From Marivivens sp. LCG002 (lineage in GTDB: Bacteria; Pseudomonadota; Alphaproteobacteria; Rhodobacterales; Rhodobacteraceae), in contig NZ_CP127165.1 in NCBI RefSeq assembly GCF_030264275.1, positions 2,406,001-2,470,000 of the forward strand: a stretch of DNA of 64,000 nt, in the 5' to 3' direction. The notes beneath the pieces were generated by a model that had not been told where the DNA came from, did no database searches, and saw only the letters and a list, made by a program, of their open reading frames with translations. The translations under genes were made by a program, and so were the position numbers. Position 1 is the stretch's first letter. Each line of letters begins with the position of its first letter. This document shows, piece by piece, positions 1 through 64,000 of the stretch.

Positions 1-167
1 GCCAGATGGAGCGCCGAAGACAGCCCCGTAAAGCCGCCGCCCACAACACAAACGTCACAGGTGAGGTCACCCGCAAGCTGCGGCTCCACCTCGGGCAAAT
101 CCGCGCTCGCGGCATACCAGCTCGACGGATAAGCGCCGAGCCGGTCGTTGGCCGTCAAAAGGTCCAT
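1..167 (-). CDS. FAD-dependent oxidoreductase, N-terminal part (gamma-glutamylputrescine oxidase-like), cut by window edge
   Basis: Only the first 55 codons are inside the window. The reverse strand reads MDLLTANDRLGAYPSSWYAA, followed by a typical FAD/NAD-binding nucleotide loop (VVGGGFTGLSSALHL). The tryptophan-containing lead-in followed by a GxGxxG fold is what DAO-family amine oxidases such as PuuB/OrdL show. Its ATG overlaps the last base of the upstream aminotransferase stop (TAATG), so the two are translationally coupled in one leftward operon. The neighbouring polyamine transporter and glutamine-synthetase-like ligase make oxidation of a (gamma-glutamylated) polyamine the likeliest role. 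The catalytic part is outside the window, so the substrate is inferred only from context. Confidence 0.75.
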   Translation of the reverse strand, partial: MDLLTANDRLGAYPSSWYAASADLPEVEPQLAGDLTCDVCVVGGGFTGLSSALHL

Positions 168-1561
168 TACGGAGCCTCGAACATCCCGTCCTTGACGAGA
201 TCGGCATAGCATTCATCAAGCGACTTGCGGGCACGCTTGATCAACTCGTCCGCTTCCGCACGGGTAAGAACGAGCGGCGGAGCGATGATCATACGGTCGC
301 CCACATGGCGCATGATAAGATCGTTGCCGAAACATTTCTCGCGGCAGCGATACCCCACAACACCGGGCGCAGTCTTGAACGGTGCGCGGGTCGCCTTGTT
401 CGGGGTCAGAGCAAGCGAGGCCATAAGACCGACGATCTTGGTCTCGCCCACCATCGGGTGATCACCAAGGCTGTGCCACAGCTCGGCCAGATACGGCCCG
501 ATGTCGTTCTTGACGTGATCGACGATATTCTCTTCTTCGAGAATACGCAGGTTTTCCAAAGCGACAGCCGCCGCCACGGGGTGACCCGAATAGGTATAGC
601 CGTGGTTGAAGTCACCTGCCTCACCGACCACATTCGCCACCTCGTCACAGACAAGCGAAGCACCGATCGGCGCATAGCCCGACGAAAGCCCCTTGGCGAT
701 GGTCATGATATGGGGACGGATGCCGACCGTCTGGCTTCCGAACATATTGCCTGTGCGTCCGAACCCGCAGATCACCTCGTCCGCGATCAGAAGGATTTCG
801 TATTTGTCGCAGATGCGCTGGATTTCGGGCCAATAGCTGTCGGGCGCGACGATCACACCGCCCGCACCCATCACGGGTTCACCGATAAAGGCGGCCACGT
901 TCTCTTCGCCGAGTTCAAGGATCGCGGCTTCAAGCTCTTGTGCACGGGCGACGCCGAACTCTTCGGGGTCCATATCGCCACCCTCGACCCACCAGTTCGG
1001 CTGGTTGATGTGGTGGATACCCGGAATGATGCCGCCCTGCGCATGCATCCCCGCCATCCCGCCAAGGCTCATGCCCGCCATGGTCGAGCCGTGATAGGCG
1101 TTCTTGCGGCTGATCACGATCTGTTTTGTGGGCTTGCCCTTGGCGTGCCAATACTGGCGCACAAGACGCAGGTTCGTGTCGTTCGCTTCCGACCCCGACC
1201 CCGCAAAGAACACGTGGTTGAGATCACCGGGCGCCATCTCGGCCAGCTTGGCGGCAAGCGCAATCGCGGGCACATGCGAGGTCTGGAAGAACGTGTTGTA
1301 ATAGGGAAGCTCGCGGATCTGCTGCGCGGCGACATCCGCCAGCGTGTCGCGGCCATAGCCGATGTTCACACACCAAAGACCCGACATGGCGTCAAGAATG
1401 CGGTGCCCCTCGCTATCGGTGAGCCACACGCCCTCGGCGCGGGTGATGACGCGCGCGCCCTTTTTGGCAAGAGCCGCAGCCGCCGTGAACGGGTGCATGT
1501 GGTGCGCCGCATCAAGAGCCTGAAGCTCGGCGGTGGGGGTGTTGTTCGTGATCTTTTTCAT
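167..1561 (-). CDS. spuC: Class III (PLP) aminotransferase, probably putrescine/polyamine:pyruvate aminotransferase
   Basis: The 464-aa protein is a fold-type I, class III aminotransferase. The cofactor loop GSGSEAND is at about 121-128, the PLP-ring Asp in IADEV at 261, and the Schiff-base Lys in TIAKGLSSGYAPIG at 290. It has the length and order of omega-aminotransferases that deaminate putrescine, cadaverine or beta-alanine with pyruvate. The ATG is preceded by AGAAGGA at good distance. It is divergent from a PotF-type binding protein and overlaps a PuuB-like oxidoreductase downstream, which favours a polyamine substrate over beta-alanine. A TTGACA-N16-TATCCT promoter with a TTTGATCAAA palindrome just upstream precedes it. 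The exact amine is inferred from context. Confidence 0.85.
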   Translation of the reverse strand: MKKITNNTPTAELQALDAAHHMHPFTAAAALAKKGARVITRAEGVWLTDSEGHRILDAMSGLWCVNIGYGRDTLADVAAQQIRELPYYNTFFQTSHVPAIALAAKLAEMAPGDLNHVFFAGSGSEANDTNLRLVRQYWHAKGKPTKQIVISRKNAYHGSTMAGMSLGGMAGMHAQGGIIPGIHHINQPNWWVEGGDMDPEEFGVARAQELEAAILELGEENVAAFIGEPVMGAGGVIVAPDSYWPEIQRICDKYEILLIADEVICGFGRTGNMFGSQTVGIRPHIMTIAKGLSSGYAPIGASLVCDEVANVVGEAGDFNHGYTYSGHPVAAAVALENLRILEEENIVDHVKNDIGPYLAELWHSLGDHPMVGETKIVGLMASLALTPNKATRAPFKTAPGVVGYRCREKCFGNDLIMRHVGDRMIIAPPLVLTRAEADELIKRARKSLDECYADLVKDGMFEAP

Positions 1562-1636
1562 CGCACATTCCTTCTGGGACGGCTGGCAAATTCGGAAACG
1601 GTCCGCGCCCGACCTTCGGGCCGTGGATTTGGCCCA

Positions 1637-1664
1637 AGGATATGGGGCAACGAAGCGGTGTCAA
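1637..1664 (-). promoter_or_regulatory. Sigma70-like promoter of the aminotransferase operon
   Basis: The reverse strand shows TTGACA (1664-1659), 16 bases, then TATCCT (1642-1637). It is about 75 bp upstream of the ATG and directly beside the palindrome at 1668-1679. Confidence 0.5.
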
Positions 1665-1667
1665 TAT

Positions 1668-1679
1668 ATTTGATCAAAT
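1668..1679. promoter_or_regulatory. Palindrome ATTTGATCAAAT, candidate operator
   Basis: Perfect 12-bp palindrome three bases upstream of the -35 element of the leftward promoter. The same 10-bp core recurs at 2009-2018 on the other side of the divergent gap. Confidence 0.5.
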
Positions 1680-2008
1680 TTTATCGCCCCATTCAAGCAC
1701 CTCTCGAAACCCGCTTTGAGCAACTGCGGGTGGCGCCTCCTCCACCCCTCGTTTCGCCGCGTCTCGACTCGGACTCGGCCGCATCACAAACCCTGCATGA
1801 TTCGACACCTGCCCCCGAGCCAACACCGTCTGCGCACTGTGATTTCAAAACTGTTGTGGAAACGCGCAGCAAATGCTCCATTTCCCCCTTCATTGCGGCT
1901 AGTCTCTTCGTCTCACGCGTTTTTTTCACGCTCCCCCTTGTTTTTTCCTGTTGCCTATGTGGGGATATTTGCAGCACTGGGCGCGAAAACGTTGCTTTAG
2001 TCGCAACT

Positions 2009-2018
2009 TTTGATCAAA
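2009..2018. promoter_or_regulatory. Palindrome TTTGATCAAA, candidate operator
   Basis: Perfect 10-bp palindrome 45 bp before the start of the binding-protein gene. It is the second copy of the core seen at 1668-1679. Confidence 0.5.
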
Positions 2019-2063
2019 TTCTAAGGGTCGGGGCCTCGCCCTGGACCAACACGGGAGAAAAAC

Positions 2064-3149
2064 ATGAAACAGTCCTGGCTGCCAATGGCCGCTCTACTCG
2101 CCTTTGGCGCGGTTGCCGCTTCTGCTGAAGAAGTCCGCGTCTACAACTGGTCGGACTATATCGACGAAGAGCTCCTCGCCAAGTTCGAAGCCGAAACCGG
2201 CTATGATCTTGTCTATGACGTGTTCGACTCGAACGAAGTCCTCGAAACCAAACTTCTTGCAGGTGGTTCGGGCTACGACGTCGTCGTGCCGACGGGAACC
2301 TTCCTCCAGCGCCAGATTCAGGCTGGTGCCTTCCAGCCCCTCGACTATTCCAAACTGCCGAACTCAGGCAACCTTTGGGACGTGATCAAGGACCGCACCG
2401 CCCAGTATGACCCCGACAATGCCTATTCGATCAACTACATGTGGGGCACCACGGGGATCGGTGTGAACGTCGGCAAAGTCGCCGAAGTTCTGGGCGCTGA
2501 CGCTCCGATCAACTCGCTCGCGCTCGTGTTCGATCCTGCCAACATGGAAAAGCTGGCCTCTTGCGGCGTGCACTTCCTCGACGCTCCGACCGAGATCATC
2601 CCCGCCGCTCTGGCCTATATCGGTGAAGATCCCGACTCCAAGGACCCCGAAGTCCTCGCCAAAGCCGAAGAAGCTCTGATGGCGGTTCGTCCCTACATCC
2701 AGAAGTTCCACTCCTCCGAATACATCAACGCGCTTGCCAACGGCGAGATCTGCGTTGCTTTCGGCTGGTCGGGCGACATCCTTCAGGCACGTGACCGCGC
2801 CGCCGAAGCCGACAACGGCGTCGAAGTGGCCTACAACGCTCCGACCGAAGGCGCTCTGATGTGGTTCGACCAGATGGCCGTTCCCGTCGATGCTCCGAAC
2901 GTCGAAGGCGCCCATGCGTTCCTGAACTTCATCATGGATGCGAACAACATGGCGGCTGCGTCGAACTATGTTTACTACGCCAACGGCAACAAGGCCTCGC
3001 AAGAGTTCCTCATCGAGGATGTGATCGGCGACACCGCGATCTATCCCGACGAAGCCACTCTGGCGAACCTCTACACCGTGACCCCGTTTGACGCTGGGGT
3101 GCAGCGGACCGTGACCCGTCTTTGGACCAAAGTGAAGTCCGGCCAGTAA
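2064..3149 (+). CDS. potF: Polyamine ABC transporter, periplasmic substrate-binding protein (PotF/PotD type)
   Basis: 361 aa. The N-terminus is a Sec signal peptide (MKQSWLPMAALLAFGAVAASA, likely cut before EE). The mature protein begins VRVYNWSDYIDEELLAKFE, the lead-in seen in PotD/PotF-type spermidine/putrescine binding proteins, and keeps acidic and aromatic residues along the chain (for example YNWSDY, YMWGTTG, FGWSGDI) typical of the polyamine pocket. It delivers substrate in the periplasm to the membrane complex encoded next. A GGGAGAA ribosome site stands five bases before the ATG. A strong hairpin directly follows the gene, suggesting higher expression of the binding protein than of the downstream permease genes. 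Whether putrescine or spermidine is preferred cannot be read here. Confidence 0.9.
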   Translation: MKQSWLPMAALLAFGAVAASAEEVRVYNWSDYIDEELLAKFEAETGYDLVYDVFDSNEVLETKLLAGGSGYDVVVPTGTFLQRQIQAGAFQPLDYSKLPNSGNLWDVIKDRTAQYDPDNAYSINYMWGTTGIGVNVGKVAEVLGADAPINSLALVFDPANMEKLASCGVHFLDAPTEIIPAALAYIGEDPDSKDPEVLAKAEEALMAVRPYIQKFHSSEYINALANGEICVAFGWSGDILQARDRAAEADNGVEVAYNAPTEGALMWFDQMAVPVDAPNVEGAHAFLNFIMDANNMAAASNYVYYANGNKASQEFLIEDVIGDTAIYPDEATLANLYTVTPFDAGVQRTVTRLWTKVKSGQ

Positions 3150-3160
3150 TCAAACCTCAA

Positions 3161-3191
3161 TGCCCCGCGCCATATGCTTTGGCGCGGGGCA
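3161..3191 (+). terminator. Intra-operon hairpin between potF and potG
   Basis: Perfect 11-bp stem (TGCCCCGCGCC / GGCGCGGGGCA) with a 9-base loop and only a weak T tract. Probably partial termination or 3' protection of the potF message. Confidence 0.75.
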
Positions 3192-3215
3192 CTCTATTTG
3201 ACGGAGCCCTTTTCG

Positions 3216-4373
3216 ATGGCGCAATCCCCACGCAATTCGTTCTCCCATGCGGCCACGGCCTTTGCCCCGTGGAACGACCCGAATGCCCAACCGCTGATCC
3301 AGTTCAAGAATGTGACCAAGCGCTTCGGGGATTTTGTCGCGATCGATAATCTCACTATCGACATTTACGAGCGCGAGTTCTTCGCCCTTCTCGGCCCCTC
3401 GGGCTGCGGCAAGACCACGCTCATGCGGATGCTTGCAGGTTTCGAAAACCCGAGCGAAGGCCAGATCCTTCTGGGCGGCAAGGACATCGTTCCTGTTCCC
3501 CCGAACAAGCGCCCCGTGAACATGATGTTCCAGAGCTATGCGCTCTTTCCGCATCTTTCGGTCTGGGACAACATCGCCTTCGGCCTCAAGCGCTCGGATA
3601 TGCCCAAGGACCAGATCGGGGACCGCGTCGCCGAGATGCTGCGCCTGACCCGTCTCGACAAATTCGCCAAGCGCAAACCCCACCAGATTTCGGGCGGCCA
3701 GCGTCAGCGCGTGGCCCTCGCCCGCTCGCTCGCCAAAGCGCCCAAACTGCTCCTTCTCGACGAACCCCTCGGCGCGCTCGACAAAAAGCTGCGCAACGAG
3801 ACCCAGTTCGAGCTGATGGATATTCAGGAAAAGACGGGCACCACCTTTGTGATCGTCACCCACGATCAGGAAGAGGCGATGACCGTCGCGTCCCGCGTGG
3901 CCGTCATGGACCACGGCAAAATGATTCAGGTGGATACCCCCGCCGGCATCTATGAAAACCCCTCGTCTGTCTATGTCGCCGACTTCATCGGGGACGTGAA
4001 CATCATCGAAGGCAAAGCGGCCAAGGTCGCAAGCGGCACGCTCGAATTGCATTACGCCGAAGGCGCAGAGCCGATCAAGGCAACCACCGATGCGACCGTG
4101 ACCGAAGGCCAGTCGATTTCATTCGCCATCCGTCCCGAAAAGATCGCCGTTTCGACCGAACCGATGGCCGACCGCGCCAACCATGCACGCGGCAAGATCA
4201 TCGACATCGCCTATCTCGGCAACGTTTCGACCTATCACGTGCGCCTGCCCTCGGGCCAGATGATGTCGGCACAGATGACCAACTCCCGCCGCCTCGCACG
4301 GCGCGATTTCACTTGGGAAGACGAGGTGTGGCTGTCATGGACAGACACGGCCGGCGTCATCCTCACCGAGTGA
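3216..4373 (+). CDS. potG: Polyamine ABC transporter, ATP-binding protein
   Basis: 385 aa from the ATG at 3216, which has GGAG upstream. The in-frame ATG at 3174 lies inside the hairpin loop and is not credible. The nucleotide-binding domain carries Walker A (GPSGCGKTT), Q-loop (MMFQSYALFPH), signature SGGQRQRVALARS, Walker B LLLLDEPLGALD and H-loop VTHDQEEA. The C-terminal ~110 residues form the TOBE-type regulatory domain of MOI-type importers. It powers import through PotH and PotI, encoded 10 bases downstream. Family membership is certain; polyamine specificity comes from the operon. Confidence 0.92.
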   Translation: MAQSPRNSFSHAATAFAPWNDPNAQPLIQFKNVTKRFGDFVAIDNLTIDIYEREFFALLGPSGCGKTTLMRMLAGFENPSEGQILLGGKDIVPVPPNKRPVNMMFQSYALFPHLSVWDNIAFGLKRSDMPKDQIGDRVAEMLRLTRLDKFAKRKPHQISGGQRQRVALARSLAKAPKLLLLDEPLGALDKKLRNETQFELMDIQEKTGTTFVIVTHDQEEAMTVASRVAVMDHGKMIQVDTPAGIYENPSSVYVADFIGDVNIIEGKAAKVASGTLELHYAEGAEPIKATTDATVTEGQSISFAIRPEKIAVSTEPMADRANHARGKIIDIAYLGNVSTYHVRLPSGQMMSAQMTNSRRLARRDFTWEDEVWLSWTDTAGVILTE

Positions 4374-4383
4374 GGGCGGCCTG

Positions 4384-5280
4384 ATGAACCTGCGCCGCTT
4401 TTTTCTGATCGGGATTCCCTACGCTTGGCTCTTGGTGTTCTTCCTTGTGCCCTTCGTGATCGTGATCAAGATCTCGCTCTCGGACATCGCCCTTGCGATC
4501 CCGCCCTATACCCCGACCCTCGAACTTTCCGAAGGTTGGCAAGGGATCAAGAGCTTTTTCGCCCAGCTCGACATCGACAATTTCACCTTCCTGACGACCG
4601 ACCCGCTTTACGTCAAAGCCTATTGGTCCTCGCTCCAGATCGCGTTCATCTCGACCGCGCTGACCCTTCTTGTGGCCTATCCCATGGCCTACGGCATGGC
4701 CCGCGCCCCCGAGGAATGGCGTGCAACCCTGATGATGCTGGTGATCCTGCCCTTCTGGACCTCGTTCCTGATCCGCGTCTATTCGTGGATGGGTATCCTC
4801 GGCAAAGAAGGCTTTCTCAACGCCGCGCTGCTCTGGCTTGGCCTCATCGACGAGCCCCTGACGATCCTGAACACCAATACCGCCGTCTATATCGGCATCG
4901 TCTACACTTATCTGCCGTTCATGATCCTGCCGATCTACGCGACGCTGGAAAAGCTCGACGACAGCCTTCTCGAAGCCGCAGAAGACCTCGGCTGCACCCG
5001 CACGTCGGCCTTCTGGAGCGTGACCCTCCCCCTCTCGCGACCGGGTGTGGTGGCAGGCTGCTTCCTCGTCTTCATCCCCGCACTCGGCGAATTCGTGATC
5101 CCCTCGCTCCTTGGCGGCTCGGATACGCTGATGATCGGCAAAGTGCTCTATGAAGAGTTCTTCTCGAACCGCGACTGGCCCGTGGCCTCGGCGGTGGCGG
5201 TTGTGCTGCTGCTGATCCTCGTGATCCCGATCATCCTGTTCCAGCGCAACCAGCAAAAGCAATTGGAGGCCGACCAATGA
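4384..5280 (+). CDS. potH: Polyamine ABC transporter permease, PotH/PotB type
   Basis: 298-aa inner-membrane protein with about six hydrophobic segments, the first at residues 7-30. The cytoplasmic EAA loop (EAAEDLGCTRTSAFWSVTLPLSRPG) that docks on the ATPase is near residues 197-222. It forms one half of the transmembrane channel of the importer. GAGGG lies before the ATG, ten bases after the ATPase stop, and its last codons overlap the next permease by ATGA. Confidence 0.9.
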   Translation: MNLRRFFLIGIPYAWLLVFFLVPFVIVIKISLSDIALAIPPYTPTLELSEGWQGIKSFFAQLDIDNFTFLTTDPLYVKAYWSSLQIAFISTALTLLVAYPMAYGMARAPEEWRATLMMLVILPFWTSFLIRVYSWMGILGKEGFLNAALLWLGLIDEPLTILNTNTAVYIGIVYTYLPFMILPIYATLEKLDDSLLEAAEDLGCTRTSAFWSVTLPLSRPGVVAGCFLVFIPALGEFVIPSLLGGSDTLMIGKVLYEEFFSNRDWPVASAVAVVLLLILVIPIILFQRNQQKQLEADQ

Positions 5281-6095
5281 GACGCTTCAGCTGGTTCAAC
5301 ATCACTTCGCTGACCCTCGGGTTTGCCTTTCTCTACATCCCGATGATCATCCTCGTGATCTATTCGTTCAACGGGGGTCGCCTTGTGACCGTCTGGGCGG
5401 GCTTTTCGACCAAATGGTATGGCGAATTGCTCTCGAACGAGGACTTCCTCAACGCCGCTTGGGTGACGATCCGCGTGGCCCTTGCCACGGCGACCCTTGC
5501 CACGATCCTCGGAACGCTTGCGGCCTATGTGATGATCCGCGGCGGGCGCTTCTTCGGCCGCACGCTCTTCTCGGGCATGGTCGTTGCACCGCTGGTTATG
5601 CCCGATGTGATCCTCGGCCTGTCGCTTCTCCTCCTGTTCAAGGTGATGTTCTCCTCGGCAGGCATGATGACCGTGATCCTCGCCCATACGACCTTTACCA
5701 TGTGCTATGTGTCGGTCGTGGTCTCCTCGCGCCTTGTCTCCTTTGACAAATCGCTCGAAGAAGCGGCGCTCGATCTCGGCGCGACGCCCTTTGACGCGTT
5801 CAAATCGGTGACGCTCCCCAACATCGCCCCCGCTGTGGTGTCGGGCTGGCTTCTTGCCTTTACCCTGTCGCTCGATGATCTCGTCATCGCGAGCTTCACC
5901 ACAGGTCCGGGCGCGACCACCCTCCCGATCAAGATCTTCTCGGCTGTGCGCCTCGGCGTTTCGCCCGAGATCAACGCGCTCTCGACCATCATGATCGGCA
6001 TCGTGACGATCGGCGTGATCGGCTTTTCGCTCCTTAACAAACGTCAAGTCGCCCAGCGCCTGCGCGACGAAAAAGCGGCAGAGGCTTCAGCATGA
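5277..6095 (+). CDS. potI: Polyamine ABC transporter permease, PotI/PotC type
   Basis: 272 aa, about six membrane segments. The EAA loop reads EEAALDLGATPFDAFKSVTLP, followed by the conserved SLDDLVIASF stretch of PotC/PotI proteins. It pairs with the preceding permease to make the heterodimeric channel. Start and stop are both four-base ATGA overlaps (5277-5280 and 6092-6095), so it is tightly coupled to potH and to the aminotransferase that follows. Confidence 0.9.
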   Translation: MRRFSWFNITSLTLGFAFLYIPMIILVIYSFNGGRLVTVWAGFSTKWYGELLSNEDFLNAAWVTIRVALATATLATILGTLAAYVMIRGGRFFGRTLFSGMVVAPLVMPDVILGLSLLLLFKVMFSSAGMMTVILAHTTFTMCYVSVVVSSRLVSFDKSLEEAALDLGATPFDAFKSVTLPNIAPAVVSGWLLAFTLSLDDLVIASFTTGPGATTLPIKIFSAVRLGVSPEINALSTIMIGIVTIGVIGFSLLNKRQVAQRLRDEKAAEASA

Positions 6096-7441
6096 CCGGC
6101 GTCTCCCCAGCGCAGATCGCGGCCCTTCGGGAACGCGAAACCGAAATCTATACCAAGGCCCGCCCCAAAACGCGGGCAGCCTTGGAACAGGGAACGCATT
6201 TCCTTGACGGTGTGCCGATGCACTGGATGAAGGACTGGCCCCAGCCCTTTCCCATGCTCGTCGCGAAGGCCCAAGGCGCAAACCTCACCGACATCGACGG
6301 CATTACGCTCGACGATTTCTGTCTGGGGGATACCGGCTCCATGTTCGGCCACTCGCCCGAACCCGTTGCCCGTGCGATCATGGAACAGGCAACCAACGGC
6401 CTGACCTATATGCTCCCGACCGTCGCCGCTCTCGAAGTGGGGGACCTCTTGTCCCGCACCTTCGGCGACATGCGCTGGCAGATCGCAACGACCGCCACCG
6501 ATGCCAACCGCTTTGCCCTGCGCGTCGCTCGCGCCGTGACGGGACGGGCCAAGGTCCTCGTGTTCAACGGTTGCTATCACGGCACGATCGACGACGCGAT
6601 GGTGGTCCGCACAGACGGGAAAACCGTCAACCGTCCCGGCCTCGTGGGTCAGGTCAACGACCTCTCGCAAACCGCCGTCTCTTGCGAGTTCAACGATCTC
6701 GCCATGGTCGAAGAGGCTCTGGCCCAAGGCGACATTGCCGCCATTCTGACCGAACCCGTGATGACCAATTCCTGTATGGTCCTTCCCGATGCGGGCTTCC
6801 ACGAAGGTCTGCGCGAGCTTGCCACCCGCTTTGGCGCGCTTTTGATCATAGACGAAACCCATACGATTTCTTCGGGTTTGGGCGGCTATACCCGTGTGCA
6901 TGGCCTTGATCCCGATATCTTTGTGGTCGGCAAATGCGTCGCGGGCGGTATGCCCACCGCCGTTTGGGGCCTTGCCCCCCATGTCGCCCACGCCTTTGCC
7001 GAAACCGAGAAAACCCGTGATGCGGGACATTCGGGCATGGGCACCACGCTCTCGGCCAACCCGATGCAGTTCGCCTGCCTGCGCGCCACCCTCTCCGAGG
7101 TGATGACCCCCGCCAATTACGCTCATATGGAGCGCGGAGCAGCGCGGCTCGTCGATGGCCTCTCGCGGGCAATCACCGCCGCAGGTCTTCCGTGGCATGC
7201 CGTCCGCGTGGGGGCGCGTGTAGAGTTCATCTGTGCGCCCGAACCTCTCCGCAACGGCGCCGAAGCGGCCGAGGCCCACGCCTCCGAACTCGAAGCCGCC
7301 GTTCACGCGGCCCTTTTGAACAGGGGCGTTCTCATCGCGCCCTTCCACAACATGATGCTGGTGTCCCCCGTTACCACGGATGCCCAGATCGACCGCCTTG
7401 TCGCGGCCTTTACCGACGTTACGAAAGACCTGACCCAATGA
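6092..7441 (+). CDS. Class III aminotransferase, glutamate-1-semialdehyde-aminomutase-like subgroup
   Basis: 449 aa with fold-type I PLP features: FNGCYHG at 158-164, Asp254 in LLIIDETHT, and the Schiff-base Lys281 in FVVGKCVAGGMPTAVWG. The N-terminal MLPT/TGSMFGHSPEPVA region resembles GSA aminomutase-like transaminases rather than the SpuC-like enzyme at 167-1561. The gene is fused by overlaps between potI and the glutamine-synthetase-like gene, so it probably acts on an imported amine or its gamma-glutamyl derivative. True HemL (haem synthesis) is unlikely because HemL is not normally co-transcribed with a transporter. The substrate is unknown. Confidence 0.8.
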   Translation: MTGVSPAQIAALRERETEIYTKARPKTRAALEQGTHFLDGVPMHWMKDWPQPFPMLVAKAQGANLTDIDGITLDDFCLGDTGSMFGHSPEPVARAIMEQATNGLTYMLPTVAALEVGDLLSRTFGDMRWQIATTATDANRFALRVARAVTGRAKVLVFNGCYHGTIDDAMVVRTDGKTVNRPGLVGQVNDLSQTAVSCEFNDLAMVEEALAQGDIAAILTEPVMTNSCMVLPDAGFHEGLRELATRFGALLIIDETHTISSGLGGYTRVHGLDPDIFVVGKCVAGGMPTAVWGLAPHVAHAFAETEKTRDAGHSGMGTTLSANPMQFACLRATLSEVMTPANYAHMERGAARLVDGLSRAITAAGLPWHAVRVGARVEFICAPEPLRNGAEAAEAHASELEAAVHAALLNRGVLIAPFHNMMLVSPVTTDAQIDRLVAAFTDVTKDLTQ

Positions 7442-8823
7442 CCTCCTGCCCCTCTGGCGCGACGCCCTCCGAGGCCGAAGCCTTTCTCGCCGCCCATCCC
7501 GAAATTGAAGCCGTGGACATCGTGCTCCATGACGCCAACGGCATCGGTCGCGGCAAGATCATCCGTCGGCACGAGCTCTTGGCGCTCTATTCCTCGGGCC
7601 GCCATATGCCGATCTCGATCCTCGGGCTCGACATCTGCGGCGAGGATGTGCACGAAACGGGTCTCATCTGGGATCAGGGCGACGGCGACCTGCGCGCATG
7701 GCCGATCCCCGGAACGCTTGTTCCCTTGCACAACACGACACCGCCCCGCGCCGAAGTGTTCATGTCGCTCTATGATCTGGACGGGAACCCGATGACGTCG
7801 GACCCGCGCCACGCGCTCCAGCGTCAGGTCAACGCACTGGCCGAGATGGGCTATCACCCCGCAGGTGCTTTCGAGCTGGAATTCTTCCTCCTCGACAAGG
7901 ACCGCGACGAATACGGCAAAGCCCGTCCCGCCCGCGATGTGCTTGATGGGCGTCCTTCGTCCAAGACCGAGGTCTATTCGGTGGACCACCTCCACGGCAT
8001 GCTCCCGCTCTTCAACGACATCTACAAAGGCGCCGAGCTTGCGGGCATCCGTGCCGAAACGATGATCTCGGAATATGCACCGGGCCAATACGAGCTCACC
8101 CTCGACTATCGCACCGATGTGATGCAGGCCGCAGACGATCTCATGCGGCTCAAGCGGATCGTCCGCGCCCAAGCCCGCGCCCACGGCGTCACCGCCTGTT
8201 TCATGGCCAAGCCGATCGAAGCCTATGCAGGCTCGGGGATGCATTTCCACGTGAGCCTCTGCGATGAAAACGGCAAGAACGTCTTTATCGAAGAGACCGA
8301 AGGCGACTGGAACGACCTCATCCGCCACGCCATCGGCGGGATGAGCACCACAATGGCCGAAGCGATGCTTGTCTTTGCGCCCCATGCCAACAGCTGGCGG
8401 CGCTTTTCCAACCAGAGCTATGCGCCCGTCTCGCCGACTTGGGGCGTCAACAACCGCTCCGTTGCGCTCCGTATTCCCGCAGGCTCGATCAAGGCCCGTC
8501 GCATCGAGCACCGCCCCGCAGGGGTGGACGCCAACCCCTATCTCGTCGGGGCGACCGTCCTTGCCGCACTCCGCCACGGGATCGAGAACCGCATCGACCC
8601 AGGCCCCGAAACCACAGGCAACGGCTATGACGACGCGGGCGATCACAATTTCCCGACCGACTGGCACGAAGCGATCCGCGCCGCCCAGAAAAGCACCTTC
8701 CTCAAGGACGCTTTGGGCGAGGACATGCACCGCACCTTTACCGCGATCAAAGCGGCGGAATATGCGCGTGTCGCCCGCACGGTCGCGGATGTGGACTTCG
8801 ATCTCTACTTGCACACGGTTTGA
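7438..8823 (+). CDS. puuA: Glutamine-synthetase family ligase, probable gamma-glutamylpolyamine synthetase
   Basis: 461 aa, ATG overlapping the previous stop (ATGA). It has the glutamine-synthetase beta-grasp and catalytic halves: metal/glutamate residues in FELEFFLLD, YAPGQYEL and the ATP/glutamate segment GMHFHVSL, then NSWRRF and RIEHRPAG near the end. It lacks the C-terminal adenylylation Tyr segment of GlnA, as expected for PuuA-type enzymes that ATP-dependently attach glutamate to putrescine or other amines. It is last in the transporter operon. Together with the PuuB-like oxidase on the opposite strand it suggests a gamma-glutamylated route. The symbol is by analogy; the acceptor is not known. 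Confidence 0.75.
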   Translation: MTSCPSGATPSEAEAFLAAHPEIEAVDIVLHDANGIGRGKIIRRHELLALYSSGRHMPISILGLDICGEDVHETGLIWDQGDGDLRAWPIPGTLVPLHNTTPPRAEVFMSLYDLDGNPMTSDPRHALQRQVNALAEMGYHPAGAFELEFFLLDKDRDEYGKARPARDVLDGRPSSKTEVYSVDHLHGMLPLFNDIYKGAELAGIRAETMISEYAPGQYELTLDYRTDVMQAADDLMRLKRIVRAQARAHGVTACFMAKPIEAYAGSGMHFHVSLCDENGKNVFIEETEGDWNDLIRHAIGGMSTTMAEAMLVFAPHANSWRRFSNQSYAPVSPTWGVNNRSVALRIPAGSIKARRIEHRPAGVDANPYLVGATVLAALRHGIENRIDPGPETTGNGYDDAGDHNFPTDWHEAIRAAQKSTFLKDALGEDMHRTFTAIKAAEYARVARTVADVDFDLYLHTV

Positions 8824-8894
8824 GCGGCACTGCCCCTTGACCTTTGCGGCCCAAAGTCAGACCTATGGGCCAACTCTCTGACAAAGGCCAAGTC

Positions 8895-9947
8895 ATGTCC
8901 CTCACCCGCGAAACCGTTCTCGACGTCCTCAAATCGATCCCCTCGCCTGCGGGCGGCGACCTCACGGGTCAGGCCCGCGCGGTGACGGTGGACGGCGATA
9001 CCGTGCGCTTCGTGCTGGAAATCGACCCCGCGATGGCCGAGGCGATGACCGCCGCCAAATCACAGGCCGAGGCCAAAATCAAAGCGCTCGGCGCGGCCTC
9101 CATCTCGGTCGTGATGACCGCGCATTCCACGCCCAAGGCCCCCGACCTCAAACCCGCAGCACGCCCCGCCCCCGCTGGCCCCGAGCGCGTGCCGGGCGTC
9201 AAGAAAATCATCGCCGTGGCTTCGGGCAAAGGCGGCGTTGGCAAATCCACCGTCTCCGCGAACCTTGCCGCCGCGCTCGCGCTCGAAGGCAAAAAGGTCG
9301 GCCTACTTGATGCCGACGTCTACGGCCCCTCTCAGCACCGCATGTTCAACATCACCAAACGCCCCGCAACGGGCGACGGCAAGATGATCATCCCCGTGTC
9401 GAACCACGGCGTGACCCTTATGTCGATGGGCATGATGACCAAGGACGGCGAAGCGGTCGTCTGGCGCGGCCCGATGCTCATGGGCGCCCTGCAACAAATG
9501 CTGTTTCAGGTGCAGTGGGGCGAGCTTGACGCCCTCATCGTCGACCTTCCGCCCGGAACCGGTGACGTTCAGATGACCCTTGCGCAGAAAACCTTTGTGG
9601 ACGGCGCAATCGTCGTCTCCACCCCGCAGGACATCGCCCTTCTCGACGCCCGCAAAGGCATCGACATGTTCCGCAAATTCAACGTGCCGCTCTTTGGTCT
9701 GATCGAGAATATGTCCGTGCACGTCTGCTCGAACTGCGGCCATGCCGAGCATATCTTCGGTCACGGCGGTGTCGCCGCCGAAGCCGAGGCGCTCGGCACT
9801 CCGCTTCTGGCCGAGATTCCGCTGCATATCGACATCCGCACCACCTCGGACAGCGGTGCCCCCGTGGTCGTCGCCAAGCCCGACAGCCCGCAGGCGCAAA
9901 GCTTCCGCCAATTGGCCCAGCGTTTCATTGCGGGTGGCATCGTCTGA
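8895..9947 (+). CDS. apbC: Mrp/NBP35-type Fe-S cluster carrier ATPase
   Basis: 350 aa from the ATG at 8895, which has AAAGG eight bases upstream; longer in-frame starts exist but lack support. Residues 1-80 are the MIP18/DUF59-like N-terminal domain. The P-loop with deviant Walker A, SGKGGVGKST, is at 110-119, and the Cys pair CSNC at 278-281 ligates the transferred Fe-S cluster in a dimer. The LPPGTGD switch is present. The protein carries and delivers Fe-S clusters in the cytoplasm. It follows the puuA-like gene by about 70 bases and may have its own promoter. Confidence 0.9.
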   Translation: MSLTRETVLDVLKSIPSPAGGDLTGQARAVTVDGDTVRFVLEIDPAMAEAMTAAKSQAEAKIKALGAASISVVMTAHSTPKAPDLKPAARPAPAGPERVPGVKKIIAVASGKGGVGKSTVSANLAAALALEGKKVGLLDADVYGPSQHRMFNITKRPATGDGKMIIPVSNHGVTLMSMGMMTKDGEAVVWRGPMLMGALQQMLFQVQWGELDALIVDLPPGTGDVQMTLAQKTFVDGAIVVSTPQDIALLDARKGIDMFRKFNVPLFGLIENMSVHVCSNCGHAEHIFGHGGVAAEAEALGTPLLAEIPLHIDIRTTSDSGAPVVVAKPDSPQAQSFRQLAQRFIAGGIV

Positions 9948-9953
9948 TCAGCG

Positions 9954-9980
9954 CACCATCGCCCAATTCGGGGGATGGTG
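9954..9980 (+). promoter_or_regulatory. Hairpin downstream of apbC, no T tract
   Basis: 11-bp stem with one mismatch (CACCATCGCCC / GGGGGATGGTG, loop AATTC). It could end or protect the apbC message, or belong to the leader of the next gene. Confidence 0.55.
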
Positions 9981-9989
9981 AAATCCGGC

Positions 9990-10016
9990 TTGCAACGCCG
10001 TGCATCGGCGCTGCAA
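9990..10016 (+). promoter_or_regulatory. Second hairpin in the leader of the MoeA-like gene
   Basis: 11-bp stem with one mismatch (TTGCAACGCCG / CGGCGCTGCAA, loop TGCAT). CCGTGCAT is repeated at 9999 and 10021. Confidence 0.5.
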
Positions 10017-10070
10017 ACTCCCGTGCATGATCAAATCACCCAAGTCTTTGCTCAAGCGATGAATGTCCCA

Positions 10071-11732
10071 ATGCAGTTCGACCGCATCGCTATTCTGGAC
10101 TGGTCCGCCGCAGGAAAACCCAAAACAGGGCGGGACTCGATCTGGCTCGGGATCACCGACGCCTTCGGCACTGAAACCGAGAATATTCCCACGCGCCTTC
10201 TTGCCGAAAGCGCGCTCTCGCAGCTCATCGAGGAGTGCCTGAACACGGGCAAACGGCTCTTGATCGGTGTGGATTTCGCGCTCTCCGCCCCCAAGGGCTT
10301 TACCGAGAGGGTGACAGGCGCGGCCCACCCCTTTGCGCTTTGGTCCTTTTTGCGCGAGCGGATCATCGAAGGCCCCGACAATTTCACCAACTACCGTGAT
10401 GTAGCGGCAGAGATGAACGCCGCCTTTGACGAGGACGGCCCCTTTTGGGGCAACACCACATGTCAGGACATCCTCGGCCTGCCCCGCACAAAACCGCCGC
10501 TCCCCCAAGGGATCGAGACCTATCGCAGGACCGAAGTCATTGCCCGCCACGAAGGCGCAATGCCCAAGACCCTCTGGCAGCTGGCAGGCGCAGGCGCGGT
10601 CGGAGCCCAGTCGCTCACTGGCATGGCCATGCTCTCGCGGCTCAAGGCGGTGCAGCCCGAGATCAAAGTCTGGCCCTTTGAAGCGCCGGACCTGATCACC
10701 GTTGCCGAAGTCTATCCCAGCCTCATCGCCGAAGAGGTCCGCGCCGCGACCGACAAGGACAGCGTGCCCGACCAGCTACAGGTCGCGCTTCTGTCCAAGG
10801 CACTCTTTCACCTCTCATCGACGGGCCGCCTTGCGGGATTGATGGAGGGCGTGCCCACCGATGGTGCGATACTCGGCGCAGGTCAGGGCCACCTCCTGCG
10901 CGCCGCGCTCCCCAAAGCGCCCGCGCCCAAGAGCGCCCCCAAGGCGCGGCGCATTCCCCTGACGGATTTGCCCTCTGCCATCGCCGCGCTGGACCTTCCC
11001 CGTCCGAAAGTCGAGAAAACCGCCGCAACCGACCTCATCGGCCGCGTTCTGGCGCAGGACCTCTCTGCCGGATCGCTCAAGGCCAAGACCCGTGTGCCGC
11101 CCAAGGCCCTGCCGCTCTTGATCCGCGCGGGTCTTGGGGCCACCCCGACCTTTGCCCCGCTATGCGTTGCTATCGCGGGGCCTTCGGACGCGCTGCTGGG
11201 CCATGTGCTCGGCGCCAATCATGCCCGCATCGGCCAATGCGCGGCGCTGCCCCCGACCGCCAGCAGGATCAAGGCCCGCCTGACCGCCTTGGCGCTCGAA
11301 CATGATCTCGTCATCTGCCGTCCCACCCAAGGCGTGCCTGCCCTCGAACCGCTTCTTACAGACGAACCGCTCTTTGAAATCGCCTTCACCAAGCCGCCCC
11401 TCGCCCCGCTGAGGGTGATCCTGTGGAAGGGCACGCCGCTCGTGATCCTGCCCGAAAGCGGTGGGAGCGATGCGCTCTTTCTCGGTCTGGTGCTCGGCCC
11501 CTTGGTCCGAAGTCTCGGCGGCGAGAACGTCACGCTTCGCCCCCAAATGCTCAGGGTCGCGTCACAGGATCAAAGCGGCTTGGTCTTCGGCACCCGCGAC
11601 GGGGAACGCTTCATCCCGCTCCCGCAGTTGCCCGAGGAAGAGGCGCTCGCGTCCTCGACACATATCGCCATTCTCACCGAACAAAGCCCGTGGGCCGAAG
11701 CCTTTGCGCTTTGCGATCTGGGTCTGGCCTAA
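10071..11732 (+). CDS. Two-domain protein: DUF429-like N-terminal half and degenerate MoeA-like C-terminal half
   Basis: 553 aa if read from MQFDRIAILDWSAAG (10071); an ATG at 10059 is equally possible. The frame stays open back to 9975, but that ATG lies inside a hairpin stem. The first ~290 residues contain ILDWSAA, LIGVDFALSAPKGF and WPFEAPDLITVAEVYPSL, an RNase-H-like pattern seen in DUF429-type proteins. From about residue 325, after a Lys/Ala/Pro linker, DLIGRVLAQDLSA and GTPLVILPESGGSDALFLGLVLGP resemble the opening and closing segments of MoeA, but the canonical GDEL-type core is not obvious. A molybdenum cofactor-related role is my inference; the catalytic state of either half is uncertain. 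Confidence 0.55.
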   Translation: MQFDRIAILDWSAAGKPKTGRDSIWLGITDAFGTETENIPTRLLAESALSQLIEECLNTGKRLLIGVDFALSAPKGFTERVTGAAHPFALWSFLRERIIEGPDNFTNYRDVAAEMNAAFDEDGPFWGNTTCQDILGLPRTKPPLPQGIETYRRTEVIARHEGAMPKTLWQLAGAGAVGAQSLTGMAMLSRLKAVQPEIKVWPFEAPDLITVAEVYPSLIAEEVRAATDKDSVPDQLQVALLSKALFHLSSTGRLAGLMEGVPTDGAILGAGQGHLLRAALPKAPAPKSAPKARRIPLTDLPSAIAALDLPRPKVEKTAATDLIGRVLAQDLSAGSLKAKTRVPPKALPLLIRAGLGATPTFAPLCVAIAGPSDALLGHVLGANHARIGQCAALPPTASRIKARLTALALEHDLVICRPTQGVPALEPLLTDEPLFEIAFTKPPLAPLRVILWKGTPLVILPESGGSDALFLGLVLGPLVRSLGGENVTLRPQMLRVASQDQSGLVFGTRDGERFIPLPQLPEEEALASSTHIAILTEQSPWAEAFALCDLGLA

Positions 11733-11736
11733 GCCA

Positions 11737-12783
11737 TCATCCGTGCAGCCGCTTATAGCGGAGCGAGCTATAGAACGACGCACCGATCAGGGCTGCACCG
11801 ATCAACCCCGTGACGACTTCAGGCACATGAAGATGCACATGGGTGAACATGATCAGCGACAGAACAAGGATCGAGTAAAACGCCCCATGCTCCAGAAAGC
11901 GGTATTCGGTGAGCGTGCCGCGATCCACCAAAAGGATCGTCATAGAGCGCACGAACATCGCCCCGATCCCAAGCCCGATCGCGATCACATAAAGGTTCTG
12001 CGTCAGCGCAAAAGCCCCGATCACCCCGTCGAAACTGAACGAGGCATCGAGCACCTCGAGATAGAGAAACCCGCTCAGCCCGACCTGCGCCGTGGCTGTC
12101 GAGGAGTCCCCTTCTAGGTAATCGCTCACCACATCCACGACGAGAAACGTCAAAAGCCCCCAGACCGACGCCGTCAGAAAGGTGAATGCCTCGCGTCCTT
12201 CGAATGATCCCGCAATGAGAGCGACAACCCCGAGCACAATGGCAACGGTCAGGAACTTTGCCCCCGACACGCGCGACACCATCCGCTCGACCCCGCCCAG
12301 CCAATGAACATGCTTTTGGTCGTCGCAAAAGAAATCGAGCGCGACCATCATCAGGAACGTGCCCCCGAACGCGCTGATCGACAGCCCCGCGCCTTCGATG
12401 ATCTCGGCATAGCCCTGGGGATCATTAGACGCCAGACGAAGCGCTTCGATGGGTCCAAGATCGGCGGCCACCACGACAATCGCCAGAGGAAAAACGATCC
12501 GCATCCCGAACACGGCGATCAGAATACCCCAAGTCAGGAACCTGTGCTGCCATTCGGGCGTCATGGTGCGAAGCTTGTTCGCATTCACAATCGCATTATC
12601 GAACGAAAGCGAAATTTCGAGAACCGCCAGAACGCTCGCGATAAAGAGGATGTTGAGCATCCCGCCGATCGTGTGATGCGTCTCCCATCCAAGCCACGCA
12701 CTCAGCCCAAGCCCGACAACGGTAAAGCCGATAGCATAGGTAAAATAGCTCGCAACGGATTTCGAGCAATTGGTGTCGGCCAT
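11737..12783 (-). CDS. DUF475 (TerC-related) integral membrane protein
   Basis: 348 aa from the ATG at 12783, which follows AAGGGGACC; the longer open frame to 12849 lacks a ribosome site. About nine hydrophobic segments. The motifs LEISLSFDNAIVNANKL (near residue 58) and SFSFDGVIGAFA (near 250) are the paired Asp-bearing signatures of TerC/DUF475 proteins, a superfamily linked to metal ion (manganese) homeostasis and tellurite resistance. The function of DUF475 members is not established. Two hairpins separate it from ubiK upstream, so it is probably separately transcribed. Confidence 0.82.
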   Translation of the reverse strand: MADTNCSKSVASYFTYAIGFTVVGLGLSAWLGWETHHTIGGMLNILFIASVLAVLEISLSFDNAIVNANKLRTMTPEWQHRFLTWGILIAVFGMRIVFPLAIVVVAADLGPIEALRLASNDPQGYAEIIEGAGLSISAFGGTFLMMVALDFFCDDQKHVHWLGGVERMVSRVSGAKFLTVAIVLGVVALIAGSFEGREAFTFLTASVWGLLTFLVVDVVSDYLEGDSSTATAQVGLSGFLYLEVLDASFSFDGVIGAFALTQNLYVIAIGLGIGAMFVRSMTILLVDRGTLTEYRFLEHGAFYSILVLSLIMFTHVHLHVPEVVTGLIGAALIGASFYSSLRYKRLHG

Positions 12784-12809
12784 GTGGTCCCCTTGGCTGA
12801 ACGCAAAAC

Positions 12810-12830
12810 GGCCACACCGCATGTGTGGCC
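12810..12830 (-). promoter_or_regulatory. Hairpin in the leader of the DUF475 gene
   Basis: Perfect 8-bp stem (GGCCACAC / GTGTGGCC, loop CGCAT), 27 bases before the start codon. Confidence 0.45.
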
Positions 12831-12833
12831 ATA

Positions 12834-12857
12834 GAAAAAGCGGCCCCAAAGGACCGC
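12834..12857 (-). terminator. Terminator of ubiK
   Basis: On the minus strand a 7-bp stem (GCGGTCC / GGGCCGC with a G·U pair) is followed by TTTTTCT. Confidence 0.8.
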
Positions 12858-12863
12858 CTGATT

Positions 12864-13103
12864 TTACTTGGATTCGAGAGCGTCGAGCCGCGCTTTGAGC
12901 GCTTCGTTTTCCTCGCGGGCCTTCTGGGCCATCGCGCGCACCGCGTCGAATTCTTCGCGGGTGACAAAGTCGCGTTCGGCCAGCCAGCGATCAAGCAGCG
13001 ACTTGAACGCATTGTCGGCTTCGGTCTTGGCGCCCTGTGCGACGCCCATCGCGTTGGTCATAAGCTGCGAAAGATCGTCGAGAATCTTGTTACGGGTTTG
13101 CAT
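12864..13103 (-). CDS. ubiK: UbiK/BMFP-family accessory factor for ubiquinone biosynthesis
   Basis: 79 aa, starting MQTRNKILDDLSQLMTNAMG, the classic BMFP/YqiC opening: an amphipathic N-terminal helix followed by a C-terminal coiled coil (MAQKAREENEALKARLDALESK). The middle segment LDRWLAERDFVTREEFDAVR matches the family. In enterobacteria UbiK helps assemble the ubiquinone biosynthesis complex and can bind lipid. It ends in a clear terminator and is divergent from lgt. Confidence 0.88.
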   Translation of the reverse strand: MQTRNKILDDLSQLMTNAMGVAQGAKTEADNAFKSLLDRWLAERDFVTREEFDAVRAMAQKAREENEALKARLDALESK

Positions 13104-13208
13104 AAGGCCCTCCAGTTCGGTGCTTAACCGTTATATGGGCTTTGAGGCCCGAAATCGCAAGGCCAAGACCTGTTGACAACGCGCGTGGCGCACAGCAGAC
13201 CTTTTGCC

Positions 13209-14093
13209 ATGACCGGACCCATCTTTTTCCCCGATATCTCCCCCGAGATTTTCACCATCCACCTCTTCGGCAGCGATTTTTCGCTCCGCTGGTATGCTCT
13301 GGCCTATATCGTCGGGATCTTGCTGGGCTGGCGTCTGGCGGTCGCGACCTTGAACCGTCCGACCCTGTGGCGCAACGACACCCCACCGCTCGGCAAACAG
13401 ATGCTCGAAGACCTTCTGACATGGATCATCCTCGGTGTGATCATCGGCGGGCGTCTGGGCTATGTGCTCTTCTATCAGCCCGCCTATTACCTCGCCCATC
13501 CGATGGAAATCCCCATGGTCTGGCTCGGCGGGATGTCGTTCCACGGCGGCTTCCTCGGGGTGGCCATCGGCTCGGCCGTCTTTGCCAAACGCCACGGGAT
13601 CGAGCTTGGCAAACTCTTCGACATGATGGCCATCGCGGCCCCCATCGGGCTTTTCTTCGGCCGTATCGCCAACTTCATCAATGCCGAGCTCTGGGGCCGT
13701 CCGACCGATCTTCCTTGGGGCGTCGTCTTTCCGGGGGAAGCCGCCCAGAACTGCATGACGCTTCAGCTCTATTGTGCCCGCCACCCCTCGCAACTCTATG
13801 AGGCCCTTCTCGAAGGTCTCATCCTCGGCACGGTCCTCCTTTTTCTGGTCTTCCGCGCCAATGCGTTCAAAGCCCCGTGGCGCGCCACGGGCGTCTTTCT
13901 TGCCGGCTACGGCCTCTCGCGTTTTATCGTCGAATTCGTCCGCCAGCCCGATGCCCAATTCGTTACCCCGACGAACCCGCTCGGCCTTGCGGTCCAGTTC
14001 GGCGACTATGGCCTTACCATGGGCCAGATCCTGAGCCTTCCGATGCTCCTTCTCGGTCTTGTCTTCGTCCTGTATTCGACCCGCTCCAAATGA
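13209..14093 (+). CDS. lgt: Prolipoprotein diacylglyceryl transferase
   Basis: 294-aa membrane enzyme transferring diacylglycerol from phosphatidylglycerol to the lipobox Cys of prolipoproteins. Start taken at [15 protein letters not shown]; an upstream in-frame ATG at 13173 would add an unlikely hydrophilic leader. About seven hydrophobic segments, with the conserved [11 protein letters not shown] (catalytic His region), [16 protein letters not shown] and [12 protein letters not shown], all Lgt hallmarks. The stop overlaps the next gene by ATGA. Confidence 0.95.
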
Positions 14094-15148
14094 CTGCACT
14101 TCTCGATATCCTGACCGCGCGGATCGCCGCGACGGGCCCGATTTCGCTGGCCGATTACATGTCCGAGGCGCTCTTGCATCCCGAGCACGGCTATTACGCG
14201 ACCCGCGACCCCCTCGGAGCCGCTGGGGATTTCATCACCGCCCCCGAAATAAGCCAGATGTTCGGCGAGCTGCTGGGCCTTTGCCTTGCACAGACGTGGC
14301 TCGACCAAGGCGCGCCGTCCCGCTTCGCCCTTGTCGAACCCGGTCCCGGTCGCGGCACGCTGATGGCCGATATTCTCCGTGCCACCCGCGCCGTGCCGAA
14401 TTTCCATGCCGCCGCCGAGGTCTATTTCCTCGAAGCCTCGCCCACCCTTCGCGCCGAACAGGCCAAGCGCGTTCCCGATGCGCGCTGGATCGACCGCCTG
14501 TCGGATCTCCCCGATCTGCCGGTCTACCTCGTCGCCAATGAATTCCTCGACGCGCTCCCCATCCGCCAATTCGTGCGGGACGGCACCGCATGGCGCGAAC
14601 GGATGGTCGGCATGGATCAGGGCGGGCTGACCTTCGGCCTCTCGGCGCCCGCCCCCATCACCGCATTGACCCACAGGCTCGAAGACACCCAAGACGGCGA
14701 CCTTGTCGAAACCTGCCCCGCTCTTCCCGCCTTTATCGGCGAGATCGGCGCACGGATCGAAACCAAGGGCGGCGCGGCGATCTTCATCGACTATGGCGAC
14801 TGGCGCTCTCTGGGCGACACGCTTCAGGCCCTTCGTGCCCACGAAAAGACCGACCCGCTCGCCGCGCCGGGCACCGCCGATCTGACCGCCCATGTGGATT
14901 TCGAAGCCGTGGCACGCGCCGCCGCGCCCGCCAAATTCACCCGCCTCACCCCCCAAGGCGTCTTTTTGGAGCGGCTCGGCATTACCGAGCGGGCCCAAGC
15001 GCTCGCCACCCGTCTCGGCGGAGAGGCACTCGAATCCCACATTGCCGCGCATAGACGCTTGACCCATCCCGCGGAAATGGGAGACTTGTTCAAAGTGATG
15101 GGACTCTATCCCTCGACCGCCACCCCGCCACCGGGTCTTCAAGCATGA
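14090..15148 (+). CDS. SAM-dependent methyltransferase, MidA/NDUFAF7 family
   Basis: 352 aa starting inside the lgt stop (ATGA) and ending inside the pgeF start. The N-terminal [32 protein letters not shown] and the SAM-binding loop [16 protein letters not shown] near residue 80 identify the MidA family; the mitochondrial member dimethylates an Arg of a complex I subunit during assembly. IFIDYGDW near residue 224 is another family mark. In bacteria the substrate is not settled. The lgt–midA–pgeF order makes it a constitutive envelope/respiratory operon. Confidence 0.88.
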
Positions 15149-15900
15149 CACTCGACATTATCACTTCCGACCTCCTCGGCCCCGTGCAACACGGGTTCTT
15201 TGCGCGGCGCGGCGGTGCCTCTTCGGGTATCTTCCAAGGGCTGAATTGCGGCTTCGGAAGCTCGGACCAGCACGAGATCGTCTCGATCAATCGCGCCCGC
15301 GTGGCCGAGGCGCTCGACGTCGACCACGCAGCCCTCGTCGGAGTGCACCAGACCCATTCCGCCGATGTCGTGCATGTCACCCAAGCAGGACAAGACACAG
15401 GCAAAGCCGATGCGCTCGTCACCGCGACCCAAGGCATTGCCATCTCGGTTCTGACCGCCGACTGCCAACCCGTTCTTTTTGCCGACACAAAAAACGGCGT
15501 GATCGGTGCCGCCCATGCAGGCTGGAAAGGCGCAATCTCGGGCATTCTCGAAGCCACGGTCGACGCCATGATCGAGATCGGCGCGGAACGCTCCGAGATC
15601 ACCGCCGCCATCGGCCCCACGATCAGCCAACGCGCCTATGAAGTCGGCCCCGAGTTCGTCGAACAGTTTCTGGATGAAGACCACGGCTACGCCCGCTTCT
15701 TTGCCAACGGGAACGCCGATCGTTCGCTCTTCGACCTGCCTGCCTTTGGCCTCTATCGCCTGCGTGAAGCGGGCATCAAGGATGCCGAATGGACGCGCCA
15801 CTGCACCTATGGGGACGCAGAGCGATTCTTCAGCTTCCGCAGAAGCGTCCACAAACAAGAGGCCGACTACGGTCGACTCATCGCAGCGATCCGCCTTTAG
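15145..15900 (+). CDS. pgeF: Peptidoglycan editing factor PgeF (multicopper polyphenol-oxidase-like fold)
   Basis: 251 aa. Metal ligand motifs are in place: VHQTHSADV near residue 69, LTADCQPVLF with the Cys near 107, and AAHAGWKG near 125. The start RRGGASSGIFQGLNCGFGS is typical of YfiH/PgeF. The E. coli enzyme removes wrongly incorporated L-Ser from UDP-MurNAc muropeptides. It overlaps midA by four bases and closes the lgt operon. Confidence 0.9.
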   Translation: MTLDIITSDLLGPVQHGFFARRGGASSGIFQGLNCGFGSSDQHEIVSINRARVAEALDVDHAALVGVHQTHSADVVHVTQAGQDTGKADALVTATQGIAISVLTADCQPVLFADTKNGVIGAAHAGWKGAISGILEATVDAMIEIGAERSEITAAIGPTISQRAYEVGPEFVEQFLDEDHGYARFFANGNADRSLFDLPAFGLYRLREAGIKDAEWTRHCTYGDAERFFSFRRSVHKQEADYGRLIAAIRL

Positions 15901-16125
15901 GCCGCCTATCCTGCCGCATTCCTGCCCGATTTTTCGGAAACAAAGCCCCGAATTGCGGCGTTACCGTATCGCTATTCCGAAAATTTCCAAATATTTTCAA
16001 TGCCTTGTGAAAAACTGGAAACAATAGCCGCATTTTTTGCGCTTTGGCCCAACTCTTGCCGTGATGCTGGGTGAAAGTGATCCCAAGGCCGAAAGCGGCA
16101 ACAGGACAACGAAAGAAGGCAGATC

Positions 16126-16281
16126 ATGACAAAGACCATTGAAAAGCGCTGGATGACCAATCTCATGGCCGAAGTTGCCAAATGCGACACCCAAATGCCT
16201 TGGGCACGCGGAGCACGCCGTCAGGAAATGATCGCCCGCCGCAAAGCCGCCGAAACAGCCCAAGCCAAAGCAGCGGCCTGA
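16126..16281 (+). CDS. Small conserved basic protein, 51 aa
   Basis: Reads MTKTIEKRWMTNLMAEVAKC and continues with DTQMPWARGARRQEMIARRK to an Ala-rich tail. AGAAGG sits six bases before the ATG, and a terminator follows 42 bases after the stop. The TQMPWARGARR core and single Cys are characteristic of an uncharacterised small protein I associate with Rhodobacterales. Net basic, no membrane segment. Its good ribosome site, isolated transcription unit and terminator argue for a real, well-expressed gene. No function is known to me. Confidence 0.75.
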   Translation: MTKTIEKRWMTNLMAEVAKCDTQMPWARGARRQEMIARRKAAETAQAKAAA

Positions 16282-16323
16282 CCCTATTACCTCCCCTCGA
16301 GTGTTTGACACTCCACCTAAAAC

Positions 16324-16354
16324 GGCGGCCCTTCCTCCCGGGGTCGCCTTTTTT
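16324..16354 (+). terminator. Terminator of the 51-aa gene
   Basis: GGCGGCCC / GGGTCGCC stem (one G·U pair) followed by six T. Confidence 0.85.
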
Positions 16355-16523
16355 AGTTGATTCATTCCAGAACAAACCCTCCAGAATGTGTCCCCGATTC
16401 TCGCCATAGTTGCGGATCAAGGAACAGTCCCGCCCGACCCCGCAGGATTGACCGCCACCAGCCTCCCAAAATCCGCTAAAATTTGACGGCAACGCGTTTT
16501 GCTTTAACCCTGCGTTGAGATTT

Positions 16524-16538
16524 ACGTGCGCCGCACGT
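16524..16538. promoter_or_regulatory. Inverted repeat ACGTGCG-N-CGCACGT
   Basis: Perfect 7-bp arms with a one-base spacer, upstream of the Hint-domain gene. Possible regulator site. Confidence 0.35.
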
Positions 16539-16584
16539 TGTCGGTGGGGGCCGACGAACGGTGCAATAACCGCAAGGGCATTGC

Positions 16585-17331
16585 ATGAAAGACACCCCCA
16601 ATGTGGCTGCTGACCGCGCCACACAAACCGCCATTTCCGACGTCAAGCGGCGTGCACCGAGCCTGCGAAGGTTCGAAACGATACATCTCGATCAACGCGG
16701 GGACATCGTCGAAACCACCCGCCTCGCGCCGTCCACGCCGCTTTTCGAGAGCGCCTTTTCGGCCTTTGCCCGTGGCGCGATCCTACGCACCGACATGGGC
16801 CCCCGCGCGGTAGAAGACCTTCTCCCCGGCGATCGTATCGAAACCGCCAACGGTCTGACCGAACTGCGCTGGAAAGGCACGATGCTCATCGTCCCGAACG
16901 CGGGCAACGACACGCCGCTCGTGCGGATCGGTGCGGATGCCTTGGGCATGATGCGGCCCCAGATGGACGTCGTGCTCGGCCCCTCGGCCCGCATTCTCCA
17001 CCGCGCCTCGGGCGTCAAACAGCTCACAGGTCAGGACAAAGCCCTCACGCTGGCCACCGAATTCAGCGACGGCGTCACGATCACCGAAATGCGTCCCATC
17101 GCTCCTGTTCAGGTCTTCCACATCGCCTTCGACCGTCACGAAATCCTGAACGTCGGCGGCATCGAGTTGGAAAGCTACCACCCCGGACCCGAGCATCTCG
17201 TCTCCATTCGCGGCAATATGCTCGACCTGTTCCTGTCGATGTTCCCGCATATCAAAGAGCTGAGCGACTTCGGACCGCTTTCGCGGCCTCGGGTGAGTCT
17301 CAGGGATCTGGATCTGTTCAGCGCCGCCTGA
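16585..17331 (+). CDS. Hint-domain protein
   Basis: 248 aa. After a basic, probably unstructured ~60-residue N-terminus, residues from about 70 onward (FARGAILRTDMGPRAVEDLLPGDRIETANG) give the start of a Hint (Hedgehog/intein-like) fold, and HEILNVGGIELESYHPG near 190 its C-terminal end. The usual catalytic Cys/Ser at the start of the Hint fold is replaced by an Ala-Arg-Gly context, and there is no host protein or C-terminal extein, so this is not a splicing intein. Such stand-alone Hint proteins are frequent in Rhodobacteraceae; their role is unknown. Its stop abuts the stop of the convergent Lrp gene with no gap. Confidence 0.75.
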   Translation: MKDTPNVAADRATQTAISDVKRRAPSLRRFETIHLDQRGDIVETTRLAPSTPLFESAFSAFARGAILRTDMGPRAVEDLLPGDRIETANGLTELRWKGTMLIVPNAGNDTPLVRIGADALGMMRPQMDVVLGPSARILHRASGVKQLTGQDKALTLATEFSDGVTITEMRPIAPVQVFHIAFDRHEILNVGGIELESYHPGPEHLVSIRGNMLDLFLSMFPHIKELSDFGPLSRPRVSLRDLDLFSAA

Positions 17332-17832
17332 TCAGGCGTCGCGGGCCAGCCGCTCTTCGAGCACGTCGAACGGGACGCCGGGCTGGTCCTTGGCCCCGCG
17401 AATGACGAGCGACGTCTTCACGCTCGACACATTCGGCGCCTTGAGAAGATCCTCTGTCAAGAACCGCTGGAACGTCCGAAGATCGGGAGCCACGCATTTG
17501 AGGATGAAATCCACCTCGCCGTTGAGCATGTGACACTCGCGCACAAGCGGCCATTCCTGACAGCGCCCCTCAAAAGCCGAAAGATCGACCTCGGCCTGAC
17601 TCTGAAGCCCGACCATCGCAAAGACCTGAACCTCAAAGCCCAGCTCGCGCGCATCCACATCCGCGTGATAGCCGCGAATATACCCCTGCTCTTCAAGCGT
17701 GCGCACACGGCGCAGACAGGGCGGCGCGGAAATCCCCACGCGCTTTGCCAGCTCGACATTCGTCATCCGCCCGTCCGCCTGAAGTTCGGCAAGGATCATA
17801 CGGTCAATTTCATCAAGCTTCGTGCCGGGCAT
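17332..17832 (-). CDS. Lrp/AsnC-family transcriptional regulator
   Basis: 166 aa. An N-terminal winged helix-turn-helix (LDEIDRMILAELQADGRMTN, VELAKRVGISAPPCLRRVRTL) is followed by the RAM ligand/oligomerisation domain (EVQVFAMVGLQSQAE, RECHMLNGEVDFILKCVAPD). This is the leucine-responsive type that binds amino acids and forms octamers. It is divergent from trxB, a common arrangement in Rhodobacteraceae, and may control that promoter. The ligand is unknown. Confidence 0.92.
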   Translation of the reverse strand: MPGTKLDEIDRMILAELQADGRMTNVELAKRVGISAPPCLRRVRTLEEQGYIRGYHADVDARELGFEVQVFAMVGLQSQAEVDLSAFEGRCQEWPLVRECHMLNGEVDFILKCVAPDLRTFQRFLTEDLLKAPNVSSVKTSLVIRGAKDQPGVPFDVLEERLARDA

Positions 17833-18020
17833 TTGCCACCTCGTAGTTTTTCAATGTTCTTTACGTCAACGCCCTCGGGAGCGCAACAATATTTCACAAA
17901 CGCGCAACTTCCTTTCGAAGAGTTGCGGCGATTTGCATCTATTGTGACGATGGGCGGCCCTTTCACTTGGGTCGCGGCGGCGCTATATCGGGACGGATTG
18001 ATAATGAAAAGGGGGCTGAC

Positions 18021-18962
18021 ATGTCTGACTCGCGCCACACCAAAGTTCTGATCATCGGCTCCGGCCCCGCAGGGTATACCGCAGGCGTTTACGCCAGCCG
18101 CGCCATGCTCTCCCCGATCCTCGTGCAGGGGATGGAGCCGGGCGGCCAGCTCACCACCACGACCGAGGTCGAGAACTGGCCGGGCGTCAATGAAATCCAA
18201 GGCCCCGAACTGATGGTCAACATGGAAGCCCACGCCAAGGCCATGGGCTGCGAGATCATCATGGACATCATCACCGATCTGGACCTGTCCAAGCGTCCCT
18301 TCACCGCCAAGGGCGACAGCGGCACCACCTACACCGCCGATGCCGTGATCCTCGCCACAGGGGCCAAGGCCAAATGGCTCGGCCTTCCCACCGAAGAGAA
18401 ATTCCGCGGCTTCGGCGTGTCGGCCTGTGCGACCTGTGACGGCTTCTTCTATCGCGGTCAGGAAATCGTCGTGGTCGGCGGCGGCAACACCGCAGTGGAA
18501 GAGGCGCTCTTCCTCACCAACTTCGCTTCCAAAGTGACGCTGATCCACCGCCGCGACGAGCTGCGCGCCGAAAAGATCCTCATCGACCGTCTCACCAAGA
18601 ACCCCAAGATCGAGACCCTCTGGTTCCACGAAATCCACGAGGTCTACGGCACAGACAGCCCGCTCGGCGTCGAAGGCGTCAAGGTCAAGCACACCAAAAC
18701 GGGCGAAATCACGGACATTCCCGCCAAGGGCGTCTTTATCGCCATCGGCCACGCCCCCGCGAGCGAACTCGTCAAGGACCAGCTCGAATTGCACAACGGC
18801 GGCTATGTCTCGGTGAAACCCGGCTCGACCGAAACCTCGATCCCCGGCGTCTTTGCTGCAGGCGACCTCACCGACCACAAATACCGCCAAGCCATCACCT
18901 CCGCAGGCATGGGCTGCATGGCCGCCCTAGACGCCGAACGCTTCCTCGCGGAAGAGCACTAA
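18021..18962 (+). CDS. trxB: Thioredoxin-disulfide reductase
   Basis: 313 aa from the ATG at 18021, behind AAAAGGGGG. FAD-binding [10 protein letters not shown] near 13-22, redox pair C136-A-T-C139-D, NADPH-binding [10 protein letters not shown] near 161, and the final FAD motif [11 protein letters not shown]. It reduces thioredoxin with NADPH in the cytoplasm. It is separated from the low-GC gene downstream by its own terminator. Confidence 0.96.
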
Positions 18963-18995
18963 GCGACCCTTCGGACCACTCCTAGAGCAACGCAA

Positions 18996-19020
18996 GCCGC
19001 CCCTTCGGGGGCGGTTTTTG
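18996..19020 (+). terminator. Terminator of trxB
   Basis: CCGCCCC / GGGGCGG stem with a TTCG-type loop, followed by TTTTTGTTTTT. Confidence 0.88.
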
Positions 19021-19051
19021 TTTTTGGGGGCTTTGGGCTTGAGGGCAATAC

Positions 19052-20161
19052 CTATTGCCAAGTAACGGATAGACTAGGCGGGAGATCAAACCCAATTTCG
19101 CGACGAATTAATGCGGACGGCGGACTACCCATGAAATCCAACCCGTCCTCAGCTAAGTATTGCAAATGTTTCTTATGAGTTTCTTCAAGATCACGATACC
19201 AGTCCGGATTGAAGAAAATATTCTCAATGTGTTTGACAACAAACTGTAAAACCGCGGAAGCCTGTTCCTCAGAAGGCAACATTGAAATCTGCTCAGCAAC
19301 TATCCTTCCTGGGGCACCTTCAATTTCCCGCCAAGATATACAAACGATCGCTCGACTTTCTGCCGCAAAAGAAGAGACTATAATCTGCTCCAAAAGCTGA
19401 TCAGAACAAACGTCCTGAAGTTGCCTGCCATAGAAGTCGGTTAATGGTGACCAAGCTCCCGCGAACATAAAGGGTAATTGACCGTCGAATTCAATGATCA
19501 TGGAGCTAATCAAATTAACCTGTCGATGGACAAGCGCCGAAGTCAAACAGTCGAAGGTCGCTCTTAACTCGCGACGGGCTGCCTCATTTCCTAGACTTAT
19601 TTCGCTTAGCTTCGCTTGGAAAAGGAACTGATCTGAAAGTGACCGACCTTTATCGGCACCGTGCAAGGTTGTTCTCAAGTGTGCCGAGGCGTCTTTGCCA
19701 TAGAGTTCCCGACTTATAGTTCGATAAGCAACTGTAAGGCACTGCAACGGGGTCGCCGCAAATATCTCGTTCTCAAGACACGAGAAAAGGACGCGATCAT
19801 GTAAACCACAGAACCCATAAAAAGCAGAAGCCTGATTTATGCCAACTTCTTTGATGTTAATTAGAGATCCGTTGGTCCTCTTGAGCCGTGGATCGACCTG
19901 ATAAGTCAGCACGTGCCCATCGACTGCTATTCTATTCAAATTAGGTCCACGTGAGACGCTATGAGCCCTAATGATCTTACCTTCACAGGGGCCCAATCCA
20001 ACATCACGGGCAAAACAAGTTCGCTCAGAAAATGCTTTCTTGTTAGCTGAAACAGCATTCCACAGGTTTTCTGGTTTTTGTGCGTCTCGCGCCAAATGAC
20101 ATTTCTTATACTTGAGTTCTGAACCACACCAACAGCGAGCGTTCCTATCTCTACCTTTCAT
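19052..20161 (-). CDS. SEC-C motif protein with an HNH-like Cys/His set; accessory, function unknown
   Basis: 369 aa. Residues 10-22 form a SEC-C zinc motif (C10-x-C12-x8-C21-H22). A second metal-like set follows: C49, C59, an AHSVSR segment with H67, a DGHVL segment with H83, and FCGLHD with C118 and H121, then F126 and E130. This spacing is reminiscent of HNH/treble-clef proteins. Residues 150-369 are alpha-helical with no motif I recognise. It is visibly AT-richer than its surroundings: two 60-base lines I counted were 40% and 50% GC, in a region otherwise around 60% or more. It sits alone between the terminators of trxB and ychF, consistent with horizontal gain. Phage defence or nuclease activity would be a guess. 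Confidence 0.7.
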   Translation of the reverse strand: MKGRDRNARCWCGSELKYKKCHLARDAQKPENLWNAVSANKKAFSERTCFARDVGLGPCEGKIIRAHSVSRGPNLNRIAVDGHVLTYQVDPRLKRTNGSLINIKEVGINQASAFYGFCGLHDRVLFSCLENEIFAATPLQCLTVAYRTISRELYGKDASAHLRTTLHGADKGRSLSDQFLFQAKLSEISLGNEAARRELRATFDCLTSALVHRQVNLISSMIIEFDGQLPFMFAGAWSPLTDFYGRQLQDVCSDQLLEQIIVSSFAAESRAIVCISWREIEGAPGRIVAEQISMLPSEEQASAVLQFVVKHIENIFFNPDWYRDLEETHKKHLQYLAEDGLDFMGSPPSALIRREIGFDLPPSLSVTWQ

Positions 20162-20261
20162 CTTCGAACCCCCGAACTAAACAAAACCAAATGCAAATCA
20201 CCAAAAAATAGCATGAATAACCATCTTATCCACCATAAATTGCAGATCTTCTCCCCCCCCA

Positions 20262-20297
20262 AAAAAACAAAAACGCCGCCCCCATCAGGAGCGGCGC
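20262..20297 (-). terminator. Terminator of ychF
   Basis: On the minus strand a GCCGC-rich 6-7 bp stem is followed by TTTTTGTTTTTTT. Next to it is an unusual C8/A7 homopolymer junction at 20253-20267. Confidence 0.8.
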
Positions 20298-20321
20298 TTT
20301 CCCTAAAATTTTCCTGTAAAA

Positions 20322-21419
20322 TCAAGTATTAAACAGGAAGTGCATGACGTCCCCGTCCTTGACGATATAGGTCTTGCCCTCGGCGCGCATCTTGCCCGCT
20401 TCCTTGGCGCCCGTCTCGCCACCCAAGGTGACATAGTCCTCATAGGCGATGGTCTCGGCGCGGATGAAGCCGCGTTCGAAGTCGCCGTGGATGACCCCTG
20501 CGGCCTGCGGTGCGGCAGTGCCTTCCTTGATGGTCCAGGCGCGGGCCTCTTTGGGACCGACGGTGAAATAGGTCTGAAGGTGCAAAAGCTGGTAGCCTGC
20601 GCGGATAAGACGGTCGAGACCTGCCTCCTCCAGCCCCATTTCCGAGAGGAACATCTCGGCCTCTTCGGCGTCGAGCTGGCTGATCTCTTCCTCGATGCGT
20701 GCCGAGATCACCACATGGCTGTTGCCCTGCGCCGCCGCCATTTCCGCCACGCGGGCCGACTGGCTGTTGCCCGTGGCCGAGGCCTCCTCTTCCACGTTGC
20801 AGACATAGAGCACGGGCTTGGTCGACAGAAGCTGGAGCATCTTCCACGCCTTCTTGTCGTCCTCTGCCACGTCGACCGTGCGGGCAGGCTTGCCGTCCTC
20901 GATCGCCGCTTTGGCAAGGTTGAGGAGGCGCTCCTGATCGATGGCTTCCTTATCGCCGCCGCGCACCTTGCGCACGATGTTCTGCAGACGGCGCTCGATG
21001 GACTCGAGGTCCGCCAGCATCAGCTCCATCTCGATGGTCTCGGCGTCCGACACGGGGTCCACGCGGCCTTCGACGTGGGTGATGTCGTCATCCTCGAAAC
21101 AGCGCAGCACATGGGCGATGGCGTCACACTCGCGGATGTTGGCAAGGAACTGGTTCCCGAGGCCTTCGCCCTTGGACGCGCCCTTGACCAGACCCGCGAT
21201 GTCCACGAACGTCATACGGGTCGGGATGATCTGCTTGGAGCCTGCGATCGCGGCCAGCTTGTCCAGACGCGCATCGGGCACGGCCACTTCGCCCACGTTC
21301 GGCTCGATGGTGCAGAACGGAAAGTTCGCCGCCTGCGCCGCAGCGGTTTTGGTCAATGCATTGAACAGGGTGGACTTGCCGACGTTCGGCAGACCAACGA
21401 TACCCATCTTGAAGCCCAT
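20322..21419 (-). CDS. ychF: Redox-regulated ribosome-associated ATPase YchF (OLA1 family)
   Basis: 365 aa, starting MGFKMGIVGLPNVGKSTLFN with the P-loop GLPNVGKS at 9-16. Switch segments DIAGLVKGASKGEGLGNQF and the NVEE that replaces NKxD identify the ATP-preferring Obg-like YchF. The C-terminal TGS-type domain ends in VMHFLFNT. It associates with ribosomes and modulates the oxidative stress response in E. coli. An AGGAGG site precedes the ATG. Confidence 0.95.
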   Translation of the reverse strand: MGFKMGIVGLPNVGKSTLFNALTKTAAAQAANFPFCTIEPNVGEVAVPDARLDKLAAIAGSKQIIPTRMTFVDIAGLVKGASKGEGLGNQFLANIRECDAIAHVLRCFEDDDITHVEGRVDPVSDAETIEMELMLADLESIERRLQNIVRKVRGGDKEAIDQERLLNLAKAAIEDGKPARTVDVAEDDKKAWKMLQLLSTKPVLYVCNVEEEASATGNSQSARVAEMAAAQGNSHVVISARIEEEISQLDAEEAEMFLSEMGLEEAGLDRLIRAGYQLLHLQTYFTVGPKEARAWTIKEGTAAPQAAGVIHGDFERGFIRAETIAYEDYVTLGGETGAKEAGKMRAEGKTYIVKDGDVMHFLFNT

Positions 21420-21563
21420 AGGACCCTCCTGAAAACTCTTGGGCGCTTCTAGGACGCAAGAGGCACATATTCAAGCAATCCTTGCCCGCCGAGGCCCCTG
21501 CCCCATTGCAACGGCGCGTCTTTTGGGCGAAACCCCTTTGGAACTATTGTGAGGGGGGTCCCG

Positions 21564-22355
21564 ATGACTCGGATCGACGCGAAATTTGCCGAACTCAAAG
21601 CCGCAGGTAAGAAGGCCTTTGTCGCCTATGTCATGGCGGGCGATCCCGACCTCGAGACCTCGATCGAAATCGTCAAAGGCTTGCCCGCGGCAGGCGTCGA
21701 CATCATCGAGCTCGGCCTTCCCTTTACCGATCCGATGGCAGACGGCTCGACCATCCAGCTCGCGGGCCAGCGTGCGCTTGACGGCGGCATGACCTTGAAC
21801 AAGACGCTCGACGTCGCCCGCGCCCTGCGCGAGACCGATCAGACCACCCCGATCGTGCTCATGGGCTATTACAACCCGATCTACAGTCATGGCGTGGACA
21901 AGTTCCTTGTGGACGCCAAAGAGGCAGGGATCGACGGTCTTATCATCGTGGACCTTCCCCCCGAAGAGGACAGCGAGCTTTGCATCCCCGCGCAGGCCGC
22001 AGGGATCAACTTCATCCGTCTCGCGACCCCGACCACCGATGACAAGCGCCTCCCCAAAGTGCTCCAGAACACCTCCGGTTTCGTCTACTACGTGTCGGTG
22101 ACGGGCATCACCGGTGCCGCCGCCGCCGTCGCAGGCGAGGTCGGCCCCGAGGTCGCCCGCATCAAGGCCAAGACCGATCTTCCGATCATCGTCGGCTTTG
22201 GTATCCGTACCCCCGAAGCCTCGCGCGATATCGCCGCCATCGCGGACGGCGCAGTCGTCGGTTCGGCCATCGTCGGCAAGATCGGTGACGGCGAAAGCGT
22301 CGCGGACGTGCTCGCCTTTGTAAAAACCTTGGCCGACGGCGCACACTCGGCCTAA
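21564..22355 (+). CDS. trpA: Tryptophan synthase alpha chain
   Basis: 263 aa from the ATG at 21564, behind GAGGGGGG; a GTG at 21549 would extend it by five residues. It begins [20 protein letters not shown]. The catalytic Glu is in [16 protein letters not shown] and the second acidic residue is in [10 protein letters not shown]. It cleaves indole-3-glycerol phosphate to indole and glyceraldehyde-3-phosphate and channels indole to TrpB. Here trpA is separate from trpB (28357-29583), on the other strand. Confidence 0.95.
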
Positions 22356-22379
22356 GGCCCTTTGACCTGCCCATAGATA

Positions 22380-22404
22380 AAGCCGCCTCTCGGGCGGCTT
22401 TTTG
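22380..22404 (+). terminator. Terminator of trpA
   Basis: AAGCCGCC / GGCGGCTT stem, loop TCTCG, then TTTGTTTT. Confidence 0.88.
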
Positions 22405-22424
22405 TTTTCAATGGCGCTAGCAAG

Positions 22425-23198
22425 TCACCCCAGAGTCACATCAAGGAACATCATCAGGATCAGGCCGAAGATGAGGCCTGTGGTGGCGCGGTTCTGGTGG
22501 CCCGAGCGGTGGGTTTCGGGGACGATCTCGTGGCTGATGATATAGAGCATCGCACCCGCCGAGAAGGTAAGGCCAAGGGGCAGGATCGTTGTCGAGAGCG
22601 AAACGGCGCTTGCGCCGATCAAAGCGCCCAAGGGCTCGACCGCGCCTGTCAGGGCGGCGGTGGCAAAGGACTTCCACTTGCCGTAGCCGCGGCTCATCAA
22701 AGCGACCGCAACGGCGAGACCTTCGGGAAGATCCTGAAGCGAAATGCCCGTCATGACGGAAAGCCCGCGCGTGATGTCGTCGCCGCCGAAGGAGACGCCG
22801 ATCGACATGCCTTCGGGAAAGTTGTGGATCGTGATCGCGATCACAAAGAGCCAGATACGCGCCAGCGAGGTGGAGTCCGCGTTCTCTTGCCCCATCTCGA
22901 AGTGCTCGTGCGGGAGCGTGGAGTTGAGCCACGCCACAAAGCCCGCCCCGAGCGCGATACCGACCGCCGCGATCAGGGCTGCGATTGCGGTGCTGTTCCA
23001 GATGTCTTCGGCCACGGCGATGCCGGGTATAATGAGCGAGAAGTAGGAGGCCGAGAGCATGACCCCCGCCGCAAAGCCGAGCATGGTATCGCTCGCCCGC
23101 TGCGAGAGCGGTTTGCCCACAAGAACAAAGGCAGCGCCGAGGGTGGTCGCAAGAAAAGCAACGACACCGCCGAGCGTGCCGTGAAGAATGGTATCCAT
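22425..23198 (-). CDS. ZIP-family divalent metal transporter
   Basis: 257 aa from the ATG at 23198 (MDTILHGTLGG), preceded by GGGGACA; an upstream in-frame start gives an unlikely polar extension. Eight hydrophobic segments. Helix 4 has HNFPEGMSIGVSFGG and helix 5 has DLPEGLAVAVALMS, the paired metal-site helices of ZIP (ZupT/GufA-like) carriers. A His/Glu-containing stretch (LPHEHFEMGQEN) lies on the loop before helix 4. Probable zinc or other divalent cation uptake at the inner membrane. Confidence 0.88.
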   Translation of the reverse strand: MDTILHGTLGGVVAFLATTLGAAFVLVGKPLSQRASDTMLGFAAGVMLSASYFSLIIPGIAVAEDIWNSTAIAALIAAVGIALGAGFVAWLNSTLPHEHFEMGQENADSTSLARIWLFVIAITIHNFPEGMSIGVSFGGDDITRGLSVMTGISLQDLPEGLAVAVALMSRGYGKWKSFATAALTGAVEPLGALIGASAVSLSTTILPLGLTFSAGAMLYIISHEIVPETHRSGHQNRATTGLIFGLILMMFLDVTLG

Positions 23199-23334
23199 CA
23201 CTGTCCCCAGAATTTCTGGGGAAAGCTCTCTGTAAATGCGGGAGAAGGCAAGCGGAAAGCCCAGAGTTTTGTTGCGCAATACCGCACGGATTGGTAAGGG
23301 TTCACTACCAATTTAGATAATTTGCGGTTTTATC

Positions 23335-24498
23335 ATGCCAGTCATCACCTGTATCGACGACCTCAAGCGGCTTCATAAGCGCCGTGCGCCCAAGATGTTC
23401 TATGACTATGCGGAGTCGGGGTCGTGGACCGAGCAGACCTTCCGCGAGAACGTCTCGGACTTTGAAAAGATCCGACTGCGACAGCGGGTGGCGGTGGATA
23501 TGTCGAACCGCACCACGGCTTCGACCATGATCGGGCGCGAGGTGTCGCTTCCTGTGGCGCTGGCCCCTGTCGGGCTCCTCGGGATGCAGAACGCGGACGG
23601 CGAGATCAAATCGGCAAAGGCCGCCGAGAAGTTCGGGGTGCCCTATACGCTTTCCACCATGTCGATCTGTTCGATCGAGGATGTGCGCGAGCACACCAAA
23701 GCGCCGTTCTGGTTCCAGCTCTATGTGATGCGGGACGAGGAGTTCGTGGACAACATCATCGCGCGGGCCAAGAACGCGGGTGTGGATGCACTGGTCATCA
23801 CGCTTGACCTCCAGATCCTCGGGCAGCGGCACAAGGACCTCAAGAACGGGCTTTCGGCACCGCCCAAGCCGACGCTCAAGACCATGATCGACCTTTCGAC
23901 CAAATGGGCTTGGGGGCTCGAGATGCTCGGGACCAAGCGCCGCACCTTCCGCAACATCGTCGGCCATGCCAAGAGCGCGACCGATATGTCGAGCCTGTCG
24001 TCATGGACCGCTGAGCAGTTCGAGCCGCGTCTCGACTGGTCGATGATTGCCCGTCTCAACGAGAAATGGGGCGGCAAGGTGATCCTCAAGGGCGTGCTCG
24101 ACGTCGAGGACGCCAAGAAATGCGTCGAGGTCGGGGCCGATGCGATCATCGTGTCGAACCACGGCGGACGTCAGCTTGACGGGGCGCTCTCGTCGATCCG
24201 CGTTCTTCCGTCTATCGTGGCGGCTGTGGGCGACCAGACCGAGGTCTGGCTCGACAGCGGTATCCGTTCGGGTCAGGACATTCTCAAGGCGCTGGCGCTC
24301 GGGGCCAAGGGCACGATGATCGGGCGCGCCTATGTCTATGGACTTGGCGCGATGGGCGAAAAGGGCGTGACCACCGCGCTTCAGGTGCTCCAGAAAGAGC
24401 TTGATATCTCGATGGCGCTTTGCGGCAAACGGGACGTCAAAGATCTTGGGCGTGACGTGCTTCTCGTGCCCGAAGATTTCGAGGGCCGCTGGCAGTAA
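23335..24498 (+). CDS. lldD: FMN-dependent alpha-hydroxyacid dehydrogenase, L-lactate dehydrogenase type
   Basis: 387 aa, FMN-binding TIM barrel: [11 protein letters not shown] (75-85), WFQLYVMRD (126-134), [10 protein letters not shown], and the catalytic His276 with substrate Arg279 in [10 protein letters not shown], then DSGIRSGQD and GRAYVYGLG for the phosphate. It oxidises L-lactate (or a similar 2-hydroxyacid) to the keto acid, passing electrons to the respiratory chain. It is monocistronic, with a terminator downstream. Glycolate or mandelate oxidase activity cannot be excluded by eye. Confidence 0.9.
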
Positions 24499-24525
24499 GC
24501 CCCGCCCCGAAACGCGAGACAAATC

Positions 24526-24560
24526 AGGGCAGCACCAGAGGGGGCTGCCCTTGTTTTATT
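24526..24560 (+). terminator. Terminator of lldD
   Basis: AGGGCAGC / GCTGCCCT stem, then TGTTTTATT. Confidence 0.85.
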
Positions 24561-24671
24561 GGGCTTGAGGGCGATTTTACCCTTTCCAAAACGCAGAATC
24601 GGTCGTATAGGCACGGCTTCATCGGGCCGCACACCCTTGGAGGGCGGCCCCATTATTTATGGAGAATACAA

Positions 24672-25280
24672 ATGGCACGTGAGATTCCTGATCTTATCGC
24701 CACGGAACGTTCGGGGACAGGCAAGGGGGCCGCTCGTCAAGCTCGTCGTGATGGAATGGTACCGGGCGTTGTTTACGGTGGTGGCGCAGATCCGCTTCCG
24801 ATCAACCTCGACTTCAACAAGCTGCTGACCAGACTTCGCGCTGGCCGCTTTATGTCGACGCTCTTCAACCTCAAAGTCGAAGGCCACGACGACGTTCGCG
24901 TCATCTGCCGCGGCGTGCAGCGTCACGTTGTGAAGGACCTTCCGACCCACGTCGATCTTATGCGCCTCAAGCGCACCAGCCGCGTGAACCTCTTTGTCCA
25001 CGTTGACTTCATCAACGACAAAGCTTCCCCCGGCATCAAGAAGGGCGGCGTTCTGACCGTTGTTCGCGCCGAAGTCGAACTCAACGTTCTTGCCGGTGAC
25101 ATCCCCGAGTCGATCGTTGTTGACCTCACCGGTCGCGATATCGGCGACGTGATCCACATTTCGGACGTGACCCTTCCCGAAGGCGTCAAGCCGACCATCG
25201 AGCGTGACTTCGTTATTGCGAACATCTCGGCTCCGTCGGGTCTTCGTTCGTCCGACAACGAAGAGGAAGGCGAAGAGTAA
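24672..25280 (+). CDS. rplY: 50S ribosomal protein L25 with C-terminal CTC domain
   Basis: 202 aa, the long (TL5/CTC) form. The N-terminal domain [22 protein letters not shown] binds 5S rRNA, and the beta-rich C-terminal domain ([20 protein letters not shown]) ends in an acidic DNEEEGEE tail. GGAG lies before the ATG. It is followed by a terminator and then pth, the usual rplY–pth arrangement in alphaproteobacteria. Confidence 0.95.
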
Positions 25281-25310
25281 GTCTCTTCCCATCCTTCTAC
25301 GGATTTGCGC

Positions 25311-25333
25311 GGGGCCTTCGGGCCCCGTTTGCA
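25311..25333 (+). terminator. Terminator of rplY
   Basis: CGGGGCC / GGCCCCG stem, TTC loop, then a short T tract. Confidence 0.8.
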
Positions 25334-25344
25334 TTTGGGGGACA

Positions 25345-25366
25345 ATCTTCCCCGCGGGGAAGATTT
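25345..25366. promoter_or_regulatory. 22-bp perfect palindrome between rplY and pth
   Basis: AATCTTCCCCG followed by its exact reverse complement CGGGGAAGATT, then TATTGTTTATT. It could be a second terminator or an operator of pth. Confidence 0.5.
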
Positions 25367-25452
25367 ATTGTTTATTAACAATTACTTACAACAATATAAC
25401 GCAGCGCACGCAGGGTCTGGAAAGCGCGGTCTCCCGCAGGTAAGATGTTGAT

Positions 25453-26136
25453 ATGAAACTCTTTGTCGGACTTGGAAATCCGGGCAGCAAATATGCCCGC
25501 ACGCGTCACAACATCGGCTTTATGGCGGTTGACCGTATTGCCGAAGAGCACGGCTTTGCCCCTTGGCGATCGAAGTTCCAAGGCGAGATGAGCGAAGGCC
25601 GTCTCGGGCGGGAAAAGGTCATCCTTTTGAAACCGCAGACGTTCATGAACCTTTCGGGGCAATCCGTCGGCGAGGCGATGCGGTTCCACAAGCTGTCACC
25701 CGAAGATGTGGTGGTGTTCCATGACGAGCTTGACCTTGCGCCCGGCAAATGCAGGCTCAAGACGGGCGGCGGTCATGCGGGGCACAACGGGCTTCGCTCG
25801 ATCCATCAACACATCGGCGAGGCCTATGACCGTGTTCGGCTCGGCATCGGGCATCCCGGCCACAAGGACCGCGTGTCGGGCTATGTGCTCCACGAATTCG
25901 CCAAGGCCGAAGAAGGCTGGCTTGACGATATGATGCGCGGGATTGCCGATGGCGCGGCGGCTCTGGCCGATGGGGATGGCGCCAAGTTCATGAATGCGGT
26001 TGCGCTGCGCGTTGCGCCGCCGCGTTCCTCGACGGGAACCAAGGCCGAGACCGCGCCCAAAGCCAAGGTCGAGCCCGAAGCCGCGCCAGAGGACAAGCGC
26101 AGCGCGCTGCAAAAGCTGGCCGATAAATTTCGCTAG
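25453..26136 (+). CDS. pth: Peptidyl-tRNA hydrolase with C-terminal extension
   Basis: 227 aa. The first ~190 residues are canonical Pth: [20 protein letters not shown] with the catalytic His at 18-20, [17 protein letters not shown] and [12 protein letters not shown]. It recycles peptidyl-tRNA released from ribosomes. The last ~40 residues are a low-complexity Ala/Lys/Glu/Pro tail ([20 protein letters not shown]) ending in a basic helix, longer than the E. coli enzyme and common in alphaproteobacteria. The Shine-Dalgarno is weak. Confidence 0.95.
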
Positions 26137-26183
26137 GAAAAATGCCGTTCTCTGGGCAGGATAGCCCAAAAGAGGAGAGCGGC

Positions 26184-26558
26184 ATGTTCGAGAAAGACCC
26201 GTCCGAAAACGTGCTTGGAGGCGCGCTTGAGGCCTGTTCGCTGGACCCGATGACGGGATACTTCCGCAACGGGGCCTGTGACACCTGCGCCGAGGATCGG
26301 GGCAGCCACACGGTCTGTGCGGTGATGACGGACGAGTTTCTGGCTTTTTCGAAGTATGTCGGCAACGATCTTTCGACACCTGCCCCGCAATACGGTTTTG
26401 AAGGTCTCAAGGCGGGGGATCGCTGGTGTCTCTGCGCGGCGCGGTTCCTACAGGCCCATGACGAGGGATGCGCCCCGCGCGTGAACCTTAGGGCGACGCA
26501 TCGGCGGGCGCTGGAAGTGGTGCCTCTTGCAGTTCTGAAGCTGCATTCGACGGACTAG
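26184..26558 (+). CDS. DUF2237 family protein
   Basis: 124 aa from the ATG at 26184, behind AGGAG; the longer frame from 26142 lacks a ribosome site. NVLGGALEACSLDPMTGYFRNG, CDTCAEDRGSHTVCAVMTDEFL, GDRWCLCAARF and APRVNLRATHRRALEVV are the complete DUF2237 signature, with five to six Cys that could be structural or metal-binding. Function unknown. Its last 71 bases overlap the 3' end of the convergent LuxR-type gene. Confidence 0.88.
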   Translation: MFEKDPSENVLGGALEACSLDPMTGYFRNGACDTCAEDRGSHTVCAVMTDEFLAFSKYVGNDLSTPAPQYGFEGLKAGDRWCLCAARFLQAHDEGCAPRVNLRATHRRALEVVPLAVLKLHSTD

Positions 26559-27045
26559 CGGTCGGCAAGAGACGGTCATCCATCAGATCCTCGATGAAGA
26601 GGCTGAGAAGCTGGGGGCGGCCCGTCACGCCTGCCTTGCGATAGATGGCGTTCATCTGGGCTTTGACCGTGCCTTCGGAAGTGGCGCGGACGGCGGCGAT
26701 GTCGGCAAGCGGAAGGCCCTTGATCGCGAAGAGCGCGACATCCTGTTCGGCGGGGGTCAGGCCCCAGTCGGCAAAATGCTCGTCAAGGATTTCGTGAAAG
26801 GCGCTTGAGGCCATGCGGAGGCGATCCTCGGCCAGCGTGGCGCGTTTGTGGGTGCGGCGAAGGGCAACGCCGCCGAGGGTGATCCCGATCAGAAGACCGA
26901 GGGCGGCGCCAAGCTCGATGAACTCGCTCAATTGCCAAGCGATGGGGGCGAAACCGAGAACCGAACCAAGGATATTCGACACGAAAAACACGGCGCAGAT
27001 GACCTGCACCACAAGGGCAAAGGCGATGGGGAACGAGCGCCTCAT
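26488..27045 (-). CDS. Membrane-anchored LuxR-type helix-turn-helix protein
   Basis: 185 aa from the ATG at 27045 (a TTG at 27057 is possible). Two hydrophobic helices near 5-27 and 36-57 flank a short periplasmic loop, a basic stretch follows (RRTHKRATLAEDRLR), and a LuxR-type HTH lies at about 100-160 (LTPAEQDVALFAIKGLPLADIAAVRATSEGTVKAQMNAIYRKAG). So it is a one-component, membrane-tethered DNA-binding protein without a receiver domain. It lies 33 bases downstream of two Asp-rich secreted proteins on the same strand, suggesting a three-gene unit and that it might sense their state. This is inference. Confidence 0.75.
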   Translation of the reverse strand: MRRSFPIAFALVVQVICAVFFVSNILGSVLGFAPIAWQLSEFIELGAALGLLIGITLGGVALRRTHKRATLAEDRLRMASSAFHEILDEHFADWGLTPAEQDVALFAIKGLPLADIAAVRATSEGTVKAQMNAIYRKAGVTGRPQLLSLFIEDLMDDRLLPTASPSNAASELQEAPLPAPADASP

Positions 27046-27078
27046 ACGGCAGGCCAAGCGGGCAAAGACGATAAGGGT

Positions 27079-27618
27079 TTAGTCATCATCTTTGTCGTCG
27101 CCCTTGTCGTCGTCGCGGTCGTCATCCTTGTCGTCGTCGCTGTCGTCGCTGCCTTTGCCCGAGTTCGAAGAGCGGTCGTCATCATCATCGTCATCGTCGT
27201 CGTCGCTGTGCGAGCCCGAGCCGGAGTTCGACACGTTGGTCGTTGTCGTCGTGCTCTGAACGGCGGCCGTGGTGCCTCCCGAGGACGAGGAGCCCGAGGG
27301 CGCGGCAGCGGTGGTGCTCCCGACTTGGGGGATCACGATGTTGTTCGAGCTGCGCTTGTTGCCCGAGCGGTATTCCCAATAGTCGCGCAGGATCTCGCCC
27401 GTGGTGGGGTTGATGACGATCTCGCGCTCGATCGTGGCGTTCTTGGCCTCGATCTTGAGGCGACCGAGAAGCGTGCGCTCGACCTCGAACTCGGTGAACC
27501 CTTGGGCGCGGAGTTGGCGGACAACCGACTCTTCTACCGTTTCGGCAAAGACAGGCGCGGAAAGGCCGAGAGCGGCGAGCGTCAGTATCGCTTTGAGCGT
27601 GTTTTGAAATGAGATCAT
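27079..27618 (-). CDS. Secreted PepSY-like protein with poly-Asp tail (paralogue 2)
   Basis: 179 aa from the ATG at 27618. Signal peptide about residues 1-25 (ending APVFA|ET). A compact domain follows (VVRQLRAQGFTEFEVERTLLG, EREIVINPTTGEILRDYW) that aligns with the first protein of the pair and has the PepSY-like helix-strand pattern. Then come a Ser/Thr linker and a C-terminal ~45 residues made mostly of Asp, including a run of ten. The tail is encoded by GAC/GAT trinucleotide repeats, so its length could vary by slippage without frameshift. Periplasmic or extracellular cation (Ca2+) binding is plausible but unproven. Confidence 0.75.
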   Translation of the reverse strand: MISFQNTLKAILTLAALGLSAPVFAETVEESVVRQLRAQGFTEFEVERTLLGRLKIEAKNATIEREIVINPTTGEILRDYWEYRSGNKRSSNNIVIPQVGSTTAAAPSGSSSSGGTTAAVQSTTTTTNVSNSGSGSHSDDDDDDDDDDRSSNSGKGSDDSDDDKDDDRDDDKGDDKDDD

Positions 27619-27633
27619 GTTCAATCCAGTTTG

Positions 27634-27656
27634 GCCCCACGCCAGAAGCGCGGGGC
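27634..27656 (-). promoter_or_regulatory. Hairpin just upstream of the second Asp-rich gene
   Basis: On the minus strand GCCCCGCG pairs with CGTGGGGC (one G·U). It ends about 15 bases before the start codon, so it could modulate translation or protect a processed message. Confidence 0.4.
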
Positions 27657-27711
27657 TCTTATCAAAGCCAGTTTAGCTTTGGCTTCTGCTCGATGTCACC
27701 TGTTTTGAGGA

Positions 27712-28182
27712 TCAATCGTCGTCGCTGTCGCGGTCACGGTCGCCGCCGTGGTCGTCGTCGTGATCGCTGTCGTCGTCATCGCCGCCGCGTCCGCGCCCAC
27801 GGCCACGGTCGTCATCGTCGCCGTTGTCGTCGAAGGAACGGGACTCGCCGCCGTGGTGGCCACTGTCGTCAAAGCCCGAGTGGTGGCTGCTGCTGTCATC
27901 GGACAGGCCTGTGGTGCTCGACGACGAGCTGCTGCTCGAGCTCCTTGCACCGGCGGGATAGACCTCGCGCTTGAGCTCGGCGGCGGTGGCGTTGTCATAG
28001 ATGACCTCGACCTTGGTGCCGTTCATATAGGCTTCGACCTTGGTGGTGGTCGCACTGCGCTTGATTTCAAGGTTGGTATAGCCCGCGTCGCCCCAGACCT
28101 GAATGATGCTGTCCGTCAGGGCATCCGCATGAGCGGTGGCGGCCAGAGTAGCGAATACGGCTGAAAGAATGAATTTACGCAT
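27712..28182 (-). CDS. Secreted PepSY-like protein with Asp/His-rich tail (paralogue 1)
   Basis: 156 aa from the ATG at 28182, with GAGGAG well placed; the frame upstream to 28245 is not used. Signal peptide MRKFILSAVFATLAATAHA. The small domain (SIIQVWGDAGYTNLEIKRS, KVEAYMNGTKVEVIYDN) resembles the downstream paralogue. After a run of nine Ser comes a tail rich in Asp, Ser, His, Gly and Arg (HHSGFDDSGHHGG, then RGRGRGRGGDDDD). First gene of a leftward three-gene set. Unlike its paralogue, the tail mixes His and Arg-Gly repeats, so metal-binding behaviour may differ. Confidence 0.75.
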   Translation of the reverse strand: MRKFILSAVFATLAATAHADALTDSIIQVWGDAGYTNLEIKRSATTTKVEAYMNGTKVEVIYDNATAAELKREVYPAGARSSSSSSSSSTTGLSDDSSSHHSGFDDSGHHGGESRSFDDNGDDDDRGRGRGRGGDDDDSDHDDDHGGDRDRDSDDD

Positions 28183-28325
28183 TTGAAGTCTCCTCACTAT
28201 GTGTGTTCGACCGTTGTGGGTCGTGACACCAGATGGCGGGATCAAGCGAGGAGAAGATATTGGACGCGGGTTTATTGCGGGGCGCGTAAACCGTCGGTTT
28301 ATGGGCCTAAACCAAAGTTTAGGGC

Positions 28326-28350
28326 AAAGAAAAAGGCCCCGAAGGGCCTG
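28326..28350 (-). terminator. Terminator of trpB
   Basis: On the minus strand AGGCCC / GGGCCT with a TTCG-type loop, then TTTTCTTT. Confidence 0.85.
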
Positions 28351-28356
28351 TAATCC

Positions 28357-29583
28357 TTAGACTTTCATGTCGAACCCGAGGTGTTTGGCGACGGTAAAGA
28401 TGTCTTTGTCGCCGCGACCACACATGTTCATGATGATGATGTGGTCCTTGGGAAGCGTGGGCGCGATCTTGATCACATGGCCCAAAGCGTGGCTCGGTTC
28501 GAGCGCGGGGATGATTCCTTCGGTCTCGCAGCAGAGCTGGAAGGCGGCGAGCGCCTCTTTGTCGGTGATCGCAACGTATTTCGCGCGGCCCACATCGTGG
28601 AGCCAAGCATGTTCGGGACCGATTCCCGGATAGTCGAGACCTGCGGAAATCGAGAAGCCTTCGAGAATCTGGCCGTCGTCATCCTGAAGCAGATAGGTAC
28701 GGTTGCCGTGAAGCACGCCCGGACGCCCGCCCGTGAGCGAGGCGCAGTGTTCCATCTTTTCGTCGACGCCTTTGCCGCCTGCTTCGACGCCGATGATCTC
28801 GACCGATTTGTCGTCGAGGAACGGATAGAAGAGCCCCATGGCATTGGAGCCACCGCCGATGGCGGCGATGATGGTGTCGGGAAGACGGCCTTCGGCCTTC
28901 ATCATCTGTTCTTTGGCTTCTTTGCCGATGATCGACTGGAAGTCGCGGACCATGGCGGGATAGGGGTGCGGACCTGCGACGGTGCCGATGCAGTAGAAGG
29001 TGTCGCGCACGTTGGTGACCCAATCGCGCAGCGCGTCGTTCATCGCATCTTTGAGCGTGCCGCGACCCGAGGTGACGGGCACGACTTCGGCCCCGAGAAG
29101 GCGCATGCGGAAGACGTTGGGGGCCTGACGTTCGACATCGTGCGCGCCCATGTAGACAACGCATTTCAGGCCGAATTTCGCACAGACGGTTGCGGTGGCA
29201 ACGCCGTGCTGACCTGCGCCCGTTTCGGCGATGATGCGGGTTTTGCCCATGCGGCGAGCAAGGATGATCTGGCCGAGCACGTTGTTGATCTTGTGCGCGC
29301 CGGTGTGGTTCAGCTCGTCGCGCTTCATATAGACCTTGGCACCGCCGAGGCGTTCGGTCAGGCGCTCTGCAAAGTAGAGCGGGCTGGGACGGCCGACGTA
29401 GTTCGTCCAGAGGTCATCCATCTCGGCCCAGAAGGTCGGGTCGGTCTTGGCGAACTCGTATTGTTCCTGAAGGTCGAGAATGAGCGGCATCAGGGTTTCG
29501 GACACAAAGCGCCCGCCGAAGATACCAAAGCGGCCGTTTTCGTCAGGACCGTTCATGAAGCTGTTGAAAAGATCGTCTGCCAT
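28357..29583 (-). CDS. trpB: Tryptophan synthase beta chain
   Basis: 408 aa. The PLP Lys is in [12 protein letters not shown] near residue 96, the phosphate loop in GGGSNAMG, and ETGAGQHG and [12 protein letters not shown] are classical TrpB motifs. It condenses indole with L-serine. GGGGAGG precedes the ATG. It is co-directional with trpF (67 bases upstream) and ends in a terminator. trpA is encoded elsewhere in the window on the other strand. Confidence 0.96.
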
Positions 29584-29651
29584 CTTGGCCTCCCCACGTG
29601 TTGCATTCCAAGTAGCGCTCTGTAGCGGGACGGTAAAGGGGGCGCGGGGCT

Positions 29652-30293
29652 TTAGGCCTGTGCTGCGGCGATGAAAGCGGCGATTTTTTCAGCGTCTTTG
29701 ATCCCCGGAGCGGATTCGACACCCGAAGAGACGTCGACCTGACGGGCGCCCGTGACATCGACGGCGGCGGCGACGTTCTCGGGGGTGAGGCCCCCTGCGA
29801 GCATCCAAGGGCGGGTCCAGTATTTGCGGCGCACCAGTTTCCAGTCGAAGGCGTGACCGTTGCCACCTGGGATATCCGACGCGACGGGGGCCTTGGCATC
29901 GACAAGAAGCTGGTCGGCGACTTGGGAATAGATGTCGATCTGATGTGTGTCCTCGGGGGTGGCGATGCCGAGAGCCTTCATCACGGGGAGACCATAGCGG
30001 GCACGGACCTCGGTCACGCGCTCGGGGGGTTCGGAGCCGTGGAGCTGGATCATATCGAGGGGCACGTGCGCGGTGATCTCGTCCAGAAGCGCGTTGTCGG
30101 GGTTCACCACCAGCGCCACTTTGGCCACTCCAAGCGGGACCTGAACGGCGAGCATGGCGGCATCGGCCACCGAAATGTTGCGCGGGCTTTTGGGAAAGAA
30201 CACAAAGCCGACATAGGCGGCCCCTGCTTTGGCGGCGGCCTCGATCCCTGCGCTGTCGCGCAGGCCACAGATTTTCACACGGACGTCAGGCAC
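29652..30293 (-). CDS. trpF: Phosphoribosylanthranilate isomerase
   Basis: 213 aa TIM barrel. [15 protein letters not shown] with the catalytic Cys at about 9, [16 protein letters not shown] and [10 protein letters not shown] are all TrpF signatures, with the catalytic Asp in [10 protein letters not shown] near 188. It catalyses the Amadori step of tryptophan synthesis. It starts with GTG (30293) immediately after the TAA of lapA with no gap, so translation is coupled. Confidence 0.95.
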
Positions 30294-30641
30294 TTATTTG
30301 CTTTCGAGGATCTGGAGGACGTCGTCGCGTCCGTCTCCGTCGCTGTCGCGCAGGCGAGCCATTTCCGCCTTGAGGCGCTTGTTCTCGCGGGCACTGCGGG
30401 AGGCTTCGCTCCGATACTGACGCTCGCGGAGCCATTCCCAGAAGAAACCGATCAAAAGACCCAAAGCCACGCCGCCGAAAATCGCCATGAAGAGCGGGAT
30501 CTGGATATCGGGCGAAATGCCGAGCAGATCGGCAAAGGCCTGCGGCATGGCGCGGAGCGTGACGAGGTCACGATTGGCAAGGCCGACGATAATCAAGACA
30601 AGGCCAATCACGGCCCAAAAAGCGTAGCGGATGGTTTTCAT
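30294..30641 (-). CDS. lapA: LapA-domain (DUF1049) membrane protein
   Basis: 115 aa. Two hydrophobic helices (about 5-25 and 47-70) with the GLLIGFFWEWLRERQYRSEA transition, then a cytoplasmic coiled coil (RENKRLKAEMARLRDSDG). This is the LapA/YciS type, which in E. coli helps control LPS assembly through LpxC turnover. It lies between ihfB and trpF, the standard place in Rhodobacteraceae. Confidence 0.85.
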   Translation of the reverse strand: MKTIRYAFWAVIGLVLIIVGLANRDLVTLRAMPQAFADLLGISPDIQIPLFMAIFGGVALGLLIGFFWEWLRERQYRSEASRSARENKRLKAEMARLRDSDGDGRDDVLQILESK

Positions 30642-30650
30642 AGACTTCTC

Positions 30651-30932
30651 TTATTCGCCGTTCAGACGGTCGCGAAGAAGCTTGCCGGTTTTGAAAAAGG
30701 GCACGTGTTTTTCATCGACGTCAACGGATTCACCCGTACGCGGGTTCCGTCCTGTACGCGAGTCCCTTTTCTTGACCGAGAAGGCGCCAAAGCCGCGAAG
30801 CTCTACACGATCGCCATTGGCCATTGCATTGGTGATCTCGTCAAAGATCGTGTTCACGATTTTTTCGACATCGCGCTGATATAGATGCGGATTTTCGTCA
30901 GCGATTTTCTGAATCAGTTCCGACCTGATCAT
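30651..30932 (-). CDS. ihfB: Integration host factor beta subunit
   Basis: 93 aa from the ATG at 30932 ([20 protein letters not shown]), with GGGGGGA upstream. The HU/IHF fold is complete: [13 protein letters not shown] and the DNA-intercalating arm [10 protein letters not shown] with its conserved Pro. With IhfA it bends DNA sharply at regulatory and recombination sites. It follows rpsA in the same direction, a widespread pairing. Confidence 0.95.
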
Positions 30933-31144
30933 GGCCAGCAGTCCCCCCGAAGAGATTATTATGCGTAAGCTCACTTACATTGGGACCAACTATAGCGGCT
31001 AAATCCTTTCGGGAAATAGGCTCGTTGTCCTTGGGAGGCGGTTTCGGGCCTAATCGGGACGGTTTTTACATTATTTATGCAGGTGGCGTGACAAATATAA
31101 CAACCCAGAGACGTGTGCCCGCATCCGAGCCTTGAACGATTCGG

Positions 31145-31178
31145 CAAAAAAAGAGCTCCGGCGCTTGCACGCCGGAGC
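31145..31178 (-). terminator. Terminator of rpsA
   Basis: On the minus strand a perfect 9-bp stem (GCTCCGGCG / CGCCGGAGC) is followed by TCTTTTTTT. Confidence 0.92.
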
Positions 31179-31205
31179 CTGTCCAACCCAAAAAGGGTGT
31201 GGATA

Positions 31206-32885
31206 TTAGTTGTCGCCCTTGAGGGCTGCGCCGAGGATATCGCCGAGCGAAGCGCCGGAGTCGGACGAACCGTACTGCTCGACTGCTTCTTTTTCTTCTG
31301 CGATTTCACGGGCTTTGATCGAGAGACCAAGCTTGCGGGTCTTGGAGTCGATGTTGGTGACGCGAACGTCGACCTTGTCACCTACGCCAAAACGCTCGGG
31401 ACGCTGGTCAGCGCGGTCGCGCGAGAGGTCCGAACGACGAATGAAGGACTTCATGCCTTCGTATTCGACTTCGATACCACCGTCTTCGATCGCGGTGACT
31501 TCAACGGTGATGACCGAACCACGCTTTACGCCGCCAACGGCATCAGCGAAGGGATCGCCATCGAGGTTCTTGATCGAGAGCGAGATACGCTCTTTCTCGA
31601 CGTCGACCTCGGTGACAACGGCCTTGACCATGTCGCCCTTGCGGTAGTTCTGGATCGCGTCTTCGCCACGCTCGTCCCACGACAGGTCGGAGAGGTGAAC
31701 CATGCCGTCGATGTCGCCCTGAAGGCCAACGAACAGACCGAATTCGGTGATGTTCTTGACTTCGCCTTCAACCTGCGTGCCCTCGGGATGGGTCTCGGCA
31801 AAAACTTCCCACGGGTTGCGCTGGGTCTGCTTGAGGCCGAGCGAAACGCGACGCTTGGTCGAGTCGATCTCGAGAACCATGACTTCCACTTCCTGCGAGG
31901 TCGAAACGATCTTGCCGGGGTGGACGTTTTTCTTGGTCCAGGACATTTCGGAGACGTGAACGAGACCTTCAACGCCAGCTTCGAGCTCAACGAATGCACC
32001 GTAGTCGGTGATGTTGGTAACGCGGCCGGTGTGGACGGTTTCGGGACGATACTTGGCTTCAACAGCATCCCACGGATCATCCTGCAGCTGCTTCATGCCG
32101 AGCGAGATGCGGTGGGTGTCTTTGTTGATCTTGATCACCTGAACCTTGATGGTCTCACCGATGGTGAGGATCTCGGACGGGTGGTTGACGCGGCGCCATG
32201 CCATGTCGGTCACGTGGAGAAGACCGTCTACGCCGCCGAGGTCAACGAACGCACCGTATTCGGTGATGTTCTTGACAACGCCGTCAACCGACTGACCTTC
32301 GGAGAGATTGCCGATGACTTCAGCGCGCTGTTCTGCACGGGACTCTTCAAGGATTGCACGACGCGAAACAACGATGTTGCCACGACGACGGTCCATCTTG
32401 AGGATCTGGAACGGCTGCTTGAGGCCCATGAGCGGACCAGCGTCACGCACCGGACGAACGTCAACCTGCGAGCCCGGAAGGAACGCAACAGCGCCGCCGA
32501 GGTCAACAGTGAAGCCGCCTTTGACGCGACCGAAGATCGCACCGTCAACGCGCTCTTCAGCAGCGTAGGCTTTCTCGAGACGATCCCAAGCTTCTTCACG
32601 GCGGGCCATCTCGCGCGAGATGACAGCTTCGCCACGAGCGTTTTCAGCAGCGCGAAGGAAGACTTCTACTTCGTCGCCAACCTGGATCGAGGGAGCTTCG
32701 CCGGGGTTTGCGAATTCTTTCAGATCAACGCGGCCTTCCATTTTGTAGCCTACGTCGATGATGGCCTGGCCTGCTTCAATCGCGATGACCTTGCCTTTGA
32801 CAACCGAACCTTCGTCCGGGGTGTCGACTTCGAAGCTTTCGTTAAGGAGGGCTTCGAATTCCTCCATCGTGTTCTTAGCGCACAT
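31206..32885 (-). CDS. rpsA: 30S ribosomal protein S1
   Basis: 559 aa with six S1 (OB-fold) repeats. Repeated signatures include GRVTNITDYGAFVELEAGVEGLVHVSEMSW, GVVKNITEYGAFVDLGGVDGLLHVTDMAW and GEVKNITEFGLFVGLQGDIDGMVHLSDLSW type cores, here shortened. The first two are divergent, as is normal for ribosome-binding repeats. It unfolds and recruits mRNA to the 30S subunit. AAAGGAAA lies upstream of the ATG at an unusually long distance (about 13 bases), as is common for autoregulated S1 genes. A strong terminator follows. Confidence 0.96.
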   Translation of the reverse strand: MCAKNTMEEFEALLNESFEVDTPDEGSVVKGKVIAIEAGQAIIDVGYKMEGRVDLKEFANPGEAPSIQVGDEVEVFLRAAENARGEAVISREMARREEAWDRLEKAYAAEERVDGAIFGRVKGGFTVDLGGAVAFLPGSQVDVRPVRDAGPLMGLKQPFQILKMDRRRGNIVVSRRAILEESRAEQRAEVIGNLSEGQSVDGVVKNITEYGAFVDLGGVDGLLHVTDMAWRRVNHPSEILTIGETIKVQVIKINKDTHRISLGMKQLQDDPWDAVEAKYRPETVHTGRVTNITDYGAFVELEAGVEGLVHVSEMSWTKKNVHPGKIVSTSQEVEVMVLEIDSTKRRVSLGLKQTQRNPWEVFAETHPEGTQVEGEVKNITEFGLFVGLQGDIDGMVHLSDLSWDERGEDAIQNYRKGDMVKAVVTEVDVEKERISLSIKNLDGDPFADAVGGVKRGSVITVEVTAIEDGGIEVEYEGMKSFIRRSDLSRDRADQRPERFGVGDKVDVRVTNIDSKTRKLGLSIKAREIAEEKEAVEQYGSSDSGASLGDILGAALKGDN

Positions 32886-32970
32886 GCGTCACAGTTTCCT
32901 TTTCAGCGTTTATACGGGCCGTGCGGTTGTCTCCGCAGGTCTTTTGGTTACGGGCGTCGAGGACCTCAAA

Positions 32971-32997
32971 ACAAAGAGGGCCGGTTTTGCCGACCCT
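32971..32997 (-). terminator. Terminator upstream of rpsA, closing the aroA–BLUF unit
   Basis: On the minus strand AGGGTCGG / CCGGCCCT (one G·U), loop CAAAA, then CTTTGTTTT. Confidence 0.7.
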
Positions 32998-33097
32998 GCT
33001 CTCGATCTTGGTCACAGCTGTTGGGCGCTGCTTCGACTGGCGCGCGTATAGGCCAAGAAGCCCAGATTAGCAAGGGCTTTACGCCCTTTGGTGCCGA

Positions 33098-33595
33098 TCA
33101 GCTCCGTGCGGCGGCAAGGCGGCGTTCATAGTCGGCCTCGGACTCGCCTGCCTGTCTTGAAAAGACGAAACCGCCGCCTTTTTCGAGCGCTTCGCCCGCC
33201 AGACGGACGAGCGCGTCGAACACCACCTCGGCTTGGGCGCGATCGACGCGAGGAAGATGGTTTTCCTCTATGAAATCAATGCCGTGACGCGCGGGAAAGA
33301 AGTGGTCATAGCCCATCGAAAAGCCGCTGAAGGGCGAAGTTGGAGACGCATCATCGTCCAGAAGGATTTCGATCTGGCTGTGGCGCTTGTCCGCAACGAC
33401 GCGTTCAAGCACCAGATTGATCGCATCAACCTTGCCGTGGAGGGTTTGGACGAACTGGCCATTGGCGCGCCAGAGGTAGCCCGTGACGCCCACGCTCTTG
33501 TTATACTGCATGGACGCCTGAAGAATCCCGAGGTCGGACGGGTGGTAGTCTTCATGGAGCGGAATGCTGCGATAGAGGATTTTGCGATAGCCCAA
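33098..33595 (-). CDS. BLUF-domain blue-light photoreceptor
   Basis: 165 aa. The first ~95 residues are a BLUF domain: Y8 in ILYRS, N32 in SMQYNKSVGVTGYL and Q50 in QFVQTLHG have exactly the 24/42-residue spacing of the Tyr, Asn and Gln that contact FAD in AppA-type BLUF proteins. SPFSGFSMGYDHFFP gives the region of the semi-conserved Trp/Met strand. The C-terminal ~60 residues are helical with no output enzyme domain, so this is a short BLUF acting by protein contact. It lies between cmk and rpsA in the same direction, 74 bases after cmk, an unexpected place for a light sensor. Confidence 0.88.
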   Translation of the reverse strand: MGYRKILYRSIPLHEDYHPSDLGILQASMQYNKSVGVTGYLWRANGQFVQTLHGKVDAINLVLERVVADKRHSQIEILLDDDASPTSPFSGFSMGYDHFFPARHGIDFIEENHLPRVDRAQAEVVFDALVRLAGEALEKGGGFVFSRQAGESEADYERRLAAARS

Positions 33596-33669
33596 CCGAC
33601 TTCAACTCCAAGCGTCATTCAAAGGGGACGTTTCCCCCTATGTGAGCGCATCGGACCCAGTAAAGTCAA

Positions 33670-34275
33670 TCAGTTATTCATTTTCCGTATCGCTTCGCGG
33701 ATCAAAGCAGAGGCTTTGGCGACAGCGTCGTCGATGGACATGAAACTGGTGTCGATGATGGTCGCATCATCCGCAGGGATCAGGGGGGCGGTGGCGCGGT
33801 CGCTGTCGCGGCGGTCGCGCTCTTTCACTTGAGCGAGCACTTCGGCTTCGTCCCCGCCGACCTCGAGCCAACGACGATGGGCGCGCACCTCGGGCGAGGC
33901 GGTCACGAAGAGTTTCACTTCGGCTTGCGGGCAAATGACGGTGCCGATGTCGCGTCCGTCAAGCACGGCGCCGCCCTCTTTGCGGGCAAAGCTGCGCTGG
34001 AAATCGACAAGAGCCGCACGCACTTCGGGGATGGCGGCGACGCGGCTGGCGGCCTGACCTGCACCCATTGTGCGCAAACCACCGCGTTCGAGGTCGGAGG
34101 GTTTGAGCTCGCGGGCGGCAAGGATGGGGTCCTTGCCCTCGGCCACAAGAGCACCGACGGCGCGGTAAAGAAGACCCGTGTCGAGATGGGCAAAGCCGAA
34201 GTCAAAGGCGATGGCCTTGGAAATCGTGCCTTTGCCTGCGGCTGCGGGCCCGTCGATTGCGACCGTAAAACTCAT
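33670..34275 (-). CDS. cmk: Cytidylate kinase
   Basis: 201 aa. Walker [10 protein letters not shown] at 8-16, [15 protein letters not shown] for CMP binding, [13 protein letters not shown] and the lid region [13 protein letters not shown]. It phosphorylates CMP and dCMP. Its ATG overlaps the GFA-protein stop by four bases (34272-34275). The aroA–cmk–rpsA order is deeply conserved, here interrupted by the gfa and BLUF genes. Confidence 0.95.
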
Positions 34276-34682
34276 GGGTCCACCATTGTCGTTAGGTTCG
34301 GATCGTTCTGCTCCGCTTGTGGCAGATCATCGGTTATTTCGTAATAGGTCCCTTTGTCGCGACAATAGATATGCCCGACAAGGCTCAGCGGCGGATGGCT
34401 ATCCAGAGTTCCGGGAAGGATGGAGAGATTGCGCCCTGCCCCGTCCCAAAAAAGGTTGGAGCCACAGATACCACAAAAGCCGCGCCGCGCGGTCGGGGAG
34501 GAGACATACCAGCTCACTTCGCCCGTGATGGTGACCGCATCACGCAGCGCGGATGTGGCGGCAAGGTAGTGTCCCGTCGTTTTGCGGCACTGGGTGCAAT
34601 GACAGGCAACGACGGGACGCAGCGGTCCCTGCCCCTCGTAGCGGATCTGACCGCAGAGGCAGGAGCCGCGAAACTCCGTCAT
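34272..34682 (-). CDS. GFA (glutathione-dependent formaldehyde-activating-like) zinc protein
   Basis: 136 aa. Zinc sites are C8-x-C10 in [23 protein letters not shown] near 28-38 and [11 protein letters not shown] near 72-82, the three blocks of the GFA/CENP-V fold. The founding member was proposed to form S-hydroxymethylglutathione, but most relatives have unknown substrates. It overlaps both aroA (34679-34682) and cmk by four bases, so it is translated within the aroA operon. Confidence 0.9.
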
Positions 34683-36031
34683 TGGGCCGACCGTGTGATG
34701 TCCGCGCCCAGATCGGCCATCAGCTTTTCAAAGATCGGGAAAGAGGTCGCGATCGGGCTTCCGTCATCGACGGACATCGGCTTTTCGGTGGCCATGCCCA
34801 TGACCATGAAGGACATGGCGATGCGGTGATCGAGACGGCTTTCGACCGTGACGCCGCCCGCAAGATTGCCGAAGCCGCGACCTTTGACGATCCACCAATC
34901 CTCGCCTTCGTCCACCTCGACCCCTGCGGCGCGAAGGCCTTTGGCCATGGCGTCGATGCGGTCGGATTCCTTGACGCGGAGTTCCTTGACGCCGCGCATG
35001 ACGGTGTCGCCTTGGGCAAAGGCGGCCACGGCCGAAAGCACGGGGTATTCGTCGATCATGGAGGCCGCACGCTCGGGCGGCACTTCGATGCCCTTGAGGT
35101 TAGGGCTGAACTTGGCACGCAGATCGGCAACAGGCTCGCCGCCTTCTTCGCGCAGGTTCTCGTATTGGAGGTCGGCGCCCATTTCGCGCAGCGTGGTAAA
35201 GAGCCCCGCGCGGGTCGGGTTGAGGCCGATGTTCGGCACAAGGACATCGGAGCCTTCGGTGATCAGCGCCGCACAGACGGGGAAGGCCGCAGACGAGGGA
35301 TCACGCGGCACGACGATGGTTTGCGGCTTGAGCTCGGGCTGACCTGTGAGGGTGATCACGCGGCCTTCGGCGGTTTCTTCGACCGTCAGCTCTGCGCCGA
35401 AACCGACAAGCATCCGCTCGGTGTGGTCGCGGGTGGCTTCTTTTTCGATGACGACGGTTTTGCCGCGCACGTTGAGGCCCGCAAGAAGAACCGCCGACTT
35501 CACCTGAGCCGAAGGCACGGGCGTGGTATAGGTAACTGGCACAGGGTCCGCCGCCCCGACGAGGGTCATCGGGAGACGGCCGCCCTTGCGACCGACGGAT
35601 TTGGTGCCGAAGAGCGCAAGCGGATCGGTGACGCGGCCCATGGGGCGCGAACAGAGCGAGGCATCGCCCGTGAAGGTCACGGAGATCGGGGTCGTTGCCA
35701 TGGTGCCCATGATGAGACGCACGCCCGTGCCGGAGTTGCCGCAGTCGATCACGTGGTCAGGTTCGGAAAAGCCGCCGACGCCGACGCCGTGCACCGACCA
35801 ATTGCCGCCGCCGTGATTGATCACCTCTGCCCCGAAGGAGCGCATCGCCTTGGCGGTGTCGAGCACATCCTCGCCTTCGAGCAGGCCCGAGATTTTCGTC
35901 TCGCCCACGGCCATGGCACCAAGGATCAGCGAGCGGTGCGAGATCGACTTGTCCCCCGGGACATTGGCCTCGCCCTTGAGGGGGCCACATTTGCGGGATG
36001 TCATGGGAATCGGGGTGCCGTGACCGGACAT
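34679..36031 (-). CDS. aroA: 3-phosphoshikimate 1-carboxyvinyltransferase (EPSP synthase)
   Basis: 450 aa from the ATG at 36031 with TAGGAG seven bases before; the longer open frame to 36133 has no support. [16 protein letters not shown] (PEP and shikimate binding), [11 protein letters not shown], the [13 protein letters not shown] segment and [15 protein letters not shown] match the class II-like alphaproteobacterial enzyme. It catalyses the sixth step of the shikimate pathway. First gene of the aroA–gfa–cmk–BLUF unit, divergent from a GH3 gene. Confidence 0.95.
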
Positions 36032-36149
36032 GGGCAATCTCCTAAAGCTTCGGCACGCGTCATACCGCGTTAGGCTGTTAGCGTCCATCACCCAAAGCGC
36101 AAAAAACGGCCATGGTTTGCAGGGATTGTGCACGGTCTACGTAATTCGA

Positions 36150-36163
36150 CGTAAACGATTACG
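36150..36163. promoter_or_regulatory. LacI-type operator candidate upstream of the first GH3 gene
   Basis: CGTAAACGATTACG, a near-perfect palindrome centred on CG with one mismatched pair, close to the TGTAAACGTTTACA pattern of sugar-responsive LacI regulators. It lies 95 bp before the GH3 start. No LacI gene is in the window. Confidence 0.5.
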
Positions 36164-36251
36164 GCGACCCTCGACGCCGCTTGGTTCAGGCGCTAACACT
36201 GTGCGCAATTTTCAGGGCGGCGCGCCCGTTTCGACCCATTGGAGGACTGAG

Positions 36252-38708
36252 ATGTCGGTATATCCCGCAACGCCCGAGGCTGACCGTCAGGTCGATCAGC
36301 TGACCCTTGAGGAACAGATCAGCCTTATGGCGGGCAAGGATTTCTGGAACGTCGGTTCCATTGATCGGCTCGGGATCGGCTGTCTTCGGGTGACGGATGG
36401 CCCCAACGGGGCACGCGGGAGCCATTTCGTCGGCGGTGCGCGCTCTGCGGCGTTTCCCGTCGGGATCGCGATCGGGGCGACGTGGAACCCCGAGTTGATC
36501 GAGAAGATCGGCGCGGCGCTTGCGCTCGAGACGCGGGACAAGGGGGCCTCGACCCTTTTGGCTCCGACGATCAACATCCAGCGCGGGCCGCTCAACGGGC
36601 GGAACTTTGAGTGCTATTCCGAGGACCCTATCCTGACCGCCGAACTTGCGATTGCCTATGTGCGCGGACTTCAGGCCAATGGCGTGGCGGCGACGCTCAA
36701 GCATTTTGCCGCGAACGAGAGCGAAATCCGCCGCACGGTGAATTCGTCGGATGTGGACGAGCGGACGCTGCGCGAGCTTTACCTTGTGCCGTTCGAGCGG
36801 GCGATCAAAGAGGCGGGGTCTTGGGCGATCATGTCGTCCTATAACAAGATCAACGGGACCTATGCCGCCGACAACCAATGGCTTTTGACCAAGGTTCTGC
36901 GCGAGGACTGGGGCTTTGAAGGGCTTTCGATGTCGGACTGGTTCGGGCTTCGCTCGACGGTCGAAGGCGCGAATTCGGGCCTGAGCCTTGAAATGCCGGG
37001 GCCTGCGATTTCGCGCGGCGAGAAGCTTTTGAAGGCGGTTCAGGAGGGGCTTGTGCCTGCGGAGCTTGTCCGCGCGGCGGCTTTGAACGTGCTGCGGCTC
37101 CTTGAGCGGACGGGCGATCTTCATAATATGGCCGAGCGGGTCGAGGTCGAGAACGAGCGGGCCAGCACCCGCGCCATCATCCGCGAAGCAGGTGTCCAGT
37201 CCGCCGTTCTTCTCAAGAACGAAGGCGGGGTTCTTCCTGTGGCGCCCGATGCAACGATTGCGATGGTCGGCCCCAATGCCAATGCGCCGCGCGCAATGGG
37301 GGGCGGTTCGGCACAGCTCAACGCCTATCGTCAGGTGTCGGCCTTTGCGGGGATGGTGGAGGCGCTGGGGGAAAACCGCGTCAGCTTTGCCCAAGGCGTG
37401 ACCAACACCCGTTTCCAGCCGAACCTGAACGGCACATTCACCCGCGAATGGTTCACCAATGACAGCCTGAGCGGCGAACCAGTGCTTGTCGATACGCTGG
37501 AGCAGTTCCAATACTTCTTTATGGACGCGCCCGAGGGCATTGATCCGACGAACCATTCGTGCCGCGTGCGCGGAGCGTTCAAGGCCGATCAGGCGGGTAC
37601 ATGGCGCTTCGGGATGAATTGCACCGGCAAGGGTCGTCTGTTCCTCAATGGGGAAGAGGTGATCGAGGCTTGGGACACTTGGGTGCGCGGCTCGACCTTC
37701 TTTGAAGAGGGCTGTGATCCGATCGAGCATGACATCGCGCTTCACGAGGGGGAGGAAGTCGAGGTCACCTTTGAGTTCGCGACCAAGCCGACATTCGATC
37801 TCCACTTCCATGCCTATCAGGTGGGTGTGGACCGCGTTCTTGGCGAAAAGGAAATCGCCGAGGCGGTCGAGCTTGCCGCCGCGGCCGATGTGGCTGTGGT
37901 GTGCGTCGGGCGGTCGGCGGAATGGGACACCGAGGGCTGGGATCTCCCTAATATGACGCTTCCCGGACACCAGAACGCATTGGTCGAAGCGGTTGCGGCA
38001 AAGGCGAAAAAGACCGTGGTGCTTCTCCAGACGGGCGGCCCCGTCGAGATGCCTTGGCTCGATCAGGTCGATGCCGTGCTTCAGTGCTGGTATGCGGGGC
38101 AAGAGGCAGGACATGCGATTGCCGATGTCATCACAGGCGCACGCACGCCGGGCGGGAAGCTGCCGCAGAGTTTCCCTGTGACGCTTGAGGATGCGCCGAC
38201 GTTCAACGGCACGGATGACGGGGTCTATCCCGGTCTCAATGGCCGCGTGGAATATCGCGAAAAGCTCGAAATCGGCTATCGCCACCATGCCAAGACGGGG
38301 ATCAAGCCGCTGTTCCCCTTCGGCTTTGGGCTGAGCTATACCAGCTTTGCGCTTGGCACGCCCGAGGTGGCTGTCGGGGCGGATGGTGTCGGCACGGTCA
38401 AGGTTGCCGTGACCAACACGGGCGACCGCGAGGGGAGCGAGGTTGTCCAGCTCTATGTCGCGCCCAAGGCTGCGCCCGTGGATCGCCCGATTGCAGAGCT
38501 CAAGGCCTTCAAAAAGGTGATCCTTGCGGCGGGCGCTTCTGCTCAGGCCGAGATGTCCCTCAAGCCGCGTGATTTTGCCTATTTCGATGTCGAAGGCCAG
38601 AAGTGGGTCGTCGCCGAAGGGGACTATGAGCTTTGGATCGGCACATCGGCCGAGGATATCACCGCCCGCGCAACGGTGCAGATCGCAGCACAAGAGCTGG
38701 CGGTGTGA
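36252..38708 (+). CDS. Glycoside hydrolase family 3 beta-glycosidase with PA14 insert
   Basis: 818 aa from the ATG at 36252 (GGAGG six bases before). The GH3 N-terminal barrel has RVTDGPNGARG, KHFAANESE at 150-158 and the nucleophile Asp229 in GLSMSDWFG. The GH3 C-terminal sandwich is interrupted by a PA14 module (about 400-540, including GTWRFGMNCTGKGRLFLNG). A fibronectin III-like end domain (TGDREGSEVVQLYV) closes it. No signal peptide, so cytoplasmic. Barrel–PA14–Fn3 enzymes are typically beta-glucosidases or beta-xylosidases acting on oligosaccharides. A LacI-type operator candidate precedes it. The substrate is not readable. Confidence 0.9.
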   Translation: MSVYPATPEADRQVDQLTLEEQISLMAGKDFWNVGSIDRLGIGCLRVTDGPNGARGSHFVGGARSAAFPVGIAIGATWNPELIEKIGAALALETRDKGASTLLAPTINIQRGPLNGRNFECYSEDPILTAELAIAYVRGLQANGVAATLKHFAANESEIRRTVNSSDVDERTLRELYLVPFERAIKEAGSWAIMSSYNKINGTYAADNQWLLTKVLREDWGFEGLSMSDWFGLRSTVEGANSGLSLEMPGPAISRGEKLLKAVQEGLVPAELVRAAALNVLRLLERTGDLHNMAERVEVENERASTRAIIREAGVQSAVLLKNEGGVLPVAPDATIAMVGPNANAPRAMGGGSAQLNAYRQVSAFAGMVEALGENRVSFAQGVTNTRFQPNLNGTFTREWFTNDSLSGEPVLVDTLEQFQYFFMDAPEGIDPTNHSCRVRGAFKADQAGTWRFGMNCTGKGRLFLNGEEVIEAWDTWVRGSTFFEEGCDPIEHDIALHEGEEVEVTFEFATKPTFDLHFHAYQVGVDRVLGEKEIAEAVELAAAADVAVVCVGRSAEWDTEGWDLPNMTLPGHQNALVEAVAAKAKKTVVLLQTGGPVEMPWLDQVDAVLQCWYAGQEAGHAIADVITGARTPGGKLPQSFPVTLEDAPTFNGTDDGVYPGLNGRVEYREKLEIGYRHHAKTGIKPLFPFGFGLSYTSFALGTPEVAVGADGVGTVKVAVTNTGDREGSEVVQLYVAPKAAPVDRPIAELKAFKKVILAAGASAQAEMSLKPRDFAYFDVEGQKWVVAEGDYELWIGTSAEDITARATVQIAAQELAV

Positions 38709-38726
38709 CCCGACCGACACGGCAAG

Positions 38727-38756
38727 AAAAAGCCCCGCTCTTTGGCGGGGCTTTTT
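38727..38756. terminator. Bidirectional terminator between two convergent GH3 genes
   Basis: Perfect 12-bp stem AAAAAGCCCCGC / GCGGGGCTTTTT. Confidence 0.9.
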
Positions 38757-38759
38757 GTT

Positions 38760-40451
38760 TCAAAGCACGGCGTCCTCTTGCCCGCAGAAGGGATCAACAG
38801 GGCTTGCCCGATTGAAGGGCCGATCCCCCATCATGCAATCGAGCGCCGCCTTTTGCATCTCATCCGAGGTACAATAGGCGTTGATGACCGCAGGCATGCG
38901 CGGGGCGTCATAGAGGTAATAGGGGAAGCCGAAGGAGACGAGCGCGGTCGGGGTCGCGGGCCAACTGCGCTTCATCGAGAAGCGGAAATCGCCCATGAGC
39001 CGCGCCCAATCAAGGAAGATGTGGCTTCGGGTCAGGAGCGTTTCTTCGGCCATCACATAAAGCACAAGGTCGAAGGTCTCGGGCGCGTAGGGCGTGCCTT
39101 TTTCATAGACCGTCACGTCGAAGCCGCGGGCACGCATCATATCGGGGAGTGCCAGCGGGATCGGCTGGGGATGGATCGGCGAGGCAATGCCCGTGGTCAA
39201 GATCAGCACCCGCTTGTGGCTTTCGGGCGTGATCGGGAAGAGGTCGTTCACATCCTTGACCAAGGTGGGCGCACGGGCAAAGGCCTCGTCCGCGATGGCG
39301 AGGGACTCTGGCGTTGCCAGAGCCTTGAGCCGTTCGGCAACAGGCTTGCGTTCGGCGCGGTGCAGCTTGAGCGCGGCCTTGAGACCGAGGACACGGATCA
39401 GGGCGTCGTTGATGCGGTCGTGGCTGAGGCTCCCGTCGGCAAGGGCGGCTTTGATCGCTTCGATATCGGCGAGCATATCGCCCGTGAAAAGCACGATGTC
39501 ACAGCCTGCGCGGAGCATCTGGACCTTGGCGTCGCGGGGGTCCATCACCGACGTTGCCCCTGCCATTTCTGAAGCGTCCGAAATGATGAGACCGTTGAAG
39601 CCGAGCTCTTCGCGGAGAAGCTTTTGCGTCAGAATGGGCGAGAGGGAGGCAGGGCAATAGGCCTCTTCCAAACTTGCATCGGGTTTGACCGCGCGCACAT
39701 AGGCGGGCAGCGCGATATGCGCGGACATCACCGAGAGAACGCCGCGGTCGATGCCGTCGCGGTAGAGCCGCCCGAAGGTGGCGTTCCAGTCCTCGACCGA
39801 GAGCGGATTGACGGTGGTGACGAGATGCTGATCGCGGTCGTCGTAGCCTTCTCCCGGCCAATGCTTGAGACAGGCGGCGATACCTTTGTCCTGAAGCACG
39901 TCGACTTGGGTCATAGCGTGACGGGCGATGCGGTCGGGGTCCGAGCCGAACCCGCGCGTGGCGACGATGGCCGAACGGAAGGCGGCGTTGATGTCCACGA
40001 CGGGCGTAAAGGACCAGTTGGCACCCACGGCCAATGCCTCGTCCGCGAGGACGCCATAAACGCGGCGGGTGAGGTCGGTGTCATCAACGGCGGCAAGCGC
40101 GAGAGGGTTCGGAACCTGTGCGCCGAAGGTGAAGGACATCCGCGAGCCTTCGAGATCGGCAGAAACGAACATCGGGATATCGGCCTGATCCTGAAGCGTG
40201 TCGAGAAGGGTCATTTCCTCTTCTGCGGAGGAGGCGAAGAAACGGGTGACACCGCCCGGACGCAGACGCTTGATCTCGTCGGCCCAGAGGTGGGCGGGAC
40301 CATGAAGCCCGATGATGAAAAGCTGTGCTAATTTGACATCAAGATCGGATTGAAGGCTTGAATATGTGTTTTTGACCCATTCAAGCGAGGCAGCGTTAAG
40401 ATGGAACGGAGCCTTGGACAAATGGTCCATCGGGGGAAAATCGGGTGTCAT
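38760..40451 (-). CDS. Glycoside hydrolase family 3, NagZ-like beta-N-acetylhexosaminidase
   Basis: 563 aa, GAGGAT before the ATG. The barrel shows KHWPGEGYDDRDQH at 196-209: the Asp207/His209 pair matching the NagZ acid/base dyad is kept, but the usual PGHG is PGEG. The nucleophile Asp292 is in IISDASEM. About 190 residues follow the barrel as an extra alpha/beta domain. No signal peptide. NagZ proper recycles muropeptides; the length, altered motif and location 61 bases after two SDR genes suggest instead a catabolic hexosaminidase or other beta-glycosidase. It may be co-transcribed with the SDR pair. Confidence 0.82.
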   Translation of the reverse strand: MTPDFPPMDHLSKAPFHLNAASLEWVKNTYSSLQSDLDVKLAQLFIIGLHGPAHLWADEIKRLRPGGVTRFFASSAEEEMTLLDTLQDQADIPMFVSADLEGSRMSFTFGAQVPNPLALAAVDDTDLTRRVYGVLADEALAVGANWSFTPVVDINAAFRSAIVATRGFGSDPDRIARHAMTQVDVLQDKGIAACLKHWPGEGYDDRDQHLVTTVNPLSVEDWNATFGRLYRDGIDRGVLSVMSAHIALPAYVRAVKPDASLEEAYCPASLSPILTQKLLREELGFNGLIISDASEMAGATSVMDPRDAKVQMLRAGCDIVLFTGDMLADIEAIKAALADGSLSHDRINDALIRVLGLKAALKLHRAERKPVAERLKALATPESLAIADEAFARAPTLVKDVNDLFPITPESHKRVLILTTGIASPIHPQPIPLALPDMMRARGFDVTVYEKGTPYAPETFDLVLYVMAEETLLTRSHIFLDWARLMGDFRFSMKRSWPATPTALVSFGFPYYLYDAPRMPAVINAYCTSDEMQKAALDCMMGDRPFNRASPVDPFCGQEDAVL

Positions 40452-40512
40452 ATTATCCTCTTTCCAAGAGCGGCCTGATGACCGCTCCTGTTCTATTGCA
40501 CGAAGCTTAGGC

Positions 40513-41265
40513 TCAAACGCGGAGCGCGGGAAGCCCTACGCCCGTGCTTTCGAAACCACCGTCGCTGGCGATGATCTGGCCCGTGACATAGGAGGCTTTG
40601 TCCGAGCAGAGGAAGCAGATCACATCGGCAATCTCGCGTTCGGTGCCATAGCGGTTGAGCGGGATAGCGTCGTGATAGGCCGCGATGATCTCGGGGCTGT
40701 GGACCGCAATCGAGAGCTTGGTTTTGACGGGACCCGGACAGACGCAATTCGCGCGGATGCCGTATTCGCCAAGCTCGGCGGCCTGTTGTTTGGTGAGTTG
40801 GATCACGGCGGCCTTGGAGGTGCCATAGGCCACACGAAGGGTCGAGGCACGCAGGCCCGAAATGGACCCGATGTTCACGATCGCGCCTTTGGTGTCCTTG
40901 AGCGCAGGCGTGGCCGCTTGGGACACGAGGAAGACGCCATCGAGGTTGGTGTCCATGATGCGGCGCCAACGCTCGAAGGTGGTGCCTTCGATGGGGCCGA
41001 AATCGGCTACGCCCGCGTTGTTCACCACAGCGTCGATGCGACCGAATTCGGCGAGGACGGCGGCGATCATCGCCTCCACCTGCTCGGGGATCGAGACGTC
41101 GCAGATGAAGGGCTTGGCCTCTGAGAGACCCGCGGCGGCGGCATGAAGCTCGTCCGCGTCGCGGTCGATCATGGCGACCTTCCAGCCCTCTTCAATGAAA
41201 ATCTTGGTGGCGGAGAGGCCGATGCCACGGGCCGCGCCTGTGACGAGTGCTACTTTTTGGGTCAT
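40513..41265 (-). CDS. SDR-family NAD(P)-dependent oxidoreductase
   Basis: 250 aa classical SDR. Cofactor loop TGAARGIG (9-16), VNNAGVADFG, catalytic Ser in NIGSISG and YGTSKAAVIQLTK (Tyr/Lys), and the C-terminal GQIIASDGGFEST. GAGGAT precedes the ATG; it lies 12 bases after the neighbouring SDR gene. Probably a sugar or sugar-acid dehydrogenase under the GntR-type operator at 42174. The substrate is not identifiable. Confidence 0.88.
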   Translation of the reverse strand: MTQKVALVTGAARGIGLSATKIFIEEGWKVAMIDRDADELHAAAAGLSEAKPFICDVSIPEQVEAMIAAVLAEFGRIDAVVNNAGVADFGPIEGTTFERWRRIMDTNLDGVFLVSQAATPALKDTKGAIVNIGSISGLRASTLRVAYGTSKAAVIQLTKQQAAELGEYGIRANCVCPGPVKTKLSIAVHSPEIIAAYHDAIPLNRYGTEREIADVICFLCSDKASYVTGQIIASDGGFESTGVGLPALRV

Positions 41266-41277
41266 GAAATCCTCGGG

Positions 41278-42024
41278 TTAATAGGTGGCTCTGCCGCCCG
41301 AGAGGTCAAAGACCGCCCCAGTGGCAAAGGAATTCGCTTTGGTGCACAGCCAAGTGATCATCTCGGCGGCCTCGTCGGTTTCAAGGAACCGTGCGCGGGG
41401 GATTTTCGAGAGCATGAAGTCGATATGCTCTTGGCTCATCTGGTCGAAAATGGCGGTTCGGGCAGCGGCAGGGGTCACGCAGTTGACCGCGATGTCCTGA
41501 CCCGCGTGCTCTTTTCCGAGCGACTTGGTGAGGGCGATGACGCCTGCTTTGGACGCGGAGTAAGGGCCTGCGCCCGGATTGCCTTCTTTACCTGCGACGG
41601 AGGCGATGTTGACGACACGGCCATAGCCGCCGTTCACCATATGCGGCAGGATCGCCTTGCAGGTGTTGAAGATGCCCGTGAGGTTGATGTCGATGATCGC
41701 TTGCCAATCCTCGGCGGGATAATCGGTGATCTTGTGGTTGGGGCCTGCGATGCCTGCGCTGGCGACGAGAACGTCGATGCGGCCAAGCTCGGACGCGGTG
41801 CGGTTCGCCGTGGCGGTGACTTGGGCCAGATCGCGCACATCAAGGGCATAAGCAAAGGCGTCGGGGCCCAGCGCGGCGGCGGTCCGTTCAGCCAGAGCGG
41901 CGTCACGGTCCCAGATCGCGACTTTGGCCCCAGAGGCGAGCATACGTTCGGCAACGGCGCGTCCGATCCCTTGGGCACCGCCCGTGATAACGGCGACTTG
42001 GCCGTTCAGATCGTAGACATTCAT
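41278..42024 (-). CDS. SDR-family NAD(P)-dependent oxidoreductase
   Basis: 248 aa. TGGAQGIG cofactor loop (15-22), VASAGIAGPN in place of NNAG, catalytic NIASVAGKEGNPGAGPYSASK with Tyr/Lys, and the ending ATGAVFDLSGGRATY. GAGGGGGAG lies upstream. First gene of a leftward unit whose divergent promoter carries a TGGTATACCA site, so it likely belongs to the local GntR regulon. Resembles 3-oxoacyl-ACP-reductase-like sugar dehydrogenases; the substrate is unknown. Confidence 0.88.
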   Translation of the reverse strand: MNVYDLNGQVAVITGGAQGIGRAVAERMLASGAKVAIWDRDAALAERTAAALGPDAFAYALDVRDLAQVTATANRTASELGRIDVLVASAGIAGPNHKITDYPAEDWQAIIDINLTGIFNTCKAILPHMVNGGYGRVVNIASVAGKEGNPGAGPYSASKAGVIALTKSLGKEHAGQDIAVNCVTPAAARTAIFDQMSQEHIDFMLSKIPRARFLETDEAAEMITWLCTKANSFATGAVFDLSGGRATY

Positions 42025-42173
42025 CGTGTTCTCCCCCTCAGGACACCGTGCAGCCTAGGGGCGCGAGACGCGGGAAAAAATCAAGCTCTCCTAAGCACTT
42101 CTGCAATCGTGCCTAAAGAAACTCCTGCCCTTGCTCTTGCGCCTTTGGTCAAGCCGTGTAGGTTTCACGCCAG

Positions 42174-42185
42174 ATGGTATACCAA
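42174..42185. promoter_or_regulatory. GntR-type operator site 1 (TGGTATACCA core)
   Basis: Core at 42175-42184 in the divergent gap between the SDR pair and the hydroxyacid dehydrogenase, 75 bp before the latter's ATG. Confidence 0.75.
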
Positions 42186-42259
42186 ATTTGACTCGGCACA
42201 ATGGCGATAATCGCCTATGGATGACGAGCAAGCCCACTGCGAACCTTGGAGGCGTTACT

Positions 42260-43198
42260 ATGTCCGCGACCCTTGCCATCGGCTCTTATGCCGAAAACGA
42301 TCTCAGCGCTCTTAGGGCGGAATTCGATCCCGTCTTTATCGCGGGGCCTGCCGATCTTGTGGGGCTTTCCGAAGCGGTCCGCAAAGGGATCAAGGCCGTG
42401 ACCTATAAGGGACATGCCCCCTTTGGCGCGGCAGAGATGGATTTGCTCCCGAACCTCGGGATCGTTGCGAATTTCGGTGTGGGTTATGATGCGATCGACG
42501 TGACTGCAGCCGATGCACGCGGGATCAAGGTCACGAATACGCCTGACGTCCTGAATGACGATGTGGCCGATCTTGCTGTTGCGATGCTCCTCATGCAGAT
42601 GCGCGAGATGGAACATGCCTCGGCTTGGGCGCGGTCGGGGAACTGGAAATCCAAGGGGGAATACCGCCTGAACCGAAAAGCCTCGGGGAGCACGGTCGGC
42701 ATCGTCGGGCTTGGCCGTATAGGGCGCGAGATTGCGGATCGACTGGCGGCCTTCAAGATGGACCTGCACTATTACGCCCGCAGCGAAAAAGAGACGCCGG
42801 GTTGGACATATCACTCTGATCCTGTCGCGCTTGCAAAGGCGGTTGATGTGCTCGTCATCGCTCTGGTCGGCGGGGCGAGCACCGAGAAGTTCGTCACCAA
42901 AGAGATGATCGAAGCGCTTGGTCCGCGCGGGGTCATCGTGAATATTTCGCGCGGCACGACCATTGATGAAGCCGCGCTTCTCGATGCGCTCGAGCAAGGC
43001 AAGATCGCGGGGGCGGCGCTTGATGTGTTCCTGAACGAGCCGAACATCGACCCGCGGTTCTATGAGCTTCCCAACGTTGTGATCCAGCCGCACCAAGGTT
43101 CGGGCACCGTGGAAACCCGCGCCGCTATGGGTCAGCTTCAGCGGGACAATGTGGCGGCCTTCCACGCGGGCAAGCCGCTTTTGACGGCGGTCAACTAA
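42260..43198 (+). CDS. D-2-hydroxyacid dehydrogenase family protein (glyoxylate/hydroxypyruvate reductase-like)
   Basis: 312 aa from the ATG at 42260 with TTGGAGG before it. NAD(P) motif VGIVGLGRIGREIADRL near 147-163, the substrate loop GVGYDAIDV, the catalytic Arg in VNISRGTTIDE, Glu in FLNEPNIDPRF and His in VIQPHQGSGTVET. It reversibly reduces 2-keto acids such as glyoxylate or hydroxypyruvate. The GntR-type operator and the glycolate-oxidase-like gene nearby fit a role in handling C2/C3 end products of sugar-acid breakdown. Confidence 0.88.
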   Translation: MSATLAIGSYAENDLSALRAEFDPVFIAGPADLVGLSEAVRKGIKAVTYKGHAPFGAAEMDLLPNLGIVANFGVGYDAIDVTAADARGIKVTNTPDVLNDDVADLAVAMLLMQMREMEHASAWARSGNWKSKGEYRLNRKASGSTVGIVGLGRIGREIADRLAAFKMDLHYYARSEKETPGWTYHSDPVALAKAVDVLVIALVGGASTEKFVTKEMIEALGPRGVIVNISRGTTIDEAALLDALEQGKIAGAALDVFLNEPNIDPRFYELPNVVIQPHQGSGTVETRAAMGQLQRDNVAAFHAGKPLLTAVN

Positions 43199-43214
43199 GA
43201 CACCGACCCAAAAG

Positions 43215-43242
43215 AAAAGCCCCCGATGTCGGGGGCTTTTTT
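43215..43242. terminator. Bidirectional terminator
   Basis: Perfect 12-bp stem AAAAGCCCCCGA / TCGGGGGCTTTT between convergent genes, with T6 on the + side. Confidence 0.92.
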
Positions 43243-43243
43243 A

Positions 43244-44212
43244 TCAGGCTTGGGGTTTGTCGTCTTCGAGGTAGTAACGGATGTTGTCCTCGAAGCTTTC
43301 GTCCGCCGTGAGACCGAGCTTGAGCGCCTTTTCGGGGCGAAGATCGAAGCGCCAGCCTTTGACGATTTCCTTGATCTCGGGCTGCGCGTCCCAGCGGATC
43401 AGCTTGGCCGGCTCGGGGCCTGCGACGGCGGTCATCGCGTCGACAAGCTGACGGATCGACCACATGCGACCCGGCATCATCATGCAGCGGTTCATGCCCA
43501 GATCTTCGGCGGGGATCTCTGCGGCTTTGATCAGGTTCTCGACGCATTTGCGCGGCGAGAGGTAATAGTGGAGGTAATCGTCGTCCACGGGACAAACGGC
43601 CTCTTGGCCGTTAAGCGGCTCGCGCAGGATCGAGGACATAAAGGACGAGGCCGCACGGTTGGGCTTGCCCGGACGGACGGAAATCGTCGGGAGACGGAAG
43701 CCGCGCCCATCCACAAAGCCCTTGCGCGAGAAGTCGTTGATGAGCAATTCGCCGATGGCCTTTTGCGCGCCGTACGAGGTCTGGGGGTTGAGGAACGTGT
43801 GGTCGATGATCGGATCGGGGACCTCGCCGCCATAGACCGCGATGGACGAGGTAAAGACGACGACGGGCTTGGTTCCAAGCTCGCGGCAGCGGTTGAGCAC
43901 ATTGAGGGTGCCCATCATGTTGATCGCATAGCCCGCGTCGAAATCCTGTTCCGCATGGGCCGAGACGATGGCGGCCAGAAGGTAGATGACGTTGGTCTCT
44001 GCCGTCACAGCCTTGGCCACGGATGCGGCGTCCGAGATGTCACAAGTCGTGGTCTCGATCGCAAAAGGCGCACCCTCGATCATCGCGGGATCGACGACAT
44101 CGGCGAGGGTGATTTTGGAAATCGCCTGACCGCGCAGGGTGCCGCGTTCGGTCAATTTGCGGGCCAGTTTCTGGCCGACGACACCGCCGCCGCCGATGAT
44201 GAGAATATTCAT
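43244..44212 (-). CDS. denD: NAD-dependent epimerase/dehydrogenase, D-erythronate dehydrogenase-like
   Basis: 322 aa extended SDR. NILIIGGGGVVGQKLARKL with the glycine-rich loop, VVVFTSSIAVYGG, TSYGAQKAIGELLINDFSRK (Tyr/Lys), and RPGKPNRAASSF. The opening and the TLADVVDP strand match D-erythronate dehydrogenases (DenD), which oxidise D-erythronate to 2-keto-D-erythronate. None of the usual partners (OtnK, OtnI, OtnC) is in the window, so a related C4-C6 acid is possible. Third gene of idnD-like–FAD oxidase–denD. Confidence 0.7.
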   Translation of the reverse strand: MNILIIGGGGVVGQKLARKLTERGTLRGQAISKITLADVVDPAMIEGAPFAIETTTCDISDAASVAKAVTAETNVIYLLAAIVSAHAEQDFDAGYAINMMGTLNVLNRCRELGTKPVVVFTSSIAVYGGEVPDPIIDHTFLNPQTSYGAQKAIGELLINDFSRKGFVDGRGFRLPTISVRPGKPNRAASSFMSSILREPLNGQEAVCPVDDDYLHYYLSPRKCVENLIKAAEIPAEDLGMNRCMMMPGRMWSIRQLVDAMTAVAGPEPAKLIRWDAQPEIKEIVKGWRFDLRPEKALKLGLTADESFEDNIRYYLEDDKPQA

Positions 44213-44243
44213 GTGGTCCTCCTGACGCGGAACGCGTCTCCTC

Positions 44244-45620
44244 CTAGGTTTCGGGCGGCAGAAGCTTGCCCGGATTCAATATGTTATTCGGATCGAACGC
44301 CTTTTTGATCGCGCGCATATAGGCGATGGCGGGGCCGTGTTCGATGTCCATGAACTTCTGCTTGCCAAGCCCGATGCCATGCTCGCCGCTCACCGTTCCG
44401 CCAAGGCGCAGCGCGGTCATGGCGAGCGCTTTGGTGAACTGCTCGGCCCGTTCCATTTCGTCGGGATCGGTCGGATCGACGCTGATACCTGCGTGGAAGT
44501 TCCCGTCGCCCACATGGCCCACAATCGTGCTTGTGAGGCCCAGATCGACCGCGTCTTTCTGGGCCTGAAGCACCGCTTCGGCGAGTTTCGAGATCGGAAC
44601 GCAAACGTCCGTCGGCCAAAGGTGCTTGCCCTTGCCGAGCGCAGCAGAGGCGTAATGCGCCTTGTGACGCATGGCCCAGAGCGCGTTGCGATCCTCGGTC
44701 GTGTCGGCGGTTTTCCAGCCTGTCGCGCCGAATTCGGTAGCAATTTCGCCGAAGGTCGCGGCCTGTTCGGCAACGCCCGCAGGGGTGCCGTGGAATTCGG
44801 CAAAGATATGCGGCACCTCGGGGAGACCCGCATCGGCGTAGACGTTGAAACCTTTGACCATCATGTCGTCCAAAAGCTCGATCCGCGCCATGGGGAGACC
44901 CGACTGGATCGTCATAATGACGCAATTGACCGCATCCTCGACGCTCTCGAAACGGCAGGTGGCCGAGGAAATCGCCTCGGGGATGCCTTGGAGTTTGAGC
45001 GTCAGTTCGGTGATGATCCCGAGCGTGCCTTCGGAGCCGATCAGAAGGTGCGTGAGATCATAGCCCGTCGAGGATTTGCGCGCCTCGGTGCCGGTGCGGA
45101 TGATCGTGCCGTCGGCCATGACCGCCTCGAGAGCGAGGATGTTTTCACGCATCGTGCCATAGCGCACGGCGGTGGTGCCCGACGCACGGGTGGCGGTCAT
45201 GCCGCCGATAGAAGCATCGGCCCCCGGATCGACGGGGAACATAAGGCCCGTGGCGCGAAGGTCGGCGTTGAGGGCCAGACGGGTGATGCCAGGTTGGACG
45301 ACGGCCAAGAGATCCTCGGGCGAGACGCGCAGGATGCGGTTCATCCGCGACATGTCCAGACAGATGCCGCCTTGGGTATTGAGGTGCTGGCCTTCTAGCG
45401 ATGAGGCCGCGCCATAGGCGACGATGGGGCAGCCTTCGTCATTGCAGATTTTGACGATGGCCGAGACGTCCTCGGTCGTTTCGGGAAAGGCAACGGCATC
45501 GGGCGGCGTATGCGGATAATAGGTTTCGTTCTGGCCATGCTGGTCTAGCACGGCTCGGGACGTGCTCAGGCGATCCCCGAGACGTTCCGAAATCGCCGCG
45601 ATGGCTGACGCGATGCTCAT
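44244..45620 (-). CDS. FAD-linked oxidase, D-lactate/glycolate dehydrogenase type (GlcD-like)
   Basis: 458 aa. The PCMH FAD-binding domain shows IVAYGAASSLEGQHLN, MFPVDPGADASIGGM and TGYDLTHLLIGSEGTLGIITELT. The C-terminal cap shows IVGHVGDGNFHAGI and GTVSGEHGIGLGKQKFM, the DLD/GlcD catalytic region. It oxidises D-2-hydroxyacids (D-lactate, glycolate) into the electron transport chain. No Fe-S partner genes follow, so it is the single-subunit DLD-like form. Start overlaps the idnD-like stop by four bases. Confidence 0.87.
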   Translation of the reverse strand: MSIASAIAAISERLGDRLSTSRAVLDQHGQNETYYPHTPPDAVAFPETTEDVSAIVKICNDEGCPIVAYGAASSLEGQHLNTQGGICLDMSRMNRILRVSPEDLLAVVQPGITRLALNADLRATGLMFPVDPGADASIGGMTATRASGTTAVRYGTMRENILALEAVMADGTIIRTGTEARKSSTGYDLTHLLIGSEGTLGIITELTLKLQGIPEAISSATCRFESVEDAVNCVIMTIQSGLPMARIELLDDMMVKGFNVYADAGLPEVPHIFAEFHGTPAGVAEQAATFGEIATEFGATGWKTADTTEDRNALWAMRHKAHYASAALGKGKHLWPTDVCVPISKLAEAVLQAQKDAVDLGLTSTIVGHVGDGNFHAGISVDPTDPDEMERAEQFTKALAMTALRLGGTVSGEHGIGLGKQKFMDIEHGPAIAYMRAIKKAFDPNNILNPGKLLPPET

Positions 45621-46648
45621 GCGAATTCCAATTGCACTTTCATCGCTTGCGAACGGTCGGAGGCCACGGCAAAGGCGGCCTCGTAATCCGCAAGGGCAAA
45701 GCTGTGGGTGACGAGCGGTTTTACGTCGATCAGGCCCTGCTGCATCATGCGGACGGCAACGGCGAATTCCTCGTGGAAGCGGAAAGAGCCGACGAGTTCC
45801 AGTTCCTTGGCGGTGATCATCACCATCGGAAGGGACATGTCGTTGGAGAGGCCGAGCTGAACAATGCGGCCACGGGGACGAAGGGTCGCCATGCCGCCGC
45901 GAAGGGCAGGTTCGACGCCCGACGCTTCGAACATCACGTCGATGGTGCCTTTGCCGGCGGTATAGGGAGCAAGGCCCTCGGGGTCCTTGAGCGTGTTGAT
46001 CACGACATCGGCGCCAGCGGCCTTGGCAAAGGGGATCACGCCGTCAGAGACATCGGTGGCGATGATCTCGCCCGCACCCGCGCGGCGGGCGGCGAGAATG
46101 CACAAGAGACCGATGGGACCGCAGCCCGTCACGAGGACGCGGCGGCCAAGGAGTTCACCCGCGCGGCGCGCCCCGTGGAGGGCAACGGCAAGGGGTTCGG
46201 CCATCGCCGCTTCGGCCGCGCTGATCCCGTCGGCCTTGACGCATTGCGAGGCCATGGCGGTGAGGGTTTCGCGAAACGCCCCCTGAATATGGGGAAACGG
46301 CATCGCCGAGCCGTAGAACCGCATGTTGAGGCATTGATTGGGAAGACCGCGATGGCATTCCTCGCAGTTCCCGCAGGGACGCGAGGGCGAGACGGCGACA
46401 AGGTCGCCTTCCTTGAGATTTGTGACACCCTCGCCGATGGCGGAAACGACGCCCGACACCTCGTGCCCGAGGATCATGGGTTCGCGGATACGGATCGCAT
46501 TGATGCCGCCGTGATTGAAGTAATGAAGGTCGGAGCCACAGATTCCACCCCGTGCCAAAGTCACCTGAACTTCGCCTGCGGCGGGGGCCTCGGTCTCGAT
46601 TTCGGTGAGGCGAAGGTCATGCTTGCCGTGGACGTAGAGCGCTTTCAT
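45617..46648 (-). CDS. idnD: Zinc-dependent medium-chain dehydrogenase, L-idonate 5-dehydrogenase-like
   Basis: 343 aa from the ATG at 46648; the much longer open frame to 46999 runs through the operator and is rejected. Catalytic zinc residues are C37 in GGICGSD and H62/E63 in LGHEV; the structural zinc Cys are C92, C95, C98 and C106 (CGNCEECHRGLPNQC). NAD motif VLVTGCGPIGLL. The LHYFNHGGI context is that of L-idonate 5-dehydrogenase. It is divergent from an IdnO-like SDR across a TGGTATACCA palindrome, which supports L-idonate/5-keto-gluconate interconversion, although other polyol acids remain possible. Confidence 0.82.
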   Translation of the reverse strand: MKALYVHGKHDLRLTEIETEAPAAGEVQVTLARGGICGSDLHYFNHGGINAIRIREPMILGHEVSGVVSAIGEGVTNLKEGDLVAVSPSRPCGNCEECHRGLPNQCLNMRFYGSAMPFPHIQGAFRETLTAMASQCVKADGISAAEAAMAEPLAVALHGARRAGELLGRRVLVTGCGPIGLLCILAARRAGAGEIIATDVSDGVIPFAKAAGADVVINTLKDPEGLAPYTAGKGTIDVMFEASGVEPALRGGMATLRPRGRIVQLGLSNDMSLPMVMITAKELELVGSFRFHEEFAVAVRMMQQGLIDVKPLVTHSFALADYEAAFAVASDRSQAMKVQLEFA

Positions 46649-46693
46649 TATAGGGTCCCCTCCCCTTTGGACCCTTACGCTTGCAATGGTCCG

Positions 46694-46711
46694 AAAATGG
46701 TATACCATTTT
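46694..46711. promoter_or_regulatory. GntR-type operator site 2, perfect 18-bp palindrome
   Basis: AAAATGGTATACCATTTT, midway between the divergent idnD-like and idnO-like genes. The longest copy of the motif. Confidence 0.8.
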
Positions 46712-46769
46712 ATCAAGGCGGGTTTGAGAGGGATTGTCAACTCTTGCGCGCATAGCTTTTGGAGGTTCC

Positions 46770-47531
46770 ATGAAATTGTTCGATCTGACCGGCCGCACGG
46801 CGCTTGTGACCGGTTCTTCGATGGGTATCGGCTTTGCTCTGGCCCAAGGTTTGGCCGAGGCAGGCGCGAAAATCGTGCTCAATGCGCGGGATGCGGCGCG
46901 GCTCGGGGAGGCGGCGGATCGGCTTCGGGCCAAGGGCGCCGAGGTTGACAAGCTTGTCTTTGACGTGACGGATGCGGCATCCGTGCAAGAGGCCGTCAAT
47001 GCCTATGAAACCGCAAAGGGGCAGATCGACATTCTGGTGAATAACGCGGGGATGCAGCACCGCACGCCCCTAGAGGATTTCCCCGTCGAAGCCTTTGACC
47101 GTTTGATGCGGACCAACGTCAATTCGGCGTTCTATGTGGGTCAGGCGGTTGCGCGGCACATGATCAAACGCGGGGCGGGACGGATCATCAATATCGCGTC
47201 GGTGCAAAGCCAACTCGCCCGTCCTGCGATTGCACCTTATACCGCGTCCAAGGGGGCGATTACCAATCTGACCAAAGGGATGGCGACCGACTGGGCCAAA
47301 TACGGGCTCAACTGTAATGCCATTGCGCCCGGGTATTTCGACACGCCGCTCAATGCGGCGCTCGTCGCGGATGCGGATTTTAGCGCATGGCTCGAAAAGC
47401 GCACCCCCGCAGGGCGCTGGGGCAAGGTCGAAGAGCTTGTCGGGGCTTGTATCTTCCTTGCCTCCGATGCGTCGAGTTTCGTCAACGGTCACACATTGTT
47501 TGTCGATGGCGGGATCACCGCCAGCCTTTAA
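46770..47531 (+). CDS. idnO: SDR oxidoreductase, gluconate 5-dehydrogenase-like
   Basis: 253 aa from the ATG at 46770, with GGAGG close before. Cofactor loop TGSSMGIG (14-21), VNNAGMQHRTPLEDF, S144 in NIASVQSQLARP, and Y157/K161 in YTASK. The MQHRTPLEDF and VQSQLARPAIAPYTASKGA segments match gluconate 5-dehydrogenase (IdnO/Gno), which reduces 5-keto-D-gluconate to D-gluconate. Paired with the divergent idnD-like gene and followed 15 bases later by a beta-hydroxyacid dehydrogenase. Confidence 0.82.
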   Translation: MKLFDLTGRTALVTGSSMGIGFALAQGLAEAGAKIVLNARDAARLGEAADRLRAKGAEVDKLVFDVTDAASVQEAVNAYETAKGQIDILVNNAGMQHRTPLEDFPVEAFDRLMRTNVNSAFYVGQAVARHMIKRGAGRIINIASVQSQLARPAIAPYTASKGAITNLTKGMATDWAKYGLNCNAIAPGYFDTPLNAALVADADFSAWLEKRTPAGRWGKVEELVGACIFLASDASSFVNGHTLFVDGGITASL

Positions 47532-47546
47532 GAGGAGGAGAAAGGC

Positions 47547-48467
47547 ATGGGAGGAAAACCGGTAATCGGCTTTATCGGCGTCGGTTTCATGGGTCACGGG
47601 ATGGCCAAGAACATCGTGCAAAAGGGCTATCCGCTCTGGATCAAGGGCAACCGCAACCGCGAGCCGATCGAGAGCCTTGTCGGGATGGGGGCAAAGGAAG
47701 CCGCTTCGGCCAAGGAGATGGCGGAGCAGTGCGACATCATCCATATCTGTCTGTCCAATTCGCCTCAGGTCGAAGCGATCGTGCGGGGGCCGGACGGGAT
47801 TTTGGCGGGCGCGCGCAAGGGGCTGATCGTGATCGACACGACCACGGCCGATCCGACCTCGACCATGGCGCTTGCCGCCGAGATGGCCGAACACGGGGTC
47901 ACTCTGGTCGATGCGCCGCTGGGCCGCACGCCCAAAGAGGCAGAGGCAGGCACGCTCGACGCGATGGTCGGCGCGGATGACGCGACCTTTGCCAAGGTGC
48001 TCCCCGTGATCCAGTGCTGGGCGGGGAACATCAACCATCTCGGCCCGACGGGCAGCGGGCACAAGATGAAGCTCATCATGAACTTTATCGCGATGGGCTA
48101 CGGCGCTCTTTATGCCGAAGCCACGGTTCTGGCCGCCAAGGTCGGCGTGTCGCCGAACAAGGTGCGCGATGTGATCGGGTCGAGCCGTCTGAACAACGGG
48201 TTCTTCGAGACCTTTATGAAATACACCGTGGATCGGGATCGGGACGCGCATAAGTTCACCATCGCCAATGCCTCGAAGGATGTGCGCTATGTGAATGCGA
48301 TGGCGGCGGATGCTTGCGTGACGTCGGTGATGGCAAGCGCGGTGCGGCAATACTATGTCCACGCCGAAGCGACGGGCCACGGCGGGGACTATGTCCCGAT
48401 GGTCGGGGACCACATCGCGCGGCTCAATGGCCTCGATATGGAAGAAGAGGTCAAAAAGGGACGCTGA
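47547..48467 (+). CDS. Beta-hydroxyacid dehydrogenase (3-hydroxyisobutyrate / tartronate-semialdehyde reductase family)
   Basis: 306 aa. NAD(P) loop IGFIGVGFMGHGMAKN at 7-22, substrate segment VDAPLGRTPKEAEAGTL near 121-137 (the family's D-A-P-V-S-G region, here with LGRT), and catalytic Lys175 in GSGHKMKLIMN. Members reduce tartronate semialdehyde (GarR) or oxidise L-threonate (LtnD), 3-hydroxyisobutyrate or others. GGAGG-rich ribosome site; co-transcribed with idnO and closed by a strong terminator. The specificity loop does not let me choose. Confidence 0.87.
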   Translation: MGGKPVIGFIGVGFMGHGMAKNIVQKGYPLWIKGNRNREPIESLVGMGAKEAASAKEMAEQCDIIHICLSNSPQVEAIVRGPDGILAGARKGLIVIDTTTADPTSTMALAAEMAEHGVTLVDAPLGRTPKEAEAGTLDAMVGADDATFAKVLPVIQCWAGNINHLGPTGSGHKMKLIMNFIAMGYGALYAEATVLAAKVGVSPNKVRDVIGSSRLNNGFFETFMKYTVDRDRDAHKFTIANASKDVRYVNAMAADACVTSVMASAVRQYYVHAEATGHGGDYVPMVGDHIARLNGLDMEEEVKKGR

Positions 48468-48473
48468 ATTGGA

Positions 48474-48502
48474 GGCGCGGGCAGAGGAGCCCGCGCCTTT
48501 TT
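48474..48502 (+). terminator. Terminator of the idnO unit
   Basis: Perfect 9-bp stem GGCGCGGGC / GCCCGCGCC, loop AGAGGA, then T5. Confidence 0.92.
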
Positions 48503-48527
48503 CATATGCGCGGCGGGAGGGCGCGAC

Positions 48528-49427
48528 ATGCTGACGAGCGAGCAAAAGGAATTCTACGAAACGAACGGCTATCTCATGGTCGAAAACGTGGTGACGCCCG
48601 ACGAGTTGGCCAAACTGCGCGAGATTACGGCCGCTTTGATCGAGGCATCACGGAGCGTGACCGAGAGCAACGAGGTTTATGATCTCGACCGTGGACATAG
48701 CGCGGAAACTCCGCGTCTTACCCGCATCAAGATCCCGCATAAGCGCGACCCCTATTTCTGGGAGCTTTTGCGCAATTCGGGGATCACCGAGGTTCTCAAC
48801 GATTTGCTCGGACCCGACACGACCATCCTGACGTCCAAGCTCAATACCAAGGCACCGGGTGGCGGGGCGGCGGTGGAGTGGCATCAGGACTGGATGTTCT
48901 ATCCGCACACGAACGACGATCTTCTGGCGTTCGGGCTCATGCTTGAGGATGTGGACGAGGACAACGGGCCGCTCATGGTGGTGCCCGGAACGCATAGGGG
49001 GCCGCTTCTCGATCACCGTGCGAACGGCGTTTTTGCAGGGGCGATCGATCCCGATGATCCCTTGTTCGAGAAGGACAAGATCGTCACGCTTACGGGCAAG
49101 GCAGGAAGCATGACGGTGCACCATTCGCGGCTTCTTCACGGGTCGGCGCCGAATGTGAGCGACCGCCCGAGGTTCATTCTTTTCTATGAATGCGCCAAGG
49201 CGGATGCCTGGCCGATCCTTGGGGCGTCGAGCTATTTCCATGCGCTCGGGCAGCGCAAATTCTGGGAGGATGTTCAGGACCGCACGATCACGGGCAAGCC
49301 ATGCCTGACGCCGCGGCTTAAAGAGGTGCCTGTCGAGATGCCCTTGCCGCCCGCGCCCGACAACTCTTCGATCTTCAAGACCCAAGAGTCGGCAGGGGCG
49401 AAAAGCGCGTTCAACAGGATGATGTAG
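48528..49427 (+). CDS. Phytanoyl-CoA dioxygenase family Fe(II)/2-oxoglutarate oxygenase
   Basis: 299 aa. Jelly-roll iron triad: H119-Q-D121 in VEWHQDWMFYPH and H204 in HHSRLLHGSAPN, with a candidate 2-oxoglutarate Arg at about 213-215. PLMVVPGTHRGPLLDH is another family mark. Such enzymes hydroxylate small molecules. It follows the terminator of the idnO unit by 26 bases, so it is reached by read-through or a local promoter. It ends two bases from the stop of the convergent RraA-like gene. The substrate is unknown. Confidence 0.85.
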   Translation: MLTSEQKEFYETNGYLMVENVVTPDELAKLREITAALIEASRSVTESNEVYDLDRGHSAETPRLTRIKIPHKRDPYFWELLRNSGITEVLNDLLGPDTTILTSKLNTKAPGGGAAVEWHQDWMFYPHTNDDLLAFGLMLEDVDEDNGPLMVVPGTHRGPLLDHRANGVFAGAIDPDDPLFEKDKIVTLTGKAGSMTVHHSRLLHGSAPNVSDRPRFILFYECAKADAWPILGASSYFHALGQRKFWEDVQDRTITGKPCLTPRLKEVPVEMPLPPAPDNSSIFKTQESAGAKSAFNRMM

Positions 49428-49429
49428 GC

Positions 49430-50131
49430 CTAGTCGTCCAGCATCACGGCGCGGCCATCGGAGAGCATCTCTTCGATGGCGGCCATGGTGCAAAAGCCCG
49501 ATTTGACTTTGGCTTCGAGCGCCTCTTCGAGCGCTTTGACCTCGGCAAGCTTGGCGATCACATGGTCGATCTTGGCAAAGGGCACCACGACGACGCCGTT
49601 CACATCGGCTACGATCAGATCGCCGCTTTCGATGCGCACACCGCCGACCACCGCGCCGAAGCCGACCCAAGCGGGACCCGTGGCATAGGGCGAATTGGGG
49701 CTGAGGCCCGTGCACCATGCAGGAAGACCGACCTCGACGATGCCGTCATAGTCGCGCATCTCGCCATCGGTGACGAAACCCGCCGCACCTTTGTTCTTGA
49801 GCATGCCCATGAATTGATCGCCCGAAGCGGAACAGTTCTTGTGACCATGCACGGCGGCGACCACGATGTCGCCCGCCTCGAGCATATGGAGCGCGCCCAT
49901 TGTGCCGAGAATTCCTGCGGGGCCGTTGTCGGCAACGATTGCGGGGCCGACTGCATGACATTTGATATCGCGCCCATCACCGATGGCTTTGATCTCGCTC
50001 GAAAGCGCGCCCTGCCCGTCCATCGCATCGCAGACAAAGCCCGTCGGGACATCGCGAAAGGCGTCGATCTGGGCTTTGGTCGGCCTTGGGAAGCTTTTGC
50101 GGAGGGTAAGCTGGCGCGGTTCTTGGATCAT
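49430..50131 (-). CDS. RraA-family protein (class II pyruvate aldolase / oxaloacetate decarboxylase fold)
   Basis: 233 aa. DAFRDVPTGFVCDAMDGQGAL at the N-terminus, NGPAGILGTMGALHMLEAGDIVVAAVHG and GAAGFVTDGEMRDYDGIVEVGLPAWCTG carry the conserved metal/substrate residues (G-x-x-G, R, D) of HMG/CHA aldolases. RIESGDLIVADVNGVVVVP is also diagnostic. With these residues a 4-hydroxy-2-oxoacid aldolase/decarboxylase is more likely than an RNase E inhibitor. It lies 21 bases after a secreted protein gene in a leftward unit governed by operator site 3. Confidence 0.85.
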   Translation of the reverse strand: MIQEPRQLTLRKSFPRPTKAQIDAFRDVPTGFVCDAMDGQGALSSEIKAIGDGRDIKCHAVGPAIVADNGPAGILGTMGALHMLEAGDIVVAAVHGHKNCSASGDQFMGMLKNKGAAGFVTDGEMRDYDGIVEVGLPAWCTGLSPNSPYATGPAWVGFGAVVGGVRIESGDLIVADVNGVVVVPFAKIDHVIAKLAEVKALEEALEAKVKSGFCTMAAIEEMLSDGRAVMLDD

Positions 50132-50152
50132 GTCCGTCTCCTTGGGGGATGC

Positions 50153-50632
50153 TTAGTTCAGGGCGTTCAGGCGCATGAGAATCGCGATGTAGACATTGCC
50201 GACCGAGGTGGACTGGCACCCCGCTTTGTAAAAGGCGATCACTTCCGCAGGCAGGTCCGAGGCGGCAACGGCAAGCTCTTCTGTGCGATCACAGGCCTGA
50301 AGCGCGCCGAGCAGATCGTATTTGGCGTTGATCTGGAGTTTGACAAAATCGCCCTCGGGGATCGCGGATGCGGCTGCGGCCATTTCCTGACCGATGGCGG
50401 CGGACCATGCGTCCTTGGTTTGTGTGTAACACAAGTGCGCGGCGTTCATCGCTTCGGCGGGAAATTCGGCGCAGTCGGATTGAGCGGCTTCGACGCAAGA
50501 GAGCTGTTCACCGCTTGCCGATGTCTCCGCGAAACAGGACTTTACCGCCGCGATGTCGATCTCGGCAAAGGCGGGTGCGGCCACGATCAGGCACAGCGCA
50601 GCGCCAAAGGCCGCGCGTTTGCATTTCAACAT
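50153..50632 (-). CDS. Small secreted Cys-containing protein, function unknown
   Basis: 159 aa from the ATG at 50632, with GGGAGGAAG upstream. Signal peptide MLKCKRAAFGAALCLIVAAPAFA. The mature part contains about six Cys (SCFAETSASGEQLSC, SDCAEF, HLCYTQTKDAW, QACDR, AGCQST), likely disulfide-bonded in the periplasm. The C–C–CYTQTKDAW pattern faintly recalls LprI/DUF1311 lysozyme-inhibitor-like proteins, but I cannot confirm that. It shares a leftward unit with the RraA-like gene and a TGGTATACCA promoter, which is odd for a protein without evident metabolic function. Confidence 0.75.
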   Translation of the reverse strand: MLKCKRAAFGAALCLIVAAPAFAEIDIAAVKSCFAETSASGEQLSCVEAAQSDCAEFPAEAMNAAHLCYTQTKDAWSAAIGQEMAAAASAIPEGDFVKLQINAKYDLLGALQACDRTEELAVAASDLPAEVIAFYKAGCQSTSVGNVYIAILMRLNALN

Positions 50633-50666
50633 CCAACTTCCTCCCTTGGGCGATGATTGCCCTTGC

Positions 50667-50682
50667 ATTTGGTATACCAAAT
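50667..50682. promoter_or_regulatory. GntR-type operator site 3, perfect 16-bp palindrome
   Basis: ATTTGGTATACCAAAT between the divergent secreted-protein and dehydratase genes, 67 bp before the dehydratase ATG. Confidence 0.8.
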
Positions 50683-50748
50683 TGGAATTGTGTCACAAGT
50701 CTCCTGAACACAGAGGAGTGTGTTCGGCACATCATTAGGAGGATTCTG

Positions 50749-52530
50749 ATGTCTGACACCCGCGCGAACAAGCGGTTCCGCTCGCAAGAATGGTTCGATA
50801 ACCCGAACAATCCGGGCATGACCGCGCTTTATATCGAGCGTTACCAAAACCAGACCTATTCGCGCGAAGAGCTTCAGAGCGAGCGGCCGATCATCGGGAT
50901 TGCGCAGACAGGAAGCGACATTGCCCCCTGCAACAAGATCCACGTCTTCCTTATGGATCGGATCAAAGCGGGTATCCGTGAGGCGGGCGGCATTCCGATG
51001 GAATTCCCCGTGCATCCCATTCAGGAAACGGGCAAGCGTCCGACCGCTGCTTTGGACCGCAACCTTGCCTATCTCAGCCTTGTGGAAGTGCTTCACGGTT
51101 ATCCCATCGACGGCGTTGTCCTGACCACGGGATGTGACAAGACCACGCCCGCGATGCTCATGGGGGCGGCGACGGTGGATATCCCCGCCATCGCACTCAA
51201 CGGCGGCCCGATGCTCGACGGCTGGTGGAAGGGCAAGCGCGCAGGCTCGGGCACCATCGTCTGGGAAAGCCGCCGCCTCCTTGCCGAGGGCGAGATCGAT
51301 TACGACGAATTCATCAGCCGCGTCTGTTCCTCGGCCCCGTCTCTGGGTCACTGCAACACAATGGGCACGGCAAGCACGATGAACGCGATGGCCGAAGCTT
51401 TGGGCATGTCGCTGACGGGGAACTCGGCGATCCCTGCCCCGTTCCGCGAGCGCATGACCATGGCTTACGAGACAGGCAAGCGGATCGTGCAGATGGTTTA
51501 CGAGGACCTCAAGCCTTCAGACATCATGACGCGCGAAGCCTTCGAGAACGCCATCGTCGTGAACGCGGCCATCGGCGGTTCGACCAACGCCCCGCCCCAT
51601 CTTCAGGCGGTGGCACGTCACATCGGGGTCGAGCTGAACGTCAAGGACTGGGAGACCGTCGGGTTCGATGTGCCGCTCTTGGTGAATATGCAGCCTGCGG
51701 GCGAATACCTTGGCGAGAGCTTTTTCCGCGCGGGCGGCGTGCCTGCGGTGATGGGCGAACTACGCAAGGCGGGGCGCATCCATGACGGCGCGATGACCGC
51801 GACGGGCAAAACCATGGGCGAGAACCTTGAAGGCTGGGAAAGCGAGGACATCGACGTCATCAAAACCTATGCCGAACCGATGCGCAAAAACGCTGGCTTC
51901 AAGGTTCTGTCGGGCAATCTCTTTGACTCGGCTCTGATGAAAACCTCGGTGATCTCGAAGGACTTTCAGGAGCGGTTCCTTTCGACACCAGGCGCCGAGG
52001 GCACGTTCCGCGCACGGGCTGTCGTCTTTGAAGGGCCCGAGGATTATCACGACCGCATCAATGATCCCTCGCTCGGGATCGACGAAAAGACGATCCTTTT
52101 CATTCGCGGCGTGGGCTGTGTCGGCTATCCCGGCTCGGCCGAAGTGGTGAACATGCAGCCGCCGGATGCGATCATCAAACAGGGGATCAAGCATCTTCCC
52201 ACGGTGGGGGATGGACGCCAGTCAGGCACATCGGAAAGCCCGTCGATCCTCAATGCCTCGCCCGAGAGCGTCGTCGGCGGGGGTCTGGCTTACCTCAAGA
52301 CGGGCGACATGGTGCTTTTGGACCTGAACACCTCGACCATGAACGCAGAAGTGCCCGAGGACGAGTGGCAGGCGCGGATCGATGCTTGGACGCCGCCCGA
52401 AATCCGCCACCAGACTCCGTGGCAAGAGATTTACCGCACCCACGTGGGTCAGCTTTCGGATGGTGGCTGTCTCGAACTTGCGACCGCATACCAGAAAGTC
52501 GGACGTGATCTTCCGCGTGACAACCACTGA
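50749..52530 (+). CDS. IlvD/Edd-family sugar-acid dehydratase
   Basis: 593 aa from the ATG at 50749 with AGGAGG. Fe-S ligand Cys are C61 (SDIAPCNK), C129 (TTGCDKTTPA) and C203 (LGHCNTMGTA), with Lys131 next to C129 in the Mg-binding region. NAAIGGSTNAPPHL and VGCVGYPGSAEV are pentonate-dehydratase-like rather than branched-chain IlvD. Family members convert L-arabinonate, D-xylonate or related aldonates into 2-keto-3-deoxy acids. Operator site 3 is upstream, and an SDR gene follows after 18 bases. The specific sugar acid is not readable. Confidence 0.88.
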   Translation: MSDTRANKRFRSQEWFDNPNNPGMTALYIERYQNQTYSREELQSERPIIGIAQTGSDIAPCNKIHVFLMDRIKAGIREAGGIPMEFPVHPIQETGKRPTAALDRNLAYLSLVEVLHGYPIDGVVLTTGCDKTTPAMLMGAATVDIPAIALNGGPMLDGWWKGKRAGSGTIVWESRRLLAEGEIDYDEFISRVCSSAPSLGHCNTMGTASTMNAMAEALGMSLTGNSAIPAPFRERMTMAYETGKRIVQMVYEDLKPSDIMTREAFENAIVVNAAIGGSTNAPPHLQAVARHIGVELNVKDWETVGFDVPLLVNMQPAGEYLGESFFRAGGVPAVMGELRKAGRIHDGAMTATGKTMGENLEGWESEDIDVIKTYAEPMRKNAGFKVLSGNLFDSALMKTSVISKDFQERFLSTPGAEGTFRARAVVFEGPEDYHDRINDPSLGIDEKTILFIRGVGCVGYPGSAEVVNMQPPDAIIKQGIKHLPTVGDGRQSGTSESPSILNASPESVVGGGLAYLKTGDMVLLDLNTSTMNAEVPEDEWQARIDAWTPPEIRHQTPWQEIYRTHVGQLSDGGCLELATAYQKVGRDLPRDNH

Positions 52531-52548
52531 CCCTGAAAGGACTTTGAT

Positions 52549-53283
52549 ATGAAAACGATCATCATCACCGGAGCGGGGTCCGGCGTCGGGCGCGCAACGG
52601 CCAAGGTGTTTCTCGACGCAGGATGGCGCGTCGGACTTGTCGGGCGGCGCGTCGAGCCGCTTGAAGCAACCGCAGGCGGCAACCCCAATGCCCGCGTCAT
52701 GCCATGCGATGTGACCGACGAGGCGCAGGTCGCCGAGGTTTTCGGTGCCGCCGCCAAGGACTGGGGCCGTCTTGATGCGATCTTCAACAATGCGGGTGTG
52801 AGTGTCAAAGGCGCACCCGTCGACGAGCTGTCGGTCGATGATTTCCGCAAGCTGATCGAGATCAACGTTGTGGGGGCCTTTATCGCGGCGCGTGCGGCCT
52901 TTGGCATTATGCGCCATCAGGACCCGCAGGGCGGACGGATCATCAACAACGGATCGGTGTCGGCCTATGTGCCGCGTTGGGGGTCTGCGCCCTATACCGC
53001 GTCGAAACATGCGGTGCTTGGTCTGACGCGGACGATCTCGCTTGATGGGCGCAAGTTCAACATCGACTGCGGCCAGATCGACATCGGCAACGCGCTCACC
53101 GATATGGCCCATGCGATGACCCAAGGTGTGCCGCAAGCGGACGGGTCAATCGCGGTGGAGCCTGTGATCGACGTGAAGCATGTGGCGGAGTCGGTGCTTC
53201 ATATGGCGGATCTGCCGCTCGGCACGAACGTTCAGTTCATGACCGTCATGGCGTCGGGGATGCCGTTTATCGGACGCGGTTGA
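52549..53283 (+). CDS. SDR-family oxidoreductase
   Basis: 244 aa. TGAGSGVG cofactor loop at 6-13, NNAGVSVKG, the catalytic NNGSVSAYVPRWGSAPYTASK with Ser, Tyr and Lys, and the RFNID-like KFNIDCGQIDIGNA. The AVLGLTRTISLDGR segment resembles oxidoreductases acting on sugar acids. Directly downstream of the dehydratase, so it may oxidise the 2-keto-3-deoxy product at C4/C5 before FAH-type cleavage. This is an inference from gene order. Confidence 0.87.
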   Translation: MKTIIITGAGSGVGRATAKVFLDAGWRVGLVGRRVEPLEATAGGNPNARVMPCDVTDEAQVAEVFGAAAKDWGRLDAIFNNAGVSVKGAPVDELSVDDFRKLIEINVVGAFIAARAAFGIMRHQDPQGGRIINNGSVSAYVPRWGSAPYTASKHAVLGLTRTISLDGRKFNIDCGQIDIGNALTDMAHAMTQGVPQADGSIAVEPVIDVKHVAESVLHMADLPLGTNVQFMTVMASGMPFIGRG

Positions 53284-53302
53284 GCCTAGATGGAAGGATA
53301 GG

Positions 53303-53328
53303 AAGGCCCCCGCTTCGGGGGCCTTTTT
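53303..53328. terminator. Bidirectional terminator
   Basis: AAGGCCCCC / GGGGGCCTT, loop GCTTC, T5 on the + side; lies between the convergent SDR and EamA genes. Confidence 0.9.
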
Positions 53329-54221
53329 CATTGGGCGTGACGGGCTTTGATCCGCTCGCGCTGCCAGATGTAGAGACCCGACCCGATGATGATCGCAGCC
53401 CCGACGGCGGTCCAGATCGTGGGCCATGTGTCAAAGAGCACAATGCCGACAATCGTGGCATAGAAGACTTGGGTATAGACCACGGGGGCAAGGGTCGATG
53501 CCCCAGCGAGACGGCTTGCCCATGTGGCAAGTATATGGCCCATCGCCCCGAAGAACCCGATGATGCAGAAGACGATGATCTGTGTCGGCGTTTCCGGCCA
53601 AACCCAAACATGGATCGCAAATGGCAGAAGGACCATAGCGGCAAGGGTCGAGGACCAGACCTGTTGCGTGGCATTGAGTTCGATGCCCGCAAGCGCCCGC
53701 GTCATGATGAAATAGAGCGAGGCCAGCACCAGCACGAGAAGGCTCAGGAGCATGGCGGGCTGGAATTCGGCGCCCCACGGCTGGATCACCACGACCACCC
53801 CGAAGAAGCCGACCACGATGGCGGCGAAACGGCGGATACCGACCTTTTCACCCAGAAAGAGCATAGCCAGAACAGTGATCAGCACAGGCTGGGCAAACTG
53901 GATCGTCGTTGTGACGGTGATGGGGAGATACTTGAGTGCAAGGAAGTTGATCGCGGTACTTCCGAGCAGGAAGGACGAGCGCAGGAACTGCCGTTTGGGG
54001 GCGTTCGAGCGGAACATCGACCAACCTTCTTTGGGAAAGAAGTAGATAAAGGAATAGATCATGTGCCCCGCGTAGCGGGCAAAAACGATCTGGATGACGG
54101 GAAAGCCAGCGAGGGCGAGCCATTTGGCCGACGTATCGATGCAGATGAAGAAGGCGACCGCAAGCGCCATGAGCATGACACCGAAGGCTGTTTTTTCTTC
54201 GCGGGGAAGGACGGTGCTCAC
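53328..54221 (-). CDS. EamA-family (DMT) inner-membrane transporter
   Basis: 297 aa, about ten hydrophobic segments in two EamA repeats. FFICIDTSAKWLALAGFPVIQIVFARY opens the first, and GIRRFAAIVVGFFGVVVVIQPWG and TVGAAIIIGSGLYIWQRER close each half. Typically exports or imports small metabolites. It lies between the catabolic genes and the TRAP operon but has no TGGTATACCA site, so co-regulation is not shown. Substrate unknown. Confidence 0.87.
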   Translation of the reverse strand: MSTVLPREEKTAFGVMLMALAVAFFICIDTSAKWLALAGFPVIQIVFARYAGHMIYSFIYFFPKEGWSMFRSNAPKRQFLRSSFLLGSTAINFLALKYLPITVTTTIQFAQPVLITVLAMLFLGEKVGIRRFAAIVVGFFGVVVVIQPWGAEFQPAMLLSLLVLVLASLYFIMTRALAGIELNATQQVWSSTLAAMVLLPFAIHVWVWPETPTQIIVFCIIGFFGAMGHILATWASRLAGASTLAPVVYTQVFYATIVGIVLFDTWPTIWTAVGAAIIIGSGLYIWQRERIKARHAQ

Positions 54222-54265
54222 ATGCGCCTCGGGCGGGAATTGGTGGTGGGGTCTTGCAAATGAAC

Positions 54266-54293
54266 AAGGGCCGAAGTTTGCGCTTCGGCCCTT
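54266..54293 (-). terminator. Terminator of the TRAP operon
   Basis: Perfect 11-bp stem AAGGGCCGAAG / CTTCGGCCCTT, then TTGTTCATTT on the minus strand. Confidence 0.85.
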
Positions 54294-54302
54294 GGGGTGA
54301 TC

Positions 54303-55931
54303 CTAGAGGAAGATCGATACGATCGGCGGCCAGACCAGAAGCACACCCAGCGCGGTCAGCTGGAGCACCATGAAGGGCAAGAAACCACGGAAGATGTCGG
54401 TCAGCGAGATATGCGCCGGAGCCACAGACTTGAGATAGAAGGCTGCGGGGCCGAAGGGCGGCGAGAGGAAGCTCACCTGCATGTTCATACAGAACACCAC
54501 GCCGAACCAGATCGAAACATGCTTGGGATCAAGGTTTCCAAGGACGCCGATTTCTTCGACGGGAAGCTTGAGCACGATCGGAAGGAACACAGGCATGATC
54601 AAAAGAACGATGCCGATCCAGTCCATGAACATCCCCATGATCAGGAAGATCACCATCATCACGAGGATGATGCCCATCGTGGGAAGTTCCGCCGCAACGA
54701 TCAGGTTGGCAACATAGGTCGGACCCCCTGCGAGGGTATAGGCGGCGGCAAGCGCCGAAGCCCCGATGGTCACCCAGATGATCGTGCCCGTGGACTTGAG
54801 CGTGCGCATCAAGCTGTCCCAGACGATTAGGAAGGTCATCTCGCCGCGCAGGAGGCTGATCATGAAGACGGCGACAACGCCCATGCCTGCTGCCTCTGTG
54901 ATGCCTGTGATGCCCATGTAGATCGAACCGAGCACAACGCCGATGACGATGATCGGAGCGACGAGGCCTTTGCCCATTTCCCAGCCCGTGTCCACGCGCT
55001 CCTTGCCGACGACAAAACGCATCGTGACAAAGGAGAGCACAAACGCACCGACGAGATAGGGAATGTCGGAGACCATGCCGAGTGCGATGGGATCGACGCC
55101 TTCGATCACTTTGTTCTGTCCCATGACGGTGAAGAACAGAGCACGGACGAGCAAAGCGGCAGAGGCGTAGAGCGTGAACTTGGACAGGAAGCCAAGGAAC
55201 ATCAGCCCCTTTTCGCGCCCCTCGGGAGCTGTCGGATCGACGGGCGGCAGCGGCGCAAGGGAATGATCCATGCGGGTGCGCACGAGAATGTAGATGATGA
55301 AGAACGAAGCCAGCATGAAGCCCGGCAGGAACGAAGCGGTAAAGAGCGCCTTGATCGAGGTTTCGGTCACGAGGCCGTAGAAGATCAGAACGATCGACGG
55401 AGGGATCATGGTGCCGAGCGAGCCCGACGCACAGATCGTGCCGATGGCGAGGTTCTGGTTATAGCCGAGACGGAGCATCTGGGGCAGTGCGATGAGGCCC
55501 AAGAGAACCACTTCACCGCCGATGATACCCGACATTGCCGCCATGATCACCGCCATGATCGAAGTCACGATGGCGATACCGCCGCGCATCCGGCTGAGCC
55601 AGACGTTGAGCGAGCTATACATGTCCTTGGCGATACCAGATCGTTCGAGCAAAGCGGCCATAAAGATAAAGAGCGGCACCGAGATGAGCACATAGTTCGT
55701 CATCTGGCGATAGACCGCCTGACCTAGAACCGAGAGCGGACCTTTGCCGAAGTCGCGGAACAAAAGCTCGGGGCCGAATTTCATCACGAGCACCATGACC
55801 GCGAGGAATGCCGAAGCAAAACCGAGCGGCATGCCGATCGCAAGAAGTGCGAACATGCCGAGCAGAAGGAAGAGGCTGAGCGTGCCTACGTCGCCCACCT
55901 TCATCCATGAGAAAAGTTCTAGGAATTCCAT
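54303..55931 (-). CDS. dctM: TRAP transporter large membrane subunit
   Basis: 542 aa with about 12-14 hydrophobic segments. GEVVLLGLIALPQMLRLGYNQ and ICASGSLGTMIPPSIVLIFYGLVTE are the DctM/SiaM Na+-site regions, and GMFMDWIGIVLLIMPVFLPI is near the end. It is the Na+-driven elevator subunit for organic (sugar) acids. It is longer than the usual ~430 aa because of an extra loop and helices around 230-330, as in DctM-like sialic/keto-acid types. ATG directly follows the dctQ stop (TAAATG). Confidence 0.92.
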   Translation of the reverse strand: MEFLELFSWMKVGDVGTLSLFLLLGMFALLAIGMPLGFASAFLAVMVLVMKFGPELLFRDFGKGPLSVLGQAVYRQMTNYVLISVPLFIFMAALLERSGIAKDMYSSLNVWLSRMRGGIAIVTSIMAVIMAAMSGIIGGEVVLLGLIALPQMLRLGYNQNLAIGTICASGSLGTMIPPSIVLIFYGLVTETSIKALFTASFLPGFMLASFFIIYILVRTRMDHSLAPLPPVDPTAPEGREKGLMFLGFLSKFTLYASAALLVRALFFTVMGQNKVIEGVDPIALGMVSDIPYLVGAFVLSFVTMRFVVGKERVDTGWEMGKGLVAPIIVIGVVLGSIYMGITGITEAAGMGVVAVFMISLLRGEMTFLIVWDSLMRTLKSTGTIIWVTIGASALAAAYTLAGGPTYVANLIVAAELPTMGIILVMMVIFLIMGMFMDWIGIVLLIMPVFLPIVLKLPVEEIGVLGNLDPKHVSIWFGVVFCMNMQVSFLSPPFGPAAFYLKSVAPAHISLTDIFRGFLPFMVLQLTALGVLLVWPPIVSIFL

Positions 55932-56732
55932 TTAGTCCTCCAGCGTCCGGCGGATCATTTCGATCTCGGTCTCATCGACCTCTTCACCACCGGAGTGGGG
56001 CTCTTTGTTCCAGTCGGCAATCAGGTTCGAGATGGCCTGAACGGACACGAGCACGATAAGAATGAGGATTGCGGGCTTGACCACGCCCGGAATGGGTGGG
56101 TCCCACGCGGTGCCGAAGGTCTCCATCCGCAAGAGGCGGGTTTTGGCGTCGGCATAGCCGCCCCAGACCAGCGCAAAGGTGAAGGCAAGGAGCAAAGCCA
56201 GCGAAATCACGTCAGCGGTCTTTTGCATCCAGCGGGGCATCATGTCGTAGATGACATAGATGCGGATGTGGCTGCGCTGTTGCATGGCGTAGAGCCCCGC
56301 GAACAAAAGCACGAAGGCCGCAATCCAAAGAGACAGCTCGTTCGCCCAGAGCGTCGGGCGCGAGAAGACGTAGCGGGACACCACTTCGTAGAACATCACG
56401 AGCACGATCATCGCGATCATGATCATCGCGATGCGCGAGATGACGAGCGAGAAAATATCGAAAAAGCCATCGGGTTTGTCTTCGATCATTCCGACTTCGT
56501 CGGAGAGATAGACACCTGCCGAGACGATGGCGACAAAGAGGCTGATCAGCATCACAGAGACGATCGGATGCCCTTCGGGGCGGATCATCTCGTGCATGCC
56601 AAGGGCGTCAGCAACAAACAGTTTGTTAATGACCAACCACGCGTAAACAAGGATGGATACGGCGGTCGATGCGATAGCGATCATACGGACCGGCTTGCGA
56701 AACGAGCCGAGCCAAACGCTTTCCTTTTCCAT
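55932..56732 (-). CDS. dctQ: TRAP transporter small membrane subunit
   Basis: 266 aa, longer than the usual 160-200. Two additional N-terminal helices (about 15-35 and 55-80) precede the four-helix DctQ core, which shows FYEVVSRYVFSRPTLWANELSLWIAAFVLLFAGLYA. It bridges the binding protein and DctM. The C-terminus is acidic. Second in dctP–dctQ–dctM, with a hairpin between dctP and dctQ. Confidence 0.9.
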   Translation of the reverse strand: MEKESVWLGSFRKPVRMIAIASTAVSILVYAWLVINKLFVADALGMHEMIRPEGHPIVSVMLISLFVAIVSAGVYLSDEVGMIEDKPDGFFDIFSLVISRIAMIMIAMIVLVMFYEVVSRYVFSRPTLWANELSLWIAAFVLLFAGLYAMQQRSHIRIYVIYDMMPRWMQKTADVISLALLLAFTFALVWGGYADAKTRLLRMETFGTAWDPPIPGVVKPAILILIVLVSVQAISNLIADWNKEPHSGGEEVDETEIEMIRRTLED

Positions 56733-56772
56733 GAACCCTCCCGAAACCAGATAGGTCTGGTTTTAGTTTGAA

Positions 56773-56800
56773 GATGGCCCCCCGTGATCGGGGAGCCATC
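56773..56800 (-). terminator. Intra-operon hairpin after dctP
   Basis: GATGGC…CCCCG / CGGGG…GCCATC stem with an internal mismatch, 29 bases after the dctP stop and 41 bases before dctQ. Likely lowers permease expression relative to the binding protein. Confidence 0.65.
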
Positions 56801-56828
56801 GAAAATCAAAGACGCGAAGTCTTTGGGC

Positions 56829-57842
56829 TTAGTTCAGAAGGCCGAGGGCCTTGAGATAGCTCTTGTGGCTCTCGAGGATCGCACCGGCTTCGGGCGAACG
56901 GGTGCCCCAGTCTTCCCAAGCAACCTGAGCAGCCTGACGGAAGGCAGCGCGGTCTTCGGCCGACCAGTTGTAGAGGGTCACGCCTGCTTCGGTCAGAGCG
57001 GCTGCGGCTTCCGAGTTTGCTTTCTCGTTGTAGAGAGCGATCTGGAAGGAGAGCTTCTGCCATGCGGTGTCGATGATGCGGCGCTGGGTTTCGGTCATGC
57101 CGTTCCAGACGTCGAGGTTACAAGCAAGGTGGTCCGACGGCATCGAGTGGAAGCCGGGATAGGTTGCGTGCTTGACGATGTCGTAGAGGCCGAGACCGAC
57201 GTTGTTTGCAAGACCCGAAGCGTCTGCACCGTCGATGATACCGGTTTCAAGAGCGGTAAAGATTTCGGTGAAGTCCATCACGATCGGCGATGCGCCGAGT
57301 TCCTGGAAGATTTCGGTTTCCATGCCCGGAGGCGAACGGAACTTCCAGCCCTTGAGGTCTTCGAAGCCAGCGAGCGGCTTGGAGGACGAGAGCGATTCCT
57401 GACCGTAGATCGACCAGCCGATCAGCTGCATGTTCTGGGCATTGTAAAGCTCCTGAGCGGCGGCATAGCCGTCACCATGATAGAGCCACGAATACTGCTG
57501 CCACGGGGTGTCATAGCCGCCCATGATGTCGCCGACGAACTGGAACGCGGGGTTCTTGCCGGTCTGATAGGCACCGCCCGTCGCGTCGCAATCAAGAATG
57601 CCGTTGATCGCAGCGTCGAAGGTTTCCGTGGTCGCAACGACCGAGGACGAATAGAACATCTCGATGGTGATATCGCCGTTCGACATGGTCTGAACGTCAT
57701 CGACGAACTCGGCAAGGCGCTTGCCGGTGGGGTGTTCGGTTGCATAGTGCGTCTGGATACGCAGGGTGATCGGGTCTGCCGATGCAGCACCTGCGAGAAG
57801 CGCAGCAGCACCTGCAGTCATAAGAATCTTGGAAAGTTTCAT
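56829..57842 (-). CDS. dctP: TRAP transporter periplasmic substrate-binding protein
   Basis: 337 aa. Signal peptide MKLSKILMTAGAAALLAGAASA. The mature protein has the DctP pattern: TLRIQTHYATEHPTGKRLAEF, EDLKGWKFRSPPGMETEIFQELG with the carboxylate-binding Arg in FRSPPG, and the aromatic ALETGIIDGAD region. It binds an acid substrate in the periplasm for DctQM. First gene of the operon, divergent from gntR with two operator copies in between, so it is the main target of the local regulator. Confidence 0.92.
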   Translation of the reverse strand: MKLSKILMTAGAAALLAGAASADPITLRIQTHYATEHPTGKRLAEFVDDVQTMSNGDITIEMFYSSSVVATTETFDAAINGILDCDATGGAYQTGKNPAFQFVGDIMGGYDTPWQQYSWLYHGDGYAAAQELYNAQNMQLIGWSIYGQESLSSSKPLAGFEDLKGWKFRSPPGMETEIFQELGASPIVMDFTEIFTALETGIIDGADASGLANNVGLGLYDIVKHATYPGFHSMPSDHLACNLDVWNGMTETQRRIIDTAWQKLSFQIALYNEKANSEAAAALTEAGVTLYNWSAEDRAAFRQAAQVAWEDWGTRSPEAGAILESHKSYLKALGLLN

Positions 57843-57912
57843 TAGGTTTTTTCCTCCCTTGGTGGCCGTGAACCACCGTTTCGTTTTTGCGTTTCCTCAA
57901 ACGCGCTTTCCG

Positions 57913-57928
57913 AGATGGTATACCATCT
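57913..57928. promoter_or_regulatory. GntR-type operator site 4, perfect 16-bp palindrome
   Basis: AGATGGTATACCATCT, 71 bp upstream of the dctP start on the minus strand. Confidence 0.8.
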
Positions 57929-57969
57929 GGAATGAACGCTAGCGGCCATTCTCCTCACAATCAACACAT

Positions 57970-57983
57970 TTTGGTATACCAAA
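57970..57983. promoter_or_regulatory. GntR-type operator site 5
   Basis: TTTGGTATACCAAA, a 14-bp palindrome whose centre is 56 bp from that of site 4, on the gntR side of the same gap. Confidence 0.8.
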
Positions 57984-58048
57984 TTCATTTAATGCGCTGT
58001 AGCCTAACTTCAGGATGAGGGGCGAAGGAGGAGCTCGGCCCCATCTCT

Positions 58049-58762
58049 TTGGAAACAAAGCTCACGTGGCGAGGGAGCGTGGAAGAAAACCTGTCGATCA
58101 GTATCGCGAACGAACTACGCAAGGACATTCTGCGCGGACGTCTGCGTCCTGGTGATGCGATAAAGGAACGGGATTTTGCCTGCAAAATGGGGGTCAGCCG
58201 AACCCCGATGCGCGAAGCGATTCGTCTTCTCGGGAACGAAGGTTTGGTGGAATTGCGCCCCTCTCGGAGCCCGATTGTTGCGAATCAAAGCAAGCAGGTG
58301 GTCGCCGACCAGATCCGGCTTTTGGTGGTTCTGGAAAATCTTTCGGCCGAGCTTGCGTGCAAGAATGCGACCGACGACGACCTCGGACGAATTGCAGGAA
58401 TTGCGGAAACGATGGCCGCGCAATTCGACAGCACCGACGCCATCGACATGTTCGAAATCGATATGTCCTTTCACATCGCGGTCGTGAAAGCCTCGCACAA
58501 CGGGGCGCTTGTCGAGACATATCGCACCTATCTCCAACGGCTCTGGCGCGCGCGTTTTCTTGCCGCGAGCCTTGATCCGAACCGCAAACGGCTCATTCGG
58601 GAGCATCGGGCGATTGTCGACGCGTTGCTCAAGCGCGATCCCGATGCGGTAAAGAAAGCCATCCAAAATCACCTCGGCAATCTCTTTAGGGACGTGTCCA
58701 ACGCTCTGGATCGAGAAGCCGAAGAACGCAAAACCTCAACTTCAGTCGGAGAGAATAAATGA
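58049..58762 (+). CDS. GntR-family (FadR subfamily) transcriptional regulator
   Basis: 237 aa. The N-terminal winged HTH (IANELRKDILRGRLRPGDAI, ERDFACKMGVSRTPMREAIRLLGNEG) is followed by an all-helical FCD ligand domain with metal-type residues in FEIDMSFHIAVVKASHN, REHRAIVDAL and IQNHLGN. The only start near the frame opening is TTG at 58049; the GGAGGAG at 58026-58032 is 16 bases away, so translation may be weak. Predicted to bind TGGTATACCA sites, two of which lie in its own promoter, and to respond to a sugar acid. Its stop overlaps the FAH gene (ATGA). Confidence 0.88.
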   Translation: METKLTWRGSVEENLSISIANELRKDILRGRLRPGDAIKERDFACKMGVSRTPMREAIRLLGNEGLVELRPSRSPIVANQSKQVVADQIRLLVVLENLSAELACKNATDDDLGRIAGIAETMAAQFDSTDAIDMFEIDMSFHIAVVKASHNGALVETYRTYLQRLWRARFLAASLDPNRKRLIREHRAIVDALLKRDPDAVKKAIQNHLGNLFRDVSNALDREAEERKTSTSVGENK

Positions 58763-59604
58763 AACTCCTTCGTTTCGGCCCCAAGGGTCAGGAAAAGCCG
58801 GGACTGCTCGGCTCGGACGGAAAAGTGCGCGATCTTTCGGGTGTCGTGCCCGATTTCGAGGGCGCGAATATCTCGCTCGAGGCGATTGCACGGATCCGCG
58901 CGCTTGATGAAAGCACCCTGCCCGTTGTCGAGAATATCGACCGTTACGGAAGCTGCGTTGCCCGCGTTCCGAACTTTTTCTGCATTGGTTTGAACTATGC
59001 CAAACACGCCGCCGAAAGCGGCATGGCGGTGCCTGCGGAACCCATCATGTTCAACAAGGCGACTTCGGCGCTCTGTGGTCCCAATGACGACGTGATCATC
59101 CCGCGCAATTCGGAAAAGTCCGACTGGGAGGTCGAGCTTGGTGTCGTGATCGGCAAGACCGCGCTCTATGTGAGCGAAGAGGACGCTCTCGATTACGTGG
59201 CGGGGTATTGCGTCATCAACGATATGTCCGAACGGGCGTTCCAGATCGAACGCGGCGGCCAGTGGGTCAAGGGCAAGTCGGCGCCGACCTTTGGTCCGAC
59301 GGGTCCCTATCTTGTCACGGCGGATGAAATCCCCGATCCGCAGGTGCTTGATCTTAAACTTTCTCTTAACGGTGAGGTGGTTCAGGACTCGAACACCAAC
59401 GACATGATTTTCACCGTGCGCCAGATCATTTCCTACATGAGCCAGTTCATGGAATTGCAGCCCGGTGACATCATCGCGACAGGCACTCCGTCGGGCGTTG
59501 GCATGGGCATGAAGCCGCAGCGCTTCCTCAAGCCCGGGGATGTGATGGAGCTCGAGATCGAAGGTCTCGGCCACCAGCGCCAGACCGCTGTCGCGGCCAA
59601 GTAA
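58759..59604 (+). CDS. Fumarylacetoacetate hydrolase family protein
   Basis: 281 aa. FCIGLNYAKHAAESG opens the FAH core (about residue 74), Mg-binding acids are in SDWEVELGVVIG and INDMSERAFQIERGGQWVKGKS, and IIATGTPSGVGMG is near the end. Relatives hydrolyse 2,4-diketo-3-deoxy sugar acids or acylpyruvates to pyruvate plus an acid, or dehydrate 2-keto-3-deoxypentonates. Translationally coupled to gntR. With the dehydratase and SDR at 50.7-53.3 kb it completes a plausible diketo-hydrolase route. Confidence 0.88.
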   Translation: MKLLRFGPKGQEKPGLLGSDGKVRDLSGVVPDFEGANISLEAIARIRALDESTLPVVENIDRYGSCVARVPNFFCIGLNYAKHAAESGMAVPAEPIMFNKATSALCGPNDDVIIPRNSEKSDWEVELGVVIGKTALYVSEEDALDYVAGYCVINDMSERAFQIERGGQWVKGKSAPTFGPTGPYLVTADEIPDPQVLDLKLSLNGEVVQDSNTNDMIFTVRQIISYMSQFMELQPGDIIATGTPSGVGMGMKPQRFLKPGDVMELEIEGLGHQRQTAVAAK

Positions 59605-59636
59605 GGACAGGGGTTCAGGATCATGGAGGCAAGGGT

Positions 59637-60596
59637 ATGTCACGCACTGTGAACCTGAACGCCTTTCTCTATTTTGAGTCGGTGGCGCGGCGGGGCACGA
59701 TCACCCGCGCCGCCGAAGAGCTTTGCGTTTCACCCTCGGCGGTCAGCCAACAGATCAAACTTCTGGAGCAGCAGCTCGGGGTGAAGCTCTTTCGCCGTGA
59801 CGGGCGGGCGGTGCGGCTTACCTTCGAGGGGAACCAGCTTTTCCAGACGTCTTCGTCGGCGATCCGTGCCCTGTTGGAGGCGCAGCGCGATCTGGGCCGT
59901 GTGCACGAACCGCTCAGGCTCAATCTTCGGGTCACGCCGAGTTTCGGCGTGCGCTGGCTCGGCCCGCGTCTGGCCGATTTTCTCGACAAGCATCCGACGC
60001 TCGAACTCCATGTGGATGCCGCGCCCGATCCTTCGGACTTTGACCGCGAGACGATCGAGCTTGATATCCGCTATGGTATCGGGATGTGGCCGGGCTATCA
60101 CGCGCAGCCGATCCTGTCGGATCACATCCTGCCGCTTTGTAGCCCCGATTACTTCCGTCAGCTCAAGGGGAATACAGCCCAGGAGATGATCGACAAGGCG
60201 CGGCTGATCGACAGCGCAAGGGCCATCTGTCGTTGGGACGATTGGTGCAAGCAGAGCAAACTTCCCGTTTCGCCCAAGAGCCAGTCCATTTTGATGGATC
60301 GGTCCAGTATGGCGATCCAACTGGCCCTCGACGGGGCGGGTATCGTGCTCGAGTCGCTGGCCCTGACGGCGCAAGAGGTCGCAGAGGGACGGCTTGTGCC
60401 TGTGTTCCCAGATCTGCCTGTGCTGCGGTTCCCTGCCTATTGGGCGATCTGTCCCGCACGAAATCTCCAACGACGGCCCGTCCGCTCGTTCCTCGGTTGG
60501 GTCGAGCAACAGGTCGTCGATCATAATGCCGATGTAGAGGCGATCGTCTCTCGTCACAGCCTGAAGGTTACGGATCTGGATCTTGCCTCGGGATAA
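59637..60596 (+). CDS. LysR-family transcriptional regulator (GcvA-like)
   Basis: 319 aa. N-terminal HTH (LNAFLYFESVARRGTITRAAEELCVSPSAVSQQIKLLEQQLG), then a linker helix and a type 2 periplasmic-binding-like effector domain (RLNLRVTPSFGVRWLGPRLADF). GGAGG lies before the ATG. It follows the FAH gene by 32 bases and may be co-transcribed with it. Its targets could include the downstream SAF-domain oxidoreductase, which lacks the GntR motif. Confidence 0.9.
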   Translation: MSRTVNLNAFLYFESVARRGTITRAAEELCVSPSAVSQQIKLLEQQLGVKLFRRDGRAVRLTFEGNQLFQTSSSAIRALLEAQRDLGRVHEPLRLNLRVTPSFGVRWLGPRLADFLDKHPTLELHVDAAPDPSDFDRETIELDIRYGIGMWPGYHAQPILSDHILPLCSPDYFRQLKGNTAQEMIDKARLIDSARAICRWDDWCKQSKLPVSPKSQSILMDRSSMAIQLALDGAGIVLESLALTAQEVAEGRLVPVFPDLPVLRFPAYWAICPARNLQRRPVRSFLGWVEQQVVDHNADVEAIVSRHSLKVTDLDLASG

Positions 60597-60603
60597 ACCC
60601 TCG

Positions 60604-60634
60604 CCCGCAGCCCGAAGGCCGCGGGTTTTCTTTT
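60604..60634 (+). terminator. Terminator of the gntR–FAH–lysR unit
   Basis: CCCGCAGCC / GGCCGCGGG with one mismatch, CGAA loop, then TTTTCTTTTG. Confidence 0.8.
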
Positions 60635-60659
60635 GTTTAAATCGTATGGAGTCACTTAA

Positions 60660-62000
60660 ATGAACCTCTCTCACATGCTTGCCGCTCGCGCTGCCGAGGG
60701 CAAACCCGTTCGGATCGGGCTTGTCGGCGCGGGAAAGTTCGGATCGATGATCCTTGCTCAGGCCAAGCATATCAAAGGCTATCACGTCGTCGGCATTGCG
60801 GACCTCGACAAGGGTAAGGCCCGCCAATCGCTCAAGCGCGTCCATTGGGAAGAGGACCAATACAGCGCAAAATCGTTGGGCGATGCCTATGACAGCGGCA
60901 AGACTTTCGTGACCGACAACGCGCAGGATCTCTTCGATTTCGACGGCATCGAATGCATCATCGAAGCGACGGGCCACCCGCTTGCGGGCACACGCCATGC
61001 GCTGGCGGCCATTGAGGCGGGAAAGCACGTGGTCATGGTGAACGTCGAAGCCGACGTGATGTGCGGCCCCTATCTCGCGGCGCGGGCGCGTGAAAAAGGC
61101 GTGATCTATTCGATGGCCTATGGCGATCAGCCTGCGGCGATCTGCGAACTGGTCGACTGGGTAAAGTCCTGCGGGTTCGAGTTGGTGTCGGCGGGCAAGG
61201 GTATGAATTTTGCGCCCTCCTATCGCTATTCCACACCCGACACCGTTTGGGGGTATTTCGGATGGACCGAAGAAGAGGTGGCCGCAGGCGACTTTAACCC
61301 CAAGATGTACAACTCGTTCACCGATGGCACCAAGGCCGCCATCGAAATGGCAGCTGTTGCGAACGCCACGGGCATGGATTGTCCGGTTGATGGTCTCGGG
61401 TTCCATCCGTCAGGGCTTCATGATCTGGCTTCGGTGTTCAAACCCGTCTCGGAGGGTGGTCGGCTTGAAAAGAACGGGATCGTGGACATTGCCGCGAGCC
61501 GCGAACCCGATGGCCGTGTGGTTCAGAACAACATCCAGTACGGTATGTTCGTCACCTTCAAAGCACCAGACGAATACACCCGTGCTTGTTTCCAGCAATA
61601 CGGTTTGCTGACCGATAAATCGGGTTGGTATGGTTCGATGTGGCGTCCGTTCCATCTCATCGGGCTCGAGACGAGCGTCTCGGTTCTTTCGGCCGTTCTG
61701 CGTGGCGAAGCGACGGGATCGTCGGACCATTATCGCGCGGATGCCGTTGCAACGTCCAAAGGGGATTTCGGTGCGGGTGAGTTCCTTGACGGTGAGGGCG
61801 GCTATAAGGTCTGGGCCAAGGCGATCCCCGCCTCGGTATCGGTGCCGATGAACGCGCTGCCTATCGGGCTTGCCCATCACATCAAGCTCAGGCGCCCGAT
61901 CAAGAAGGATCAGGTTGTGACGCTCGATGATGTGGAAGTGAAAGACGATCTCGATATTTTCGCGATCCGCGAAGAGCAGAAGAAGCTGCTCGAGGTCTAA
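60660..62000 (+). CDS. NAD(P)-binding homoserine-dehydrogenase-like oxidoreductase with SAF domain
   Basis: 446 aa. Rossmann loop IGLVGAGKFGSMILAQ at about 19-34, IEATGHPLAGTRHAL, and KHVVMVNVEADVMCGPYLA resemble homoserine-dehydrogenase/Gfo-Idh folds. The last ~75 residues (IPASVSVPMNALPIGLAHHI, then IKKDQVVTLDDV) are a SAF domain, which often leads to FlgA-like misannotation. Such proteins occur in sugar and tetritol/branched-acid loci. GGAG lies before the ATG, and a local promoter must fit in 60 bases or transcription continues from lysR. The exact reaction is unknown. Confidence 0.72.
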   Translation: MNLSHMLAARAAEGKPVRIGLVGAGKFGSMILAQAKHIKGYHVVGIADLDKGKARQSLKRVHWEEDQYSAKSLGDAYDSGKTFVTDNAQDLFDFDGIECIIEATGHPLAGTRHALAAIEAGKHVVMVNVEADVMCGPYLAARAREKGVIYSMAYGDQPAAICELVDWVKSCGFELVSAGKGMNFAPSYRYSTPDTVWGYFGWTEEEVAAGDFNPKMYNSFTDGTKAAIEMAAVANATGMDCPVDGLGFHPSGLHDLASVFKPVSEGGRLEKNGIVDIAASREPDGRVVQNNIQYGMFVTFKAPDEYTRACFQQYGLLTDKSGWYGSMWRPFHLIGLETSVSVLSAVLRGEATGSSDHYRADAVATSKGDFGAGEFLDGEGGYKVWAKAIPASVSVPMNALPIGLAHHIKLRRPIKKDQVVTLDDVEVKDDLDIFAIREEQKKLLEV

Positions 62001-62003
62001 ACG

Positions 62004-62033
62004 AAAAAGGGGCGCTCTCGGGCGCCCCTTCTC
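62004..62033. terminator. Bidirectional terminator
   Basis: Perfect 9-bp stem AAGGGGCGC / GCGCCCCTT between the SAF oxidoreductase and the convergent SDR gene. Confidence 0.85.
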
Positions 62034-62048
62034 ATTCGCAAGTCAGGT

Positions 62049-62804
62049 TTAGTGGATCAGCGAGCCGCCGTTCACGTCGACTTCGGACCCTGTGACATAG
62101 GCAGAGAGTTCGGATGCGAGGAAGAGCGCACAACCAGCCACATCCGACGCTTCGCCCGCGCGGCCCATCGGGATGCCTTCGAGGATCATGGTCATCATCT
62201 CGGGGGTCAAAGCGCCGCCCGTGATGTCGGTTGCGATAAAGCCCGGACAGATCGCGTTGGAGCGCACGTTGAACGGCGCAAGCTCGCGGGCCATCGCCTT
62301 GGTGAGACCGAGGATCCCCGCCTTGGCTGCTGAATAGTGCGGGCCCCCGAAGATGCCGCCGCCGCGCTGGGCGGAGACGGATGAAAGGTTCACGATGGAG
62401 CCTGTCTTGCGCGATTTCATATGCGGGATAAGCGCTTGGCTCATGTAAAGCGTGCCACGCAGATTCACGTCGAGCACCGCGTCATAGTTCTCGGGCGCGA
62501 TGTCCATGATCTTGAGCGGCTGGGTGATGCCTGCGTTGTTGACGAGGATATCGACCTGACCGAAGGTGCCGATGACGGCGGCAGAGGCTGCGTCGCATTC
62601 CGCTTTGTCGGTGACATTGCAGGCAAGGCCGATGTGGCCTTCACCCGGAAGATCGGCGGCAGCGGCCTGAGCGGCTTCGGCGCTCAGATCGAAAATGGCG
62701 ATTTTTGCGCCATGCTCGGCAAAAAGCTTGGCGGTTGCCTTGCCGAGGCCGCGCTTGGAGGCGGCGCCGGTGATGATTGCGGTTTTACCTTTGAGAAGTT
62801 GCAT
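62049..62804 (-). CDS. SDR-family oxidoreductase
   Basis: 251 aa. The cofactor loop is extended (TGAASKRGLG, with a two-residue insertion), followed by VNNAGITQPLKIMD, the catalytic NLSSVSAQRGGGIFGGPHYSAAK and the C-terminal TGSEVDVNGGSLIH. The inserted loop and the QRGGG segment resemble xylitol/sorbitol-type or keto-sugar reductases. It follows the split transketolase by 11 bases in a leftward unit whose promoter is beyond the right edge, suggesting a keto-sugar formed or used by the transketolase. Confidence 0.87.
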   Translation of the reverse strand: MQLLKGKTAIITGAASKRGLGKATAKLFAEHGAKIAIFDLSAEAAQAAAADLPGEGHIGLACNVTDKAECDAASAAVIGTFGQVDILVNNAGITQPLKIMDIAPENYDAVLDVNLRGTLYMSQALIPHMKSRKTGSIVNLSSVSAQRGGGIFGGPHYSAAKAGILGLTKAMARELAPFNVRSNAICPGFIATDITGGALTPEMMTMILEGIPMGRAGEASDVAGCALFLASELSAYVTGSEVDVNGGSLIH

Positions 62805-62815
62805 TCTGTTTTCCT

Positions 62816-63865
62816 TTAGAGCCAGGACTTGACGCTCGTGACGATACCGCCCACGGAAATTCCGTATTGATCGTGCAGGGTCGGCAAAGCGCCTGCATCC
62901 AGAAATTCGTCGGGCAATGCGATGGATTTGAACGGGACAAAGACGCCTTGGCGCATGAGACCTGCGCCGACGGCTTCTCCGAGACCACCCATAATCGTGT
63001 GGTTTTCGGCCGTGATGACCAAGCGGCCTTTGCGCTGCGCCTCGGCCGCGATGGTTTCGAGATCGAGCGGCTTGATCGTGGGCACATGGAGCACCGCCGC
63101 GCTCACACCGTCTTTGGCAAGTGCTTTTGCGGCGTCGATGGTGCGCATGGTCATGAAGCCCGTCGAGATAAAGAGCACGTCGTCCCCGTCGTGGATCAAC
63201 TGGGCTTTGCCGAGTTTGAACTGGTAACCATATTCGCCCAGCACATTCGGCACCTTGCCGCGCAAAAGACGCATGTAAACGGGGCCGCTCTGATCCGCGA
63301 TGGCATGGGTCGCCTGATAGACGTCCTCGGCATCGCAGGGGTCGATGATCGTCATATTCGGCAACCCGCGAAAGATCGCGAGGTCCTCGGTTGCTTGGTG
63401 GCTGGGGCCATAGCCCGTGGTCAGTCCAGGCAAGGCGCAGACGATTTTGACGGGGAGGTTTTCCTCGGCAATCGCCATGGCGATGAAGTCATAGGCGCGG
63501 CGCGAGGCGAAAACCGCATAGGTCGTCGCAAAGGGCGTGAAGCCCTCTTTGGCGAGACCTGCCGCAGCAGAGATCAAGAGCTGTTCGGCCATGCCCATCT
63601 GGTAAAAGCGGTCGGGATGCTTTTCGGCAAAGACATGCATGTCGGTGTATTTCGATAGGTCGGCGGACAGCCCCACGATGTCGTCCCGTTCGGCGGCAAG
63701 GTCGATGAGTGCCTGACCGAAGGGCGCGGACACCGTGTCGCGTCCTTCGGCATCGAGAGAAGCAATCATCGCAGAGGTGGCGATGCGGGCTTCGGGAGAG
63801 GCGGCGACACGGGCGATGTATTTGGATTGACGGCGCGAGTGGGCGCCAAAGACGGCATGGGTCAT
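62816..63865 (-). CDS. Split transketolase, C-terminal (pyrimidine-binding plus third) subunit
   Basis: 349 aa from the ATG at 63865, which overlaps the stop of the N-terminal subunit (ATGA). GLSADLSKYTDMHVFAEKHPDRFYQMGMAEQLLISAAAGLA contains the TPP pyrimidine-contacting Glu in GMAEQ; TGYGPSHQATEDLAIFRGLPN and the C-terminal VITAENHTIMGGLGEAVG complete the two domains. With the upstream subunit it would transfer two-carbon ketol units. Split enzymes in catabolic clusters often serve pentose, tetrulose or apulose-type sugars rather than the central pathway. Confidence 0.88.
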   Translation of the reverse strand: MTHAVFGAHSRRQSKYIARVAASPEARIATSAMIASLDAEGRDTVSAPFGQALIDLAAERDDIVGLSADLSKYTDMHVFAEKHPDRFYQMGMAEQLLISAAAGLAKEGFTPFATTYAVFASRRAYDFIAMAIAEENLPVKIVCALPGLTTGYGPSHQATEDLAIFRGLPNMTIIDPCDAEDVYQATHAIADQSGPVYMRLLRGKVPNVLGEYGYQFKLGKAQLIHDGDDVLFISTGFMTMRTIDAAKALAKDGVSAAVLHVPTIKPLDLETIAAEAQRKGRLVITAENHTIMGGLGEAVGAGLMRQGVFVPFKSIALPDEFLDAGALPTLHDQYGISVGGIVTSVKSWL

Positions 63866-64000
63866 GCGGGCATCTCCTGATCCAGATGCGCGAGGGCCTT
63901 GGCCCATTCATCAGCCTCGACACGGATAAAGTGGGTCTTGTCGCGCTCTTCAAGGAAGGGCACGCCTTTGCACATTTTGGTGTTGCAGATGATGACGCGC
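63862..64000 (-). CDS. Split transketolase, N-terminal subunit, C-terminal end only
   Basis: The last 45 codons read on the minus strand as NTKMCKGVPFLEERDKTHFI and on to AHLDQEMPA and a TGA at 63864-63862. The G-K-G-V-x-F-x-E segment is the conserved end of the TPP-binding subunit (usually GKGVSFME; here CKGVPFLEE). It overlaps the next subunit's ATG by four bases. The rest lies outside the window. Confidence 0.8.
   Translation of the reverse strand, partial: RVIICNTKMCKGVPFLEERDKTHFIRVEADEWAKALAHLDQEMPA

Follow-up and report, generated by a model that had tools for sequence, protein, structure and literature searches.

The SEC-C motif (PF02810) is found in the C-terminal tail of SecA, where such zinc knuckles act as docking modules. 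The protein family described here carries the same CxCx8C(H/C) knuckle, placed here at the N-terminus of a domain of some 300 residues. At E<=0.01, 38 of the 57 homologues match SEC-C and 19 fail to, so that SEC-C is an add-on to a core family. The PADLOC models E2 and E1-E2, which include SEC-C, share about 20 residues with the family and leave the rest of the 369-aa protein unmatched, and these residues of the E2 models aside, PADLOC gave no full-length match to a known defence model. Most of the E. coli copies listed bear the RefSeq label of the YecA family, which in our reading rests on SEC-C; a distinct family can thus go unnoticed behind names like 'SEC-C domain-containing protein' and 'YecA family protein'. 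A second comparison is with the HNH or His-Me finger nucleases (PF01844, PF13391), which the family resembles in a Cys pair, a strand-end AH and a second proposed metal pair followed by an acidic residue; it differs in having C-x9-C and CxxH instead of two CxxC, in halves that are 50 residues apart, and in showing neither profile similarity nor a structural match. The third comparison is with single-gene defence genes of prophage and satellite hotspots, such as the PDC-S candidates of PADLOC and the cargo of P4-like satellites, whose integrase-psu region is described as a hotspot of defence systems (PMC8628076). Like these, the family consists of one sporadically distributed gene, and it occupies slots of the same kind, in P2-like prophages and in an integrase/AlpA/DUF927 element whose P4-like status is putative; unlike the PDC-S candidates, it has no PADLOC model of its own, and its defence function is putative.

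We read the gene, with moderate confidence and from its context, as a mobile single-gene accessory effector, most likely of anti-phage immunity. In the window, by which we mean the whole 64-kb stretch of DNA that was analysed, it lies between two genes that we take from their translations to be trxB and ychF:
19052..20161, reverse strand: gene for a protein with SEC-C and a conserved Cys/His core, ATG start, open reading frame of 369 aa
18994..19017, forward strand: terminator-like hairpin at the trxB end, 10 pairs
20269..20301, reverse strand: terminator-like hairpin at the ychF end, 15 pairs
18963..20321, no strand: junction of trxB, the gene and ychF, where gene order departs from that of the other species in the genus

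The GC content of the gene is 0.461 versus 0.608 +/- 0.022 in the remaining called genes (z -6.6), the lowest of all 57 genes called in the window at a length of roughly 300 bases and above, and its third-position GC is 0.43 versus 0.75. A hairpin scan returned 3 terminator-like sites versus 2.0 +/- 1.4 in shuffles, a count that is itself ordinary, and both hairpins are positioned at the expected ends of trxB and ychF; the sequence-only reading of an AT-rich gene between two terminators is thus borne out. A 24-base inverted repeat around the gene turned out to be the two terminators themselves. Searches for RNA families at 18000-21500 and for tRNAs throughout the window found none. In the Marivivens genomes compared, trxB and ychF are non-adjacent in all six congeners, and in 10 stretches from these six genomes the genes on the trxB side of the window match one conserved order and those on the ychF side a different one, which places the low-GC gene on a rearrangement junction. 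It may have arrived together with the rearrangement or have exploited a fragile site; the window copy reads as a lone acquisition at that junction. GC skew flips from negative to positive within about 21500-23000, the crossing itself at roughly 22-22.5 kb, near the junction.

Outside the knuckle the protein is organised around a conserved core, which was also modelled alone, followed by a helical part and a C-terminal domain:
20093..20146, reverse strand: SEC-C zinc knuckle, residues 6-23 (C10, C12, C21, H22), Pfam PF02810
19682..20086, reverse strand: conserved core, residues 26-160, from the alignment
20015..20017, reverse strand: C49, proposed zinc ligand, C in 56/57 homologues
19985..19987, reverse strand: C59, proposed zinc ligand, C in 55/57
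19961..19963, reverse strand: H67 of AHSVSR (66-71), at a strand end, proposed active-site residue, H in 57/57
19796..19810, reverse strand: C118-x-x-H121-D122 at a strand/helix junction, with C118 and H121 proposed zinc ligands and D122 a proposed active-site residue, 57/57, 56/57 and 56/57
19772..19774, reverse strand: E130, E in 56/57
19721..19723, reverse strand: R147, R in 57/57
19529..19750, reverse strand: long helical part, residues 138-211, with helices 138-160, 162-170 and 175-211
19139..19510, reverse strand: C-terminal alpha/beta domain, residues 218-341, four strands then helices, N314 kept in 52/57

The SEC-C assignment made by eye, CxCx8CH at C10, C12, C21 and H22, is confirmed by Pfam, where PF02810 scores 35.1 bits against a curated cut-off of 20.4 (E 1.2e-8) and no other domain in the 369-aa protein exceeds its cut-off. 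NCBIfam, PADLOC, PHROGs and PDB sequences returned SEC-C only or nothing reliable, the PDB sequence matches being weak ones to SEC-C peptides, and a profile of the core plus the C-terminal part gave nothing below E 1.7 against PDB sequences. Four residues (H67, C118, F126 and R147) are invariant in all 57 aligned homologues and G116 is conserved in 56; conservation of the core across these homologues indicates that the Cys/His arrangement is not there by chance. The set first picked out by eye, C49/C59/H67/H83/C118/H121, was correctly positioned, as were the AHSVSR and FCGLHD (117-122) segments, and five of its six members are conserved; the exception is H83, which is His in just 38/57. Both AlphaFold models are confident, with pLDDT 89.3 and pTM 0.90 for the whole protein and pLDDT 89.6 and pTM 0.77 for the core alone. 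In the model a strand of residues 63-67 ends at H67 and is followed by a helix (71-78) and strands 83-89, 101-107 and 113-118; helix 119-125 begins right after the last of these, its start marked by C118-x-x-H121-D122, while E130 is close to the helix end. The family is real, mobile and strongly constrained, and its pattern of conservation makes a zinc site in the core likely. Shortened members of 153-223 aa (L005, L058, L148, L173-L175) retain the N-terminal half or part of it and are either decayed copies or short forms.

Fold searches with these models gave no significant match in the PDB (best E 0.2 for the whole model and 1.0 for the core) or, for the whole model, in BFVD (best E 0.035). 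In a second look with VIA the best Z was 4.6 for the whole model (72 aligned, rmsd 7.4) and 3.0 for the core (67 aligned, rmsd 4.8). The matches were scattered, unrelated and below significance, and we set them aside; among the matches listed nothing pointed to an HNH fold, a treble clef or a nuclease family, though one of these may still lie beyond that list. We hold it possible, with less assurance than we have in the defence role, that the core works through a catalytic zinc-centred mechanism. The protein could instead be a structural zinc protein without catalysis: a sensor, a regulator of transcription or translation, or a superinfection-exclusion factor that binds its target. In favour of this, no reliable likeness to a known enzyme was found by sequence or fold in the libraries searched; its SEC-C could be a docking module as in SecA, and the Cys/His set alone accounts for part of the conservation. 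Against this, one zinc takes only four residues, and H67, D122, E130 and R147 are kept in addition; extra conservation of that kind is more usual in an active site. We regard a purely structural protein as rather unlikely.

Homologues were found in genomes, plasmids, phage records and viral contigs, and the gene is thus not the orphan it had seemed. The family is present in 11/390 genomes of Rhodobacterales including its own genome, in 10/139 genera. With a profile of the core only, it was found in 8/396 genomes of the phylum and in 1/7 of the genus, that one being its own. This profile replaced one of the whole protein including SEC-C, which, beyond the few matches reaching the core, had hit 391/398 genomes through short SEC-C stretches that we presume to belong to SecA and the like; rows L060-L129 and L181-L185, short SEC-C matches without the core, were dropped as well. 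Plasmid records carry the family in 28 of 72,556 cases and phage records in 2 of 50,697, both unannotated Listeria phage contigs, and the core is held by 51/56 IMG/VR loci, which were found by a search method that differs from the phage-record search. A scan of viral contigs with the single window protein as query returned nothing. The genome-contig scan, a sample consisting of the best 80 of 586 stretches, found the core in 10 of these 80. A homologue occurs in 92/5,426 complete E. coli genomes, always on the chromosome, and the family spans Proteobacteria, Firmicutes, Bacteroidetes and other phyla. In AT content the member exceeds its flanks at 27/30 plasmid or genome loci and on 49/51 viral contigs. 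The horizontal gain proposed from composition and isolation is supported: the gene is a GC outlier, is absent from 6/6 congeners and patchy in the order, and has homologues on plasmids, prophage-like contigs and islands. The opposite case, homologues always at this locus with normal composition, did not occur.

Among the loci opened (8/28 plasmid matches, 1/2 phage matches and 5/92 E. coli genomes), the plasmids or secondary replicons belong to Rhizobium, Shinella, Sphingomonas, Vibrio, Pseudoalteromonas and Lactococcus. In four of the five E. coli loci (L283, L285, L286, L287) the member lies between gpD and ogr of a P2-like prophage that sits at tRNA genes (tRNA-Leu) and adjoins pgsA/uvrC; the copy in L286 is interrupted by IS600, and the fifth locus looks like another integrated element. 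In a Salmonella record (L014) the member comes next to the integrase, on its downstream side, in an element that also encodes AlpA and DUF927, and downstream is an AAA ATPase and DUF4435 pair that we take to be PARIS-like. A terminase small subunit immediately follows the member in L159, and an integrase-family gene (Pfam) immediately precedes it in L156; 8 loci, 7 of which are viral contigs, have related genes of the integrase family at a distance of one to three genes ahead of the member. Recurrent neighbours are umuC-like, umuD-like, phage integrase-family, ABC-F-like and phage genes, and no partner gene is common to the loci compared, near-identical viral contigs being left out.

To evaluate the defence context, neighbours of at least 90 aa within 8 kb of 30 loci (7 plasmid records, 8 from the genome-contig scan and 15 from genome searches) were compared with PADLOC at E<=1e-15, giving a set of 409 proteins; the E. 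coli locus L013, the phage record L017, L054, L059, the short L227 and all viral contigs were left out of the tallies. Genes were called by an amino-acid-composition caller whose calls were compared by eye with the annotation of one locus, L015. The control came from 16 regions placed arbitrarily in 13 genomes; of their 259 proteins, 145 were sampled. The neighbours, scanned in three parts, matched 111, 100 and 52 PADLOC families versus 6 in the control, counts that are of families and not proteins, that are inflated by generic ATPases and helicases each matching dozens (e.g. a UvrD-like protein in L226), and that are set against a control imperfectly matched to the loci, since it covers the genomes of 12 of the 15 genome-search loci plus the window's own genome and leaves the 15 plasmid and genome-contig loci unmatched. 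All six control families (SspA, DndA, mad2, mad3, mad8 and ZorB) have, in our judgement, housekeeping relatives, and we likewise judge the AriA, mad3 and mad8 matches to be largely of the generic ATPase/helicase kind. Among the neighbour matches listed were GajA, GajB, SIR2, HerA, SduA, ThsB, capP, AbiU, PD-Lambda-3_B, MTase_II and REase_II, together with PDC-M68A/B and PDC-S05/S15/S23/S28/S36, each of these defence families mostly in a single protein; the systems named are Gabija, SIR2-HerA, Shedu, Thoeris, AbiU and others.

When 20 large neighbours were scanned singly, clear matches were obtained in L012 (PDC-M68B), L051 (HerA and a DpdJ/BrxH-like helicase), L214 (PDC-S28) and L217 (AbiU), and weaker or generic ones in L213 (type IV restriction, weaker), L216 and L226, whereas 12 of the 20 had no PADLOC match at 1e-15. 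The annotation of L015 lists an Abi protein, an AAA ATPase and a helicase as neighbours. In L214 a 544-aa gene (7207-8841) lies directly before the member and near PDC-S28, and has no Pfam match at E<=0.001. By family counts and an imperfectly matched control, members thus lie beside known defence genes more than the control regions do, which upholds the suggestion of a defence context for the family; it does not extend to the window locus, whose neighbours read as housekeeping genes from their translations with no evident defence gene among them.

Since cargo of every kind gathers in islands and prophages, the context would suit other mobile functions as well. In seven viral-contig loci (L140, L141, L143, L144, L145, L163 and L167) a umuC-like gene lies no more than two genes away from the member. 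This suggests another role, in which the gene would aid mutagenesis, DNA repair or the induction of the temperate phage in residence instead of acting against other phages. These loci fall into two groups, and identity between their members is only about 23-30%; the umuC-like gene is directly before the member on the same strand in L140, L141, L143, L144 and L145, and a SRAP-like gene adjoins the member in L140, L143, L144 and L215, these neighbours being Pfam-confirmed for L141 and L143. The member may be co-transcribed with umuDC in some contigs, and a LexA-like box precedes the gene before umuC in 2/4 loci looked at. Three simple patterns found no LexA-type box in the 300 bases upstream of the member in any of 84 cases, a weak negative because shuffles gave only 0.3-0.4 hits. 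umuC is clustered with the member in only these seven of the loci compared, and plasmids and islands that bear defence genes account for many of the copies; we think a repair or prophage-lifestyle role improbable.

The sequence-only reading had called the Cys/His arrangement HNH-like. The spacing does resemble HNH, with the order C..C, AH, CxxH-D; H67 closes a strand, and C118/H121/D122 lie where a strand passes into a helix. In T4 endonuclease VII a metal-binding Asn directly follows a zinc Cys, which may offer a parallel. Membership of a known family of true HNH endonucleases is nevertheless very unlikely from these comparisons. None of the 57 members has a Pfam HNH match at E<=0.01, and hhalign gave the family core 0.4% against HNH and 0.1% against HNH_2, the two HNH families compared, versus 81.5% for HNH against HNH_2 as positive control; distant subgroups of the family recover one another at 99.9%. 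The residue before H67 is A in 44/57 and S in 13/57, so the first strand does not end in a D/H-H pair, which is not decisive alone because HNH_2 members likewise carry AH or SH. H67 and C118 are 50 residues apart, and the fold searches described above gave no significant structural match. Our guess is that the family may nonetheless act like a zinc-braced nuclease. That the gene is an anti-defence or establishment factor shielding incoming plasmids and phages from host defences, as members flanked by clusters of conjugation genes in a Shinella plasmid and a conjugative plasmid of Sphingomonas might suggest, is highly improbable for a family nearly absent from phage genome records and often beside defence genes in genomes.

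Returning to an accessory effector of anti-phage immunity, we tentatively propose an undescribed, stand-alone family of mobile immune effectors for which no structural relative was found, in which a zinc-centred catalytic core with a His/Asp/Glu/Arg set would be steered by SEC-C and carried as swap-in cargo of prophage, satellite and plasmid slots. C49, C59, C118 and H121 would hold one structural zinc, and next to it H67, D122, E130 and R147 would make up an active site or a site for a ligand. Through its SEC-C knuckle the protein would dock on the ribosome, nucleic acid or a protein. On infection, we would guess, the protein cleaves or blocks nucleic acid, either phage DNA or host or phage RNA, perhaps as a one-metal nuclease braced by zinc would, and the lysogen or host might thereby be protected from a competing phage. 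A search of published, mainly open-access literature on phage defence and prophages gave no title or opening of an abstract that points to the family. If the proposal is true, this is a small immune family of one gene each, whose core is not linked to known nucleases by the present searches of sequence and fold, and it offers ready test residues; it would be easy to assay because of the E. coli homologues.

One further arrangement recurs. In L218, L219, L220 and L221, whose members are 24-33% identical mutually, an ABC-F-like gene (Pfam for L220), presumably EttA, lies one to two genes from the member, and a related gene of 68-73 aa lies two to four genes off on the side opposite the ABC-F-like gene, an arrangement that is possibly an insertion hotspot.
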